A stretch of DNA of 52,306 nucleotides from Hydrogenobacter sp. (GTDB taxonomy: Bacteria > Aquificota > Aquificia > Aquificales > Aquificaceae). Made by a program: the position numbers and the translations under genes. The notes below the pieces were generated by a model. It saw only the letters and a program-made list of their open reading frames with translations, was not told the origin of the DNA and did not search any database. Position 1 is the first letter of the stretch. Each line of letters starts with the position of its first letter. The stretch spans positions 1-52,306 of the forward strand of contig JAGDVY010000032.1 in the NCBI GenBank assembly GCA_023255875.1, written 5' to 3'. Positions 1-52,306 of the stretch are shown in pieces.

Positions 1-136
1 AGCTTCCTACTTCCATACCTGTGTGTCCACCTTTAGAACTTTCCATTTCAGCTATCCTAAAAAGGTATGGTAGCTTTCTTTTTATTTTTGATATCCACAG
101 CTCATCTTGAAAAAAAGGTTTTAAAAGGTCAGCCAA
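1..136 (-). CDS. Probable type II restriction endonuclease, ThaI-like, N-terminal part only
   Basis: An open frame runs leftwards off the window from a TTG at 134-136, giving 45 residues with no stop. A GAAAGG ribosome-binding sequence sits six bases upstream of the TTG, and an in-frame stop lies just before it, so TTG is the best start. The segment KLPYLFRIAEMESS followed by GMEVGS matches my memory of the N-terminus of ThaI-family restriction enzymes (KLPYLFQIAELESSRAG...GMEVGS). No catalytic residues are within the window. It is divergent from yvcK, with 70 bases between the starts. The coding frame is fairly sure; the family call rests on a short recalled motif. Confidence 0.5.
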   Translation of the reverse strand, partial: MADLLKPFFQDELWISKIKRKLPYLFRIAEMESSKGGHTGMEVGS

Positions 137-164
137 TTTTACCCTTTCACTTTGAATAATAGTT

Positions 165-200
165 TAAAATACTTCTGCAAGAGAAAAATTTCAAGGAGGT
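165..200 (+). promoter_or_regulatory. yvcK promoter -10 box and ribosome binding site
   Basis: TAAAAT at 165-170 is a plausible minus-10 box, and AAGGAGGT at 193-200 is a near-perfect Shine-Dalgarno six bases before the ATG at 207. No convincing minus-35 is visible. This gene therefore has a conventional leader, unlike many other first genes in the window. Confidence 0.45.
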
Positions 201-206
201 CCTTTT

Positions 207-1184
207 ATGAATGTAGTAGCTATAGGTGGTGGCACCGGACTTTCTAGCCTTCTGAGGGGGCTCAAAAAGGAGGTGGGGGAAAGGATAGAAAACCTATCCG
301 CTATAGTTACCGTTGCGGACAGTGGCGGAAGTACAGGAAGACTCAGAAAGGCTTACCATATACCAGCACCTGGAGACATAAGAAACTGTATAACTGCGCT
401 ATCAGAGAGTGAGGAAATTATGCAACAGCTTTTTCAGTATAGGTTCAAAGGAGGGGAGTTAGAGGGACACGCTTTTGGAAACTTATTCTTGGTAGCTCTT
501 TCTGACATTACAGGTAGCTTTATGACCGCTATAAAAATAGCCTCTCAGATCCTACGAACCAAGGGAGACATTATCCCAGCAACCCTTGATAACGTACACC
601 TGTGCGCAGAGTTTTCTGACGGAAAAGTTGTAGTAGGTGAAGAAGAGATAACCAATTACGGTAAAGAAAAAAAGGTAAAAATTAAGAGGATATGGATAGA
701 GCCGGAGAATACCCTTACACCCATAGAAGCCATTGCCAGGATAGAATCTGCGGACATGATCATCTTTGGTCCTGGAAGTCTCTACACAAGCATAATACCC
801 AACCTTCTGATAAAAGACATAAGACAAGCTGTTGAGAGGTCCAAAGCTTTGAAAGTTTTTATAGTCAACGCCATGACACAACCTGGTGAAACGGACGGCT
901 TTACCGCTTATGACCATCTTGCAACTTTTCTGGAACACTCAGGCATAAAAAAAGTAGATGTGGTTATAGTAAACACCAAGATGCCACCTAGTCCTATACT
1001 CAAAAGATACTTAGAAGAAGGACAAGAGCCAGTGATCCCAGATGTGGCAAAAATAGCAAAAGAAGGTTTTAGCGTTTTTGCGGAGGATCTCATAGGCGAT
1101 AAGGAAGATTTTGTAAGGCACGATCCAGACAGGCTTGCGGATCTTCTTATGAGAGTATATTACAATTATGCGATTCTTTCTTAA
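207..1184 (+). CDS. yvcK: YvcK/CofD-like gluconeogenesis factor family protein
   Basis: This 325-residue cytoplasmic protein begins with the nucleotide-binding motif [14 protein letters not shown] and continues with [13 protein letters not shown] and PGDIRNC, all typical of the YvcK/CofD-like Rossmann fold. [15 protein letters not shown], seen about residues 190-205, is another family hallmark. YvcK proteins bind UDP-sugars and influence carbon metabolism, cell shape and envelope synthesis. It is not the F420 enzyme CofD, which has a different C-terminus. Length is normal for the family. The start is set by a strong AAGGAGGT. Its last 17 bases overlap nadB, implying co-transcription. Confidence 0.9.
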
Positions 1185-2673
1185 TTTTGATACATCAAAA
1201 CTACCAGAAGATCAGGCAGATGTATTAGTGTGTGGTAGTGGTATTGCAGGGCTCACCACCGCTATAACCCTAATGGAATTAGGAATAAAACCAGTCATCC
1301 TAACAAGAGGTAAAGGAAACACTTACTACTCCCAAGGTGGTATAGCGGTTTGTGTGCATCCTCAGGACAGTCCTTTTTTGCATTTTTTGGATACTCAAAG
1401 GGCAGGCAGAGGTCTGTGTGATGAAAAGGCTCTTTCTGTGCTTGTTGATGAAGGCATTCAAAGAGTGTGCGATTTGGAAAGGTGGGGAGTAAAGTTTGAT
1501 CCAGATACTCACATGGAAGGTGGGCATTCCTTCCCAAGGGTGTTAAAAGTAAAAGATTACACAGGAAGAGCCATATACTCCACTCTTTACACAAAGGTAG
1601 AGAGCTTGGGCATTCCTATAATCACGGGTGAGTTGCAGGAGATCGTTGGAGAAGACAGGGTGCATGGTGTTCTTTACTATTCTGATGGTTTGAGGTTCAT
1701 AAGGGTAAAAGCTTTGGTGCTTGCTACAGGTGGAGCATCCAGCATGTTCCTTTACACCTCAAACCCTGTAAAAGTCAGGGGTGATGCCATAGGTATAGCT
1801 CTCAGGTGTGGTGTTAGCATTAAAAACCCAGAGTTTGTTCAGTTTCATCCCACCGTTGTAGAGGGAACTAACCTGCTTATATCCGAAGCGGTAAGGGGAA
1901 AGGGTGCTTTGCTGATAGATGACAAAGGAGAGAGGTTTGTAAATGAGCTTGAACCAAGAGACACGGTAGCAAGAGCCATATACAGAAAGATCAAGGAGGG
2001 AAGGAGAGTCTTCTTAGATGCGAGGCATTTGGGGGAAGACTTTTATCGTATGTTTCCTACAATAACAGGCATTCTAAAGGAAAGAGGGTTGGATCCAGCA
2101 AAAGACCTCATCCCTATAGTCCCAGCAGCGCATTACTTTATAGGTGGTGTGGAGGTGGATCTTTACTGCAGAACATCTCTTCCTGGACTCTATGCGGTGG
2201 GAGAATGTGCGTGCACAGGTGTTCATGGAGCAAATCGTCTGGCTTCTAACTCTCTGCTGGAGGGTGTAGTCTTTGGATACAGGACCGCTTACAGGATATA
2301 TCACGATATGAAGTTCTTATCTATAGAAAACTCAAACTTCAAAAGCCAAAGGGAAGCTCACATAAAACCTCCTTACACTTTTGAGGACCTAAGAAGGCTC
2401 ATGTGGTTTGCCTGCGGTTTAGAAAGGGAGGAAGAGACTCTATCCCAGGCTATAAACACATTAACAGAATGGCTAAAAAACTCCCAAAGATGGGAGGATA
2501 CCGTGGAAAACAGAGAGCTTTTTGACATAAGCCTTGTTGCCCTTTCCACCCTTAAGGGAGCTCTCAGAAGAAGGGAAAGCAGGGGTGTGCATTTTAGGAA
2601 GGACTACCCGTACGAAAGAGAGGAACTAAGAAAAGACACCATCATACACCCAGAGGAACTACTTAAACTCTAA
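1168..2673 (+). CDS. nadB: L-aspartate oxidase (quinolinate synthesis, NAD pathway)
   Basis: NadB oxidises L-aspartate to iminoaspartate, the first step of de novo NAD synthesis, with FAD as cofactor. The 501-residue protein shows the FAD Rossmann motif [13 protein letters not shown] near residue 22, the YYSQGGIAV segment, [11 protein letters not shown] with [12 protein letters not shown] (substrate region), and [23 protein letters not shown] near the C-terminus, all diagnostic of the succinate dehydrogenase/aspartate oxidase flavoprotein family. The helical C-terminal domain is present, so the gene is full length. NadB rather than SdhA is favoured by length and by the lack of neighbouring sdh genes. 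The start overlaps yvcK by 17 bases and has no strong Shine-Dalgarno, so expression is probably coupled to yvcK. It converges on the lipoprotein gene with a 15-base overlap. Confidence 0.92.
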
Positions 2674-2949
2674 CCTCTGTGCAGGTGATACATACTGAAC
2701 ACACTCGTCCTTTAAAAGATTTTTAAGCTCAGAATAAGTCAAAGAGAGGATCAGGATATTCCCTTGCTTTGACTTTACTCTGTACTTTCCCTTTATCTCT
2801 TCTCCACAAGAAGGATCTTTCAATAGCACCTTAAAATCTCTTTCACCCTGATAGCCCTCTGAGTACATAACTCTTGCCTTCGGATCAAGCTTTTCTGTCA
2901 TGCTCGCACACGCAATAAGGAAGATCAGCAAAGTAGTTAAAACCCTCAC
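2659..2949 (-). CDS. Small predicted lipoprotein of unknown function
   Basis: This 96-residue protein starts with GTG and has a short signal peptide, [16 protein letters not shown], with a lipobox-like L-I-A-C at residues 11-14. The mature part is charged and rich in lysine, with two further cysteines (CGEE, DECVQ) that could form a disulfide. I do not recognise a family. It is divergent from the response regulator, with only 24 bases between start codons. TATATT or TATTAT lies 5 to 7 bases before the GTG and no Shine-Dalgarno is seen, so its mRNA is probably leaderless. The 3' end overlaps nadB by 15 bases. Confidence 0.7.
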
Positions 2950-2953
2950 AAGT

Positions 2954-2964
2954 TATAATATAAG
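2954..2964 (+). promoter_or_regulatory. Overlapping divergent -10 boxes between lipoprotein and response regulator genes
   Basis: TATAAT at 2954-2959 and an overlapping TATAAG at 2959-2964 face right toward the GTG at 2974. Read on the other strand, the same bases give TATTAT (2960-2955) and TATATT (2962-2957), facing left toward the GTG at 2949. Neither gene has a Shine-Dalgarno. One AT-rich element probably serves both directions. Confidence 0.45.
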
Positions 2965-2973
2965 TTAGAGACC

Positions 2974-3621
2974 GTGAGAGTGCTTCTTGTAGAAGATGAC
3001 AAACTTCTGGGGGAGTCACTAAAAGCTTACCTTGAAGAGAACGGGATTCATGTGGATCATGTTCATAATCCAAAAGAAGTACCAGAGATCCTTGAGTTTT
3101 CCCTGTACGATGTTATAGTTTTAGACCTAATAATGCCCCACATGTCCGGAGAGGAGCTGTTAAAAAAAATAAGAGAAAAGGATAACAAAACACCTATACT
3201 GATCCTCACCGCAAAGCATCGCATAGAAGATAAAGAAAGATGTTTTAGTATGGGAGCTGATGATTATTTGACCAAACCCTTTGAACCCAAAGAGCTACTC
3301 CTTAGGCTCAAGGCACTCTACAGAAGAAAGGTGGGAGATACCTCTTTAAAATTAGGTAGTGTTTGCGTGGATCTTGAAAGGGAAAGGGTACTAGTTGATG
3401 GCAAACCTATTAACCTCACAAGGAAAGACTGGCTACTCTTTAAGTTCTTAGTAGAGAATAGGGGTAGGTTTGTATCTTCTGAAGAGATACTCAATTATGT
3501 GTGGGGAGGACAGGCGGTAGGAGATGAGGTAGTAAGAGCCCACATAAAAAACCTTAGAAAACTCCTGCCAGAAGGCTTTATAATCTCCATGAAAGGAAGA
3601 GGATACAAGATTGAAGGTTGA
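2974..3621 (+). CDS. OmpR/PhoB-family response regulator
   Basis: This 215-residue two-component regulator has a receiver domain (residues 1-115) with the acidic pair EDD near residue 8, the phospho-acceptor aspartate in YDVIVLDLIMP near residue 51, and the conserved lysine in LTKPFEP. A C-terminal winged helix (about 125-215) contains RKDWLLFKFLVENRG, VVRAHIKNLRKLL and the final KGRGYKIEG typical of OmpR-type DNA-binding domains. The start is GTG. It overlaps the kinase gene by 11 bases, so the two make one operon and a cognate pair. The output genes are not evident; the divergent lipoprotein is a possible target by position only. Confidence 0.9.
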   Translation: MRVLLVEDDKLLGESLKAYLEENGIHVDHVHNPKEVPEILEFSLYDVIVLDLIMPHMSGEELLKKIREKDNKTPILILTAKHRIEDKERCFSMGADDYLTKPFEPKELLLRLKALYRRKVGDTSLKLGSVCVDLERERVLVDGKPINLTRKDWLLFKFLVENRGRFVSSEEILNYVWGGQAVGDEVVRAHIKNLRKLLPEGFIISMKGRGYKIEG

Positions 3622-4591
3622 AAGTTTTAAGTTTCTCCTTTACTTTGCCTTCACCATCGTAATCTCTCTGGCTCTTTTGAATACCCTCGTGTTTTATGAG
3701 CTAAAAAGGTTTGTAGAACTAAGTATTTACGAGCAAGCGTATGTCCATTATATAGCTTACACCCTTTCAGGGGGAGTATACAAAGGAAACGAGAACTTTT
3801 CAGTAAGTGAGAACTACGCTGGAAATAACTTCAGTTATGTCTTTAAAGACCCTACCAATCCCAACAAGTATATATATGTGAGCGTAAAGCACAATTACGC
3901 CAAGTCTATGATAGAAGGATTTTTTAAGAGTCTTCTCATCATGGAGTTTGTGGTTGTGTTTATCTTTTTGCTTGCGTTTCAGTTTATCATAGATAAGATA
4001 TTGGGTAAGCTAAAGGATCAAGAGGAGTGGACCAAAAGCCTTGTGGCATCTGTGGCACACAAATTTGGAAACTTTCTCTCCATTCAAAAGGTAAACCTCG
4101 CTATACTGAAAACAAAGTTAAAAGATGAGAAAATACTAAGCAGGTTAGAAAGGAGCCTATCAAAAGTTGAAAAGGACATGAACCTTATACTTCACTTGCT
4201 ACGAGAAGAGAAACAGATGGAAAGAGAATGGATCAGAGTTGACAAGCTCATATTGGAGATGTTAGAAGAGTTTGGAGAAGACCTTCAGGGAAAAAAAGTC
4301 ATATTTAGACCTGTGGAGACATATGTGTATGCAGATGAAACGGATATGAAAGATGTGCTTTACAACATAATAAGCAACGCAGTTAGGTATTCAAAAAGTA
4401 TCATTCACATAAAAACGCTAATGCGTAAAGGAAGCGTATGCTTAATATTCAGAAATGATATGGGGAATACCCAAGATCATGGACTTGGTGTGGGAACCAA
4501 ACTTGTGGAAAAAGTAGTTAAAAGACAAGGAGGTACTATGCACATCCGTATAAAGAAGTTCTATACGGTAGTAATTAAAATGAAAAGATGA
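3611..4591 (+). CDS. Sensor histidine kinase with atypical H box
   Basis: This 326-residue membrane kinase is read from a TTG that overlaps the regulator gene. Transmembrane segments lie at about residues 7-28 and 105-127, enclosing a roughly 75-residue periplasmic sensor. The dimerisation/phosphotransfer helix has SVAHKFGNFLS with the presumed phospho-acceptor His150. The residue after it is lysine, not the usual acidic residue, and the H-E-x-R-x-P pattern is absent. The ATPase domain keeps the N box (YNIISNAVRYS) and the G2 box (GLGVGTKLVEKV). The G1 region is reduced to NDMG, and the lid is very short. The signal is unknown. Confidence 0.87.
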   Translation: MKVESFKFLLYFAFTIVISLALLNTLVFYELKRFVELSIYEQAYVHYIAYTLSGGVYKGNENFSVSENYAGNNFSYVFKDPTNPNKYIYVSVKHNYAKSMIEGFFKSLLIMEFVVVFIFLLAFQFIIDKILGKLKDQEEWTKSLVASVAHKFGNFLSIQKVNLAILKTKLKDEKILSRLERSLSKVEKDMNLILHLLREEKQMEREWIRVDKLILEMLEEFGEDLQGKKVIFRPVETYVYADETDMKDVLYNIISNAVRYSKSIIHIKTLMRKGSVCLIFRNDMGNTQDHGLGVGTKLVEKVVKRQGGTMHIRIKKFYTVVIKMKR

Positions 4592-5106
4592 GCCTACTTC
4601 CTAACTTTATATCTTTTCTGAGGCTGTCCTTAGCACCTTTTATGCTGTATATGGACCCAAAGTACCTTCCTCTGTTTTTCTTTTTTATGGCTTTGACAGA
4701 CGCTTTGGATGGCTTTTTAGCAAGAAAATGGAATGCAGAAACTGAAATAGGAAAGGTCTTAGATCCATTGGCGGATAAGGTTTTTTTACTTATAGCCCTA
4801 TACTTGTGCTGTTTTGAGCTCAAAAGACTAAATGCGTTTGTGTTCTTTAGCCTACTTGGCAGAGACCTTTTCATAATTTTTGGATCATTACTCCTCTGGT
4901 TAAAACTGAAAAGTGTGCCCTCTCCTAGCTTTCTTGGAAAGATGAACACGGCGGTTTTGTCTTTGAGCGTGTTTGTTTGCATGATCTACCATTCCAACAC
5001 GTTGAGTATTATTCTCTCGGTGATCTGTCTTCTTTTTGTGTTTATGTCGTGGATAGACTATGCTCTTAAAGGTATAAAAACCCTTAAAAATCAAACTTCT
5101 TCCTGA
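4588..5106 (+). CDS. pgsA: CDP-alcohol phosphatidyltransferase, PgsA-like
   Basis: This 172-residue integral membrane protein carries the complete CDP-alcohol phosphotransferase signature, D-A-L-D-G-x2-A-R-x8-G-x3-D-x3-D, read as DALDGFLARKW followed by GKVLDPLADKVF. The family transfers a phosphatidyl group from CDP-diacylglycerol to an alcohol. Length, and the position of the motif near the N-terminus, fit phosphatidylglycerophosphate synthase best, but another acceptor cannot be excluded. Around five hydrophobic segments are visible. The ATG overlaps the kinase stop codon (ATGA), giving a three-gene operon. Its 3' end overlaps tamB by 23 bases on the opposite strand. Confidence 0.83.
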   Translation: MSLLPNFISFLRLSLAPFMLYMDPKYLPLFFFFMALTDALDGFLARKWNAETEIGKVLDPLADKVFLLIALYLCCFELKRLNAFVFFSLLGRDLFIIFGSLLLWLKLKSVPSPSFLGKMNTAVLSLSVFVCMIYHSNTLSIILSVICLLFVFMSWIDYALKGIKTLKNQTSS

Positions 5107-8100
5107 TCCTTATCTTGTACTCTTGCGCGTTGTTAGAGTAAATTCTTACTCCCACAGACGTGTTTGGTGTGATCCGTAAGTTGGCACCTCCATAAGTCTC
5201 CTTTGGGTCTTTCGCGGTGCTTTGTTGGTATTCTACGTTTAACCTGTTGGTGATATCCTTTGAGACCTTCGTGTTTACTGCAGCTTCACCTGTAGAACTG
5301 GTAGTGGGTGTGATGTTTATTTTGACATCAGTTCCTAACGCATTTTTTACACCCTCCACAAGTCTGTTAAACTCGGGAAATTCTGCTATCAAAGCGGAGT
5401 AGAGGGAAAGCAAACCTTCCCCTGTTCCACCTCCCAGTATTAGGCTTGTGAGCACTTCTCTTGTGTCTCTTGGTGGTTCTGATCTTACAAGAGCTTTGGG
5501 ATTATCAATATTTCCTTTTATGTCTATGATGATGTTGTAATCGGGTGTAGGTGATACCATAGTGATGTTGAGATTCTTTTCTTTGGGACTAAGCAAGAGC
5601 GTACCTTCCCTTATGTCAAACTCCTTATTAAAGTATGTTAGGCTACCTCCCATCAAGTTGAGTTTTATGCGATAATTGGGCTCATAAAGACTTCCTCCTA
5701 TATCTCCATCTGCATAGGTATAAACATACCCTTCTGGTAGGCTAACTCTTATGGGTTCTGGAGTAGAGAGCTTTATATTCAGTGTGATGAGCTTGTAAGC
5801 TTGAGGTTTCTCTTGGGACTTAGCATTAAGTTTTTTTACGCTTAGGTTCCCACTTAGCTCTACGTTAGCCTTTATATTTATATTCTTGTAGTTGGTAATG
5901 ATGCTTCCCTCTGTCTTTGCAAAGCCGTTAAACCTCACACTCTCTGATCTGAAAAGTGCAGGCAGATGCTCTGTGGTAAAGCTAAGGCTAAGCAGTTTGT
6001 CATCGCCAGAAAGGGTAAGTCTTGCATGTGTTCCATCACCACTAAGATGAGCAAAACCCTTCCAAATACTGTTGTTATAGATGACATACACTTTGCCCCT
6101 CATAGGCACTGCTATAAAGCGGGATCTTACTTCTATATCCTTTTTGGAGAAAACCTCCAGTTTTAGGTTATTTGTGTTTTTTTCAAAAGCGTAGTCAAGC
6201 TGTCCTTTGGCATAGGCAAGCAGTCTGCTTTTTACAAGTCCAGAGATACCATCTAAGTCCAAAGTTCCGTACGAAGACACACTCAGCTCACCCTTTTGGT
6301 AAGATAAACTTGCCACGCCTTTGATCAAACCCGTTATGTTTATGTTAGGTAAAGAAAAGCTTGAGTTTTTTATGTCTATGTATCCCTCGGACCTTGGTAT
6401 CTCTATGAGTTTTTCAGAATTAACACTTACCGTCAAACTTCCCAACTTTAAAATACCCTTATCTTCAGAACCCTCCAAAAGGCTATCTGCAAGCTCTACA
6501 TGGAAGAGCCCAAGCTTTGATGAAAAACCCTTAAGCACGCCCTTTAACTCCCCTTGAACCCTTTTAAGACTAAGTCTTATGGGAAAGCTATAGTTTCTAT
6601 AAATTCCATAACCCGCCAAATCTAAAGTGAGGTCCTTCCCCTTCCCATCAAGATGGTAATCTCCTTTAAGAGAAGCTTCCCCATGTTGGAACACTATGCT
6701 CCCCAAAGAACTATAAGATCCACCCTCCAGGTAATACCTTAAACTTCCCTTTGCGTATTTGAAGGAGTATTCCGCTTGGAGCGTATCCCCTTGAACCTTT
6801 CCCTTTACATCTACGTGAGGCACGTGAAATTTACCTTTTTTTATATCCTCAAGGCTTACGGAAAAACTGCCGTTCCATTTGTCTTTTTTGAAAAGATCAA
6901 GCTCCGCCTTTATACGAGCGCTTATATCTCCTCTTCGTGCTATTCCTTCCAAAGATCCATCTACTGCAAACTCAGAAGACAAGACCTTGACCTTTAGTCT
7001 GCCCGTTATATTTTTCCCCATAGCATCTAAGGAATACCCACTAAACACTAAAACACCTGTGAAACTCTTATCCTTTATTGATCCTTCCCCTTCTCCCCTT
7101 ACACCTTTCCCAAGAAACTCCACCCTGTACTTGTCATTGGCAAGATTCAGATCAAAGAGAATATCCCCCAAAGACATGCCACTGTAAATTGGATTTAAAA
7201 GCTTTCCCGTTCCTGAAGTGTAGATCTCACCATTTGCGTATCGCAATTTTCCCACATAGTTCAAGTAAGTGGAGAATTTGTCATATGAGTAGGGAAACAT
7301 ATAGGCTTGTACATTGCCATCAAAGTCCTTACCCACAAAAGAGCCAGACACGCTTATACTTGACGGATAATTCACAGAAAGATCAACTTTGCCCGCTCGT
7401 TTGGAGTAATCAAGGGAAATATCTATGCTAAAACCTTTGAAGTTTCTGTCTATGAGAAAAAGGTTATCCGAAAAACCCTTGAGAGATAAAAGCTTTTGTT
7501 TTAGATAAACCACTAACGAGCCAGACAGATCCAAACTAATGGGAGTTTGAGTTTTTAGCATGTAATTATCCACAGGAAGGTCTGTAAAGCTAACATGAAG
7601 TATTTCTTCTGGATGCCATCTGTAGTCCAAACTGGCATGGGTTTTTCCTGCGATAAATTCACCCGTTAGCCTTTTGTTCTTAAAAGTTCCCCTTCCACTA
7701 ACTGGACCTAAGTTTTTACCTTGGATCATCAGGTAATCTGCCTTTGCGATATAGTCCATACTGATAGAAGTGTAGTCTATGTTCCCAGATGCGGATATTC
7801 CTATTTTGGGAAGAGTGAGCATTTGGCTTTCGTATCCTTTTATAAAACCCGCTATGTGGAAATCTCCAGATTTACCTTTCCACCTTCCACTAAGACTAAA
7901 AAGGTAGTAAGGTCCCACTACCTGCGCTTCATCTACATAAAAAACTCCGTCCTTCACGTGAGCTCTCTTAAGAAAGACATAAAGCTCGTGAGTATGCCTT
8001 TCCTTCATGTAAAGAGCACGGGACCAGCCTTGGGAGATCAAAGTGGAGTTTTTGAGCTCTGCACCGTCTACAAATACGGTGATGCTGTCTCTCGCTGGGA

Positions 8101-8464
8101 GCGAGTTTATGGAAACATAAACCTTCCCAACACTAAGATTTACTCTCTCAGCAAGCTTTACCAAGTTAGTAAAATCGTAATCAAAAGGCTCTTTTGAAAT
8201 CTCTTTGCTTACCTCAATTACACTTACTTCACCTGCATGTATTTCTTCCGGATTTAAGCTCAAGGACCCTACATACACAAAAAGGGAGCTGTTGTGTAGC
8301 TTTGGTATGTAAATTAAAAACCTGTCAATAACAAGACTCTTTTTCTTTATGTCCCAATACAAACCCTTTGTTTCTACGTGCACACCCTTTAATAACAGGT
8401 AGGGCTTTACTATGGAAAAGTAAATTAGCAAAAGCAAAAGCAGGAAGTACCCTACATATTTCAT
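5084..8464 (-). CDS. tamB: TamB-like outer-membrane biogenesis / lipid transport protein
   Basis: This 1126-residue protein begins with one hydrophobic anchor (YFLLLLLLIYFSIVKPYLLL) and continues as a very long stretch of alternating beta strands, as expected for the AsmA/TamB hydrophobic-groove family. The C-terminal region with LNITMVSPTPDYNI, the IDIKGNIDNPKALVRSEPP segment, and a final strand-rich part ending in RKKFDF correspond to the TamB C-terminal domain (DUF490). TamB spans the periplasm and supports phospholipid transport and outer-membrane assembly. No TamA/BamA partner is adjacent. The start overlaps the upstream regulator stop by four bases, so the two are co-transcribed. Confidence 0.85.
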   Translation of the reverse strand: MKYVGYFLLLLLLIYFSIVKPYLLLKGVHVETKGLYWDIKKKSLVIDRFLIYIPKLHNSSLFVYVGSLSLNPEEIHAGEVSVIEVSKEISKEPFDYDFTNLVKLAERVNLSVGKVYVSINSLPARDSITVFVDGAELKNSTLISQGWSRALYMKERHTHELYVFLKRAHVKDGVFYVDEAQVVGPYYLFSLSGRWKGKSGDFHIAGFIKGYESQMLTLPKIGISASGNIDYTSISMDYIAKADYLMIQGKNLGPVSGRGTFKNKRLTGEFIAGKTHASLDYRWHPEEILHVSFTDLPVDNYMLKTQTPISLDLSGSLVVYLKQKLLSLKGFSDNLFLIDRNFKGFSIDISLDYSKRAGKVDLSVNYPSSISVSGSFVGKDFDGNVQAYMFPYSYDKFSTYLNYVGKLRYANGEIYTSGTGKLLNPIYSGMSLGDILFDLNLANDKYRVEFLGKGVRGEGEGSIKDKSFTGVLVFSGYSLDAMGKNITGRLKVKVLSSEFAVDGSLEGIARRGDISARIKAELDLFKKDKWNGSFSVSLEDIKKGKFHVPHVDVKGKVQGDTLQAEYSFKYAKGSLRYYLEGGSYSSLGSIVFQHGEASLKGDYHLDGKGKDLTLDLAGYGIYRNYSFPIRLSLKRVQGELKGVLKGFSSKLGLFHVELADSLLEGSEDKGILKLGSLTVSVNSEKLIEIPRSEGYIDIKNSSFSLPNINITGLIKGVASLSYQKGELSVSSYGTLDLDGISGLVKSRLLAYAKGQLDYAFEKNTNNLKLEVFSKKDIEVRSRFIAVPMRGKVYVIYNNSIWKGFAHLSGDGTHARLTLSGDDKLLSLSFTTEHLPALFRSESVRFNGFAKTEGSIITNYKNINIKANVELSGNLSVKKLNAKSQEKPQAYKLITLNIKLSTPEPIRVSLPEGYVYTYADGDIGGSLYEPNYRIKLNLMGGSLTYFNKEFDIREGTLLLSPKEKNLNITMVSPTPDYNIIIDIKGNIDNPKALVRSEPPRDTREVLTSLILGGGTGEGLLSLYSALIAEFPEFNRLVEGVKNALGTDVKINITPTTSSTGEAAVNTKVSKDITNRLNVEYQQSTAKDPKETYGGANLRITPNTSVGVRIYSNNAQEYKIRIRKKFDF

Positions 8465-9096
8465 TCAATGCCATGCATCTTCAAATTCTCCTTTATCTTA
8501 TGGAGAAGCTCCGCAGGATTCTTAATGGGATACTCCAACTCAGAGATTACCTCTTCTGCAGGTCTTCCCTTTATGAACACACCAGAGAGTTTTTCCTTTA
8601 TCTCTTCAGGTGAGTTTATGGGAAAATCTACGCCTTTTAGTCTTCTTAGTGTCATATAAGCCCAAGGTATGTCAAGAGCGTGAGCCACTCTTTCACAGTA
8701 ATCCATAAAGAGCTTAGACTCTTCCTGACCCTCTTTTATAAGCTTGTAGGCTAACTTGGCAAGTCCTCCAGCGGTGTGTACCTTCATCTCCTTTTTTTCC
8801 TCTTGAACAAGCTCCTCAAGTCTTTTTATCTTTTCCATGGTGATGGTGGGGTCTGCTCTGAGTATGTTCCTCACTGTCTGTCCTGTTAGTCCCACTATCT
8901 GTGCTATCTCCTGTTCTGTCTTTAGGTACTCTTCTCTTAGCACTACAGCGTAAGACGCCCTTACCAGAGAGGGGAGCCATGTGAGGGTCCTGTACTCCAC
9001 GAGCTTTGAAAAACCACCAAGCAGGTCAATGGCTTTCAGAAAGACCTTTGATACAAGAGCTTCCAGATCTTGTTCTACAGGCTTTACTTCTATCAT
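8461..9096 (-). CDS. Helix-turn-helix regulatory protein (KaiC-associated regulatory type?)
   Basis: This 211-residue soluble protein has a helix-turn-helix near residues 58-80 (EQEIAQIVGLTGQTVRNIL), preceded by WLPSLVRASYAVVLREEYLKT and followed by a helical, charged C-terminal half. The layout recalls a small family annotated as a probable regulatory domain found next to KaiC-like ATPases in archaea and Aquificales; I could not test that. No KaiC homologue is visible nearby. The start has a good GGAGGG at 9101-9106, and a TATAAT minus-10 at 9120-9115 gives a short normal leader. It heads an operon with tamB (ATGA overlap), so it may link regulation to envelope maintenance. Target unknown. 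Confidence 0.6.
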   Translation of the reverse strand: MIEVKPVEQDLEALVSKVFLKAIDLLGGFSKLVEYRTLTWLPSLVRASYAVVLREEYLKTEQEIAQIVGLTGQTVRNILRADPTITMEKIKRLEELVQEEKKEMKVHTAGGLAKLAYKLIKEGQEESKLFMDYCERVAHALDIPWAYMTLRRLKGVDFPINSPEEIKEKLSGVFIKGRPAEEVISELEYPIKNPAELLHKIKENLKMHGIE

Positions 9097-9114
9097 GTTT
9101 CCCTCCTGCCATTT

Positions 9115-9147
9115 ATTATACTCCTGTTATAATTTTACACAAGGAGG
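9115..9147. promoter_or_regulatory. Divergent promoters for the HTH regulator and the DsbC-like gene
   Basis: On the minus strand TATAAT (9120-9115) precedes the regulator. On the plus strand TATAAT (9128-9133) precedes AAGGAGG (9141-9147) and the ATG at 9158. The boxes are separated by seven bases and point away from each other. Both genes have Shine-Dalgarno sequences and short leaders. No clear minus-35 is seen on either side. Confidence 0.55.
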
Positions 9148-9157
9148 AACAAATAGT

Positions 9158-9901
9158 ATGATAAAAAAAACTGGCTTTTTAGCGCTGGGTGTGTTAGCAA
9201 TTATGTCCGCACAAAGCTGTGGCACGGGCTCTGCCAAGTGCCCCAGCAAAGACACAGTAAAGAATGCGGTAAAGGATATCATACCTCAGGACTTTACTGT
9301 TGAATCTGTCTCAAACGTGAGTAATATAAGTGGTCTCTGTGAGGTGGTTCTAAAGGTTGGTGCTCAGCCTATAGTGTTCTATACAGACAGCAACGCTCAG
9401 TATGTAATAGCGGGAAATCTCATAAGTGTTAAGGACAAAAAGAACCTTACAAGAGAAAGACAGCAGGAGTTCATGAAGGTCTCCAATGACCTACTCAAAG
9501 AGCTTGAAAAACATGTAAACTTTACCTACGGACAGGGTAGTAAGTTCATATACTACATAACAGACCCAGACTGCCCCTTCTGTAAGAGGAGTGAGCCCAT
9601 CATAGAGGAGTGGGCAAAGAAGAACAACGTGCAGGTAAAAGTGATCCTGTTTCCTCTTCCTATACATCCCAACGCTTTTGAAAAGTCTGTGGCTCTTGTT
9701 TGTGATAAGAAAGGTTGGGAAGAGCTTGTAAAGGGCTATGATTCAAAGAATCAGTGTGAGGAAGGCAAAAAGAAGGTCAGCGAAAACCTCCAATTCTTGA
9801 GCCAGCTTGGAGTAAATGGAACACCCACTTTTATAGGAATGAATGGTAAGATGCACTCTGGCGTACCCACAGAGGAGGACCTAAGCAGGCTTATAAACTA
9901 A
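9158..9901 (+). CDS. dsbC: DsbC/DsbG-like thiol:disulfide isomerase, probable lipoprotein
   Basis: The start is the ATG at 9158, preceded by AAGGAGG; the frame stays open further left but has no support there. The 247-residue product has a signal peptide ending around AIMSAQSCG, where Cys21 could be lipidated (the lipobox is imperfect). An N-terminal dimerisation-like region is followed by a thioredoxin fold with the active site CPFC (139-142) and the cis-proline loop GVNGTPTFI. These are the features of periplasmic disulfide isomerases DsbC/DsbG. Additional cysteines at 28, 61, 194 and 207 are noteworthy. Its electron donor (DsbD/CcdA type) is not in the window. Confidence 0.85.
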   Translation: MIKKTGFLALGVLAIMSAQSCGTGSAKCPSKDTVKNAVKDIIPQDFTVESVSNVSNISGLCEVVLKVGAQPIVFYTDSNAQYVIAGNLISVKDKKNLTRERQQEFMKVSNDLLKELEKHVNFTYGQGSKFIYYITDPDCPFCKRSEPIIEEWAKKNNVQVKVILFPLPIHPNAFEKSVALVCDKKGWEELVKGYDSKNQCEEGKKKVSENLQFLSQLGVNGTPTFIGMNGKMHSGVPTEEDLSRLIN

Positions 9902-9904
9902 TTT

Positions 9905-11032
9905 ATGGATTGGATAAAACAAGAGCTTGAGAGGATAAAACACCATCACCTTTATAGAGTAAGAACTTTAAAAGAAGGGTTTTTGGACCTTTGTTCCAAC
10001 GACTATTTGGCTCTGAGGGATCATCCACAGGTGATATCAGCGGTGGCACGGGCTCTAAAGGAGTATGGTGTAGGCTCTGGCGCATCTCAGCTTGTCTCTG
10101 GCTACACTAAATACCATCTGCGCTTGGAGGAAAAGCTCGCAGAGTTTAAGAAAGTTCCCAAGTGTGTGCTTTTTGGTTCTGGATACCTTGCCAATTTGGG
10201 CGTGATTCCATCGTTGGTAGGAGAAGGTGATATTATCCTGAGCGATGAGCTAAACCACGCAAGCCTTATAGATGCTTGTAGGCTTTCAAAAGCCAAGGTG
10301 CTCATATTCAAACATAGGGATTACGAGCATTTGGAGGATTTACTTAAAGCAAACAGATACAGCTTTCGTAGGTGTCTTATAGTGAGCGATACCGTCTTTA
10401 GTATGGATGGAGATGTTGCTGATATAAGGCTTCTCAAAAAGATGGCAAAGGACTATGAGTGCATGCTTTATCTTGATGAAGCTCATGCCACTGGCGTTTT
10501 GGGAGCTACAGGAAGAGGGGGCTTGGAAGAATTTTCCGAAAGCTGGGAAGAATTCATGATCATCATGGGCACCCTTTCAAAGGCGCTTGGTTCCTACGGT
10601 GCCTTTGTGTGTGGTTCTGAATTGCTCTGTGAATACCTTATAAACAAGGCAAGAAGCCTCATATTCTCCACTTCCCTACCTCCCGCCTTGTGCGCAGGTG
10701 CAGAAAAGTCTATAGAGATCATACAAAAAGAACCTCAAAGGGTAAGACACCTTAAAAATCTCGCACAGTGGATATTTGAAAACTTAAAGGAAGTAGGTAT
10801 AGAGGCGAATTTTCACCACACTCCTATAATACCTCTAATGGTTTATGACGAGAAAAGGGCTGTAAAGTTAAGAGATTATCTTTTTGAAAGGGGCATACTT
10901 CTTCAGGCTATCAGGTATCCCGCAGTTCCCTTAGGTAAGGCACGCCTCAGGCTCACAGTGAGCTTGAGGTATTCCCAGAATGATCTTGAGTTCTTCTTTT
11001 CCCAACTTAGAGAGGCGCTCAAACACTGCTGA
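9905..11032 (+). CDS. bioF: 8-amino-7-oxononanoate synthase (biotin synthesis)
   Basis: BioF condenses pimeloyl-thioester with alanine, using PLP, in biotin synthesis. The 375-residue protein has the alpha-oxoamine synthase signatures GVGSGASQLVSGYTKYH, YLDEAHATGVLG (Asp191 binds the pyridine nitrogen) and GTLSKALGSYGAF (Lys226 forms the PLP aldimine). Glycine C-acetyltransferase (Kbl) is the main alternative and cannot be excluded by motifs; the shorter length and the absence of a tdh neighbour favour BioF. The ATG lies three bases after the dsbC stop with no obvious Shine-Dalgarno of its own, suggesting coupling. Its 3' end overlaps the AAA+ gene by 14 bases on the other strand. Confidence 0.85.
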   Translation: MDWIKQELERIKHHHLYRVRTLKEGFLDLCSNDYLALRDHPQVISAVARALKEYGVGSGASQLVSGYTKYHLRLEEKLAEFKKVPKCVLFGSGYLANLGVIPSLVGEGDIILSDELNHASLIDACRLSKAKVLIFKHRDYEHLEDLLKANRYSFRRCLIVSDTVFSMDGDVADIRLLKKMAKDYECMLYLDEAHATGVLGATGRGGLEEFSESWEEFMIIMGTLSKALGSYGAFVCGSELLCEYLINKARSLIFSTSLPPALCAGAEKSIEIIQKEPQRVRHLKNLAQWIFENLKEVGIEANFHHTPIIPLMVYDEKRAVKLRDYLFERGILLQAIRYPAVPLGKARLRLTVSLRYSQNDLEFFFSQLREALKHC

Positions 11033-13844
11033 CTGTTCTATCCACTATGTCCTTTATGATTTCCCTCTCAAGGGGAGAGCTAACTTTGGGAAGTATGGTC
11101 TCCAGGACCGCTTTTTTGGCACTTTGGTATCTTTCGAGCCTTCTTGCACACCTTATGGTATCCCTGATGGAGAAAACGAACTCCACAGGCTCTTCGGACT
11201 TTTGTGTTTGATAGGCTCTATAGGCGCTCCTTATGGCATTGGCTATGCTGAGAAGTTCAAAGATCATGCGCACCTTTTCTTCCCTATCTGGAGTTAGGAC
11301 TTTTTCTCCAAGCTCCGTTTTTACAGCATTCACCACATAGTACCAAAGGTAAGTAAATTCCTCAGTGGATAAACCTTGTAGTCCCTCCACATGATCCTTT
11401 AGTATCAGAGCTTCGTCTGGATAGTAGAAACCTCCTTCTCCTTCAAAAGGAGGATAGTCTATGTAAAGCACATCAGCCCTTGACTTTATATCCTGAGGTA
11501 GCTCAGAAACTCCCAAGTAATTTTGGGGATTCATACCACCTATGAGTAAAACATCGTGCCTTGCTTTTATTACTTCTCCCGATGAGAGCACCATGTACCT
11601 TCTGTAGTCAAACAGAGGGTTAAACATCTTTACAAGGGACGCAGGAAGCGTGTTTATTTCGTCAAAGTAGATGACCGCACCGGGTGTTTGTAGAGCCTTC
11701 ACAAGATCCGAATAGACCTTTTTAGTGCCCCTTTTGGGATCAAACTCGTACATAAAGGTGATGTCTTCCCTTTCCATCTTAGAGTTGCAGGGGATTATGT
11801 AAAGAGGCCTGCCAGTGAGTGCAGAAAAAACCTCTACAAGAAAGTTCTTTCCTACACCAGCATCTCCCTCTAATATCAGAATACCTTCTTGATATTTGAG
11901 CTGTTCTTTTACAAGAGCGGTAAATTTCTCAAGGTTTTGGACAAACCAAGGTGTTTCCTCATATGCTACAAAGAGAGGCAATCTATACTCCTGATAGGAG
12001 AAAAGTCCGTTTAGGTGTCTTAGGTAAGACCTCACCCACTTTGGTGGATGCTTGAGCTCTTCCGCTCTTATTATGTTGGAGTATCTTTTGGGCTCTCTTA
12101 CTATCCCGTCTGACCTTTCAAAAACTATTCTTACATATGCCTGTCCCTCTGAATAGTACTTTTCTTCTACCTGAATTTTCCAAGGTAGCTTTCTTCTTTC
12201 TCCTGTGAATTTTTCCATCTTTTCACTGCCAAAAAATACATACTGATCCTCTACTCTTAACCTGTATCTCAAAAGCCTGCTTTTTAGGACACTTTCCTGA
12301 AGTAGCTTGGTGAGCTCTTCCTGTGCCTGTCTTTGTATGTCCCTTGGTAGGCGCAAAAAGTACTCCCTGGCTCTCTTTACTTGCGGTATGCCTTCCGCAG
12401 AAGTCAAATCCGTAATTTCAACATCCTTTAGGGCGGAGGACACTTCTTTAAGATGATCTTTTACAGTTCTATTGAAATGTTCCAGTATTTCCTGTTTTAG
12501 GACTTCAAGCTTTTGTTTTTCTTCTCCTTCGTAGTTCTTTATCCACTCTTCCGTGTCTTTGAGGTCTTTCTCTTCCAACTCTCCCTTTGAGAGTTTTTCT
12601 TTCAAGGTTTTTATAAAAAGATTCACCTTTGCCCTCTTTATGTCCTCTTCTGCCTTGTTTATGATCTCCCTTACCTCTTTTATGGGTGCATCAAAGGACA
12701 GAAGTTCTTTGTACTCTTTGATATTTTCTATGCTATCCTGATTGCTCAAAGAAGATAACTTTTTCTGAAGGTTTTTGTAAGCGTTTTCCGCATTTTTTAT
12801 GATCTGTTTTTTCCTGTCCTGAGTGTAGTAAAAGTCCGCAAGGTTAGAATACAGCTTAACAAGGTAATAAAACCTCTTTTCTCCGTCATCTTGATAGGCG
12901 CAGGTGTATATGCTTCCATCAGGACTAATCCTCACAACAGAGTAGCCAAAACCTTCAAGAGTTTGAAGATATGAGAATGTATCAGTATCAAGTATGCCAA
13001 GCTTGTTTTCCCCTGCGTCCGCTATGAATAAAAACCTTCCATCAGGAGAAAGGTCTAGCTGTGAGGGTTTTAAAGGAACTTCCACTTTTGCTTTTTCTCT
13101 ATACTCTGTAAGGTCATAAAAAATAATGCTGTTTTCGTATCCTATGATGGCGATATTATCCTTGAGACACAGGGCTTTTTTTGCGGTATAGGGCAAAACC
13201 TTTAGGAGATTACCACCTCTGTCATACAGGGCTAAGGCATGTATTCCAGATAACAGAAATCTACCATCTTCTAGTATCTTTATAACCTCAAGCTGTCCTA
13301 TGTTAGCAGAACTATAACTGAACGTGCCAGCAAATTCTATGGTTTCTAAACTCATATCCCCTGTAAGCTCTATGGTGTATATTCTCTCCCCAACAACTCC
13401 AAAGGCTAAGAGGTTTCTTTTTATGTCAAGTCCAGAAGAGGGCCTTATACCTTCCTGTGAGAGCCTTATGCTCTTCCAAGTTTCTGGCTTTCTTTTGTCT
13501 GTCATGTAGTATATAAGAAGGTAAGGAGGTGTAAGAAGTGCCAGGTAATTGCCTTTAAAGACTATATCTGTAATGACCTGTGCAGGAGGCCTTGCGGGAA
13601 GTCTGTGTAGCTTACCTTTCCAGTCATAAAACTGTACTATGCCATGCCTTCTGCCCACAAGAATCCAATAGCCATCTTCCGACACGCCTATAGTCTCTAT
13701 CCAAAACTCCTCTATGCGCGCATCAGCATCTCTCTCCAAAAGCTCATCTTTGGAAAGTACGAGCTCCTTATCGGGCAGTTTTATTCTAATGTCTGTTTCC
13801 TTCTTGTCCTTTTTTGCCTGAAAGATCTTTTCAAAAAACTTCAT
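11019..13844 (-). CDS. Beta-propeller / coiled-coil / MoxR-type AAA+ ATPase fusion
   Basis: This 941-residue protein has three parts. Residues about 45-335 are beta-rich repeats with WD40/propeller-like turns (VSEDGYWILVGR, LSPDGRFLFIADAG, ISPDGSIYTCAY). Residues about 345-520 are highly charged helices, probably coiled coil. Residues about 655-941 form an AAA+ domain of the dynein-related/MoxR/CbbQ kind: Walker A GDAGVGKNF (660-668, with Asn where Ser/Thr is usual), Walker B VIYFDE (724-729) and sensor-1 IGGMNPQ. MoxR-type ATPases usually work with a separate VWA protein; none is adjacent. I know no characterised protein with this architecture. It probably remodels a target sensed by the propeller. 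It stands alone, converging on bioF. Confidence 0.8.
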   Translation of the reverse strand: MKFFEKIFQAKKDKKETDIRIKLPDKELVLSKDELLERDADARIEEFWIETIGVSEDGYWILVGRRHGIVQFYDWKGKLHRLPARPPAQVITDIVFKGNYLALLTPPYLLIYYMTDKRKPETWKSIRLSQEGIRPSSGLDIKRNLLAFGVVGERIYTIELTGDMSLETIEFAGTFSYSSANIGQLEVIKILEDGRFLLSGIHALALYDRGGNLLKVLPYTAKKALCLKDNIAIIGYENSIIFYDLTEYREKAKVEVPLKPSQLDLSPDGRFLFIADAGENKLGILDTDTFSYLQTLEGFGYSVVRISPDGSIYTCAYQDDGEKRFYYLVKLYSNLADFYYTQDRKKQIIKNAENAYKNLQKKLSSLSNQDSIENIKEYKELLSFDAPIKEVREIINKAEEDIKRAKVNLFIKTLKEKLSKGELEEKDLKDTEEWIKNYEGEEKQKLEVLKQEILEHFNRTVKDHLKEVSSALKDVEITDLTSAEGIPQVKRAREYFLRLPRDIQRQAQEELTKLLQESVLKSRLLRYRLRVEDQYVFFGSEKMEKFTGERRKLPWKIQVEEKYYSEGQAYVRIVFERSDGIVREPKRYSNIIRAEELKHPPKWVRSYLRHLNGLFSYQEYRLPLFVAYEETPWFVQNLEKFTALVKEQLKYQEGILILEGDAGVGKNFLVEVFSALTGRPLYIIPCNSKMEREDITFMYEFDPKRGTKKVYSDLVKALQTPGAVIYFDEINTLPASLVKMFNPLFDYRRYMVLSSGEVIKARHDVLLIGGMNPQNYLGVSELPQDIKSRADVLYIDYPPFEGEGGFYYPDEALILKDHVEGLQGLSTEEFTYLWYYVVNAVKTELGEKVLTPDREEKVRMIFELLSIANAIRSAYRAYQTQKSEEPVEFVFSIRDTIRCARRLERYQSAKKAVLETILPKVSSPLEREIIKDIVDRTVSSV

Positions 13845-13923
13845 TCTTAAATAATAACACTTACGCGGTTAGCTTTAAAGTTATATTGAGGCTGTTTGAA
13901 AAATCTCCCAGCATTGAGAAAAC

Positions 13924-14061
13924 TTAATTTCTTAAAATAGCCTTCAAAAGCTCAAAAAATAAGTAAAGCTTCCAAAGGACCAAAAAGTTATACACCGCAA
14001 ACCTCGCAAGCACATATAAGCTCGCAAGCTCATATATCTTCGTGTTGTCCCTATCATTCAT
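13924..14061 (-). CDS. Possible small membrane protein, 45 residues
   Basis: Within the otherwise empty stretch 13845-14243 there is a frame from ATG 14061 to TAA 13924. A GTG four codons upstream (14073) follows AAGGA only two bases away, so the start is uncertain. The product begins MNDRDNTKIYELASLYVLAR and then has an aromatic, hydrophobic run (FAVYNFLVLWKLYLFFELL) that could form one membrane helix. I do not recognise it. The hydrophobic, non-random composition supports coding; the lack of a clear ribosome-binding site argues against. Confidence 0.35.
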   Translation of the reverse strand: MNDRDNTKIYELASLYVLARFAVYNFLVLWKLYLFFELLKAILRN

Positions 14062-14185
14062 TAGGTTTTTCACGTTCCTTATTTTTAAAGAATTTTGGCA
14101 CAAAAAGATAAACTAAAAATTGCCAAAAGTGGGAGGTAGACAAACGGTTGAGGGTCTGGTTTTTCTGTGGGCAGGATTTTAGTAC

Positions 14186-14214
14186 TTGATCCTGAAGGTG
14201 TTTTATAAGATAAT
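14186..14214 (+). promoter_or_regulatory. speE operon promoter
   Basis: TTGATC (14186-14191) and GATAAT (14209-14214) are separated by 17 bases, a standard sigma-70 arrangement and the best two-box promoter in the window. Transcription would start near 14221. AAGAGGTGG just before the ATG at 14244 is the ribosome-binding site. I see no riboswitch or attenuator between them. Confidence 0.5.
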
Positions 14215-14243
14215 CTATCCAAAACTCAAGAGGTGGAAGAGAG

Positions 14244-19308
<5,065 letters not shown>

Positions 19309-19320
<12 letters not shown>

Positions 19321-20652
19321 GATAAGCTCCACCGCGTCCTTTATGTGAGAAACACCAATGGCTTCTATGCCTTCCATCTTTATGCTCACTGACTTGGGCA
19401 ATATGGCACGCTTGAAACCAAACCTGCTGGCTTCTTTTAACCTCACATCCGCAAAATGAACCGCTCTTACCTCTCCTGCAAGCCCTATCTCACCAAAAGC
19501 CACCAAGTCCCCTATGGGCTTATCCTTCAACGAAGAAGCAATAGCAAGAGCAACCGCAAGGTCTGATGCGGGCTCTCTTATCTGCATGCCTCCCACCACA
19601 TTTACAAAAACATCTCTGTCTCTTGTGAAGATTTTACACTCCTTTTCAAGCACCGCAAGTATAATGGAAAGCCTATTAAGGTCATATCCTTGAGCTCTTC
19701 TCTGAGGCGTAGTGTAAAGAGCCTGAATGGTAAGAGCCTGTACCTCAACAAGCACGGGCTTACTACCCTCTGTGTAAGGAAACACTACGCTTCCGGGCGA
19801 AGAACTTACCCTCTCCTGAAGGAAAAAGGCAGAAGGCTCGGGCACTTCTTCTAATCCACTGTCCGACATTCTAAAGACCGCCACTTCTCCCGAAGAACCA
19901 AACCTGTTTTTGACAACCTTCACTATCCTGTAGAAATTAAAACGCTCTCCCTCAAAATAGAGGACTGTATCCACCAAGTGCTCAAGCACCTTAGGACCAG
20001 CTATCATACCCTCCTTTGTGATCTGACCCACAAGAAACACGGGAATGTTTTTTGACTTGCAAAGTTCTGATATTCTAAAGGCGCATTCCCTAACCTGAGA
20101 CACAGAACCCGGCGATGAAGAGATGTTTTCCGAGTAAAGAGTTTGCACCGAATCCACCACCAAAAGGGCAGGATTTACACTCTCTATCACGTTTATGAGC
20201 ACCTCCAGTCTCGTCTCAGGAAGCACCAACAGATCTTTACCCCTTACTCCTATCCTCTCTCCCCTTAGAGCTATCTGAGAACCCGACTCCTCTCCAGAAA
20301 CATAAAGCACCTTACCATACATCTGTGCGCACCTATCAGACACCTGAAGAAGAAGAGTGGATTTACCTATGCCAGGTTCTCCCGCCAGCAGGACCACCTG
20401 ACCAGGTACCAAACCACCACCCAAGGCTATGTCCAAATGCTGAAATCCCGTACTCTTTCTAACAAAGCCTTCTTTGTGCCACTCAAGTATAGGTTTAATA
20501 TTAGGTTTGTCTGTGTATGTTTTTATCTGAAGAGACCCCTGTTCTTCTACAAGGGAGTTCCAGCTTCCGCATGAGGGACACCTACCCAACCACCTAAAAG
20601 AAACGTATCCACACTCCTGGCACACAAACTGAACTTTATCTTTTTTCATCAA
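19309..20652 (-). CDS. radA: DNA repair protein RadA (Sms)
   Basis: This 447-residue protein has an N-terminal zinc finger (C11, C14, C25, C28), a RecA-like ATPase with Walker A GEPGIGKST (91-99), the RadA signature KNRFGSSGE near 246, and a C-terminal Lon-protease-like domain (GGMQIREPASDLAVALAIASS) lacking proteolytic function. RadA is a hexameric helicase promoting branch migration in recombination. The first codon is a TTG with an ATG right after it (20649); the ATG is likelier. TAAATT at 20664-20659 lies nine bases before that ATG and no Shine-Dalgarno is visible. Divergent from nfeD with 18 bases between. Confidence 0.93.
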
Positions 20653-20655
20653 GTT

Positions 20656-20661
20656 TAAAAT
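20656..20661 (+). promoter_or_regulatory. -10 box for the NfeD gene
   Basis: TAAAAT ends nine bases before the ATG at 20671. There is no Shine-Dalgarno between them, and the promoter lies inside the 18-base gap to radA, so the transcript would start within about two or three bases of the start codon. Confidence 0.35.
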
Positions 20662-20670
20662 TTATTCTCA

Positions 20671-21936
20671 ATGGTGCTCATCATAACCCTCTTTTTCTGC
20701 GTATATATAGGATTTTCGAAGGTTTTTATAGCACAGTGGGATTTTGCCATCACGCCTCTTACTGTAGACTACATAAAAAGGAGTATCCACACTGCGGAAA
20801 AGGAGGGTGGTAGTCTTTTTGTATTGGAACTTAACACTCCTGGTGGTCTTGAATCTTCCATGAGAGAGATAGTTCAGGAGTTTCAAAGAACACCCCTGCC
20901 GGTAGTAGTTTTTGTGTATCCCCAAGGAGGCAGGGCAGCATCCGCAGGAGCTATAATCACCATCTCAGCGGACATAGCGGTCATGTCCCCGGGCACAAAT
21001 ATTGGTGCAGCTCATCCCGTGCAGATGGGTGGTCAGCAGGATGAAGTTATGAAAGAAAAAGTCCTTCAGGATACCCTCGCTTTTGTAAGAAGCATAGCTA
21101 CAGAAAAAGGTAGGAACGCACACGTAATAGAAAGAATGGTCAAAGAGAGCGTATCTTTAACGCCCCAAGAAGCTTTAAAAGCAGGAGTCATAGACCTTAT
21201 AGCCCAAGACATGCAGGATCTTCTCAACAAGATAGACGGAAGAACAGTAAAAAAGCACGGTAAGGAGATAACCATCAGCACAAAAAATGTCCCTGTTGAG
21301 TACATCTCAAAAAGTCTAAGGGAAGAATTTTTAACCTTAGTAACAAATCCAACGTTAGCTTACATGCTTTTACTTATAGGCTTTTACGGTATATTCTTTG
21401 AGCTTTACAATCCCGGTAGCGTAGTACCCGGTGCTGTTGGTGTTATCTGTTTACTTTTGGGTCTTTACGGTTTGGGTGTGGTGGGTATAAACTGGCTTGG
21501 ACTTTTGCTTATACTCTCGGGAATACTCATGCTCGCCCTTGAGGTTATTACCCCTTCCTTTGGAGGACTTGCCTTAGCAGGCGCAATAGCCTTAGCTATA
21601 GGTTCGTTAATACTGGTAAGCCCCGAATCACCTTATGGAGACATACCCAAGTCCGTTATAACCACAATGGTAATAACAACCGCTGTCTTCTTTATAGTGA
21701 TAGGACGCTTAGGACTAAAAGCCCAAAAGAGAAAAAAGATGTTAGGCACAGAAGAGCTCATAGGAGAGGAAGGAGAAGCCATGACAGACTTTATTAACGG
21801 TAAAGGCAAAGTATTTGTGCATGGAGAGATATGGAACGCTGTAAGTGATGAAGAGATAAAAAAAGGAGATACTGTTGAGATCAAGAAAGTCAAAGGCTTA
21901 ACCCTAAAAGTTAAGAAAGCTCAGCGCGATCTGTGA
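20671..21936 (+). CDS. nfeD: NfeD-family membrane-bound serine protease (ClpP-like)
   Basis: This 421-residue protein has a signal/anchor sequence at residues 1-18 and then a ClpP/crotonase-fold protease domain with ELNTPGGL and GGRAASAGAIITISAD. The nucleophile is Ser91, and a lysine near 130 (KVLQDTLAFV) probably forms the Ser-Lys dyad known from the archaeal 1510-N protease. About four to five transmembrane helices (roughly 225-345) and a C-terminal OB-fold NfeD domain (roughly 355-420) follow. These proteases are thought to act in membrane quality control with SPFH/stomatin partners; no stomatin gene is seen here. Convergent with the next gene, overlapping by 16 bases. Confidence 0.88.
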   Translation: MVLIITLFFCVYIGFSKVFIAQWDFAITPLTVDYIKRSIHTAEKEGGSLFVLELNTPGGLESSMREIVQEFQRTPLPVVVFVYPQGGRAASAGAIITISADIAVMSPGTNIGAAHPVQMGGQQDEVMKEKVLQDTLAFVRSIATEKGRNAHVIERMVKESVSLTPQEALKAGVIDLIAQDMQDLLNKIDGRTVKKHGKEITISTKNVPVEYISKSLREEFLTLVTNPTLAYMLLLIGFYGIFFELYNPGSVVPGAVGVICLLLGLYGLGVVGINWLGLLLILSGILMLALEVITPSFGGLALAGAIALAIGSLILVSPESPYGDIPKSVITTMVITTAVFFIVIGRLGLKAQKRKKMLGTEELIGEEGEAMTDFINGKGKVFVHGEIWNAVSDEEIKKGDTVEIKKVKGLTLKVKKAQRDL

Positions 21937-22826
21937 AGCCAAAACAGCGCAATAATTCCATATATACCAGAAGATAAAAGCAGAAAGTTATGCACAAGAA
22001 AACCTTTTACTATCCAGCTTTTGAGATCAAGCTCGTGAAATTTAGCAGGAATAGAAAAGCTAAGTTCGTAAGTGCCATAACCCATAAAACTGTGCAGAGG
22101 CAGTATGGTACTCAGTTCACCAAAGGAAAAGGACAAAAAAGCCAGCAAGTAGGAAGACATACCCATAACTTCCAACACCGCCAAGAACTTTAAAATTACA
22201 GACAGAAGGGAACAACCAAAAAGATAAAGGGACAAGGAAAGGCTCGTACTGTCCTTTATATAAATCTTTAGGTCTCTTAGCTTACCCCAAGAAGGTAGTA
22301 TGATGTACATTTTGTAAGAAAAGATAGAAGCAAGGAGCGCACAAAAAGAGATAAGAAAGGCAAGCATAGAGGTTTTTACTAAAGAGTAAACTAAAAGACC
22401 TGCAAAGATCAGTGCAGACAGATCAAAAACCCTTCCCAAAAAGAAGGACCATACAGAAACTTTAAGAGAAACTCCCAACTTCTTTGCATAATAAAACCAG
22501 CTTAGCTCACCAGTTCTTGCAGGAAGTACATTGTTAAAAAAGATGTTAGCACTGTTTATAAAGAATATGTCTAAAAAGCTCAGATCCTTTATAAGAGGTC
22601 TCCACCTTATGCTTCTAACTACCTGACTCAGTGTGTAAAAGAAAAAAGCAGATACAAAATTCTCTAAGGATACATATTTGACAGCTTCTAAAACTTTCTC
22701 CAGAGGAATGTACTTGTAAAAAAACAGAAAGAAAATTAGAGTAAGCAAAATAGGGATGAAAAAATTTCTTACACGCACCTTAAAAAAGACTCTTCTGAGA
22801 AATGCCTCTGAAGATAACATCCACAT
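21921..22826 (-). CDS. Flippase-like integral membrane protein (UPF0104 / lysylphosphatidylglycerol synthase TM region)
   Basis: This protein of up to 301 residues has about seven to eight hydrophobic segments and the motifs LSQVVRSIRWRPLIKD and INSANIFFNNVLPARTGELSWFYYAKKLG, characteristic of the UPF0104/MprF-flippase-like family. Such proteins may move lipids or lipid-linked sugars. The ATG at 22826 would overlap the exonuclease gene by 47 bases and has a weak ribosome-binding site. A GTG at 22778, one base after the upstream stop, would remove 16 charged residues and is a fair alternative. Substrate unknown. Confidence 0.75.
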   Translation of the reverse strand: MWMLSSEAFLRRVFFKVRVRNFFIPILLTLIFFLFFYKYIPLEKVLEAVKYVSLENFVSAFFFYTLSQVVRSIRWRPLIKDLSFLDIFFINSANIFFNNVLPARTGELSWFYYAKKLGVSLKVSVWSFFLGRVFDLSALIFAGLLVYSLVKTSMLAFLISFCALLASIFSYKMYIILPSWGKLRDLKIYIKDSTSLSLSLYLFGCSLLSVILKFLAVLEVMGMSSYLLAFLSFSFGELSTILPLHSFMGYGTYELSFSIPAKFHELDLKSWIVKGFLVHNFLLLSSGIYGIIALFWLHRSR

Positions 22827-23649
22827 CTTTGAGTAAGCTCTTCATTTCAAGTTCTGTCAGTCTTTCTTTGAGTTTTTCCACATCTGGCTCTTTCATACAC
22901 ATATCCATCTCCCTCAGGTCAATATCCGGAACCTGTTGAAGTTTTACCAGAAAGTAGGAAAGTTCAAGTTTTTCTTTATCTGCTTGTGGAAAAGCCATCT
23001 TGAACTCTTCAAAGTTTTTCAGGATATTTTCCACACTGCCATACTTTTCAAGGACTTTAACGGCGGTCTTTTTGCCTATGCCTTTTATACCCTCTACGTT
23101 ATCCACCTTATCACCAACAAGAGCTAAATAATCTGGTATGAGCTCAGGTGGTACACCAAACTTTTCTATAACGCTCTTTTTTGTAAACACCTCACCGTTC
23201 ATAGGGTTTATTACGCTCACCTTGTCCGAAACAAGCTGAAGTATGTCCTTATCAGGAGAATACACCTTTACTGAAAATCCCATATCCACCGCCTTTTTAA
23301 CTAAGTAGCCGATGAGGTCATCTGCCTCATAGCCTTCTACCTCTAATATGGGGATACCCATTAGTCTAAGGAACTCTTTTATGATGGGTATCTGCAGTTT
23401 TAAGGGGTTAGGCATAGGAGGCCTTTTGCTTTTGTATGCGCTGTATACCTTAGCTCTTGTGGTAGGAGCAGGGTGATCAAAGACTACAACAAAGCATTTG
23501 GGTTTTTCTGTTTTGAGCAAAGAAAAAACCGTTCTCATAAAGCCATAGATGGCACCTGTTGGGAAACCGTTTTTTGTGGAGAGAGGAGGAAGGGCAAAAA
23601 AGCTTCTGTATATAAAGGCAGAACCATCAAGTATGTAAAGTATCTTCAT
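22780..23649 (-). CDS. Stand-alone 5'-3' exonuclease (PolA N-terminal-like flap nuclease)
   Basis: This 289-residue nuclease corresponds to the N-terminal domain of bacterial DNA polymerase I: LDGSAFIYRSFFALPP, VVFDHPAPTTRAKVY, EADDLIGYLV, YSPDKDILQL and ALVGDKVDNVEGIKGIGKKTA (H3TH), with the metal-binding aspartates in place. No polymerase domain follows. Aquifex aeolicus PolA is known to lack this domain, so a separate gene that removes RNA primers and flaps is expected in the group. The last 20-odd residues form a variable tail. It overlaps thiE by four bases upstream. Confidence 0.9.
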   Translation of the reverse strand: MKILYILDGSAFIYRSFFALPPLSTKNGFPTGAIYGFMRTVFSLLKTEKPKCFVVVFDHPAPTTRAKVYSAYKSKRPPMPNPLKLQIPIIKEFLRLMGIPILEVEGYEADDLIGYLVKKAVDMGFSVKVYSPDKDILQLVSDKVSVINPMNGEVFTKKSVIEKFGVPPELIPDYLALVGDKVDNVEGIKGIGKKTAVKVLEKYGSVENILKNFEEFKMAFPQADKEKLELSYFLVKLQQVPDIDLREMDMCMKEPDVEKLKERLTELEMKSLLKDVDVIFRGISQKSLF

Positions 23650-24296
23650 GGCATGAAGAACTTTTCCCTATGAACGCTTCTACAGGCTTGCACCAGAGCT
23701 TGGGTAGCCTTTTTGACATCCTCAAAACCTAATATGGCAGAGACCACCGCTATGCCTTTTGCTCCCGCTTCCAGCACTTCTTTTACCCTATAGTGAGTTA
23801 TGCCTCCTATGGCTATTATGGGTTTTGAGGTGAGCTTTACCGCTTGGCGCAGACCTTCAATACCAACGAGTTTGTAATTTTCCTTTGTGGTGGTCTCATA
23901 AACAGAACCAAAACCTATGTAATCTATGGGAAGATGCTCCACCTCTCTTAGCTCTTCCACGCTATTTACCGAGTACCCTATGTACATACTATCACCTACT
24001 ATCTTTCTAACCACATCAGGTGGTAGGTCTTCCTTTCCTACATGCACACCATCTGCACCTACCGCCATAGCCAGATCCACCCTGTCGTTTACCACAAGGT
24101 CCGCTCCGTACCTTTTAGTTAGTTCTCTCAGGACAAGGAGTTCCTCATACATCTGCCTTGTGCTCTTGTTTTTGAATCTGTACTGGATAGCAGTGGCACC
24201 ACCCTGCAGAGCCTGTTCTATAGTGCTAACAAGGTCCCTGTCTTTAAAGTACTTGTCATCGGTAACCAAGTAAATAAAAAGGTTCATCTTCCGCAT
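23646..24296 (-). CDS. thiE: Thiamine phosphate synthase
   Basis: ThiE joins HMP pyrophosphate and thiazole phosphate to form thiamine monophosphate. The 216-residue TIM barrel shows YLVTDDKYFKDRD, GATAIQYRFKNKS, LVVNDRVDLAMAVGADGVHVGKEDLP and PIIAIGGITHYRVKEVLEAGAKGIAVVSAI, all ThiE hallmarks. The related regulator TenI is less likely because the substrate-binding residues are kept. The first ATG (24296) lies six bases from a TATAAT box and no Shine-Dalgarno fits it, so the transcript may begin at the A of ATG. A second ATG at 24287 follows GGAAG directly. No THI riboswitch is possible in the 17-base gap to the tRNA. Operon with the exonuclease. Confidence 0.92.
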   Translation of the reverse strand: MRKMNLFIYLVTDDKYFKDRDLVSTIEQALQGGATAIQYRFKNKSTRQMYEELLVLRELTKRYGADLVVNDRVDLAMAVGADGVHVGKEDLPPDVVRKIVGDSMYIGYSVNSVEELREVEHLPIDYIGFGSVYETTTKENYKLVGIEGLRQAVKLTSKPIIAIGGITHYRVKEVLEAGAKGIAVVSAILGFEDVKKATQALVQACRSVHREKFFMP

Positions 24297-24298
24297 GT

Positions 24299-24308
24299 TA
24301 TAATTATA
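24299..24308. promoter_or_regulatory. Palindromic bidirectional -10 element (thiE / tRNA-Leu)
   Basis: TATAATTATA at 24299-24308 is a perfect palindrome, giving TATAAT on both strands (plus 24299-24304; minus 24308-24303). Leftward transcription would start at about 24296, the thiE ATG. Rightward transcription would start about 24311, two to three bases before the tRNA. Only 17 bases separate the two genes. Confidence 0.6.
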
Positions 24309-24313
24309 CTAAA

Positions 24314-24397
24314 GCCGGAGTGGCGGAACTGGCAGACGCAGGGGATTCAAAATCCCCCGCCCGAAAGGGCGTGCGGGTTCGAATCCCGCCTCCGGCA
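24314..24397 (+). tRNA. tRNA-Leu (anticodon CAA)
   Basis: An 84-base tRNA folds with acceptor strands GCCGGAG and CTCCGGC, discriminator A, a D arm, an anticodon stem of GGGGA/TCCCC around loop TTCAAAA (anticodon CAA, reading UUG), a long class II variable arm (GCCC GAAA GGGC), and a T arm with GGTTCGAATCC. The long variable arm and the anticodon identify leucine. The 3' CCA is not encoded (A is followed by TAA). The 5' end is only nine bases from the TATAAT box. The stop codon of the gene at 24347-25159 lies in the antisense of the anticodon loop. Confidence 0.97.
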
Positions 24398-25159
24398 TAA
24401 CCTTACCATCTTTATTACCCTTTTCTGAAAGTGGTCAAACTTACTTACCCACTTGTTAGGAACAGCCCTACCTAAAAAGCTATAAAGAACCGCTTTGGCA
24501 TAAAGATCTGGATACACTACAGAGTCATTTGCAATAAAGAGCTTATCATCAAGTTTAGCCCATGCCACCTGATCGCGCCACGTTAAATTTTTCATTACAG
24601 AGCTTTCTACATTATGAGAGATTGTGAAGTAATAGCTCCAATCAGGGTCTTTTAACTTCCACAGCAGTAATGAAAAAGCCCTAAGTCCGCATACACATTC
24701 TATATTATCCACAAGATACTTGAGGTTTGCATTAGGTAGAGCTTTTATAAGTCCGTCCTGATCCTGCAGATAGGCTATTACATAAGCCACATCTTTTAGC
24801 TTTTGGAGATTTTCCTTTACAAGTTGGTAGTCATTAGTTTTTTCTGCATAAAGGTAAATAAGGAAAAGAAAAGTGGCAGCGTAAGCATCCGCAGAGTCAT
24901 ACGTGTACAAAGGGACTTCTGAGTTTTCCGTTATATAATAATCATAAATAGTCCCTGTCAAGCCATACTTATCTGGATAGTTAAGATGATCCAAATACCA
25001 TCTTATGTAGCTTTTGACCTTTTCTGGGTCAGATGGAAGTAGGTCCATTGCGGTAAGGTTTAAAAAATATGGCACTGCATATGAATTGTTGATGATGTCA
25101 AGGACAGGATGGGAAAAAGATATGTTTATAAAAAGCAAAGTTATCAAGATTATTTTCAT
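24347..25159 (-). CDS. Secreted helical protein, six-hairpin glycosidase-like, C-terminus truncated into tRNA antisense
   Basis: This protein of up to 270 residues has a signal peptide (KIILITLLFINISFS). Its helical-pair pattern, with YTYDSADAYAATFLFLIYLYA, YLQDQDGLIKAL and a WRDQVAWAKLDD segment, resembles (alpha/alpha)6-barrel polysaccharide-active enzymes. That assignment is by pattern only. The last 16 or so residues (from LCRRRDSNPHA) are encoded by the antisense of tRNA-Leu, and the stop lies in the anticodon loop. The natural reading is that the gene lost its original 3' end at the tRNA boundary; full six-hairpin enzymes are usually 350 residues or more. It follows the deacetylase by nine bases as last gene of the exopolysaccharide operon. 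Confidence 0.6.
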   Translation of the reverse strand: MKIILITLLFINISFSHPVLDIINNSYAVPYFLNLTAMDLLPSDPEKVKSYIRWYLDHLNYPDKYGLTGTIYDYYITENSEVPLYTYDSADAYAATFLFLIYLYAEKTNDYQLVKENLQKLKDVAYVIAYLQDQDGLIKALPNANLKYLVDNIECVCGLRAFSLLLWKLKDPDWSYYFTISHNVESSVMKNLTWRDQVAWAKLDDKLFIANDSVVYPDLYAKAVLYSFLGRAVPNKWVSKFDHFQKRVIKMVRLCRRRDSNPHALSGGGF

Positions 25160-25168
25160 AACCCTATG

Positions 25169-26977
25169 TTATCGTAATTTGAAAGAAAGGTCAATTTCTT
25201 TAGCATTCTTTTGAAGATAAAAGTAGTAGAAGTGTTCATCCTGAGAAACAAAAATAACTTCTTCTTCTGGAAAACTCAAAATTTTTCCGTAGTGTCTCGG
25301 TATAGCAATAGCTATGTCTTTTAATCCTTCCGGATTTTTGAGTCGCACAACTAATTCATCACCCTTTCTCCCAAAGCTATACTCCGTTTTTAAGAACCTC
25401 AAAAGAAAATCCGCAAAGTAGCTCATGGAGTGGACCTCCAGCAGACCCTCTTTTTCTTTTTGTTGCCAGTAATCAATAGCTTTGAGAATAGCAGAAGGAT
25501 ACAGGGGAATGTCATAAGGATGAGAGTAGAAAAGCCTTATCTGTCTTGTCTTTATAGAAAAATCTGTAAGAGAAGTTAAGAATCCGTAAACTTCTTCTTC
25601 GCTAATACCCTTTTGGTACATTTCGTATAGGGAAGCTGATCTTTCGTAAGGAGTTATAGGAAAGGCTATCACTTTTGATGATACCATCTTACCACTTATA
25701 AAAGTCCTGTTGGGAGAAGAACCACTATCACCCGTATAGTAGTAGGCCACAAAACCGAGCTTTTCAAGGATTTTAGTAGTCTCTGGCTGAGGATGAACAC
25801 CGTTGGGAGCGGAGTATTCCCTTATCTTGTAGCCCGTTATGGACTCAAGACAGCGATTATTCTTTTCAATGTATTCATAGATATCCTTTTCATTTAGCTT
25901 TCCTTCAAGTATTCCATAAGAAAACCAGTTGTGAGCCCATCCACCGTGAGAACCTATAACACCATATGGCATGATCATCTTCACATACCTTTCACCTTTT
26001 CCGCACGCATCAAAGCCAAGATTATCACCTGGCTTGTCCCTGAATGGTCCTGCGGTAATGTGAAGAGAGTACTCCAAACCCTTTCTGAGATAACCTTTTT
26101 CCATCATCATAGGTATAGATATCCAATCAGAATTAGCATCTATGTGCCAGTTAATAACTAACCCCCCTTTACCTTTAGGAGTGTTCACAAGGTGTGGAAC
26201 TTCCACCAGTTTGAAAAGAAAGTATCTTAAGACTGACCTTAGAAACACGTCATCTGAATAAGCCTTAAGGTGTCCAAGGGGCAAAGAAGAGTAGAAAATG
26301 TATCCTTGCCCATATTTGTTCCAAACTAATGCCTTGTATTGACTGCTATCCTTTTTATCCACCACCATTGCGAGAGTTTTTCCACCAAAGCCCCTGTCTT
26401 CTGTTTTGACATAAGGGTAAGTTAACTCTCCATATATATATCCTGTCATAAGTCTGTTTTCCTTATCTAACTTACCTGGTGTAATTTCAATGTCAGTACT
26501 CAAAACTTTCAGGTATCCAACTGAGTAGGCATTGTCTTTAAGTTTATCGTAAAGAATGTAATTAATACCCAGTATGTTACTAAAAAGAGCAGACTTCAGA
26601 TATGCCCCTGCGTGATTCTTAATTCCTACATCGTAAGATATAAAGATACTTCCACCAGCTTTAAGGTAGTCTTCAAACCATTTAACTGAACTTGGATTGA
26701 TATACTGCAAACTCCCATCAGGTAATATTAAGGCAGGCTTGTACTTGGCTAACCTTTGGGGATCTTCTGATAAAAGGGTTTTTACATCTATAAGTCTGTG
26801 GGGTACGCCCTCTTCTTCAAGCACGCTTTTAAAAGCATCCACCTGATAGCCTTCCTCTCCATAAACTACCAGCACTTCTATATTTTTATTCCATCTTAGA
26901 GAATAAAGGGGTAATAGTGTTTTCAAGATGATAAAAAAGGGTATGAGTGTGGCAAAGAGAATAAGTCCCTTTTTCAA
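25169..26977 (-). CDS. Exopolysaccharide deacetylase with N-terminal GATase-like domain
   Basis: This 602-residue protein has an N-terminal membrane anchor (about 4-24). A domain like those of type 1 glutamine amidotransferases follows (VLVVYGEEGYQVDAF, KPALILPDGSLQYI, GGSIFISYDVG; about 35-250). A polysaccharide deacetylase-like barrel comes after (about 270-535) with GGLVINWHIDANSDW, GSHGGWAHNWFSYG and FYSHPYDIPLYPSA, which supply the metal-binding Asp and His residues of NodB-type enzymes. A beta-rich tail closes it. Probably a periplasmic enzyme that N-deacetylates the polymer, comparable in role to PelA or PgaB. Overlaps the bactofilin-like gene by four bases. Confidence 0.75.
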   Translation of the reverse strand: MKKGLILFATLIPFFIILKTLLPLYSLRWNKNIEVLVVYGEEGYQVDAFKSVLEEEGVPHRLIDVKTLLSEDPQRLAKYKPALILPDGSLQYINPSSVKWFEDYLKAGGSIFISYDVGIKNHAGAYLKSALFSNILGINYILYDKLKDNAYSVGYLKVLSTDIEITPGKLDKENRLMTGYIYGELTYPYVKTEDRGFGGKTLAMVVDKKDSSQYKALVWNKYGQGYIFYSSLPLGHLKAYSDDVFLRSVLRYFLFKLVEVPHLVNTPKGKGGLVINWHIDANSDWISIPMMMEKGYLRKGLEYSLHITAGPFRDKPGDNLGFDACGKGERYVKMIMPYGVIGSHGGWAHNWFSYGILEGKLNEKDIYEYIEKNNRCLESITGYKIREYSAPNGVHPQPETTKILEKLGFVAYYYTGDSGSSPNRTFISGKMVSSKVIAFPITPYERSASLYEMYQKGISEEEVYGFLTSLTDFSIKTRQIRLFYSHPYDIPLYPSAILKAIDYWQQKEKEGLLEVHSMSYFADFLLRFLKTEYSFGRKGDELVVRLKNPEGLKDIAIAIPRHYGKILSFPEEEVIFVSQDEHFYYFYLQKNAKEIDLSFKLR

Positions 26978-27906
26978 GGGATTACCTCCACAAGCTTTTC
27001 ACTGTGTAAGTATCCGTAAATCCTAACTGGTCCTTTTATGAATATTTTACCTCTTGCCACTGCTGACTTTACCTTACCCTCAATTCCTATAACTACCCCG
27101 TTTTTAAGAGTTATACTACTTTGACTGAACACATTCCCCTTTATCCATACGTTTCCTTCTATTTGCACATCGCCATCGGAGAAAAGGTCTCCATCTATTA
27201 CAACAGGTCCTTCCTTGTCGCCTATGGTTATACTGCCTTTCACACTAAAACTTCCATTTATATTTATAGTCCTTCCTTCTTGTGTGGGATTTTTATCAAG
27301 AAGAGGCTTATCTGATGTGTCAATCTTTTTGGCATAAGCCCTTTTAAAGGTTGTTCTGTCTCTTATTTTTACTTCCAGAGCATAAACACTCACACCTAAG
27401 TCTGCCTTAGACTTTATGATGAGATTTCCTTCAACATGCACCCATCTCACAACGCTCAGTGGTGCCTCTACAAAACAGTCACCCTTTACATACAGACTTC
27501 TCAGGACGCATTCACTTAAAAAAACAGCATTTCCAAATACCACTAACTCTCTTCTGAAGGTATGGCTATGATTGAAAACAGCATCCTGTGTAAAAATTAT
27601 TGAGGTATGCACATTAGTTTCCAAGAGGTCTTCACTGTTGAGAACACCCACCCATTCTTCTCTTTTTAACTTCAGTTGTATATATGCAAGTTGAAGCTTA
27701 CTTATGTTTTGAATGTTTAAATCCTCAAAGGCTTTAGTAAGAAGTTTAATAAAACTTTTTCCAAAATAGTCAGGCTCCTTTGTACGATGTTGGTCTATAG
27801 GAATAGGGTCTTTGTCTCTTTTGAAGATTATCTCAAGGATAGAAGGTAAAAAAGGTAAAAGTAAAAGGAAGATAAAGGCTATGATTAACAGAAGTACCTT
27901 AGGCAT
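26974..27906 (-). CDS. Membrane-anchored bactofilin-like beta-solenoid protein
   Basis: This 310-residue protein has one N-terminal transmembrane helix (VLLLIIAFIFLLLLPFLPSIL). A long stretch of short repeating beta turns follows (GSFSVKGSITIGD, GDLFSDGDVQIEGNVWIKGNVFSQSSITLKNG), the pattern of bactofilin/polymer-forming beta-helices. Unlike typical bactofilins, which are cytoplasmic and about 120-180 residues, it is twice as long and anchored, and its topology puts the solenoid probably outside the cytoplasm. It sits between the synthase and the deacetylase genes, overlapping both, which argues for a structural role in the exopolysaccharide export complex. The function is inferred from context. 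Confidence 0.65.
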   Translation of the reverse strand: MPKVLLLIIAFIFLLLLPFLPSILEIIFKRDKDPIPIDQHRTKEPDYFGKSFIKLLTKAFEDLNIQNISKLQLAYIQLKLKREEWVGVLNSEDLLETNVHTSIIFTQDAVFNHSHTFRRELVVFGNAVFLSECVLRSLYVKGDCFVEAPLSVVRWVHVEGNLIIKSKADLGVSVYALEVKIRDRTTFKRAYAKKIDTSDKPLLDKNPTQEGRTININGSFSVKGSITIGDKEGPVVIDGDLFSDGDVQIEGNVWIKGNVFSQSSITLKNGVVIGIEGKVKSAVARGKIFIKGPVRIYGYLHSEKLVEVIP

Positions 27907-29158
27907 TTCTAAATCTCTCAGTTTTTTGCCAAATTACCGTTCTTTTGGTTATGAGGTCTATAAGCGCATCAATAAAACCCAAAGACGCATATATAATGTT
28001 GAAAATGAACTCAAAGAACATCAAAGGCAAAAGAAAAACCCTTTCTTTTACACCATCAAGCACCAGCGCAGTGCCTATCTCAAAGAAAGGAGCAAAGTTC
28101 CCAAAAGAGTTGTGAGCAAATATGAAAAGTAAGAATAGGTAGGAGCCTATTATCTGCATTTCACCGAGGAAAAAGAGGATCAAAGAATCAATCAGACCCA
28201 AAGAGATCAAGAAAGGTTGCAGATATATCATAAGGAGTAAAAGACCATCTACCTTCTGCCAAAAGCTGAGTTTTTTAGAGAGAAGCGTGGGTAGAAGATA
28301 TTTAAACATCACCTGATTGTGTCCCCTTGACCATCTTCTTAACTGTCTTGCTCTCACATTCCAATCCTCTGGTGCTTCTTCATAACACTCTGCAATATTT
28401 GCATAAGCGACTTTATATCCATTTAAATAAAGCTTATAGGTTAATTCTGTGTCTTCGGCAAGAATTTTTGCATCAAAACCGCCTAATTTTATCACTATAT
28501 CCTTTCTAAAGCCCCCAACTGTGCCTCCATATTGAGGTATTAAACCTAAGTTATACCTTGCCTGTTGGTCCACTTGATAGCCACCTGTTCTTTCTATATC
28601 AAGAAGTCTTGTAAGCAAGTTCTTTCCAGCATTTATAGGGACAACTCTTCCCATGACCGCACCTACCTGCGGATCTTTGAAGGCTACAGCTAAAGTCCTA
28701 ATTTGTCCTTTGGGTGGAAGGTAATCAGCATCATAAACTATTATAACCTCCCCTTTTGCTATTTTTAGAGCGTCGTTTAAGCCGTTCTGTTTGCCCCGTG
28801 GTAAGTCTCCATACCTGTGTAAAGGTTTTATGAAAGGATACTTTTGAGCATACTCATCAAGGATCTCTTTGGTTCTATCCGTTGAGTGGTCGTTTATAGG
28901 TATGATCTCTAACTTTTCTTTTGGGTAGTCCGCTTCCACAAGAAGGTCCAATATATATCTGGCTACTTTCTCTTCGTTATGCATGGGAACTAAAACAGAT
29001 ACAGTAGGTAGGTCTTCGTCCAACACGTCTTGATAGTAAAGCCTCTGTTTGCCAAAAGCCCTGTTTAGAGTAAAAAAGTAATGCCTTATTAGGTACATAA
29101 GAAGGATAAACATCAGCAATATCATGTATGCCTTCAAAAGAAATATCAGAACCCCCAT
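27899..29158 (-). CDS. Processive family 2 glycosyltransferase (exopolysaccharide synthase)
   Basis: This inner-membrane glycosyltransferase has transmembrane helices before and after a cytoplasmic GT-A domain. Motifs include VSVLVPMHNEEKVARYIL, IPINDHSTDRT, the DxD-like VYDADYLP, LAEDTELTYKLYLNGY, and the Q-x-x-R-W motif as QLRRWSRGHNQV, which marks processive synthases such as cellulose, hyaluronan and PgaC enzymes. No PilZ domain is present. The frame opens at a TTG (29212) without a ribosome-binding site; the ATG at 29158, preceded by AGGAAG, is preferred and gives 419 residues. It polymerises an unknown sugar, and the operon's WecB suggests a HexNAc donor. Confidence 0.82.
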   Translation of the reverse strand: MGVLIFLLKAYMILLMFILLMYLIRHYFFTLNRAFGKQRLYYQDVLDEDLPTVSVLVPMHNEEKVARYILDLLVEADYPKEKLEIIPINDHSTDRTKEILDEYAQKYPFIKPLHRYGDLPRGKQNGLNDALKIAKGEVIIVYDADYLPPKGQIRTLAVAFKDPQVGAVMGRVVPINAGKNLLTRLLDIERTGGYQVDQQARYNLGLIPQYGGTVGGFRKDIVIKLGGFDAKILAEDTELTYKLYLNGYKVAYANIAECYEEAPEDWNVRARQLRRWSRGHNQVMFKYLLPTLLSKKLSFWQKVDGLLLLMIYLQPFLISLGLIDSLILFFLGEMQIIGSYLFLLFIFAHNSFGNFAPFFEIGTALVLDGVKERVFLLPLMFFEFIFNIIYASLGFIDALIDLITKRTVIWQKTERFRNA

Positions 29159-29961
29159 TGGTAGAAAGCTTCCTGCCTTTTTTGAAGAAGCCTTAAGGTC
29201 ATATAAAGACAAAGGGAGTAAAAAGAAACTATGTATATAAAGTCCAAAAGGGGACCAAAAATGAAAAACATAGCAGGCATGTGTATGTAAGAAAACTCTT
29301 TTAGAACATAAACAAAGAATATGTATCTGATGCCACCAAAAACTGAAGAGTAGATAAGAGTAAGAAGTATGGTAAATGCATTAAAAAGTAGGTTAAGCGG
29401 ACTAAAGGTAAATACGGACAAAGAAAGACCAAGAACAAGAGGTATAAAGATGAAAACTCCAGTTTGTTGGAGTAGGTAAAGTATGGCAAAGTCTCTTTCT
29501 GTGTAAGGAAATTTCTCTAAAAAAAGTAAAAAGTAAAAAGAAGATACAAAATACACAAAGGCTATGTACATAAGCCATGCGGAAACATACTTAGGTAGCG
29601 GATTGCTTTTTCTCGTTAGAAGCAGTAAAGATAAAAGGCTTAAAATAAGGTAGATAAAGGATTCTTGCAAAGTGGGCAATCTTCCTTGTGATACAGAATA
29701 CTCAAGCGTAAGTTTTAGGAATTTATAGCTTTTGGTATAGCTATCTTCCAAAACTCTTTTTGTTATGCTAGATAACACCTTAAAGTAATCTTCAAGAAGA
29801 AAAATCACTAAAAATTCAAATACGAACAGCAAAAGCGTAAGCTGAAGTAGAAAAAGATACCTGTTGAATTTTAAAACCCTACCAAAGCGTGCGTAACCTA
29901 TTACTGGTTTTTCTACCTTAGAAATCTTTGAATAATCCTGCGGATAAGCCATACTTTTCAT
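29146..29961 (-). CDS. Multi-spanning membrane protein of the exopolysaccharide operon
   Basis: This 271-residue protein has about six transmembrane segments (FLLQLTLLLFVFEFLVIFLL, then several after residue 100) and a loop of about 45 residues between the first and second. I do not recognise a family. Being placed between the YaiO-like barrel and the glycosyltransferase, with overlapping ends on both sides, it is probably an inner-membrane component of polymer synthesis or export. The first ATG has AAAGG only two bases upstream; the fourth codon is also ATG, so the start is uncertain by three residues. Confidence 0.65.
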   Translation of the reverse strand: MKSMAYPQDYSKISKVEKPVIGYARFGRVLKFNRYLFLLQLTLLLFVFEFLVIFLLEDYFKVLSSITKRVLEDSYTKSYKFLKLTLEYSVSQGRLPTLQESFIYLILSLLSLLLLTRKSNPLPKYVSAWLMYIAFVYFVSSFYFLLFLEKFPYTERDFAILYLLQQTGVFIFIPLVLGLSLSVFTFSPLNLLFNAFTILLTLIYSSVFGGIRYIFFVYVLKEFSYIHMPAMFFIFGPLLDFIYIVSFYSLCLYMTLRLLQKRQEAFYQWGF

Positions 29962-30694
29962 AACCTTTGCTTAATTTGAAGTAGCTTATGCTTCCAAATA
30001 ATCCCATATCCTTTCTTATCCAATGTCTGTGAGAGAGTGCTACATAAAAAGCGTTCTGTCTGACTTCCTGAGGGTTTGCCAAGTAGGTGGCAAGGTATGC
30101 CTGCTTACCATAGGAGATATCCAGGTAAGTCCAACTTTTGCCTTCCTGTCCTATACCCAAGCTTATAAGATCTGAGGAAGAACTTACGCTTCCTGGATCG
30201 CTTCTGTTGAAAAAGTGTTTGTAAGTTATGACAAAGTCCCTTCCGTAGTAAGTGATGCCCGGATAGACTATGTAGTCCTTATGCACATCGTGATACTTTA
30301 TGTAAGTAAAACCCAAAGAAGGCACAATATTCTTTTGCTCACCCACCTTGAAGTTAAACTCGTGGTCTAACCTATACTTGGGAAGGTAAGGACTGTTGCT
30401 CCCAAAAGAGAGACTACTGTATGTGTATAGCCACGGACTCCAGTCTTTATAAGCTCCTATGACCCCGAGTGTAGCATCACCCTCGTGCTTTCTGCTAAAA
30501 ACACTACCTTCCAAAAAGTAAGTAAAATCACTAAAGGGTCTATGGTAAAGTCTTAGAAAACCACTTTTCCAACTGCCGTAAGTGGCATGTGGGCTAAGGT
30601 GTTCATAACTTCCTCCCGCTTCAAGTCTGAACTCAAAGGCATAAGCGCTAAGACTAATAAGTATCGCTAAGGGAGTTAACCTTAGCACACTCAT
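29918..30694 (-). CDS. YaiO-like outer-membrane beta-barrel protein
   Basis: This 258-residue protein has a clear signal peptide (LTPLAILISLSAYAF), then amphipathic alternating strands rich in Tyr, Ser and Gly. It ends in SAGLFKDF with a C-terminal aromatic residue, as outer-membrane barrels do. Sequence flavour and size match the YaiO family, known from the E. coli yaiO-yaiS-yaiP group, which also pairs an outer-membrane protein with a deacetylase and a GT2 enzyme. It is a candidate export pore for the polymer. The signal peptide supports the start even though it overlaps wecB by 41 bases. Confidence 0.65.
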   Translation of the reverse strand: MSVLRLTPLAILISLSAYAFEFRLEAGGSYEHLSPHATYGSWKSGFLRLYHRPFSDFTYFLEGSVFSRKHEGDATLGVIGAYKDWSPWLYTYSSLSFGSNSPYLPKYRLDHEFNFKVGEQKNIVPSLGFTYIKYHDVHKDYIVYPGITYYGRDFVITYKHFFNRSDPGSVSSSSDLISLGIGQEGKSWTYLDISYGKQAYLATYLANPQEVRQNAFYVALSHRHWIRKDMGLFGSISYFKLSKGYEKYGLSAGLFKDF

Positions 30695-31850
30695 ACAGAT
30701 CCCCCTTGTAATCTTTCTTATAATTTAATATAAAGTTCTTTACTTCTTCACAAAGAAGGAAGTTCTTTATCCTTTCGCTTGCCTTTCCGTCTCCGTAAGG
30801 ATTGTCAAAGGAGAGTTTTTCGTAATACTCCAGATTGCTGTAAGTTTTTTCAAACTCTTCTACTATTTTTTCTTTTTCAGTACCTACAACTTTTCCTAAA
30901 CCCACATCAACCACTTCAAGTCTTTCTGAAACGGTTCTTGTTATGAGGACAGGTTTTCTTAAAGTGCAAGCCTCTTCTTGAATGCCTCCTGAGTCAGTAA
31001 TTATCAATTTTGATTTCTCCAATAGGTAAAGGGTTTGTGGATAGGTGAGGGGTTCTAAGAAAACCACATTGTTTGGTAGCTGTGTAAAGCCCTCAAGAAT
31101 GCTTTTTCTTACTTGGGGATTTTTGTGCAAAGACCAGAGGAAGAGAAGGTGAGGAAACCTTTGTGCAAGCTCAAGCACCGCGTCCCTTATATTCTTCATG
31201 GGTTCTCCTATATTTTCCCTCCTGTGAGAAGTTATGAAAATCAAACCATCAAAAGTGTCCATGTCCCTACTTATCTGCTCTTGTAGCTGGCCTTTGATCT
31301 TATCTCTATCAAGGAGTTTAAGTGCGGTTTGTACCGCATCTACTACCGTATTGCCTGTTAGTACTATGCGATCCTTCGGAAAGCCTTCTCTTATAAGGTT
31401 TTCTACTGCTCTCTGTGTAGGGGCAAAAAGCACATCAGATAGCTCATCTGTAAGTTTTCTAAACATTTCCTCTGGAAATGGAGAGAACTTGTCATGACTT
31501 CTTAGACCTGCCTCAACATGCAAAACGGGTATTTTACTCAAAAAGGCGGTATAAGCTCCCATGTAGCAACTAAGCGTATCTCCTTGAACTATCACACAGT
31601 GGGGTTTATAATCCTCTAAAACTCTTTTCAAGGACTCTGCCATACAGGCTGTATTCTCAATAAGATCTGGATTCATACAGTTAAGAAAGTCTGCATCTAT
31701 ACGGAAAAACTCAAGAACATGTTTGAGGAGCTCATCGTGCTGTCCTGTGGCAACTACCTTAAGCTCAAAACCGCTTTCCTTTAGGGCATTAATTACTGGT
31801 GCAAGCTTTATGGCTTCTGGCCTGGTGCCTAAAACCACGAGCACTTTCAT
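30654..31850 (-). CDS. wecB: UDP-N-acetylglucosamine 2-epimerase
   Basis: This 398-residue enzyme interconverts UDP-GlcNAc and UDP-ManNAc. Hallmarks are VLVVLGTRPEAIKLAPVI at the N-terminus, VQGDTLSCYMGAYTAF, HVEAGLRS, TSHRRENIGEPM and LIITDSGGIQEEACTLRKPVLI. It is slightly longer than usual, because a lysine-rich tail of about 25 residues extends past the conserved end. It is the first large gene of the exopolysaccharide operon, preceded by GGAGGGAGGT and by the small gene at 31898-32062. No UDP-ManNAc dehydrogenase (WecC) is nearby, so the product is probably used as ManNAc. Confidence 0.92.
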   Translation of the reverse strand: MKVLVVLGTRPEAIKLAPVINALKESGFELKVVATGQHDELLKHVLEFFRIDADFLNCMNPDLIENTACMAESLKRVLEDYKPHCVIVQGDTLSCYMGAYTAFLSKIPVLHVEAGLRSHDKFSPFPEEMFRKLTDELSDVLFAPTQRAVENLIREGFPKDRIVLTGNTVVDAVQTALKLLDRDKIKGQLQEQISRDMDTFDGLIFITSHRRENIGEPMKNIRDAVLELAQRFPHLLFLWSLHKNPQVRKSILEGFTQLPNNVVFLEPLTYPQTLYLLEKSKLIITDSGGIQEEACTLRKPVLITRTVSERLEVVDVGLGKVVGTEKEKIVEEFEKTYSNLEYYEKLSFDNPYGDGKASERIKNFLLCEEVKNFILNYKKDYKGDLYECAKVNSLSDTY

Positions 31851-31897
31851 AAGCTATACCTCCCTCCAAAACTTGCTTACATTCCTAAATGCCCTTA

Positions 31898-32062
31898 TCA
31901 AAGGTTTTTTGCTGTGTTTTCCGTGGTCTTGCTGTTCTCAGATGATCTTAATTTCTGCATGTATAGCCTTAGTTTTAAACCCTCTCTTATTTTCATGCGC
32001 TCCTTTTGTACGTTTTGGATATACTCTTCCTTAAGCATTTTTACTAAGTTTAAAATGCTCAT
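31898..32062 (-). CDS. Small basic protein, 54 residues, at the head of the exopolysaccharide operon
   Basis: Inside the 345-base stretch between wecB and the pilus operon, an open frame runs from ATG 32062 to TGA 31898. It encodes a lysine/glutamate-rich, probably helical protein starting MSILNLVKMLKEEYIQ and ending KTTENTAKNL. TATAAT (32076-32071) lies eight bases before the ATG, the same leaderless layout as other genes here, and a fair minus-35 is 17 bases further. It lies 47 bases upstream of wecB. Coding is supported by promoter, start spacing and composition. The function is unknown; a coiled regulator or a leader peptide are options. Confidence 0.5.
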   Translation of the reverse strand: MSILNLVKMLKEEYIQNVQKERMKIREGLKLRLYMQKLRSSENSKTTENTAKNL

Positions 32063-32070
32063 GATTTTCA

Positions 32071-32099
32071 ATTATAACTTAAAACATGCTGAATGAGAA
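32071..32099 (-). promoter_or_regulatory. Promoter of the exopolysaccharide operon
   Basis: On the minus strand TTCTCA (32099-32094), a 17-base spacer and TATAAT (32076-32071) form a plausible promoter. Transcription would start near 32064, almost at the ATG of the small gene. The remainder of 32100-32195 shows no gene, repeat or strong hairpin that I can see. Confidence 0.5.
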
Positions 32100-32195
32100 A
32101 TTTTCTTTCGTTTTCTTCTCTATGTGTTGCATTACTTTAAAAGCAATTGTTTGACGGTCTAGAATTTCTTACTCAGCGTATAGTTTTATACCTTT

Positions 32196-32726
32196 TTATG
32201 GTGTATAGACTGCCTCTATGCGTGCATTATGTACATTTTGTGGATCATTTACTTCTGATATTATGGAGAATATGAAACCTTTGTTACCGGGTGGAAGTTT
32301 GCTGTAAGCCACGCCTGTGATGGCATAACCAGAAGGTGGTCTATAACCTGCAAAGCATACCTTTACATTATTGTTAAACACACCCGAATAGCCCTTTAGC
32401 CTAAATTGAAGGCGTATATTACAACAGCAGTTGTAGGTTAAAGACCCAGCAACAGAACATGGTGGATTTCCATCGGGACAAGGCAGATTGTAAACGATCC
32501 TGTCAAAAACATCGCTGGTTATGGCGTAGTTTACCCCAGATATGGCAGCTTCCCTTGCAGAAGAATAAATTCTTACCGCTTCAGCGCTTTCAAAAAGTCT
32601 TGTGAGCATAAAGTACAAACCACCCAAAAGAATGAGCACTATAACCGCAGTTATAAGTGCGGATATAAGGGCTACACCTCTTACCTTATGTTTTTCAATG
32701 GTATATCCACCTCTACCGTAGACCAT
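32196..32726 (-). CDS. PilX-like minor pilin / pilus assembly protein
   Basis: The start is taken as the ATG at 32726, which has GGAGGT at ideal spacing; the frame is open 15 codons further but without support. The 176-residue product has the basic-then-hydrophobic start of PilX proteins (VRGVALISALITAVIVLILLGG). It lacks the canonical Glu5-type prepilin site of its neighbours. It continues with YSSAREAAISGVNYAIT and two pairs of close cysteines. Last gene of the pilus tip operon, overlapping the PilW-like gene by 46 bases. Confidence 0.7.
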   Translation of the reverse strand: MVYGRGGYTIEKHKVRGVALISALITAVIVLILLGGLYFMLTRLFESAEAVRIYSSAREAAISGVNYAITSDVFDRIVYNLPCPDGNPPCSVAGSLTYNCCCNIRLQFRLKGYSGVFNNNVKVCFAGYRPPSGYAITGVAYSKLPPGNKGFIFSIISEVNDPQNVHNARIEAVYTP

Positions 32727-33583
32727 CTGTAATACCTCCATTCTGATGGAATAGCTATGGATCCCCCACAATTTGCGCTAAAGTTGTTTATGTCTGCCTG
32801 CGTGCTTTGTCTTCCACCTACCTGCATCATTATGCAGAGCCTTATACCGTAGAGGTTATTTATGTCAGAATCAGGTACGTAGTCCAAATAGCCTTGGCTT
32901 GTTATGTACCTTACCCTAAAAGCTCCTACGCAATCCACAAGGGGTTGAGGTGAGTCCGAACCAACTCCTTTGAAAAGGGTACGTGTTTCATTGGCACAAA
33001 GCTTGGATGCGTTGGAGCTTGTGTTGAGGTAGTACCGCGTGACAAAGTCCGCAGGATAGTTTTTGTCTCCTACATAAAATACTAAAGCATAAACACAGTT
33101 TGAGGTTATGTCTCTTTTTGTTATGGGTTCAAGACAGAGAACTTTTGAGGTGTCTGTGGGTAGTCCCCAGTTTGCGCCTGAGCAAGGTCTAAAAAGATAA
33201 TCCCTTGCTTGCGTGGTGATGTTTTTGTTTTGGTCTGTTATTCCCCAGCATCCTATGGAAGTGTCCTGTCTTGTGGCTAGGCTCAAAAAGTCTATTTCAC
33301 TACCGTTTATTGCTATGACTGCGTTGGATTTTCGGACATTAGAAAGATCTGTGCCGTTATTTAAAACTTTTAGCCTGCTTCTGTCTATGCCAAAACCCAC
33401 CGTTGAGAGCTCCATCACCAAGTTAGAGACTATGAACTGCACATCTTGTTCTTGCTTTGCTACCAGTGCCTGAGATGTACCTTTTTGGAATATGTCCCTG
33501 AAGGCATAAAAAACTCCCCCTGAGATAATAAGGAGTATGGCAATGCCTATTAAAAGCTCCACAAGGGTAAATCCCTTCCTCAT
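32681..33583 (-). CDS. PilW-like minor pilin
   Basis: This 300-residue prepilin begins MRKGFTLVELLIGIAILLI: a short basic leader, cleavage after Gly, N-methylatable Phe, Glu5 and a hydrophobic helix. A large globular domain follows with a phage-like arrangement of cysteines and segments such as VSNLVMELSTVGFGIDRS, typical of PilW. The size and the position after a PilV-like gene agree. ATGA overlap with the upstream gene shows co-translation. Confidence 0.85.
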   Translation of the reverse strand: MRKGFTLVELLIGIAILLIISGGVFYAFRDIFQKGTSQALVAKQEQDVQFIVSNLVMELSTVGFGIDRSRLKVLNNGTDLSNVRKSNAVIAINGSEIDFLSLATRQDTSIGCWGITDQNKNITTQARDYLFRPCSGANWGLPTDTSKVLCLEPITKRDITSNCVYALVFYVGDKNYPADFVTRYYLNTSSNASKLCANETRTLFKGVGSDSPQPLVDCVGAFRVRYITSQGYLDYVPDSDINNLYGIRLCIMMQVGGRQSTQADINNFSANCGGSIAIPSEWRYYRWSTVEVDIPLKNIR

Positions 33584-34173
33584 GGCTTCCTCTTTATAAT
33601 AAGACTACTTTCATACTTATAGCGCCCATTTATTGGACTAAAGTACCATGCGGTTATTCCATATGCTCTGCCTATTTCCCCACCACCTGCAGTGGTAATA
33701 GTTGCCACGGTTAAAGCGGTATATACGGTCCTATTGCCCACAAGGCTATATTTGGTAAGATGCGTATAGCTAATGCAGGTTAAGGTTGCTACGGTGGGTC
33801 CTACCCAAAGCCAACTTGCGGTGCTCATGGGAGCACTCTTGTAGTTGTTGTTGTTTCCGCTGTAAGGATCGTAAAAGTCTGGTATGCCATCGCCATCGTT
33901 GTCTATGTTTTCAAAACTGCACTGGTTAGTAGAAATATCGCATACCGCACTTCCAAAGGAGTATCCCACAGGTGAGCATGTAGCATTGTATGGAATGCTT
34001 TCCAAGTATCCGCTCCAGTCTTTTACCGCCTTGTCCATAAGGTCCTTCATCCTTGCATCCATGGAAAACTGTATGTACTTGATAAGCCCAGCCAAAAAGC
34101 CTATCATCACAAACATGAGGATCAGCATAGCTATGAGAAGCTCTATAAGGCTAAAGCCCTTATTGAGTTTCAT
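33580..34173 (-). CDS. PilV-like minor pilin
   Basis: This 197-residue prepilin starts MKLNKGFSLIELLIAMLILMFVM, with the G/F cleavage site and Glu5, then DARMKDLMDKAVKDW. PilV proteins of this size prime the pilus tip together with FimT/GspH, PilW, PilX and PilY1. A segment with DNDGDGIPDFYDPYSG looks like a calcium-binding loop of the thrombospondin-3 type, which is unusual for a minor pilin. It overlaps the FimT-like gene by 14 bases. Confidence 0.8.
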   Translation of the reverse strand: MKLNKGFSLIELLIAMLILMFVMIGFLAGLIKYIQFSMDARMKDLMDKAVKDWSGYLESIPYNATCSPVGYSFGSAVCDISTNQCSFENIDNDGDGIPDFYDPYSGNNNNYKSAPMSTASWLWVGPTVATLTCISYTHLTKYSLVGNRTVYTALTVATITTAGGGEIGRAYGITAWYFSPINGRYKYESSLIIKRKP

Positions 34174-34639
34174 ACCTTATCCTCCCAAACCTGTCAATGT
34201 ACACTATCCTCTTACTTCCTATACTGTTTTGCAAAACTACCGAGCACATACCAAGACCGCAGGTTGAATCTCTTGGATAGCCCTTTTTATCAAAGGTGAT
34301 AGTGTTGCAACCGCTTTTAGGCAGAAGGCTCACCCCGGGTTCCGCATTGAAGACCCTTATCCCTTCACCTGGGTCAAACTGACAGTTAGAGTTATCATCT
34401 CTAAAAAGCGTGTAGGTATTACCCGAGATAAAAACACCCCAAGGTCTTTGTCCCCTTCCTGTTATAGCGTATAAACGTGCAGTTTCGTAAGCGCTCATAA
34501 GACCATCTGTTGTGGCTTTTAGTCTTTGGTTTAGGACCAAGTTTCTTAGCCACAAAAAGGCAAAGCTAGAAAGGATCAGAAGAATCACTATAACTATAAG
34601 AAGCTCCATAAGGGTAAAGCCTTTTACTTTTCTATCCAT
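34160..34639 (-). CDS. FimT/GspH-like minor pilin
   Basis: This 159-residue prepilin begins MDRKVKGFTLMELLIVIVILLIL, with a Gly/Phe prepilin cleavage site and Glu5. The domain after the helix (ATTDGLMSAYETARLYAITGRGQRPWGVFIS) fits the FimT/GspH fold with its pilin-like beta sandwich. Four cysteines lie in the C-terminal half. It overlaps the PilY1 gene by 16 bases and is the first pilin gene after it. Confidence 0.82.
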   Translation of the reverse strand: MDRKVKGFTLMELLIVIVILLILSSFAFLWLRNLVLNQRLKATTDGLMSAYETARLYAITGRGQRPWGVFISGNTYTLFRDDNSNCQFDPGEGIRVFNAEPGVSLLPKSGCNTITFDKKGYPRDSTCGLGMCSVVLQNSIGSKRIVYIDRFGRIRYETQ

Positions 34640-37600
34640 AGCAAGAACCTACCTTCATAGTTTGAAGTTGCTTGTTGTGGCACTTTAACTATAACACCCG
34701 TAGAAACCTGTAGGAAAGCGTAGAAGTCTTTACCAGAGCCTGCAGTGATCTGGAAGGGCTGTCCGAAGGGTGGCACACCTCTGCCTATGTCAACGGATTG
34801 CTGTACTTGATTGCCTACGATGGCATTAGGAGATAGCACGGTGGGTCTTGGGAAGGGTGTTCCACTCTTGTAGTAAAGGGAATACAATTTTGAGCTTCCT
34901 TCCATAGCGCACATGTCCTGAGGTAGCACCGCAGAAAGCACATTTACCACACCACCAAACACCGTAGGCTGGGAGTAGATAGCTTCGTTGTTTAGCTTTA
35001 TGTACCATCCCACAGGAGCTTCTGGAGGTATAGTACCTTGAGCGTCTGTCACTACTGTTTTGAACCCACATCCACTTGAGTCACATATGCACATTTGGCT
35101 GGTTTCTTTAATGGTAACGCTTGTAGTTTGTCCTGTAACATCAGTGAGTGAGCTTAGATTTGTTGATCCTGTAGCGTTCCAGTTTGGATCTTTAAATCCC
35201 ACAAGGTAGTTGGTGTAGCTTATGTTTTTGTCTGCGTTGCTCAGATACTTACCCGTGCCAAAGAATACCCAGAGGTTATTATTTTCATCAAGAGTGTAGT
35301 TGGGCGCTCCAAAGACTGGTGCAGGAGAAGAGCCAAAGCTAAAAGCTTGGCTAACTGTCCAACTGCTGAGGTTTAGCCTGTAGAGAGCTCCAAACACACC
35401 CCCCGAGGATCTACTGCCATAAACTCCAAAGTATGCCACATCATCAGTGTAGTCGTTATTTACATCCACAGGCATGATATCTCCTATTGCTACGCTGGCA
35501 CCGCTTACTGGGACATTTACAGTTCGTGCCAAGCTACCATCATTCAGGTTAAAGACAAATATCTTCGGATTGTTGGTGTAGGACTCTCCTGCGTTGCTGT
35601 CTATGCTTGTAGGACCACTACCTACAAGCACATACCAGTTGTCACCCACCTTTGTCACCGCTGGGAAAGAGAGGGTAAGAGTATTGTCAGGAAGTTGCTT
35701 TTCCCAAAGAAGAGTGGGCTTTCCGCTAAGGTTGTTGTTTAGCCAGTCAGTCAGGTCAAGTACAAACACAGAGGAGCTAAAGGTTCCTGCAGAAGTGTCT
35801 ATAGCTTTGCCACCAAAACCCATAGCACCTACAAGGATGGTGCGCCACTGATTGTTTATCTTTGCATCAAGGATCATCACCCTGTAGTCCACAGTAGGTA
35901 CATGGCAGTAGTTGGGGTTTCCATACCACAGAAGGTAAGGAATTGCGGACTTGGGAATAAAGGCAAACTCCTCTTTTCCTACCAAACTGTTTCCGCTATC
36001 AGTTTTGGAGTTTACGAGCTTTATAGGATTGTTAGGGTCTGCCAACTGATCTATGTATCCTATCCTGAAGATGTGGAGCATGCCATCGTTGGCGGATATG
36101 GCAGCAATGACAGGTCTATTTTTGTATTGATCTGAGTTTATGTATTGGTAGTAGCTATAGTCATCATATTTGAAGTGATAGTTCGCAAGAGGGTCTGGTC
36201 CCGCAATGGCTGGGCTGGAGCTTATAATGTCTCCCAGCTTCCAAACTTTATCTCCAGACATTCCCAAAGCGGAGCAAAAGTCTTTTACATCTACAGTTCT
36301 CATTCTTTGAACATACGGATAATTACAGCCAGAGGGACTGTCCTCACCCCGCAGATACCTTATGATACAGCTTGCATCTGCAGGAACACAGCTTCCTCCA
36401 CCAGAGCAATCACCGTTATTCCTGCATAGCACAGAAGGGTCATTGCTACAGACTTTCCAAATGTTTGCAAAGTAGCTTGCCTCTCCTGTGGTTAAAGAGG
36501 TTAGAACTCCATCTTTGTTGAAATAGATCTTCCTGTCTGAGGGGTCTGTGTTGGCAAGATAGCACCCACCATCAAAGACAGGGGCAAGCTCATTTATACT
36601 CTTTGTCCCACTTGTGGTGCAAGTGGACATGTTGGTTATCATAGCTGCTTTGGTTTGGTTTTCGTTTGTGTCAAAGAAAAGTTGGAATATGGTATCCACC
36701 GCAAGGTTCAAAACTTTGTTTAGATTGGTATCCTCACGAAGATTTTGCATGGTATCTACCCAGAAGGCTTTTATAAAGCCAAGCCAAGAGACCTGAGTGC
36801 CATCAGGTTTTACATAGCTAGGTAAAAAGTAGGGCTGGATCACCACCTGAGACACGCTTGACCTTCCTGCCAGAGTAGCAACAGTAGAACCAGAGGATGC
36901 ACGCTTGAGTATATCAAGTATGGCACTAAGTATGGCATTCTTTATCTGGTTTGCATCTGAGGCTGAGTAGAAAGTGTCTGGAAGTCTATCGGAGTTTTTA
37001 TCCCAATCTGGAGAAGAAGGCGGAAGAGGAGTACATCCGCTACCCTTGCCACTACCACAATCATCCATCCAACAAGTGCCCTGTGGGTATCCTGACAAGC
37101 TGTCTGGCCAGTTGCGTCCTGATGTGTCAAAAGAGCCATACATGGCAACATTCTTTAAAGACAGCTCTCCTGTCCCACCCAAGAAAAGACCTATACCGTA
37201 TATAGCTTCCACCCTTGACTTTATACCCGTTGGTGCGTTAGTAAAACCCTTTTTGTGGAGCCAGTAAGCTGGGACCACAGGGTCTGCAGAGTTAGATTCA
37301 AAACCAGTATCTATAGAGCAAGAAGGTGTGTTCCACTGTCCATCAGTCATTAAGATCACAAAGTTTTTGGCACAGGGAACGAGCTTAAGTTCGTTTCCTT
37401 CACATTGTCCATTTCCGTTTGAATCAAAACATTGATACATAGGGTTTCTCCATTCATCTCCTCCACCTTGTTGAGGTTTGAGTCCTCCATATTGGGGATC
37501 TTTTTGTGCAAAATAGTTATAAACATCCCACAAGGCTGGAGCTGTAGGCGTATCACCATCGGGCTCTTCTTGATTTACCGCGGTTATTGTATTTTTGTAT

Positions 37601-38358
37601 GGATTTAGGGCATCGTAGTTATTGCTTCCGGTAAAGTCTCCTATGTACACGCTGGCTTTTCCTCTTACACCATTACCACTGAATAACATAACTCCCATGC
37701 GTGGCTTGAAGGAAAGGTTTTTGAGCTGGAACAAGAGCGCAGAATTTATCCTGCTCCATGGGACTTTTACCCTCACACCGTTGGTTGATTTAAGTATGCA
37801 TCCATAACTGTCACAACTTACTGAACTTCCAGGCATTCCATAGGTTTCTGGATCACAATTCTTTATATTGTTCTGTGGTGAACTGTTATTTACTTGTTGA
37901 CAGCTATCGGGAGTTCCACCCGTGAGAGCCCACCTCACGAGGTCTATGCGACTCATGTAGAGAAAGTTAAGACAGCTACCTTGATAGATATTCTTCGTGT
38001 TAATATCACTTTGTGTTTTTGGACAAGATTCTGGCGTTCCTGTAGTTTCTTCCCAGTAGCCTTGTGATGAATTGTATCTATACACTTTATTGGGATCAAA
38101 ATAACCTTCCTCTGTGCCTTTATAAGTCCAGCCACAGCCAGAAGGAGAGGAACAACAGCCACTCTTATCACTATTGGGATTGTAGGCGCACCAAGACATA
38201 GATCCGCTTACATCTATAAGAAGCATCACGTTTGGTGAAACTGTCTGTCCCACATAAGGTGGAACATAGCAGTAGTTTTGCATGCTAGCTGCATTCACCT
38301 GAGGACTTCTTATAAAAGCCAGTGTGATCAAGAATAATACAAACAACAGCCTCCTCAT
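34624..38358 (-). CDS. pilY1: PilY1-like pilus tip protein with VWA domain
   Basis: This 1244-residue secreted protein has a signal peptide cleaved near VNA/ASM (about 23). A VWA domain follows with the MIDAS motif D49-V-S-G-S-M-S, then a long loop-rich segment with many cysteines and aspartate-rich loops such as DSNGNGQCEGNE. A C-terminal PilY1 beta-propeller (about 690-1200) includes VLDLTDWLNNN, FPAVTKVGDNWYVLVGSG and a calcium-site loop DVNNDYTDDVAYFG near 962-975. PilY1 proteins sit at the type IV pilus tip and act in adhesion, surface sensing and pilus extension. The operon with four minor pilins supports this. The count of cysteines implies periplasmic disulfide formation. Confidence 0.88.
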   Translation of the reverse strand: MRRLLFVLFLITLAFIRSPQVNAASMQNYCYVPPYVGQTVSPNVMLLIDVSGSMSWCAYNPNSDKSGCCSSPSGCGWTYKGTEEGYFDPNKVYRYNSSQGYWEETTGTPESCPKTQSDINTKNIYQGSCLNFLYMSRIDLVRWALTGGTPDSCQQVNNSSPQNNIKNCDPETYGMPGSSVSCDSYGCILKSTNGVRVKVPWSRINSALLFQLKNLSFKPRMGVMLFSGNGVRGKASVYIGDFTGSNNYDALNPYKNTITAVNQEEPDGDTPTAPALWDVYNYFAQKDPQYGGLKPQQGGGDEWRNPMYQCFDSNGNGQCEGNELKLVPCAKNFVILMTDGQWNTPSCSIDTGFESNSADPVVPAYWLHKKGFTNAPTGIKSRVEAIYGIGLFLGGTGELSLKNVAMYGSFDTSGRNWPDSLSGYPQGTCWMDDCGSGKGSGCTPLPPSSPDWDKNSDRLPDTFYSASDANQIKNAILSAILDILKRASSGSTVATLAGRSSVSQVVIQPYFLPSYVKPDGTQVSWLGFIKAFWVDTMQNLREDTNLNKVLNLAVDTIFQLFFDTNENQTKAAMITNMSTCTTSGTKSINELAPVFDGGCYLANTDPSDRKIYFNKDGVLTSLTTGEASYFANIWKVCSNDPSVLCRNNGDCSGGGSCVPADASCIIRYLRGEDSPSGCNYPYVQRMRTVDVKDFCSALGMSGDKVWKLGDIISSSPAIAGPDPLANYHFKYDDYSYYQYINSDQYKNRPVIAAISANDGMLHIFRIGYIDQLADPNNPIKLVNSKTDSGNSLVGKEEFAFIPKSAIPYLLWYGNPNYCHVPTVDYRVMILDAKINNQWRTILVGAMGFGGKAIDTSAGTFSSSVFVLDLTDWLNNNLSGKPTLLWEKQLPDNTLTLSFPAVTKVGDNWYVLVGSGPTSIDSNAGESYTNNPKIFVFNLNDGSLARTVNVPVSGASVAIGDIMPVDVNNDYTDDVAYFGVYGSRSSGGVFGALYRLNLSSWTVSQAFSFGSSPAPVFGAPNYTLDENNNLWVFFGTGKYLSNADKNISYTNYLVGFKDPNWNATGSTNLSSLTDVTGQTTSVTIKETSQMCICDSSGCGFKTVVTDAQGTIPPEAPVGWYIKLNNEAIYSQPTVFGGVVNVLSAVLPQDMCAMEGSSKLYSLYYKSGTPFPRPTVLSPNAIVGNQVQQSVDIGRGVPPFGQPFQITAGSGKDFYAFLQVSTGVIVKVPQQATSNYEGRFLLWIEK

Positions 38359-38360
38359 GG

Positions 38361-38624
38361 CTACCTCTCCAGTATCTTGTAAGTGGCTTTATCTTCGCAG
38401 TGATCGCTGTCTATAAGGACGTGCAGTTCTCTTTTTTCTATCTGTTCGGGGTCCATGCCGGGTTTTGCTATAAGATTGAAGGACTTTCCTTCACAAGAAC
38501 CTGCTATTCCTTTTACTTTCATTATGCCCGTTTTTGGGTCATAACTTTCTACCCTTACCGCTATATATAGGTTATCCACCGCAAAAGCAAGACTTATCAA
38601 TAGCAGAGCGGTAAGTGTTCTCAT
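38361..38624 (-). CDS. Small secreted protein ahead of pilY1
   Basis: This 87-residue protein has a signal peptide (RTLTALLLISLAFA), followed by a small beta-rich domain (YIAVRVESYDPKTGIMKVKG) with two cysteines (Cys43 and Cys77) likely to pair. It has a strong AAGGAGGAG ribosome-binding site and starts the pilus operon two bases before pilY1. I do not know the family. Context suggests a periplasmic or pilus-associated accessory role. Confidence 0.7.
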   Translation of the reverse strand: MRTLTALLLISLAFAVDNLYIAVRVESYDPKTGIMKVKGIAGSCEGKSFNLIAKPGMDPEQIEKRELHVLIDSDHCEDKATYKILER

Positions 38625-38665
38625 TCTTCTCCTCCTTTAGTTTTTAGATTATTTTCATCTGTACT

Positions 38666-40891
38666 TTACTGCGTGAAAGTTTCGTGAAGGAATATGATCT
38701 GTGCAAGCTCCTTTTTCTTGAACCTGTAGGCTCTCTCTCCAAGTTTGAAAAGTCCAAAGGCAAGAAGTATCCTGTCATCTACAAGTAAGCCCTTTTTGTT
38801 GTTTTCCAAAAGCTTGATGACTTTCTTTGCTTCTTCTTTTGCTTTATTTTTTTCCAGCTTCCTCTGTTCCTGCAGAATCTGCTCTAACCTACTGCCAAGG
38901 GTGTGCATGTCCAAGAGCTCCAGCAGGTCTGAGATTTTGGAACCAATGGGTGGTGGCAAGATGCCTTCTTCTTGCAAGAGTCTTTTAAGAAGGTTTGCTC
39001 TTATGTGTCCTATGCCTTTTATACCACTCAGAGATGCGTACTCAATGGTGAGTCCATACTTTACCGAGTGGGCTATAGAGATCATCTCCTGAGGGTTTAG
39101 CCTCCAAACTCCCAACTTGCTTAGTTCCATAATCATCCTAAGAAGGTGCAAAGCGTCAGTGCCAAGGTAAGAAAACTCTCCGGGTGGACTTGAGATGTTG
39201 GGATACTTAAAGGTCAGTCCTTCTGTGTAAAAGATAAACTGGTCTGTATTGTCAAAAAAGCACTTTTGACCGCACAGAGATAGCTTGCCAGCTACATAGT
39301 GGTAATCTTCTACAAAGCTTTCTCCATTTTTGACAAACTCGTAGAGGGAATCAAACTTCTTCATGTGCAAAAGGGGCCTTAGGGTGATGAGATGATCCAT
39401 ATTGAGAGAGAGCCTCCTTAGGAACTCCTCAAAGTGTGTGGGTGGGATACCGCTTCTAACACAGTATATAGCTTTTTGGGTAAGCTTTCCTTTGTTTATG
39501 TATCCTTTGCTTTCTAAGAATTCCATAACTGCCTTTAGGTTTTCCTTCTTTACCTTACGGTAAGAGAAGGTCTTTGTGAGGAAGTTCTCATAATTGCCAC
39601 CTTCGTAAAGAAAGCCAAGGAGTACAAAAAGGCTAAGAGCATCTAAGTTTAGGGAGCTCTGTATGGGTTCTTTTAGTGCCTTGGAGACTTCTTTTTCAAG
39701 TTTTTCGGGTGTGCCTCCGTAGGTGAGAATGTGAGAGTATCCCACTTCCTTTATGCCAAGTCTTCCTGCTCTTCCTTCCATCTGGAGTATGTCCAGCGTG
39801 TCTGGTATGCATTTTAGCTTTCCCCTTTCGTGAAACATGCGCACCAAGATGATCACACGGTCTGCAGGCAAATTCACACCATAAGCGAGAGTTTGGGTTG
39901 CCACAAGCTTGTTTAGGCTTCCTTCTCTGAAGGCTTTTTCTATTTCTTCTCTTTCTTCTTTTGGTACATCTGCGTTGTGGAAGGCTATCTCAGGCTCTTT
40001 GTCCTGTTGGTGTTCAAAGGGTGTGGTCTTGTTCATTATGCCTATCTTCTCCTCTTTGGCAAGCTCTAAAAGTTTCCAACCTAATTTCTTTTGGGGCACA
40101 AAGAGTATGACTTTTTCGTCCCTTTTGCTAAGTTCAAAGAGGGCGCTGAGTAATCTCTCTGCTATTTGGTAGTCCCTATCTGTGTGTTTTTTGGTTTTGG
40201 GTAGTTCTTTTAGGGGTCTTGTGTCTCTTATGAGTGGCACAGGTCTCCAATGGCTGTAAATGGTAAGGTCCGCTCTTATCCAGTTTGCTATTTCTTCGTA
40301 AGAGGGTAGTGTGGCAGAAAGTCCCAGTAGTTTTATGTCTCTGTCTAAGGCATAGGCTATGGCTTCTTCCAGTATCCACCTTTTGGTAAGCTGGTGTATC
40401 TCGTCAAAGACTATGCAGGAAATCTCTTGTACCCACTCTGCGGAGTTTCTCAGCGCATAAACGAGGTTTTCGTAGGTGCTCACTACCACCTCTCCTTTTA
40501 CTTTCTTATAGCTCTCCAATATGCTATCACCCGTTCTGACATCTACAGAGTAATACCTTCTTAGCTCCACTGCCTTTTCATACACAAGGGCTTTGGTGGG
40601 TGCGGTGTATACCTTTCTACCTTCTTTGTTTCTCATAAAGAGGTAGGCTATGAGGCTTTTGCCTGCGGAAGTGGGTGCGCACACAAGAGCGTTCCCATCT
40701 TTGTAGTAGTAGAAAAAAAGGCTCTGTAGTGGGTTAAGGAGAGGGTAGGGTATCCTTTGGTCTACTTCTTCTGAGGAGACAAGGGGTAACTCCTGCGCTT
40801 TTAGATCCTCGGATGTAGAAAAAAGAAGCCTTCCCCCTGGTGGTTTGAGCTGATACTGGCTCTCTTTGAGGAGTATCAGAGTTTTTCCCAT
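38666..40891 (-). CDS. Ski2/Hel308-type superfamily 2 helicase
   Basis: This 741-residue helicase has a Walker A ALVCAPTSAGKSLIA (about residue 70), motif Ia YTAPTKALVYEKA, motif Ib-like VVSTYENLVYAL, DEIH Walker B (FDEIHQL), motif III GLSATLPSYEEIANWI, motif IV/V FREGSLNKLVATQTLAYGVNLPAD, and motif VI QMEGRAGRLG. A winged-helix and ratchet-like region and a helix-hairpin-helix (SLSGIKGIGHIRANLLKRLL) follow. This is the Hel308/Ski2-like layout, much commoner in archaea and eukaryotes than in bacteria. Role probably DNA or RNA unwinding in repair. Overlaps rbfA by 16 bases, last gene of the eight-gene operon. Confidence 0.85.
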   Translation of the reverse strand: MGKTLILLKESQYQLKPPGGRLLFSTSEDLKAQELPLVSSEEVDQRIPYPLLNPLQSLFFYYYKDGNALVCAPTSAGKSLIAYLFMRNKEGRKVYTAPTKALVYEKAVELRRYYSVDVRTGDSILESYKKVKGEVVVSTYENLVYALRNSAEWVQEISCIVFDEIHQLTKRWILEEAIAYALDRDIKLLGLSATLPSYEEIANWIRADLTIYSHWRPVPLIRDTRPLKELPKTKKHTDRDYQIAERLLSALFELSKRDEKVILFVPQKKLGWKLLELAKEEKIGIMNKTTPFEHQQDKEPEIAFHNADVPKEEREEIEKAFREGSLNKLVATQTLAYGVNLPADRVIILVRMFHERGKLKCIPDTLDILQMEGRAGRLGIKEVGYSHILTYGGTPEKLEKEVSKALKEPIQSSLNLDALSLFVLLGFLYEGGNYENFLTKTFSYRKVKKENLKAVMEFLESKGYINKGKLTQKAIYCVRSGIPPTHFEEFLRRLSLNMDHLITLRPLLHMKKFDSLYEFVKNGESFVEDYHYVAGKLSLCGQKCFFDNTDQFIFYTEGLTFKYPNISSPPGEFSYLGTDALHLLRMIMELSKLGVWRLNPQEMISIAHSVKYGLTIEYASLSGIKGIGHIRANLLKRLLQEEGILPPPIGSKISDLLELLDMHTLGSRLEQILQEQRKLEKNKAKEEAKKVIKLLENNKKGLLVDDRILLAFGLFKLGERAYRFKKKELAQIIFLHETFTQ

Positions 40892-41193
40892 AACTTCTCA
40901 AACTCTTTTAGCTCTGCATCAAACTTGAAAACTAATTCTGGCACAAACTTAATTCTTAGGTTTTTCATAAGCTGGCTTTTTATGTATCCTTTTGCGGACT
41001 GAAGGGCTTTCTCTACCTCCTTTTCCGCACCTTCGGGTATGGTGGTAAAATAAACTTTTGCGTGCCGAAGGTCTTGGGAAAGCTCAAGTCTTGTGATGAC
41101 CACCATGGCAAGCCTTGGGTCCTGCGCATGCTTGAGAATATAGGCTATTTCTTCCTTTAAAAGGTTAGAGAGCCTCTCCTTTTTCCTGCTCAT
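40876..41193 (-). CDS. rbfA: Ribosome-binding factor A
   Basis: This 105-residue KH-like protein binds the 30S subunit and helps mature 16S rRNA. The order of motifs matches RbfA: an N-terminal helix RLSNLLKEEIAYILKHAQDPRL, then VVITRLELSQDLRHAKVYFTTIPEG, the KGYIKSQLMKNLRIKFVPELVFKFD region and a short acidic end. Length is typical. It is ten bases downstream of the mtnP-like gene and overlaps the helicase start. Confidence 0.92.
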   Translation of the reverse strand: MSRKKERLSNLLKEEIAYILKHAQDPRLAMVVITRLELSQDLRHAKVYFTTIPEGAEKEVEKALQSAKGYIKSQLMKNLRIKFVPELVFKFDAELKEFEKLWEKL

Positions 41194-41203
41194 CTATCTT
41201 AAT

Positions 41204-42037
41204 TTAAACCTCTGCGTCCTCTAATGCGTTTTTACAGTTGCAGGTTCTTTCCTCTGGAAGCTCAGACACAAAGCGCTTTATCAGAAGCTTTATCTCTTGG
41301 TCTTTGCTCTTCATAAGCTCTATCACCTCTTGGCTGGTGAGTCTTCTGCCAGATATGCCTGCTGCTGGATTGGCAACCACACACAAAGATGCATAGCACA
41401 TGGCAAGCTCCCTTGCGAGCACCACTTCTGGATATCCCGTCATACCTACCACATCACCGCCCAGCTTCTCTATGGCTCTTATCTCTGCAGGAGTCTCAAA
41501 CCTTGGTCCCTCTGTGCATGCATAAATACCCTCTGCGTGGAAGGGTAAGTTCAAGTTTTCTAACACTTTATAGAGCACACTCCTCATCTGAGGACAGTAA
41601 GCTTCTGACACATCTATATGCACCACCCTGCCTTCTCTGAGTAGCTTTGCAGGTTTATCCTCACCCTCCACCCTAAGGGACTCTATGCCCTCATAGAAGG
41701 TGCTTTTTCTATTTTTGGTCAGGTCTATAAAATCGCTAATGACCACATAGTCTCCTGGCTGTAGCTTTCTGTTTATACCCCCTACTGCGCAAAGGGAGAG
41801 CACCCTACTTACCCCTATTTCTCTAAAAGCCCACAGGTTTGCCCTGTATGGCACAAGGTGTGGTGGATAAATGTGTCCCCTGCCGTGTCTTGAAAGAAAG
41901 GCTACCTCTCTGCCCTCTATATCCATTATCACCACTGGAGATGACGGTTTTCCAAAGGGTGTTGAGATGTTTATCTCCTTTATGATGCGAGCGCCTTCTA
42001 TGTTATAAATCCCGCTTCCTCCTATTATGCCTATCAT
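41204..42037 (-). CDS. mtnP: S-methyl-5'-thioadenosine phosphorylase (or purine nucleoside phosphorylase)
   Basis: This 277-residue enzyme phosphorolyses methylthioadenosine, the by-product of polyamine synthesis, or another purine nucleoside. Hallmarks are [99 protein letters not shown] and ANPAAGISG. These fit the MTAP subfamily of the PNP superfamily. Presence of speE at 14244 gives a source of substrate. Substrate choice between methylthioadenosine and inosine/guanosine cannot be settled by eye. The cysteine-containing tail ([13 protein letters not shown]) is an extension. ATGA overlap with glmU. Confidence 0.87.
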
Positions 42038-43419
42038 GTTAGTTTCTCTCTACCTTTGTCCTTTAAGAGCTTTAAAGATGGTCTTGAGATGGCAAGATAG
42101 CCCTCTGGCACGTCTTTATTCACCACAGACCCACCTGCCACAAAAGCAAAGTCTCCTATCTTCAAGGGTGCTATCAGTAGAGAGTTGCTACCTATGAAGG
42201 CATTGCTTCCCACATGAGTTTGGTGCTTTTTCTTTCCGTCAAAGTTGGCAAACACTACACCCGCACCTATGTTGGTACTGCTTCCTATGTATGCGTCCCC
42301 TATGTAAGCAAGATGCTTAGCTTTTACATCTTTCTCTATTAGGGACTTCTTTACTTCCACAAAGTTGCCTATTTGACTTTCCTCACCTACCGTGCTTTGA
42401 TCCCTTATGTGCGCAAAGGGTCCTATACGTGCTTTACTCATTATCTTGGAGTTTCTTATCACCGAGTAAGGCTCTATCACCACTCCTTCCTCTATCAAGG
42501 AATTTTCTATAATGCTTCCCTTTCCTATAACACAGTTTCTGCCTATTTTTGTTTTGCCTATGAGCATCACATCTGGGTGTATCTCCACATTTCCCTTTAA
42601 GCTCACATCGGGCTCTATCCACACGCTCTCAGGTTGGTGTATGGTGTTGCCTTTTTCTGCCCACTGCTGAAGTATTCTCAGTCTTATTACATTCTCTGCT
42701 AATGCCAAATCCCACCGGGTATTTACCCCCAATATCTCTGCTGGGTCTTCCGCCATAAAGGTTCTTGTTTTGTATCCTTTTTCGTACATGAGCTTAAAAA
42801 CCTCTGTAAGATAAAGCTCACCTGTTCTTTCACTGGGTTTTACACAAAATATGCATTCAATGAGATGTGGTGCGTAAAAGATATAAACTCCTCCGTTTAC
42901 TTCGTTTATCTTCTTTTCCTCAAAACTGGCTTCTTTCTCCTCCACTATCTTTACCACGTTCCCTTCTTGGTCTTTTACCACTCTTCCGTAGTTTGTAGGG
43001 TCTGGAAGAAAGCTTGTGAGTACAAGTGCGCTTAGTTTTATCCCTTCGTACTCTTCTACCATGCGTAGGTACCTTTGCATGTTTCTTAGGGTTGAGGACT
43101 TTACCAAAGGTGCATCTCCGTTAATGACCAAAAGATAGCCTTCGTACGACCTCCACATGTCTGCAGAAGAGATGAGTGCGTCCGCAGTGCCACCTTTTGG
43201 GTTCTTCTGGTAATAAAAAGAGACCGCTTCACCTTCTAAGGCTTTTTCCACCTCCTGAGCTCCATAACCTACAACTACGCCTATTTCCTCTATACCGCTG
43301 TTTTTTACTGTTTGCAACACATACCAAAGCATGGGTTTGCCCAGTATGGTGTGTAGCACTTTGGGTTTTTCACTTTTGAACCTTGTTCCCATTCCTGCGG
43401 AGAGTATAACCGCCCTCAT
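42034..43419 (-). CDS. glmU: Bifunctional GlmU: N-acetyltransferase / UDP-GlcNAc pyrophosphorylase
   Basis: GlmU acetylates glucosamine-1-phosphate and couples it to UTP, forming UDP-GlcNAc for peptidoglycan, lipid A and, here, WecB. The 461-residue protein starts with the pyrophosphorylase motif [18 protein letters not shown], then [10 protein letters not shown] and VNGDAPLV. After about residue 230 come the hexapeptide repeats of a left-handed beta helix with the acetyltransferase segment [17 protein letters not shown] and [16 protein letters not shown]. Length is normal. It sits directly after lpxA (ATGA overlap), linking the nucleotide sugar with its first use in lipid A. Confidence 0.94.
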
Positions 43420-44210
43420 GCTTTGCCTCCTGCGTCCCTTGCCACCCCTCTTTTGCTCGTTTTTATAAATTCTACAAGATGTCTTATCTCTTCGTACTCT
43501 CCCATTTCCTTCAAGATGATCTCTATGGCTTCTCTTTTTAACATGCCACTCCTGAATAGTATCCTGTAAGCTCTCTTTATGGCTTTTATAACTTCCTTTT
43601 TAAAACCTCTCCTTTCTAAGCCCACAGTATTCACACCGTATAAAAGTGCGTGCTGTCCTGATGCCCTCGTGTATGGGGGAATGTCCAAAGAAACTCCAGA
43701 GAGCCCACCCACCATGGCATAGGCTCCCACCCTTGCCCACTGATGGACCGCAGAAAGACCTCCTATGAAAGCATACTCGCCTACTTCCACGTGCCCACCC
43801 AAAGTGGCACAGTTTGCCATAATTACACCCTTTCTGACAATACAATCGTGAGCTACATGAGAGTAAGCCATAAGCATCACATCATCTTCTATGATGGTTT
43901 TCATGATGCCTATGGCAGTGCCCCTATGCACCGTTGCGTACTCTCTTATTATTACGCGATTTCCTATGATCACCTCGCTTTCTTCTCCTGCGTACCTAAG
44001 ATGCTGAGGCTCTTCTCCTATCACCGCTCCATCGTATATTCTGCAGTTCTCCCCTATCCTTACCTTTCCCTTTATGCTCACCCTGTTTCCTATCTTTGTG
44101 CCCTTTCCTATGATCACATCACCTGTGATCACGCTGTAAGCGCCTATTTCTACAGAGTCTTCTATATGAACATCTTTGCCTATTATGGCTGTTGGATGTA
44201 TCTTAATCAC
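43416..44210 (-). CDS. lpxA: UDP-N-acetylglucosamine acyltransferase (lipid A synthesis)
   Basis: LpxA transfers a 3-hydroxyacyl chain from acyl carrier protein to UDP-GlcNAc. The 264-residue trimeric beta-helix enzyme has regular hexapeptide repeats, the catalytic His in AYSHVAHDCIV, the segment VIGEEPQHLRY and the C-terminal helical part with AIKRAYRILFRSG. This shows the organism makes lipid A and is diderm. It lies in an lpxA-glmU unit, overlapping the CinA-like gene upstream by eight bases. Confidence 0.94.
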   Translation of the reverse strand: MIKIHPTAIIGKDVHIEDSVEIGAYSVITGDVIIGKGTKIGNRVSIKGKVRIGENCRIYDGAVIGEEPQHLRYAGEESEVIIGNRVIIREYATVHRGTAIGIMKTIIEDDVMLMAYSHVAHDCIVRKGVIMANCATLGGHVEVGEYAFIGGLSAVHQWARVGAYAMVGGLSGVSLDIPPYTRASGQHALLYGVNTVGLERRGFKKEVIKAIKRAYRILFRSGMLKREAIEIILKEMGEYEEIRHLVEFIKTSKRGVARDAGGKA

Positions 44211-44883
44211 GGATGTACCTCTCTCTAAGAAACCTTCTTAACATATCAAGAGCTATCTGTGTAGAAAGAAACCTGTTTTCGTTCCTGTCACCCTTTAGTA
44301 TGTGCCTTTGTACTATCACCTCACTATCCGTGCCTAAGCCTATGAAGGTCAAGCCCACTGGTTTTTTCTGTGTGCCTCCGCCTGGACCCGCTATGCCTGT
44401 TATAGCCAGTGATATGTCCGCATCCGTTTCTTCAAGCACACCCACACACATGGCTCTACAAACTTCCTCAGAAACCGCTCCAAACTCCTTTAGAAGGCTC
44501 TCCTCCACGCTGAGCAGTTTGGTCTTTAGTTCGTTAGCATAAACGATGAAACCTCCCCAAAACACCTCCGAACTTCCCGGCACATTTACTATTCTTGCGG
44601 ACAAAAGTCCCCCAGAAGAGCTCTCCGCAACTGCCAATTTTAGTCCAACCCTTTTGAGCATACCAACTACCACCTCTTCCATTTCCAAAAACTCATCCGC
44701 ATAAACAAAGTCCTTTAACCTTTCATAAGCAATCATCTTTTCTTCTTGAGTTTGAAAGAAGAGGTCCGCACCTCCCAACCACTTTTTGTGATGGTAATTT
44801 TTAAGGATGTCATCATCAAGCCCAAAGGTTCTAAGCAGGTAAGAGAATTTCACCTTTTTCCTTCTACAAACCGTTGCTATCAT
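44203..44883 (-). CDS. CinA C-terminal (PncC-type) amidohydrolase lacking the MoCF domain
   Basis: This 226-residue protein holds a full CinA C-terminal domain from about residue 70: LKLAVAESSSGGLLSARIVNVPGSSEVFWGGFIVYANELK, TGIAGPGGGTQKKPVGLTFIG. That domain hydrolyses nicotinamide mononucleotide to nicotinate mononucleotide, feeding NAD recycling. Residues 1-65 (KFSYLLRTFGLDDDILKN, DFVYADEFLEMEEVVVGML) match the linker that joins the MoCF-like half to the C-terminal half in full-length CinA. It therefore looks like a CinA that lost its N-terminal half, rather than a simple PncC. Overlaps both neighbours by four to eight bases. Confidence 0.85.
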   Translation of the reverse strand: MIATVCRRKKVKFSYLLRTFGLDDDILKNYHHKKWLGGADLFFQTQEEKMIAYERLKDFVYADEFLEMEEVVVGMLKRVGLKLAVAESSSGGLLSARIVNVPGSSEVFWGGFIVYANELKTKLLSVEESLLKEFGAVSEEVCRAMCVGVLEETDADISLAITGIAGPGGGTQKKPVGLTFIGLGTDSEVIVQRHILKGDRNENRFLSTQIALDMLRRFLRERYIRD

Positions 44884-46463
44884 TGTAAAACCTCAAACCT
44901 GTAGTAGGGATGTTTTAGAAACCTTCCTACGCTCACACCCGGATGGAAAGGCTGATACTCTTCGTAAGATAATGGTATAAACACCACATCATCCGCTATG
45001 TTGGGAGTGATGATAACCTTAAACTCATGCCCACGTATAAAGATTTTGTCTTCCACCTTGAGTTTTTTTGCGGTCCTTTCGTTTAAATACGCCATCTGGT
45101 ACTTTTCCATATCGTGAGTCCATGTGTGCCAGTGTCCCAAGTCTTCCACAAGGGTGTTGTCTGTATAAAGGTAAATGCCATCTTTTAGTGGCTCCACTTT
45201 CTCCTCCTTATGGACCTCTTCCAACAGTGGGAGTTTGAGTTTTGCTTCTTGAGATTTTTTGAGCTCCTGATAATCAATACCATAGTGACTCAAAAACTCC
45301 TCCAAATTTATGTCCTTTCCAAACACTTCCCTTAGAAAATCATACGGATTTATATATCCCTGCCTGTCTAACACTTTAGGTGAGTAAGTCAAAAACCCAA
45401 AGCCGTGTCTGTAATTTATAAAGTCCCTCTCTGTGAAGTTGGTCATGGGTAAGACGAGGTCCGCATGGTGAGATGTAAAGTTGGGAAAGAGGGTAAAGTG
45501 AAGAACAAACTTGTCTTTTAACTTTTCTAAATGCTCATCTCTTAGAAGCCTTAGAGGATTACCAAACACCACAAGGGCATCAAAATCATCTATGCTTTCA
45601 CATAGGTCCTTGATGGAATAAGAAGGAAAAGGCATCACATCTCCCACTATAGCATACTCCACTTTGAACCTTCTTCTTAATTCCTTCATAAGTCTTATCA
45701 CCCTGTCCTTAAAGGGAGAAGCCATAAGGGAGGCAGATACTAACACCAAAGATTCCTTTATCAACTGAAGGCTCTTTTTCAGAAAGTCTATTCTTTTATC
45801 AGTGTGATCCTCTTGAAGGATCTTTTCAAGGAATAAGAGTGCCTGATGAGGAGGCATAAGATATGTCTCTTTTGCCTTGGCATTTAGTGTGGAATACCTT
45901 GAGGAGATCACATATAGGTATGCTCCCTTCTCTACCGCATCTATGATCCATCTTGTGGACATAACTTCGGAAAACACGGGTTCTACCTCAAGAGCAAGGA
46001 TAAACTTTCTGTCTTTCCACTCTTGGGGCAAAAGGGTTGATGACCTGAAGGGTAGGTAAACGGTATCTGTAAAAACAAAAGGTGTTATCTCTTTGGCAAG
46101 CACGTACTCCTCAAGTCCCGCAGACCTATCTAGCAAGAAGGCTACTTTTTTACCTCTGAGCTTTTCCTTTGCCAAATCTATAGCGGATGCGTAAGAAATT
46201 TCTACATATTCTTGATCTTTCCTAAAAAAGGCTTTTCTTAGCCTAAGGGGGTTTGTGTCTGTAGATTGTATATAAGTTATCCCTTTGGTGCATAAACTCC
46301 CTATGCCTCTTTTGTCCGCAGGGTGTCCATAAAGGTCTATTACACTATTATCCTTTGTGTAAAGGATATAGCCACAAGAACAGCCACAGCCTGCACACAA
46401 CCCACAAAGTTCCTCTTCAAACTCCTTAACAGTCAATGGTATATTAGTAGGTTTCAGGCTCAT
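44880..46463 (-). CDS. Reduced molybdopterin-oxidoreductase-like protein
   Basis: This 527-residue protein resembles the catalytic subunit of the DMSO-reductase superfamily but is much shorter than the usual 700-1000 residues. A cysteine-rich N-terminus (Cys20, 23, 26, 28, 30 and 58, the last in SLCTKGITYIQSTDTNPLRLRKAFF) would bind a 4Fe-4S cluster. The middle has the pterin-domain pattern ALVVFGNPLRL and HHADLVLPMTNFTERDFINYRHGFGFLT. The C-terminal domain (AYLNERTAKKLKVEDKIFIRG) resembles the pterin-binding barrel. No obvious Cys/SeCys metal ligand is found after the cluster domain. It may be FwdB- or NuoG-like, a scaffold, or an enzyme with another ligand. Operon with the DegT gene (ATGA overlap). 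Confidence 0.65.
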   Translation of the reverse strand: MSLKPTNIPLTVKEFEEELCGLCAGCGCSCGYILYTKDNSVIDLYGHPADKRGIGSLCTKGITYIQSTDTNPLRLRKAFFRKDQEYVEISYASAIDLAKEKLRGKKVAFLLDRSAGLEEYVLAKEITPFVFTDTVYLPFRSSTLLPQEWKDRKFILALEVEPVFSEVMSTRWIIDAVEKGAYLYVISSRYSTLNAKAKETYLMPPHQALLFLEKILQEDHTDKRIDFLKKSLQLIKESLVLVSASLMASPFKDRVIRLMKELRRRFKVEYAIVGDVMPFPSYSIKDLCESIDDFDALVVFGNPLRLLRDEHLEKLKDKFVLHFTLFPNFTSHHADLVLPMTNFTERDFINYRHGFGFLTYSPKVLDRQGYINPYDFLREVFGKDINLEEFLSHYGIDYQELKKSQEAKLKLPLLEEVHKEEKVEPLKDGIYLYTDNTLVEDLGHWHTWTHDMEKYQMAYLNERTAKKLKVEDKIFIRGHEFKVIITPNIADDVVFIPLSYEEYQPFHPGVSVGRFLKHPYYRFEVLQ

Positions 46464-47527
46464 GTTTTTTCCATAATGGTATTTACTGCAGAAAGCACCG
46501 CTTCTATGATGTAGTTTATCTCCTCATCTGTAAGGTAAGGATGCACGGGTATGGAAAAAACTTCCTTCCTGAAAAGCTCCGCTCTGTCAAGAGGCATGTG
46601 ATCCGCATTTCTTATCTCATTTAGCAAGTAGGTGTAATACACTCGTGCATCTATACCCATGTCTTTTAGGTACTTTATTATTCTATCCCTTTCTGGATGC
46701 CTAAGGGTATAAAGATGATACACATGATAGGCGTACTCTCTTTCTAAGGGTATAACCAAAGACCCATTAAAATGCTCGTTATACCTTTGTGCAGTATCTC
46801 TTCTTCTCTTATTTCTTTCGTCAAGATATTTAAGCTGGATGTATCCAATAGCAGCCTGAAACTCGGTGATCCTCACATTAAAGGCAGGGTGATCTCCAAA
46901 ATCTATCCACTTTTTTATACTCTTTGCCAAGGTATCATCATCTGTAGCAATAACTCCTCCTTCACCCATAGGAACATTCTTTGATGCGTAGAAACTAAAA
47001 GCGGAAAGGTGTCCCAAAGCTCCTGCTTTTTTTCCTTTAAAGCTCGCACCGTGTGCTTGTGCTGCATCCTCCAGCACTAAAAAACCATACTTTTCTGATA
47101 GATACATGATGTCTTCCATGTTTGCTGTCTGCCCATAAAGATGCACAGGAATAACTACAGAAGGGCTATACTTTTTTACCGCATCTTCTAACTGAGATGG
47201 GTCCATAGTGTAATACTCATCTACGTCAACCACAACAGGAACACCACCTGCTAAAAGCACAGCGTCTATTGTTGCCATAAAGCTCATAGCAGGAACTACT
47301 ACCCTTTTGCCTTCAACACCCAAGGACTTTAGCGCAATAAAAAGGGCAACAGTACCAGAACACACGGTAAAAGCATGTCTAACACCCAAATATCTTGCAA
47401 ACTCCTCTTCAAACCTTTTAGTCCATTCACCTCTGGTTATCTGATTGCTTTCAAGGATGCTAAGCACAGTGATCTTTTCCTCCTCCGAAAACCTGGGCTC
47501 AATTATCTTGATGATTCTTTTTAGCAT
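46460..47527 (-). CDS. DegT/DnrJ/EryC1-family aminotransferase
   Basis: This 355-residue PLP enzyme transfers an amino group to a keto-sugar nucleotide. It shows FAVCSGT-like HAFTVCSGTVALFIALKSLG, PVHLYGQTANMEDI, LEDAAQAHGASFKGKKAGALG, and the PLP lysine in SFYASKNVPMGEGGVIAT. It would act in surface-sugar synthesis, and could serve lipid A, LPS or the exopolysaccharide. Substrate cannot be told. The ATG lies seven bases from a TATAAT on the minus strand (47540-47535) and lacks a Shine-Dalgarno, so it probably begins a leaderless eight-gene transcript. Confidence 0.88.
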   Translation of the reverse strand: MLKRIIKIIEPRFSEEEKITVLSILESNQITRGEWTKRFEEEFARYLGVRHAFTVCSGTVALFIALKSLGVEGKRVVVPAMSFMATIDAVLLAGGVPVVVDVDEYYTMDPSQLEDAVKKYSPSVVIPVHLYGQTANMEDIMYLSEKYGFLVLEDAAQAHGASFKGKKAGALGHLSAFSFYASKNVPMGEGGVIATDDDTLAKSIKKWIDFGDHPAFNVRITEFQAAIGYIQLKYLDERNKRRRDTAQRYNEHFNGSLVIPLEREYAYHVYHLYTLRHPERDRIIKYLKDMGIDARVYYTYLLNEIRNADHMPLDRAELFRKEVFSIPVHPYLTDEEINYIIEAVLSAVNTIMEKT

Positions 47528-47534
47528 CTTGTTT

Positions 47535-47570
47535 ATTATAAAAGAATTAGAGCCTAATTTGCGTTATAAT
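47535..47570. promoter_or_regulatory. Divergent -10 boxes for degT-like operon and lipoprotein
   Basis: On the minus strand TATAAT occupies 47540-47535, seven bases from the ATG at 47527. On the plus strand TATAAT occupies 47565-47570, six bases from the ATG at 47577. The whole intergenic region is 49 bases, without Shine-Dalgarno sequences on either side and without a recognisable minus-35. Confidence 0.6.
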
Positions 47571-47576
47571 GCCAAT

Positions 47577-47945
47577 ATGTTTGTGTGGTTAAGCTTTCTT
47601 TTAGTAACCCTTACTATTTTTTCATGCACAGAGAATAGGGCGCCCGTTTTCCAAACATCAAAAAGCTGGTGCCCTATGGGTGTCAATATCAGTGGAATAA
47701 CAAGTATAAGTGTTGAGGGTATAGTGGATTATGAGAACCTAAACTGGTGTAAGATGGTCATCACAAGCGGAGATGTAAAGTCTGAAATATACTTCACTCA
47801 AGATGGCTTAAGACAAAGATGGCTCCAGTACGAAAGCGGAGTTTTGAGATCAGAAGTGGAGCTAAGAAGGACAAAAGTGGTTATGAGGATCTACGACGAG
47901 AAAGGGAAGTTGGTTGAAGAGATCAAGTCAAAAGAAGCATTTTAA
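47577..47945 (+). CDS. Small predicted lipoprotein
   Basis: The start is the ATG at 47577, directly after TATAAT with six bases between; the frame upstream is open but is only promoter and the opposite gene. The 122-residue product has a signal peptide with lipobox-like TIFSC (Cys17). A beta-rich domain follows with WCPMGVNISG, LNWCKMVIT, and EVELRRTKVVMRIYDEKGK; the two mature cysteines may form a disulfide. I do not recognise the family. It is 19 bases upstream of the acylphosphatase gene. Confidence 0.75.
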   Translation: MFVWLSFLLVTLTIFSCTENRAPVFQTSKSWCPMGVNISGITSISVEGIVDYENLNWCKMVITSGDVKSEIYFTQDGLRQRWLQYESGVLRSEVELRRTKVVMRIYDEKGKLVEEIKSKEAF

Positions 47946-47952
47946 TGTAGGT

Positions 47953-47958
47953 TAAAAT
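47953..47958 (+). promoter_or_regulatory. -10 box for the acylphosphatase gene
   Basis: TAAAAT ends six bases before the ATG at 47965, with no Shine-Dalgarno between, in the 19-base gap after the lipoprotein gene. It may allow a second, leaderless transcript within the run. Confidence 0.35.
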
Positions 47959-47964
47959 TTTTCT

Positions 47965-48237
47965 ATGGTTGCGTACAGGGTCTATGTAAGCGGTATTGTT
48001 CAAGGAGTTGGTTTTAGGGCATACACAAAAAACCTTGCGGAAAGCTACGGCCTTGATGGATGGGTCAGAAACATGCCAGATGGGAGGGTGGAAATTTTTG
48101 TGCAGGGAGATAAGGACCTGGTATGGGACTTTTTAAAGAGGGTATCGGATGGTCCACCCCTTTCGAAAGTGGAACTCATCCAGATACAAAAGGAGGTGGT
48201 AAGAGATGAAGAAAGGGGTTTTAGTATTAGGTATTAG
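47965..48237 (+). CDS. acyP: Acylphosphatase
   Basis: This 90-residue enzyme hydrolyses carboxyl-phosphate bonds. The signature VYVSGIVQGVGFRAYTKNLA carries the catalytic Arg. GLDGWVRNMPDGRVEIFVQG carries the catalytic Asn; the C-terminus GFSIRY is also typical. The family includes the N-terminal domain of HypF, but this is a free-standing form. Its last 32 bases overlap the LysM/LytM gene, whose AAGGAGGT lies in the acylphosphatase coding sequence. Confidence 0.95.
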   Translation: MVAYRVYVSGIVQGVGFRAYTKNLAESYGLDGWVRNMPDGRVEIFVQGDKDLVWDFLKRVSDGPPLSKVELIQIQKEVVRDEERGFSIRY

Positions 48238-49483
48238 TACCTTCCTTGGTATTGCCTACGGTGTTGAATGCGAATACTACAAAGTGCAAAAAGGAGATAC
48301 ACTTGATGGCATAGCCAAAAGAAAAGGTGTCAGTGTTCAAGAAATACTGAAAAACAACAAACATATTGCTCCCAAAAAGCTAAAAGCCGGTGATAAAATC
48401 TGTATACCCGTTGCAGAAAAACCCAAAGCCAAAAAGGAAGCAAAGGCTAAGAAGGAACAGGACTATGAGTACTATACGGTGCAGAAGGGAGCAAGACTCA
48501 AAGATATTGCCAACAAGTTAGGAGTGCCTTTAAAGGAGCTAGAGGCTCTAAATCCAGGATATAAGAATAAGTTTTTAGCAAAAGGCACAAAAGTTAAAGT
48601 ACCAAAAACTGCGGTACAAAAACAAAAAGAAAAAGAAGAGAAAATAGAGTACGACATATACACCATTAAGAGAGGTGGAAGGCTCAAAGATGTAGCCAAA
48701 AGCTTAGGCATTCCTCTAAAAGAGCTTGAGATACTAAATCCAGAGTACAAAAATAAGTTTTTGAGTAAGGGAACTAAGATCAAAGTACCTAAAACGAGCA
48801 TATCAGAAGAAGAGAAGAAAACTAAGCGTTATGTGATGCACAAAGTTAGAAAAGGTGAGACGCTGAGTTCCATAGCAAAAAGGTATGGTGTATCTGAGGC
48901 AGAGATCATAAAAATAAACCACCTGAAAGGTAAAAAACTCGTGTCTGGTGAGTATATAAAGATTCCTGTTGCGGTAAAAGAACCACAGGAGCAAAAGCCA
49001 AAAATATCCTTTAGTGAAAAGAACTTAGAACATATACCTAAGGAAAGAGAGGAAGAAAAAGGTAGGGAGAAAGAAAGAGAGAAAGAGAGAGAAGAAATGC
49101 CTACGCCTACTGAAATTAAGATCTCCAAGAGGAGCATATCTATGCCCGTTGAAGGGAAAGTGGTTAAATCCACAAGAGGTGTGGATATAATTGCCAAGTG
49201 CGGAGAACCCGTTCTGAGCGTTGATGATGGAAAGGTTATATACAGTGGAGGAGATCTTCAGGCTTACGGTAATATGGTGATAATAGAGCACAGAGATTTT
49301 ATATCCCTGTATGCTTACAACTCCAAGAATATGGTTAAAAGAGGTGATACAGTGAGCAGGGGACAGGAGATAGCTATTGTAGGTAAGAAAAACAACTCAG
49401 ATGAATGTATGCTACACTTTGAGCTAAGAACAAAAGATGGCGTGCCTTTAGACCCTACTGAATACCTTAAAAACACTCAGTGA
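48206..49483 (+). CDS. NlpD-like protein: four LysM domains and a degenerate LytM domain
   Basis: This 425-residue secreted protein has a signal peptide (1-19), then LysM domains at about 24-69, 89-135, 151-197 and 211-256. A charged Glu/Lys/Arg linker follows (about 265-310), then a LytM/M23 domain (about 315-425). In the LytM part the zinc ligands are not kept: STRGVDI stands where H-x3-D belongs, and LHFELR where HxH belongs, as in NlpD and EnvC, which activate amidases without cutting. The likely role is activating peptidoglycan amidases during division. LysM2 and LysM3 are near copies. Strong AAGGAGGT supports the start. Confidence 0.87.
   Translation: MKKGVLVLGISTFLGIAYGVECEYYKVQKGDTLDGIAKRKGVSVQEILKNNKHIAPKKLKAGDKICIPVAEKPKAKKEAKAKKEQDYEYYTVQKGARLKDIANKLGVPLKELEALNPGYKNKFLAKGTKVKVPKTAVQKQKEKEEKIEYDIYTIKRGGRLKDVAKSLGIPLKELEILNPEYKNKFLSKGTKIKVPKTSISEEEKKTKRYVMHKVRKGETLSSIAKRYGVSEAEIIKINHLKGKKLVSGEYIKIPVAVKEPQEQKPKISFSEKNLEHIPKEREEEKGREKEREKEREEMPTPTEIKISKRSISMPVEGKVVKSTRGVDIIAKCGEPVLSVDDGKVIYSGGDLQAYGNMVIIEHRDFISLYAYNSKNMVKRGDTVSRGQEIAIVGKKNNSDECMLHFELRTKDGVPLDPTEYLKNTQ
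48470..48796 (+). repeat. Tandem near-identical LysM modules
   Basis: The segments encoding residues 89-135 (48470-48610) and 151-197 (48656-48796) share a motif of the form LKDxAxxLGxPLKELExLNPxYKNKFLxKGTKxKVPKT. The two copies match at most positions, while LysM1 and LysM4 differ strongly. This points to a recent internal duplication in one gene. Confidence 0.7.
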
Positions 49484-49845
49484 TCTTCTTCTTTGTATTC
49501 TTTTATCCTTACAACAGTTTTTGATTGACCTTTGAGCACCTTCTTTATAGTTCTTATTTCGTATATCTGGTTATCGTTCTTTATAACCTTAGCCTTTTCA
49601 AGTATGTCCCAAAGGCTCTTTAGCATATTGTCTATGTCCCTTTTCCTGTTGTTGGGAAGAACAAGAAGAACTTCCATGGAAAGCTTCCCCTCAAGGGGCT
49701 CACCCTTATACTGCTGGCTTATTTCCCACAGAGCTCTCACCTCCCAGTTTTTTACTCTTGGAGGCTTAAAAACCCTTCCCCCTTTTTTTCTCACATAACG
49801 GTTGCTTTTTGGTACTGGCACCTGTGAGAGGACTATCTCTATCAT
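49477..49845 (-). CDS. rusA: RusA-family Holliday junction resolvase
   Basis: This is a dimeric endonuclease that resolves four-way junctions. The core has KSNRYVRKKGGRVFKPPRVKNWE and the catalytic aspartates in KRDIDNMLKSLWDILEKAKVIKNDNQI, the RusA signature. RusA genes are often phage-borne, but Aquifex aeolicus is known to have a chromosomal, active RusA, and no phage gene lies nearby here. The ATG at 49845, one base after the upstream stop, is preferred over a GTG eight codons earlier, giving 122 residues. Its 3' end overlaps the NlpD-like gene by seven bases. Confidence 0.9.
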   Translation of the reverse strand: MIEIVLSQVPVPKSNRYVRKKGGRVFKPPRVKNWEVRALWEISQQYKGEPLEGKLSMEVLLVLPNNRKRDIDNMLKSLWDILEKAKVIKNDNQIYEIRTIKKVLKGQSKTVVRIKEYKEEDH

Positions 49846-49846
49846 A

Positions 49847-50239
49847 TCATAGTTTGATAAGCACAACACAGAGGATAAGAACAGAAAGCAGATGAATAAG
49901 GTTCAAAGTCACGGAGATACCATGCAACTTCATAAAGGCTTGGTAGTCAGTAAGTTTTAGCTCGCGGGAATGGGGAATCACATAAAATTCCTGAAAGGCA
50001 AGGATAAGGACATTTAGAATCCAAAGGAGTGTTAGCCACTTGCTTAGCCTAAAGCCAAGCATCAAGGACAGCAGACTCACCACCAAACCTATCCCAAAAT
50101 ATACGGGAAAGACCTTCTCCACTACCCTGCCTGCTTGTTCTTTTTGAAGCACCTTAAAGAGCACCGGTGCTACATAAAAGCTAAAAAACATTCCAAGACC
50201 CAAATATAAAGAGTTTAGGAAAAGCAAAAACTTCGGCAT
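49847..50239 (-). CDS. DUF4149-type integral membrane protein
   Basis: This 130-residue protein has four hydrophobic segments, with the conserved SFYVAPVLFKVLQKEQAGRVVEKVFPVYF and a C-terminal FMKLHGISVTLNLIHLLSV. These are typical of the DUF4149/TMEM205-like family, whose function is not known. Shine-Dalgarno GGGAG precedes the ATG. It lies two bases after dapA and one base before rusA, in one operon. Confidence 0.75.
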   Translation of the reverse strand: MPKFLLFLNSLYLGLGMFFSFYVAPVLFKVLQKEQAGRVVEKVFPVYFGIGLVVSLLSLMLGFRLSKWLTLLWILNVLILAFQEFYVIPHSRELKLTDYQAFMKLHGISVTLNLIHLLSVLILCVVLIKL

Positions 50240-50241
50240 TT

Positions 50242-51129
50242 TTACTCCCTCACTATTGGTAAATTATAACGCTTGAGGGTTTCTATGAGCTTTTTTTCGT
50301 TTTCTGGCTTCATCTCACACAGAGGCAGTCTGAACTCTTTTTCACACATGCCCAAAGCCCAGCATGCGGTCTTTACAGGAATGGGGTTAGTCTCTATAAA
50401 AAGTATCTTAAAGAGGTCAAAAAGGTAAAGATGCATCTCCAAGGCCTTCTTAAAGTCTCCTTTGAGTGCATAATCTACCATGGCTTTCACTTCTACAGGC
50501 ATTATGTTGTTAGCTACGGAAATGACACCTTTCGCACCCAGTGCCATCATGGGAAGTGTGAGAGAGTCATCACCAGAAAGCACCACAAAGTTATCTCCTA
50601 AAAGCTTTCTCAGCTCAGATATCCTATCCATGTTGGGAGTTGATTCTTTTGTACCTACTATATTAGGACACTCTTTGGCAAGTCTGTATATGGTCTCTGG
50701 TGCTATCTCCACACCTGTCCTTGATGGTATGTTGTAGAGGATTATGGGAATGTCCACCTCGTCCGCTATGGTCTTAAAGTGCCTGTATATACCCTCTTGA
50801 GTGGGTTTGTTGTAGTAGGGGACAACAGAAAGACATGCGTCCGCACCTACTTGCTTGGCATAGGCGGTAAGCTCTATGGCTTCATGAGTGGCGTTGGCTC
50901 CCGTTCCTGCTATGACCTTTATCCTTCCTTTTGCACGCTTGACCACATGCTCCACTACTTTTTCGTGCTCCTCAAAGGTAAGGGTTGCAGACTCACCTGT
51001 AGTGCCACATACCACTATGGCGTCTGTGCGGTTGTTTATGTGAAACTCCACCAGCTGGTCCAAAGCGGTGTAATCCACCTCACCGTCTTTGAAGGGCGTT
51101 ATGAGAGCGACCATTGAACCCTGAAACAT
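50242..51129 (-). CDS. dapA: 4-hydroxy-tetrahydrodipicolinate synthase
   Basis: DapA condenses pyruvate with aspartate semialdehyde on the lysine/diaminopimelate path. The 295-residue TIM barrel shows VVCGTTGESATLTFEEH, the Tyr in ILYNIPSRTGVE, the Schiff-base Lys in IVGTKESTPNM and VLSGDDSLTLPMMALGAKGVIS. A longer frame from GTG 51150 exists, but its codons cover a TATAAT box (51144-51139). ATG at 51129 gives a family-typical length and an N-terminus MFQGSMVALITPF. It has no Shine-Dalgarno and is nine bases from the box, so it is probably leaderless. Confidence 0.94.
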   Translation of the reverse strand: MFQGSMVALITPFKDGEVDYTALDQLVEFHINNRTDAIVVCGTTGESATLTFEEHEKVVEHVVKRAKGRIKVIAGTGANATHEAIELTAYAKQVGADACLSVVPYYNKPTQEGIYRHFKTIADEVDIPIILYNIPSRTGVEIAPETIYRLAKECPNIVGTKESTPNMDRISELRKLLGDNFVVLSGDDSLTLPMMALGAKGVISVANNIMPVEVKAMVDYALKGDFKKALEMHLYLFDLFKILFIETNPIPVKTACWALGMCEKEFRLPLCEMKPENEKKLIETLKRYNLPIVRE

Positions 51130-51138
51130 AGCGTTTAA

Positions 51139-51167
51139 ATTATAACACACCCCTTATGGATTAAAAT
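51139..51167. promoter_or_regulatory. Divergent -10 boxes for dapA and dnaX
   Basis: Minus-strand TATAAT (51144-51139) is nine bases from the dapA ATG (51129). Plus-strand TAAAAT (51162-51167) is eight bases from the dnaX ATG (51176). The entire gap is 46 bases and neither gene has a Shine-Dalgarno. Confidence 0.55.
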
Positions 51168-51175
51168 TAAGTCTT

Positions 51176-52306
51176 ATGTATGTACCCTTTGCAAGAAAGT
51201 ACAGACCAAGGTTCTTTCGTGATCTGGTAGGGCAGGAACCTGTAAAAAAGGTACTTCTTAATGCCATAAGGCTCAACAAGGTCTCTTCCGCATATATATT
51301 TGCAGGTCCAAGAGGTACAGGTAAAACCACTGTGGCAAGACTGCTCACCAGGGCACTCAACTGCCTCAATTTAAGGAGTGATGGCGAACCCTGTGGAGAG
51401 TGCGAAAACTGCCTCTCTATAGATAAGGGGAACTTTCCAGACCTTATAGAGATAGATGCAGCATCAAGCAGAGGAATAGATGACATAAGAGCTATAAGGG
51501 ATGCGGTATCTTACACTCCCATCAAAGGCAAGTATAAGGTGTATATACTTGATGAAGCCCACATGCTAACAAAGGAAGCTTTTAACGCTCTGCTTAAAAC
51601 CTTAGAAGAACCTCCACCAAGAACCGTTTTCATACTATGCACCACTGAGTATGAGAGGATCATACCCACCATACTCTCAAGATGCCAGAGGTTAATTTTT
51701 ACAAAACTAAGTGAAGAACAGATAGTCCAAAGGCTAAAGGATGTATGTGCCAAAGAGAACATAGTTTATGACGAAAAGAGTCTATATAGCATAGCCAAGC
51801 TAAGTGACGGAGGCATGAGAGATGCTCTATCTTTGCTTGATCAGATAAGTACCTACGGAGAAGGTAAGGTAGATGAGAGCACTATAGAAGAGTTCTTAGG
51901 TATAGTTTCTCAGGAGAAGGTAAGGGAGTTTATAAAGATGCTTTTGGACTCTAAGGTGGATGATGCCATTGGCTTTCTTAGGGACCTTAGCACAAGAGGT
52001 TTTAATCTCATCAGGTTCTGGGATGCCTTAGAGGAAGAAATAAGAACCCTTTTACTCTTTAGAAGCTTGAAAGAGCCAGACAGAATTATCAAGGTGGAAG
52101 ACTTCCACAGACAGATGGCAGACATTCCCCTTAATGCCCTTCTTTATCTTGAAAAGGTGATAAATACCGTCAGAGCGGATGCCAAAACCAGAGACTTTCT
52201 CAGAGCCTGTGAGCTTGCCATAATCAAAACTCTAATAGTCAAAGACATCCTTCCCGTAAGAGAGCTTCTCAAAGTCAGTATAAGCCCATCTTCAACTCAA
52301 GTAAAT
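51176..52306 (+). CDS. dnaX: DNA polymerase III gamma/tau subunit, N-terminal part (cut by window end)
   Basis: This clamp-loader ATPase is open from ATG 51176 to the window end (377 codons, no stop). It starts MYVPFARKYRPRFFRDLVGQ, then Walker A FAGPRGTGKTTVARLL, a zinc-binding set of cysteines (Cys64-like C..CGECENC), Walker B YILDEAHMLTKEAFNALLKTLEEPP, the SRC motif (ILSRCQRLIF) and the sensor-2 region GGMRDALSLLDQ, followed by the collar domain III. Any tau-specific C-terminus, or a frameshift site for gamma, would be beyond the window. Divergent from dapA. Confidence 0.95.
   Translation, partial: MYVPFARKYRPRFFRDLVGQEPVKKVLLNAIRLNKVSSAYIFAGPRGTGKTTVARLLTRALNCLNLRSDGEPCGECENCLSIDKGNFPDLIEIDAASSRGIDDIRAIRDAVSYTPIKGKYKVYILDEAHMLTKEAFNALLKTLEEPPPRTVFILCTTEYERIIPTILSRCQRLIFTKLSEEQIVQRLKDVCAKENIVYDEKSLYSIAKLSDGGMRDALSLLDQISTYGEGKVDESTIEEFLGIVSQEKVREFIKMLLDSKVDDAIGFLRDLSTRGFNLIRFWDALEEEIRTLLLFRSLKEPDRIIKVEDFHRQMADIPLNALLYLEKVINTVRADAKTRDFLRACELAIIKTLIVKDILPVRELLKVSISPSSTQVN

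Follow-up and report, generated by a model that had tools for sequence, protein, structure and literature searches.

A candidate exopolysaccharide operon with a membrane-anchored bactofilin-like solenoid in Hydrogenobacter

Relation to described systems

Synthase-dependent exopolysaccharide systems are defined by a synthase, a co-polymerase, periplasmic modifiers, and an outer-membrane pore; a 2020 survey covered five such polymers and mentioned neither YaiO nor bactofilins (PMC7112194). Bactofilin polymers line the membrane from the inside and recruit a synthase bound to the membrane, and forms anchored by a transmembrane (TM) helix account for about 3.2% of bactofilins (PMC12448750). We analyzed a 52,306-nucleotide stretch of DNA from Hydrogenobacter sp. 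(the window), which contains an operon of seven genes (Table 1). No description of this operon was found in the open-licence papers searched. We assign a probability of roughly 0.7 to the reading that it encodes an undescribed synthase-dependent exopolysaccharide system with a cytoplasm-facing, bactofilin-like scaffold beside the synthase.

The sequence-only reading had likened the locus to the Escherichia coli yaiS-yaiP-yaiX-yaiO group. This held for the YaiO barrel (BLASTP E 1e-9) and for YaiP, which is related to the family 2 glycosyltransferase (GT2) of the operon (E 4e-15), but not for YaiS, a PIG-L deacetylase (PF02585) rather than one of the NodB/CE4-like type. In both cases a barrel, a GT2, a deacetylase, and a beta-solenoid gene lie in one cluster; the solenoid gene of the yai group, yaiX, which encodes a hexapeptide protein and sits between the GT2 and YaiO genes, had been missed. 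Unlike the operon, the yai group has neither the six-TM protein (TM6) nor WecB. YaiX was considered as a homologue of the operon's solenoid and rejected (hhalign probability 7.6). By sequence comparison, the yai group is an analogue sharing YaiO and GT2 ancestry. We also observed that yaiX (loci L059 and L057) is intact in E. coli C21 and broken by IS2 in MG1655, while yaiS is truncated in C21.

With the PNAG systems (pgaABCD/icaADBC) the operon shares a QxxRW GT2, NodB/CE4-type deacetylase motifs, and an outer-membrane barrel. The nearest NCBIfam family of the GT2 is indeed PgaC/IcaA (TIGR03937), but at 133 bits the match falls far under the cut-off of 422, and no protein matched the PgaB or PgaD families. 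Nothing in PNAG systems corresponds to the bactofilin-like solenoid or to TM6. The cellulose synthase family (BcsA/CelA) was more distant still (TIGR03030, 66 bits versus a cut-off of 699).

The resemblance to Pel (pelABCDEFG) lies in the deacetylase-like protein. PelA combines an alpha/beta ThuA-like domain, an H-x-D deacetylase, and a beta-rich end, and the domain order of the operon's protein, with weak ThuA-like matches, recalls PelA minus its hydrolase domain (PMC12022489). However, the operon's protein lacks a GH114 domain, the cluster has no PelF-type or PelB-type gene, and neither PelG nor a GH114 domain was found in this genome. When PelA was compared as a candidate homologue, the catalytic motifs aligned, but the domain-level profile score did not exceed that of shuffled controls. 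The operon is thus very unlikely to be a divergent form of a Pel, PNAG, or cellulose operon, a reading largely refuted by the family cut-offs, by which it is none of the three. Other Aquificota commonly carry complete Pel operons (PelD, PelF-type, PelG, PelA, and PelB families; L122-L128), although Pel is missing from the window's genus, and GH114 matches in proteins of about 900 amino acids (aa) occur in dozens of Aquificota genomes, none of them in the window's genus.

Layout and gene products of the operon

The seven open reading frames (ORFs) are present on the minus strand where the sequence-only reading had placed them (24347-31850). That reading called all seven overlapping, which is true of five of the six junctions: wecB/YaiO (41 bp), YaiO/TM6 (44 bp), TM6/GT2 (67 bp), GT2/solenoid (8 bp), and solenoid/deacetylase (4 bp). 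The deacetylase and last genes are separated by a 9-bp gap. The range originally drawn, 24347-32062, stands for its seven-gene part; positions 31851-32062 hold merely a 54-codon ORF outside the conserved unit. This small ORF (about 31898-32062) was rejected as an operon member, as it is not kept beside wecB in other copies. A sigma-70-like site at 32099-32071 fits the operon in position, but it was discarded as a promoter candidate because the scan yields fewer sites than chance.

Table 1. Features of the operon, in window coordinates
Feature	Position	Strand	Basis
wecB, non-hydrolysing UDP-GlcNAc 2-epimerase, 398 aa	30654..31850	-	TIGR00236
YaiO-family outer-membrane beta-barrel, candidate export pore	29918..30694	-	PF19413, TIGR04390
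TM6, orphan six- to seven-TM protein, 271 aa	29146..29961	-	conserved neighbourhood
GT2 polysaccharide synthase (predicted), 437 aa	27899..29212	-	PF00535
QLRRW motif, GT2 residues 290-294	28331..28345	-	
Membrane-anchored bactofilin-like beta-solenoid, 310 aa	26974..27906	-	PF04519 near cut-off; AF2
Single TM helix of the solenoid protein, residues 5-23, predicted N-out/C-in	27838..27894	-	
Membrane-anchored periplasmic deacetylase-like protein, 602 aa	25169..26977	-	PF01522 near cut-off
Secreted orphan protein with signal peptide (last gene)	24347..25159	-	orphan

The final 17 codons of the last gene (24347-24397, minus strand) are the antisense of a tRNA-Leu(CAA) gene (24314-24397, plus strand), an overlap found also in G014 (L065). 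The operon of G031 has another location, and its last gene ends (L025:12388-12420) in sequence that resembles a decayed 3' end of the same tRNA-Leu; judging by this likeness, the operon may bear a scar left when it moved away from a tRNA-linked site. Immediately upstream of the window's operon (32196-38358) lie a gene for a PilY1/PilC-like tip protein (1,244 aa) and genes resembling those of minor type IV pilins, which were not found beside the other operon copies read.

The GT2 carries the DAD, ED, and QxxRW motifs and matches PF00535 (E 1.7e-26), so that the earlier call of a GT2 with QxxRW was borne out (Q290LRRW294); the assignment is firm at the domain level only. The three motifs are kept in all GT2 copies examined. 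One N-terminal TM and several C-terminal TMs flank the domain, and by its sequence the protein qualifies as a predicted inner-membrane processive synthase. The top PDB profile matches of the domain were the family 2 glycosyltransferases 6yv7-6yv9 (E 4.7e-27), with cellulose synthase behind them. This ranking fits a non-processive enzyme, whose product would be a surface glycolipid or a short lipid-linked oligosaccharide deacetylated in the periplasm, and QxxRW is found also in some glycolipid GT2 enzymes. Such a product is unlikely in view of the TMs on both sides of the domain, the PgaC/IcaA family as closest characterized relative, and the outer-membrane barrel and deacetylase-like protein that constantly accompany the GT2.

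TM6 gave nothing convincing in Pfam, NCBIfam, or PDB searches, yet R25, P96, FPY 151-153, G236, and Y248 are conserved across phyla. No PilZ or GGDEF family match, and hence no c-di-GMP module, was detected in the seven proteins; in this set we found neither a c-di-GMP-binding domain nor a recognized co-polymerase. As for the outer-membrane pore and its usual TPR partner, the YaiO barrel is present, as previously read (PF19413, E 1.3e-32; TIGR04390, E 2.4e-54), and the window's cluster has no TPR gene.

The identification of WecB was confirmed by TIGR00236 (373.7 bits, far over the cut-off of 210). It is the sole WecB-family gene in this genome, and a genome of the same genus that lacks the operon (G039) has none, which makes UDP-ManNAc a plausible substrate here, suggesting that the polymer contains ManNAc/HexNAc. 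The wecB gene is present in the Aquificota copies, in G258 and G435, and on a Cupriavidus plasmid. Since several core copies have no neighboring wecB, use of UDP-ManNAc would not be general, and the proposed ManNAc in the product gains some support for this operon but not for the whole family.

The deacetylase-like protein scored 22.6 against PF01522 (cut-off, 23.1), and nine of ten members matched this family (best E 5.5e-5). Its domain order is a TM, a weak GATase/ThuA-like domain, a NodB/CE4-like domain, and a predicted beta-rich C terminus. The GATase domain of the sequence-only reading is reflected in GH42M/ThuA-like matches below cut-off, but not beyond these. The motifs NWHID, GSHGGWAH, YSAPNG, and RLFYSHP appear here; relatives show N(W/Y)H(I/V/L)D, GSHGGWxH, YSAPxG, and RLxYxH in NodB/CE4 order, kept in nearly all copies, with one residue more than usual separating the two histidines. 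Two homologues vary at catalytic positions (L064, HIE and TDGGW; L068, HLC). These proteins start with a signal anchor or a signal peptide, and their sequences are compatible with periplasmic modification by a putative deacetylase. An AF2 model built with four close sequences reached a pLDDT of 40. Searching viral contigs with the deacetylase profile gave no match.

The last gene carries a signal peptide, and one relative has a lipoprotein-like signal. Neither Pfam, NCBIfam, nor the PDB yielded a convincing match, and the six-hairpin label given to it earlier found no family or profile support; a relationship to BcsZ/GH8 was rejected as well (hhalign probability 0.1). The conserved residues are D73, YDS(A/V)D 87-91, E154, and YPD 216-218, and the product is possibly a glycan-cleaving enzyme.

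The solenoid protein

The solenoid protein scored 27.3 bits against the bactofilin family PF04519 as annotated and 28.1 bits in a genome search, around the cut-off of 27.9. PF04519 matches 6 of 11 solenoid relatives (best E 3.6e-9). The AF2 model (mean pLDDT, 77) has strands at residues 102-196 and 214-309 with a break at about 201-210; Foldseek of this model against the PDB returned nothing at E <= 0.001. Two Thermocrinis variants (L037:3837-4679 and L036:4064-4906) are shortened by about 30 residues in the linker that joins the two solenoid segments, which indicates that this linker is dispensable. The genome search revealed no other bactofilins in this genome. The protein resembles bactofilins such as BacA and TtBac in its near-cut-off PF04519 match, its beta-solenoid model, and its membrane attachment with a predicted cytoplasmic solenoid. 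It differs from them in that a genuine TM helix anchors it, a long region separates this TM from the solenoid, the solenoid has an additional N-terminal segment, and the gene is tied to an exopolysaccharide operon.

A left-handed-helix sugar acyltransferase, as a counterpart of YaiX and not a scaffold, would account for hexapeptide-type matches in 2 of the 11 homologues (best E 6.3e-5), for profile matches to PDB acetyltransferases at E 0.0015, and for the position of the E. coli hexapeptide protein between GT2 and YaiO. It is nevertheless doubtful: more members have bactofilin as their best family, and with lower E values, the alignments show no invariant histidine, and homology between YaiX and the solenoid is not detectable.

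In almost every homologue, K/R residues are in excess after the TM; in the G169 homologue, the TM is preceded by a signal peptide and by a linker rich in proline. Both signals argue for an N-out anchor and point to a solenoid facing the cytoplasm, as in bactofilins. They weigh against a periplasmic solenoid bridging the synthase to YaiO in place of a TPR protein, a rather improbable arrangement to which the lack of a TPR protein beside the core in the window and most relatives would lend itself. Beta-helical modules do serve in periplasmic machines. However, G547 has a solenoid and, in addition, a separate upstream TPR-like gene. We therefore retain the bactofilin-like reading, in which the solenoid would be a scaffold beside the synthase.

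Recurrence of the unit and the proposed machine

Co-occurrence of the solenoid with the GT2 and YaiO-like genes in other genomes, suggested as a check on the sequence-only reading, was strongly evident: the same neighbors recur across phyla, well beyond chance. The core consists of TM6, GT2, solenoid, and deacetylase; YaiO accompanies it in nearly every case; WecB and the last gene are optional. Within the phylum, a search with the solenoid recovered it from other Aquificota. A scan of genome contigs with only the solenoid as query led no further than Thermocrinis metagenome-assembled genomes. The deacetylase profile identified relatives outside the phylum and on Cupriavidus plasmid pMTS1, and the core recurs in at least five bacterial phyla.

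The order wecB-YaiO-TM6-GT2-solenoid-deacetylase-last gene is identically kept by the same genus, a further genus of its family, and a second Aquificota family, with differing flanking genes. Four other phyla and the Cupriavidus plasmid have a reshuffled core. G258 has TM6-GT2-solenoid-deacetylase-last-wecB-YaiO; G169 has TM6-GT2-solenoid-deacetylase-last-YaiO, an order shared by G547, where the solenoid frame is apparently interrupted. YaiO-TM6-GT2-solenoid-deacetylase was seen in G224, G549, G550, and two copies in G551, and wecB-deacetylase-GT2-solenoid-YaiO-TM6 on pMTS1. In G212, solenoid-deacetylase-TM6-GT2 stands without YaiO, wecB, or the last gene adjacent.

Among 391 genomes, the deacetylase profile matched 18, the TM6 profile 17, and both 16 (Fisher p 2.5e-25, a value inflated by kinship of the genomes); the pairing independently holds in each of five phyla. 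The three genomes not shared are G014 and G145, in both of which the cluster runs off a contig end, and G128, whose genome is 70% complete. Within phyla, the deacetylase was found in 3/7 (phylum of G212), 2/7 (G169), 4/7 (G224), and 2/148 (G258) genomes. In the GT2 tree, G539, of the same phylum as G212, groups with G063 of the Aquificota with full support, which indicates that the unit has moved between phyla. Several divergent operon copies lie on short contigs in G079 (L021-L024); these and the two copies in G551 (L089-L090) are either strain mixtures or true duplications. The deacetylase is split in L084 (G541) and L085 (G539), and G541 also has a truncated solenoid and TM6; these copies are decaying operons of one phylum.

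The operon had been proposed to serve synthesis of a processive-type GT2 product, its periplasmic modification, and its outer-membrane export, which our comparisons support. From the gene content, the conservation of the unit and of its motifs, and the topology signals, we infer the enzymatic activities, polymer chemistry, and roles of TM6 and the scaffold as follows. WecB, where present, would supply UDP-ManNAc. The GT2 would polymerize an amino-sugar chain, putatively of HexNAc, and move it across the inner membrane, with TM6 probably as its membrane partner. The membrane-anchored deacetylase-like protein, together with the secreted orphan where present, would trim the chain in the periplasm, and the YaiO barrel would be its exit through the outer membrane, so that the polymer would be deacetylated and secreted. 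The bactofilin-like solenoid, held by its TM on the cytoplasmic face, may cluster or position the synthase, a task that bactofilins perform for enzymes of the cell wall. Against this machine count the missing c-di-GMP module and TPR gene, the G212 core without a neighboring YaiO, the catalytic variants L064 and L068, the solenoid score just under the bactofilin cut-off, and the absence of a significant Foldseek match.

It is about an even bet that the operon represents a further class of synthase-dependent machine beyond the five surveyed in 2020, with a dedicated and obligatory TM-anchored, bactofilin-like scaffold, an orphan membrane protein as partner of the synthase, and inter-phylum transfer. 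If true, it would add another synthase-dependent polymer to those five (PMC7112194). A bactofilin-like cytoskeletal module would then be tied directly to exopolysaccharide synthesis. The thermophile lineages carrying the operon are known for streamers and mats. Two orphan protein families are defined here through their constant neighborhood, within a four-gene core. The operon may also offer a frame for the uncharacterized yai genes of E. coli, where a barrel, a GT2, a deacetylase, and a solenoid likewise cluster.
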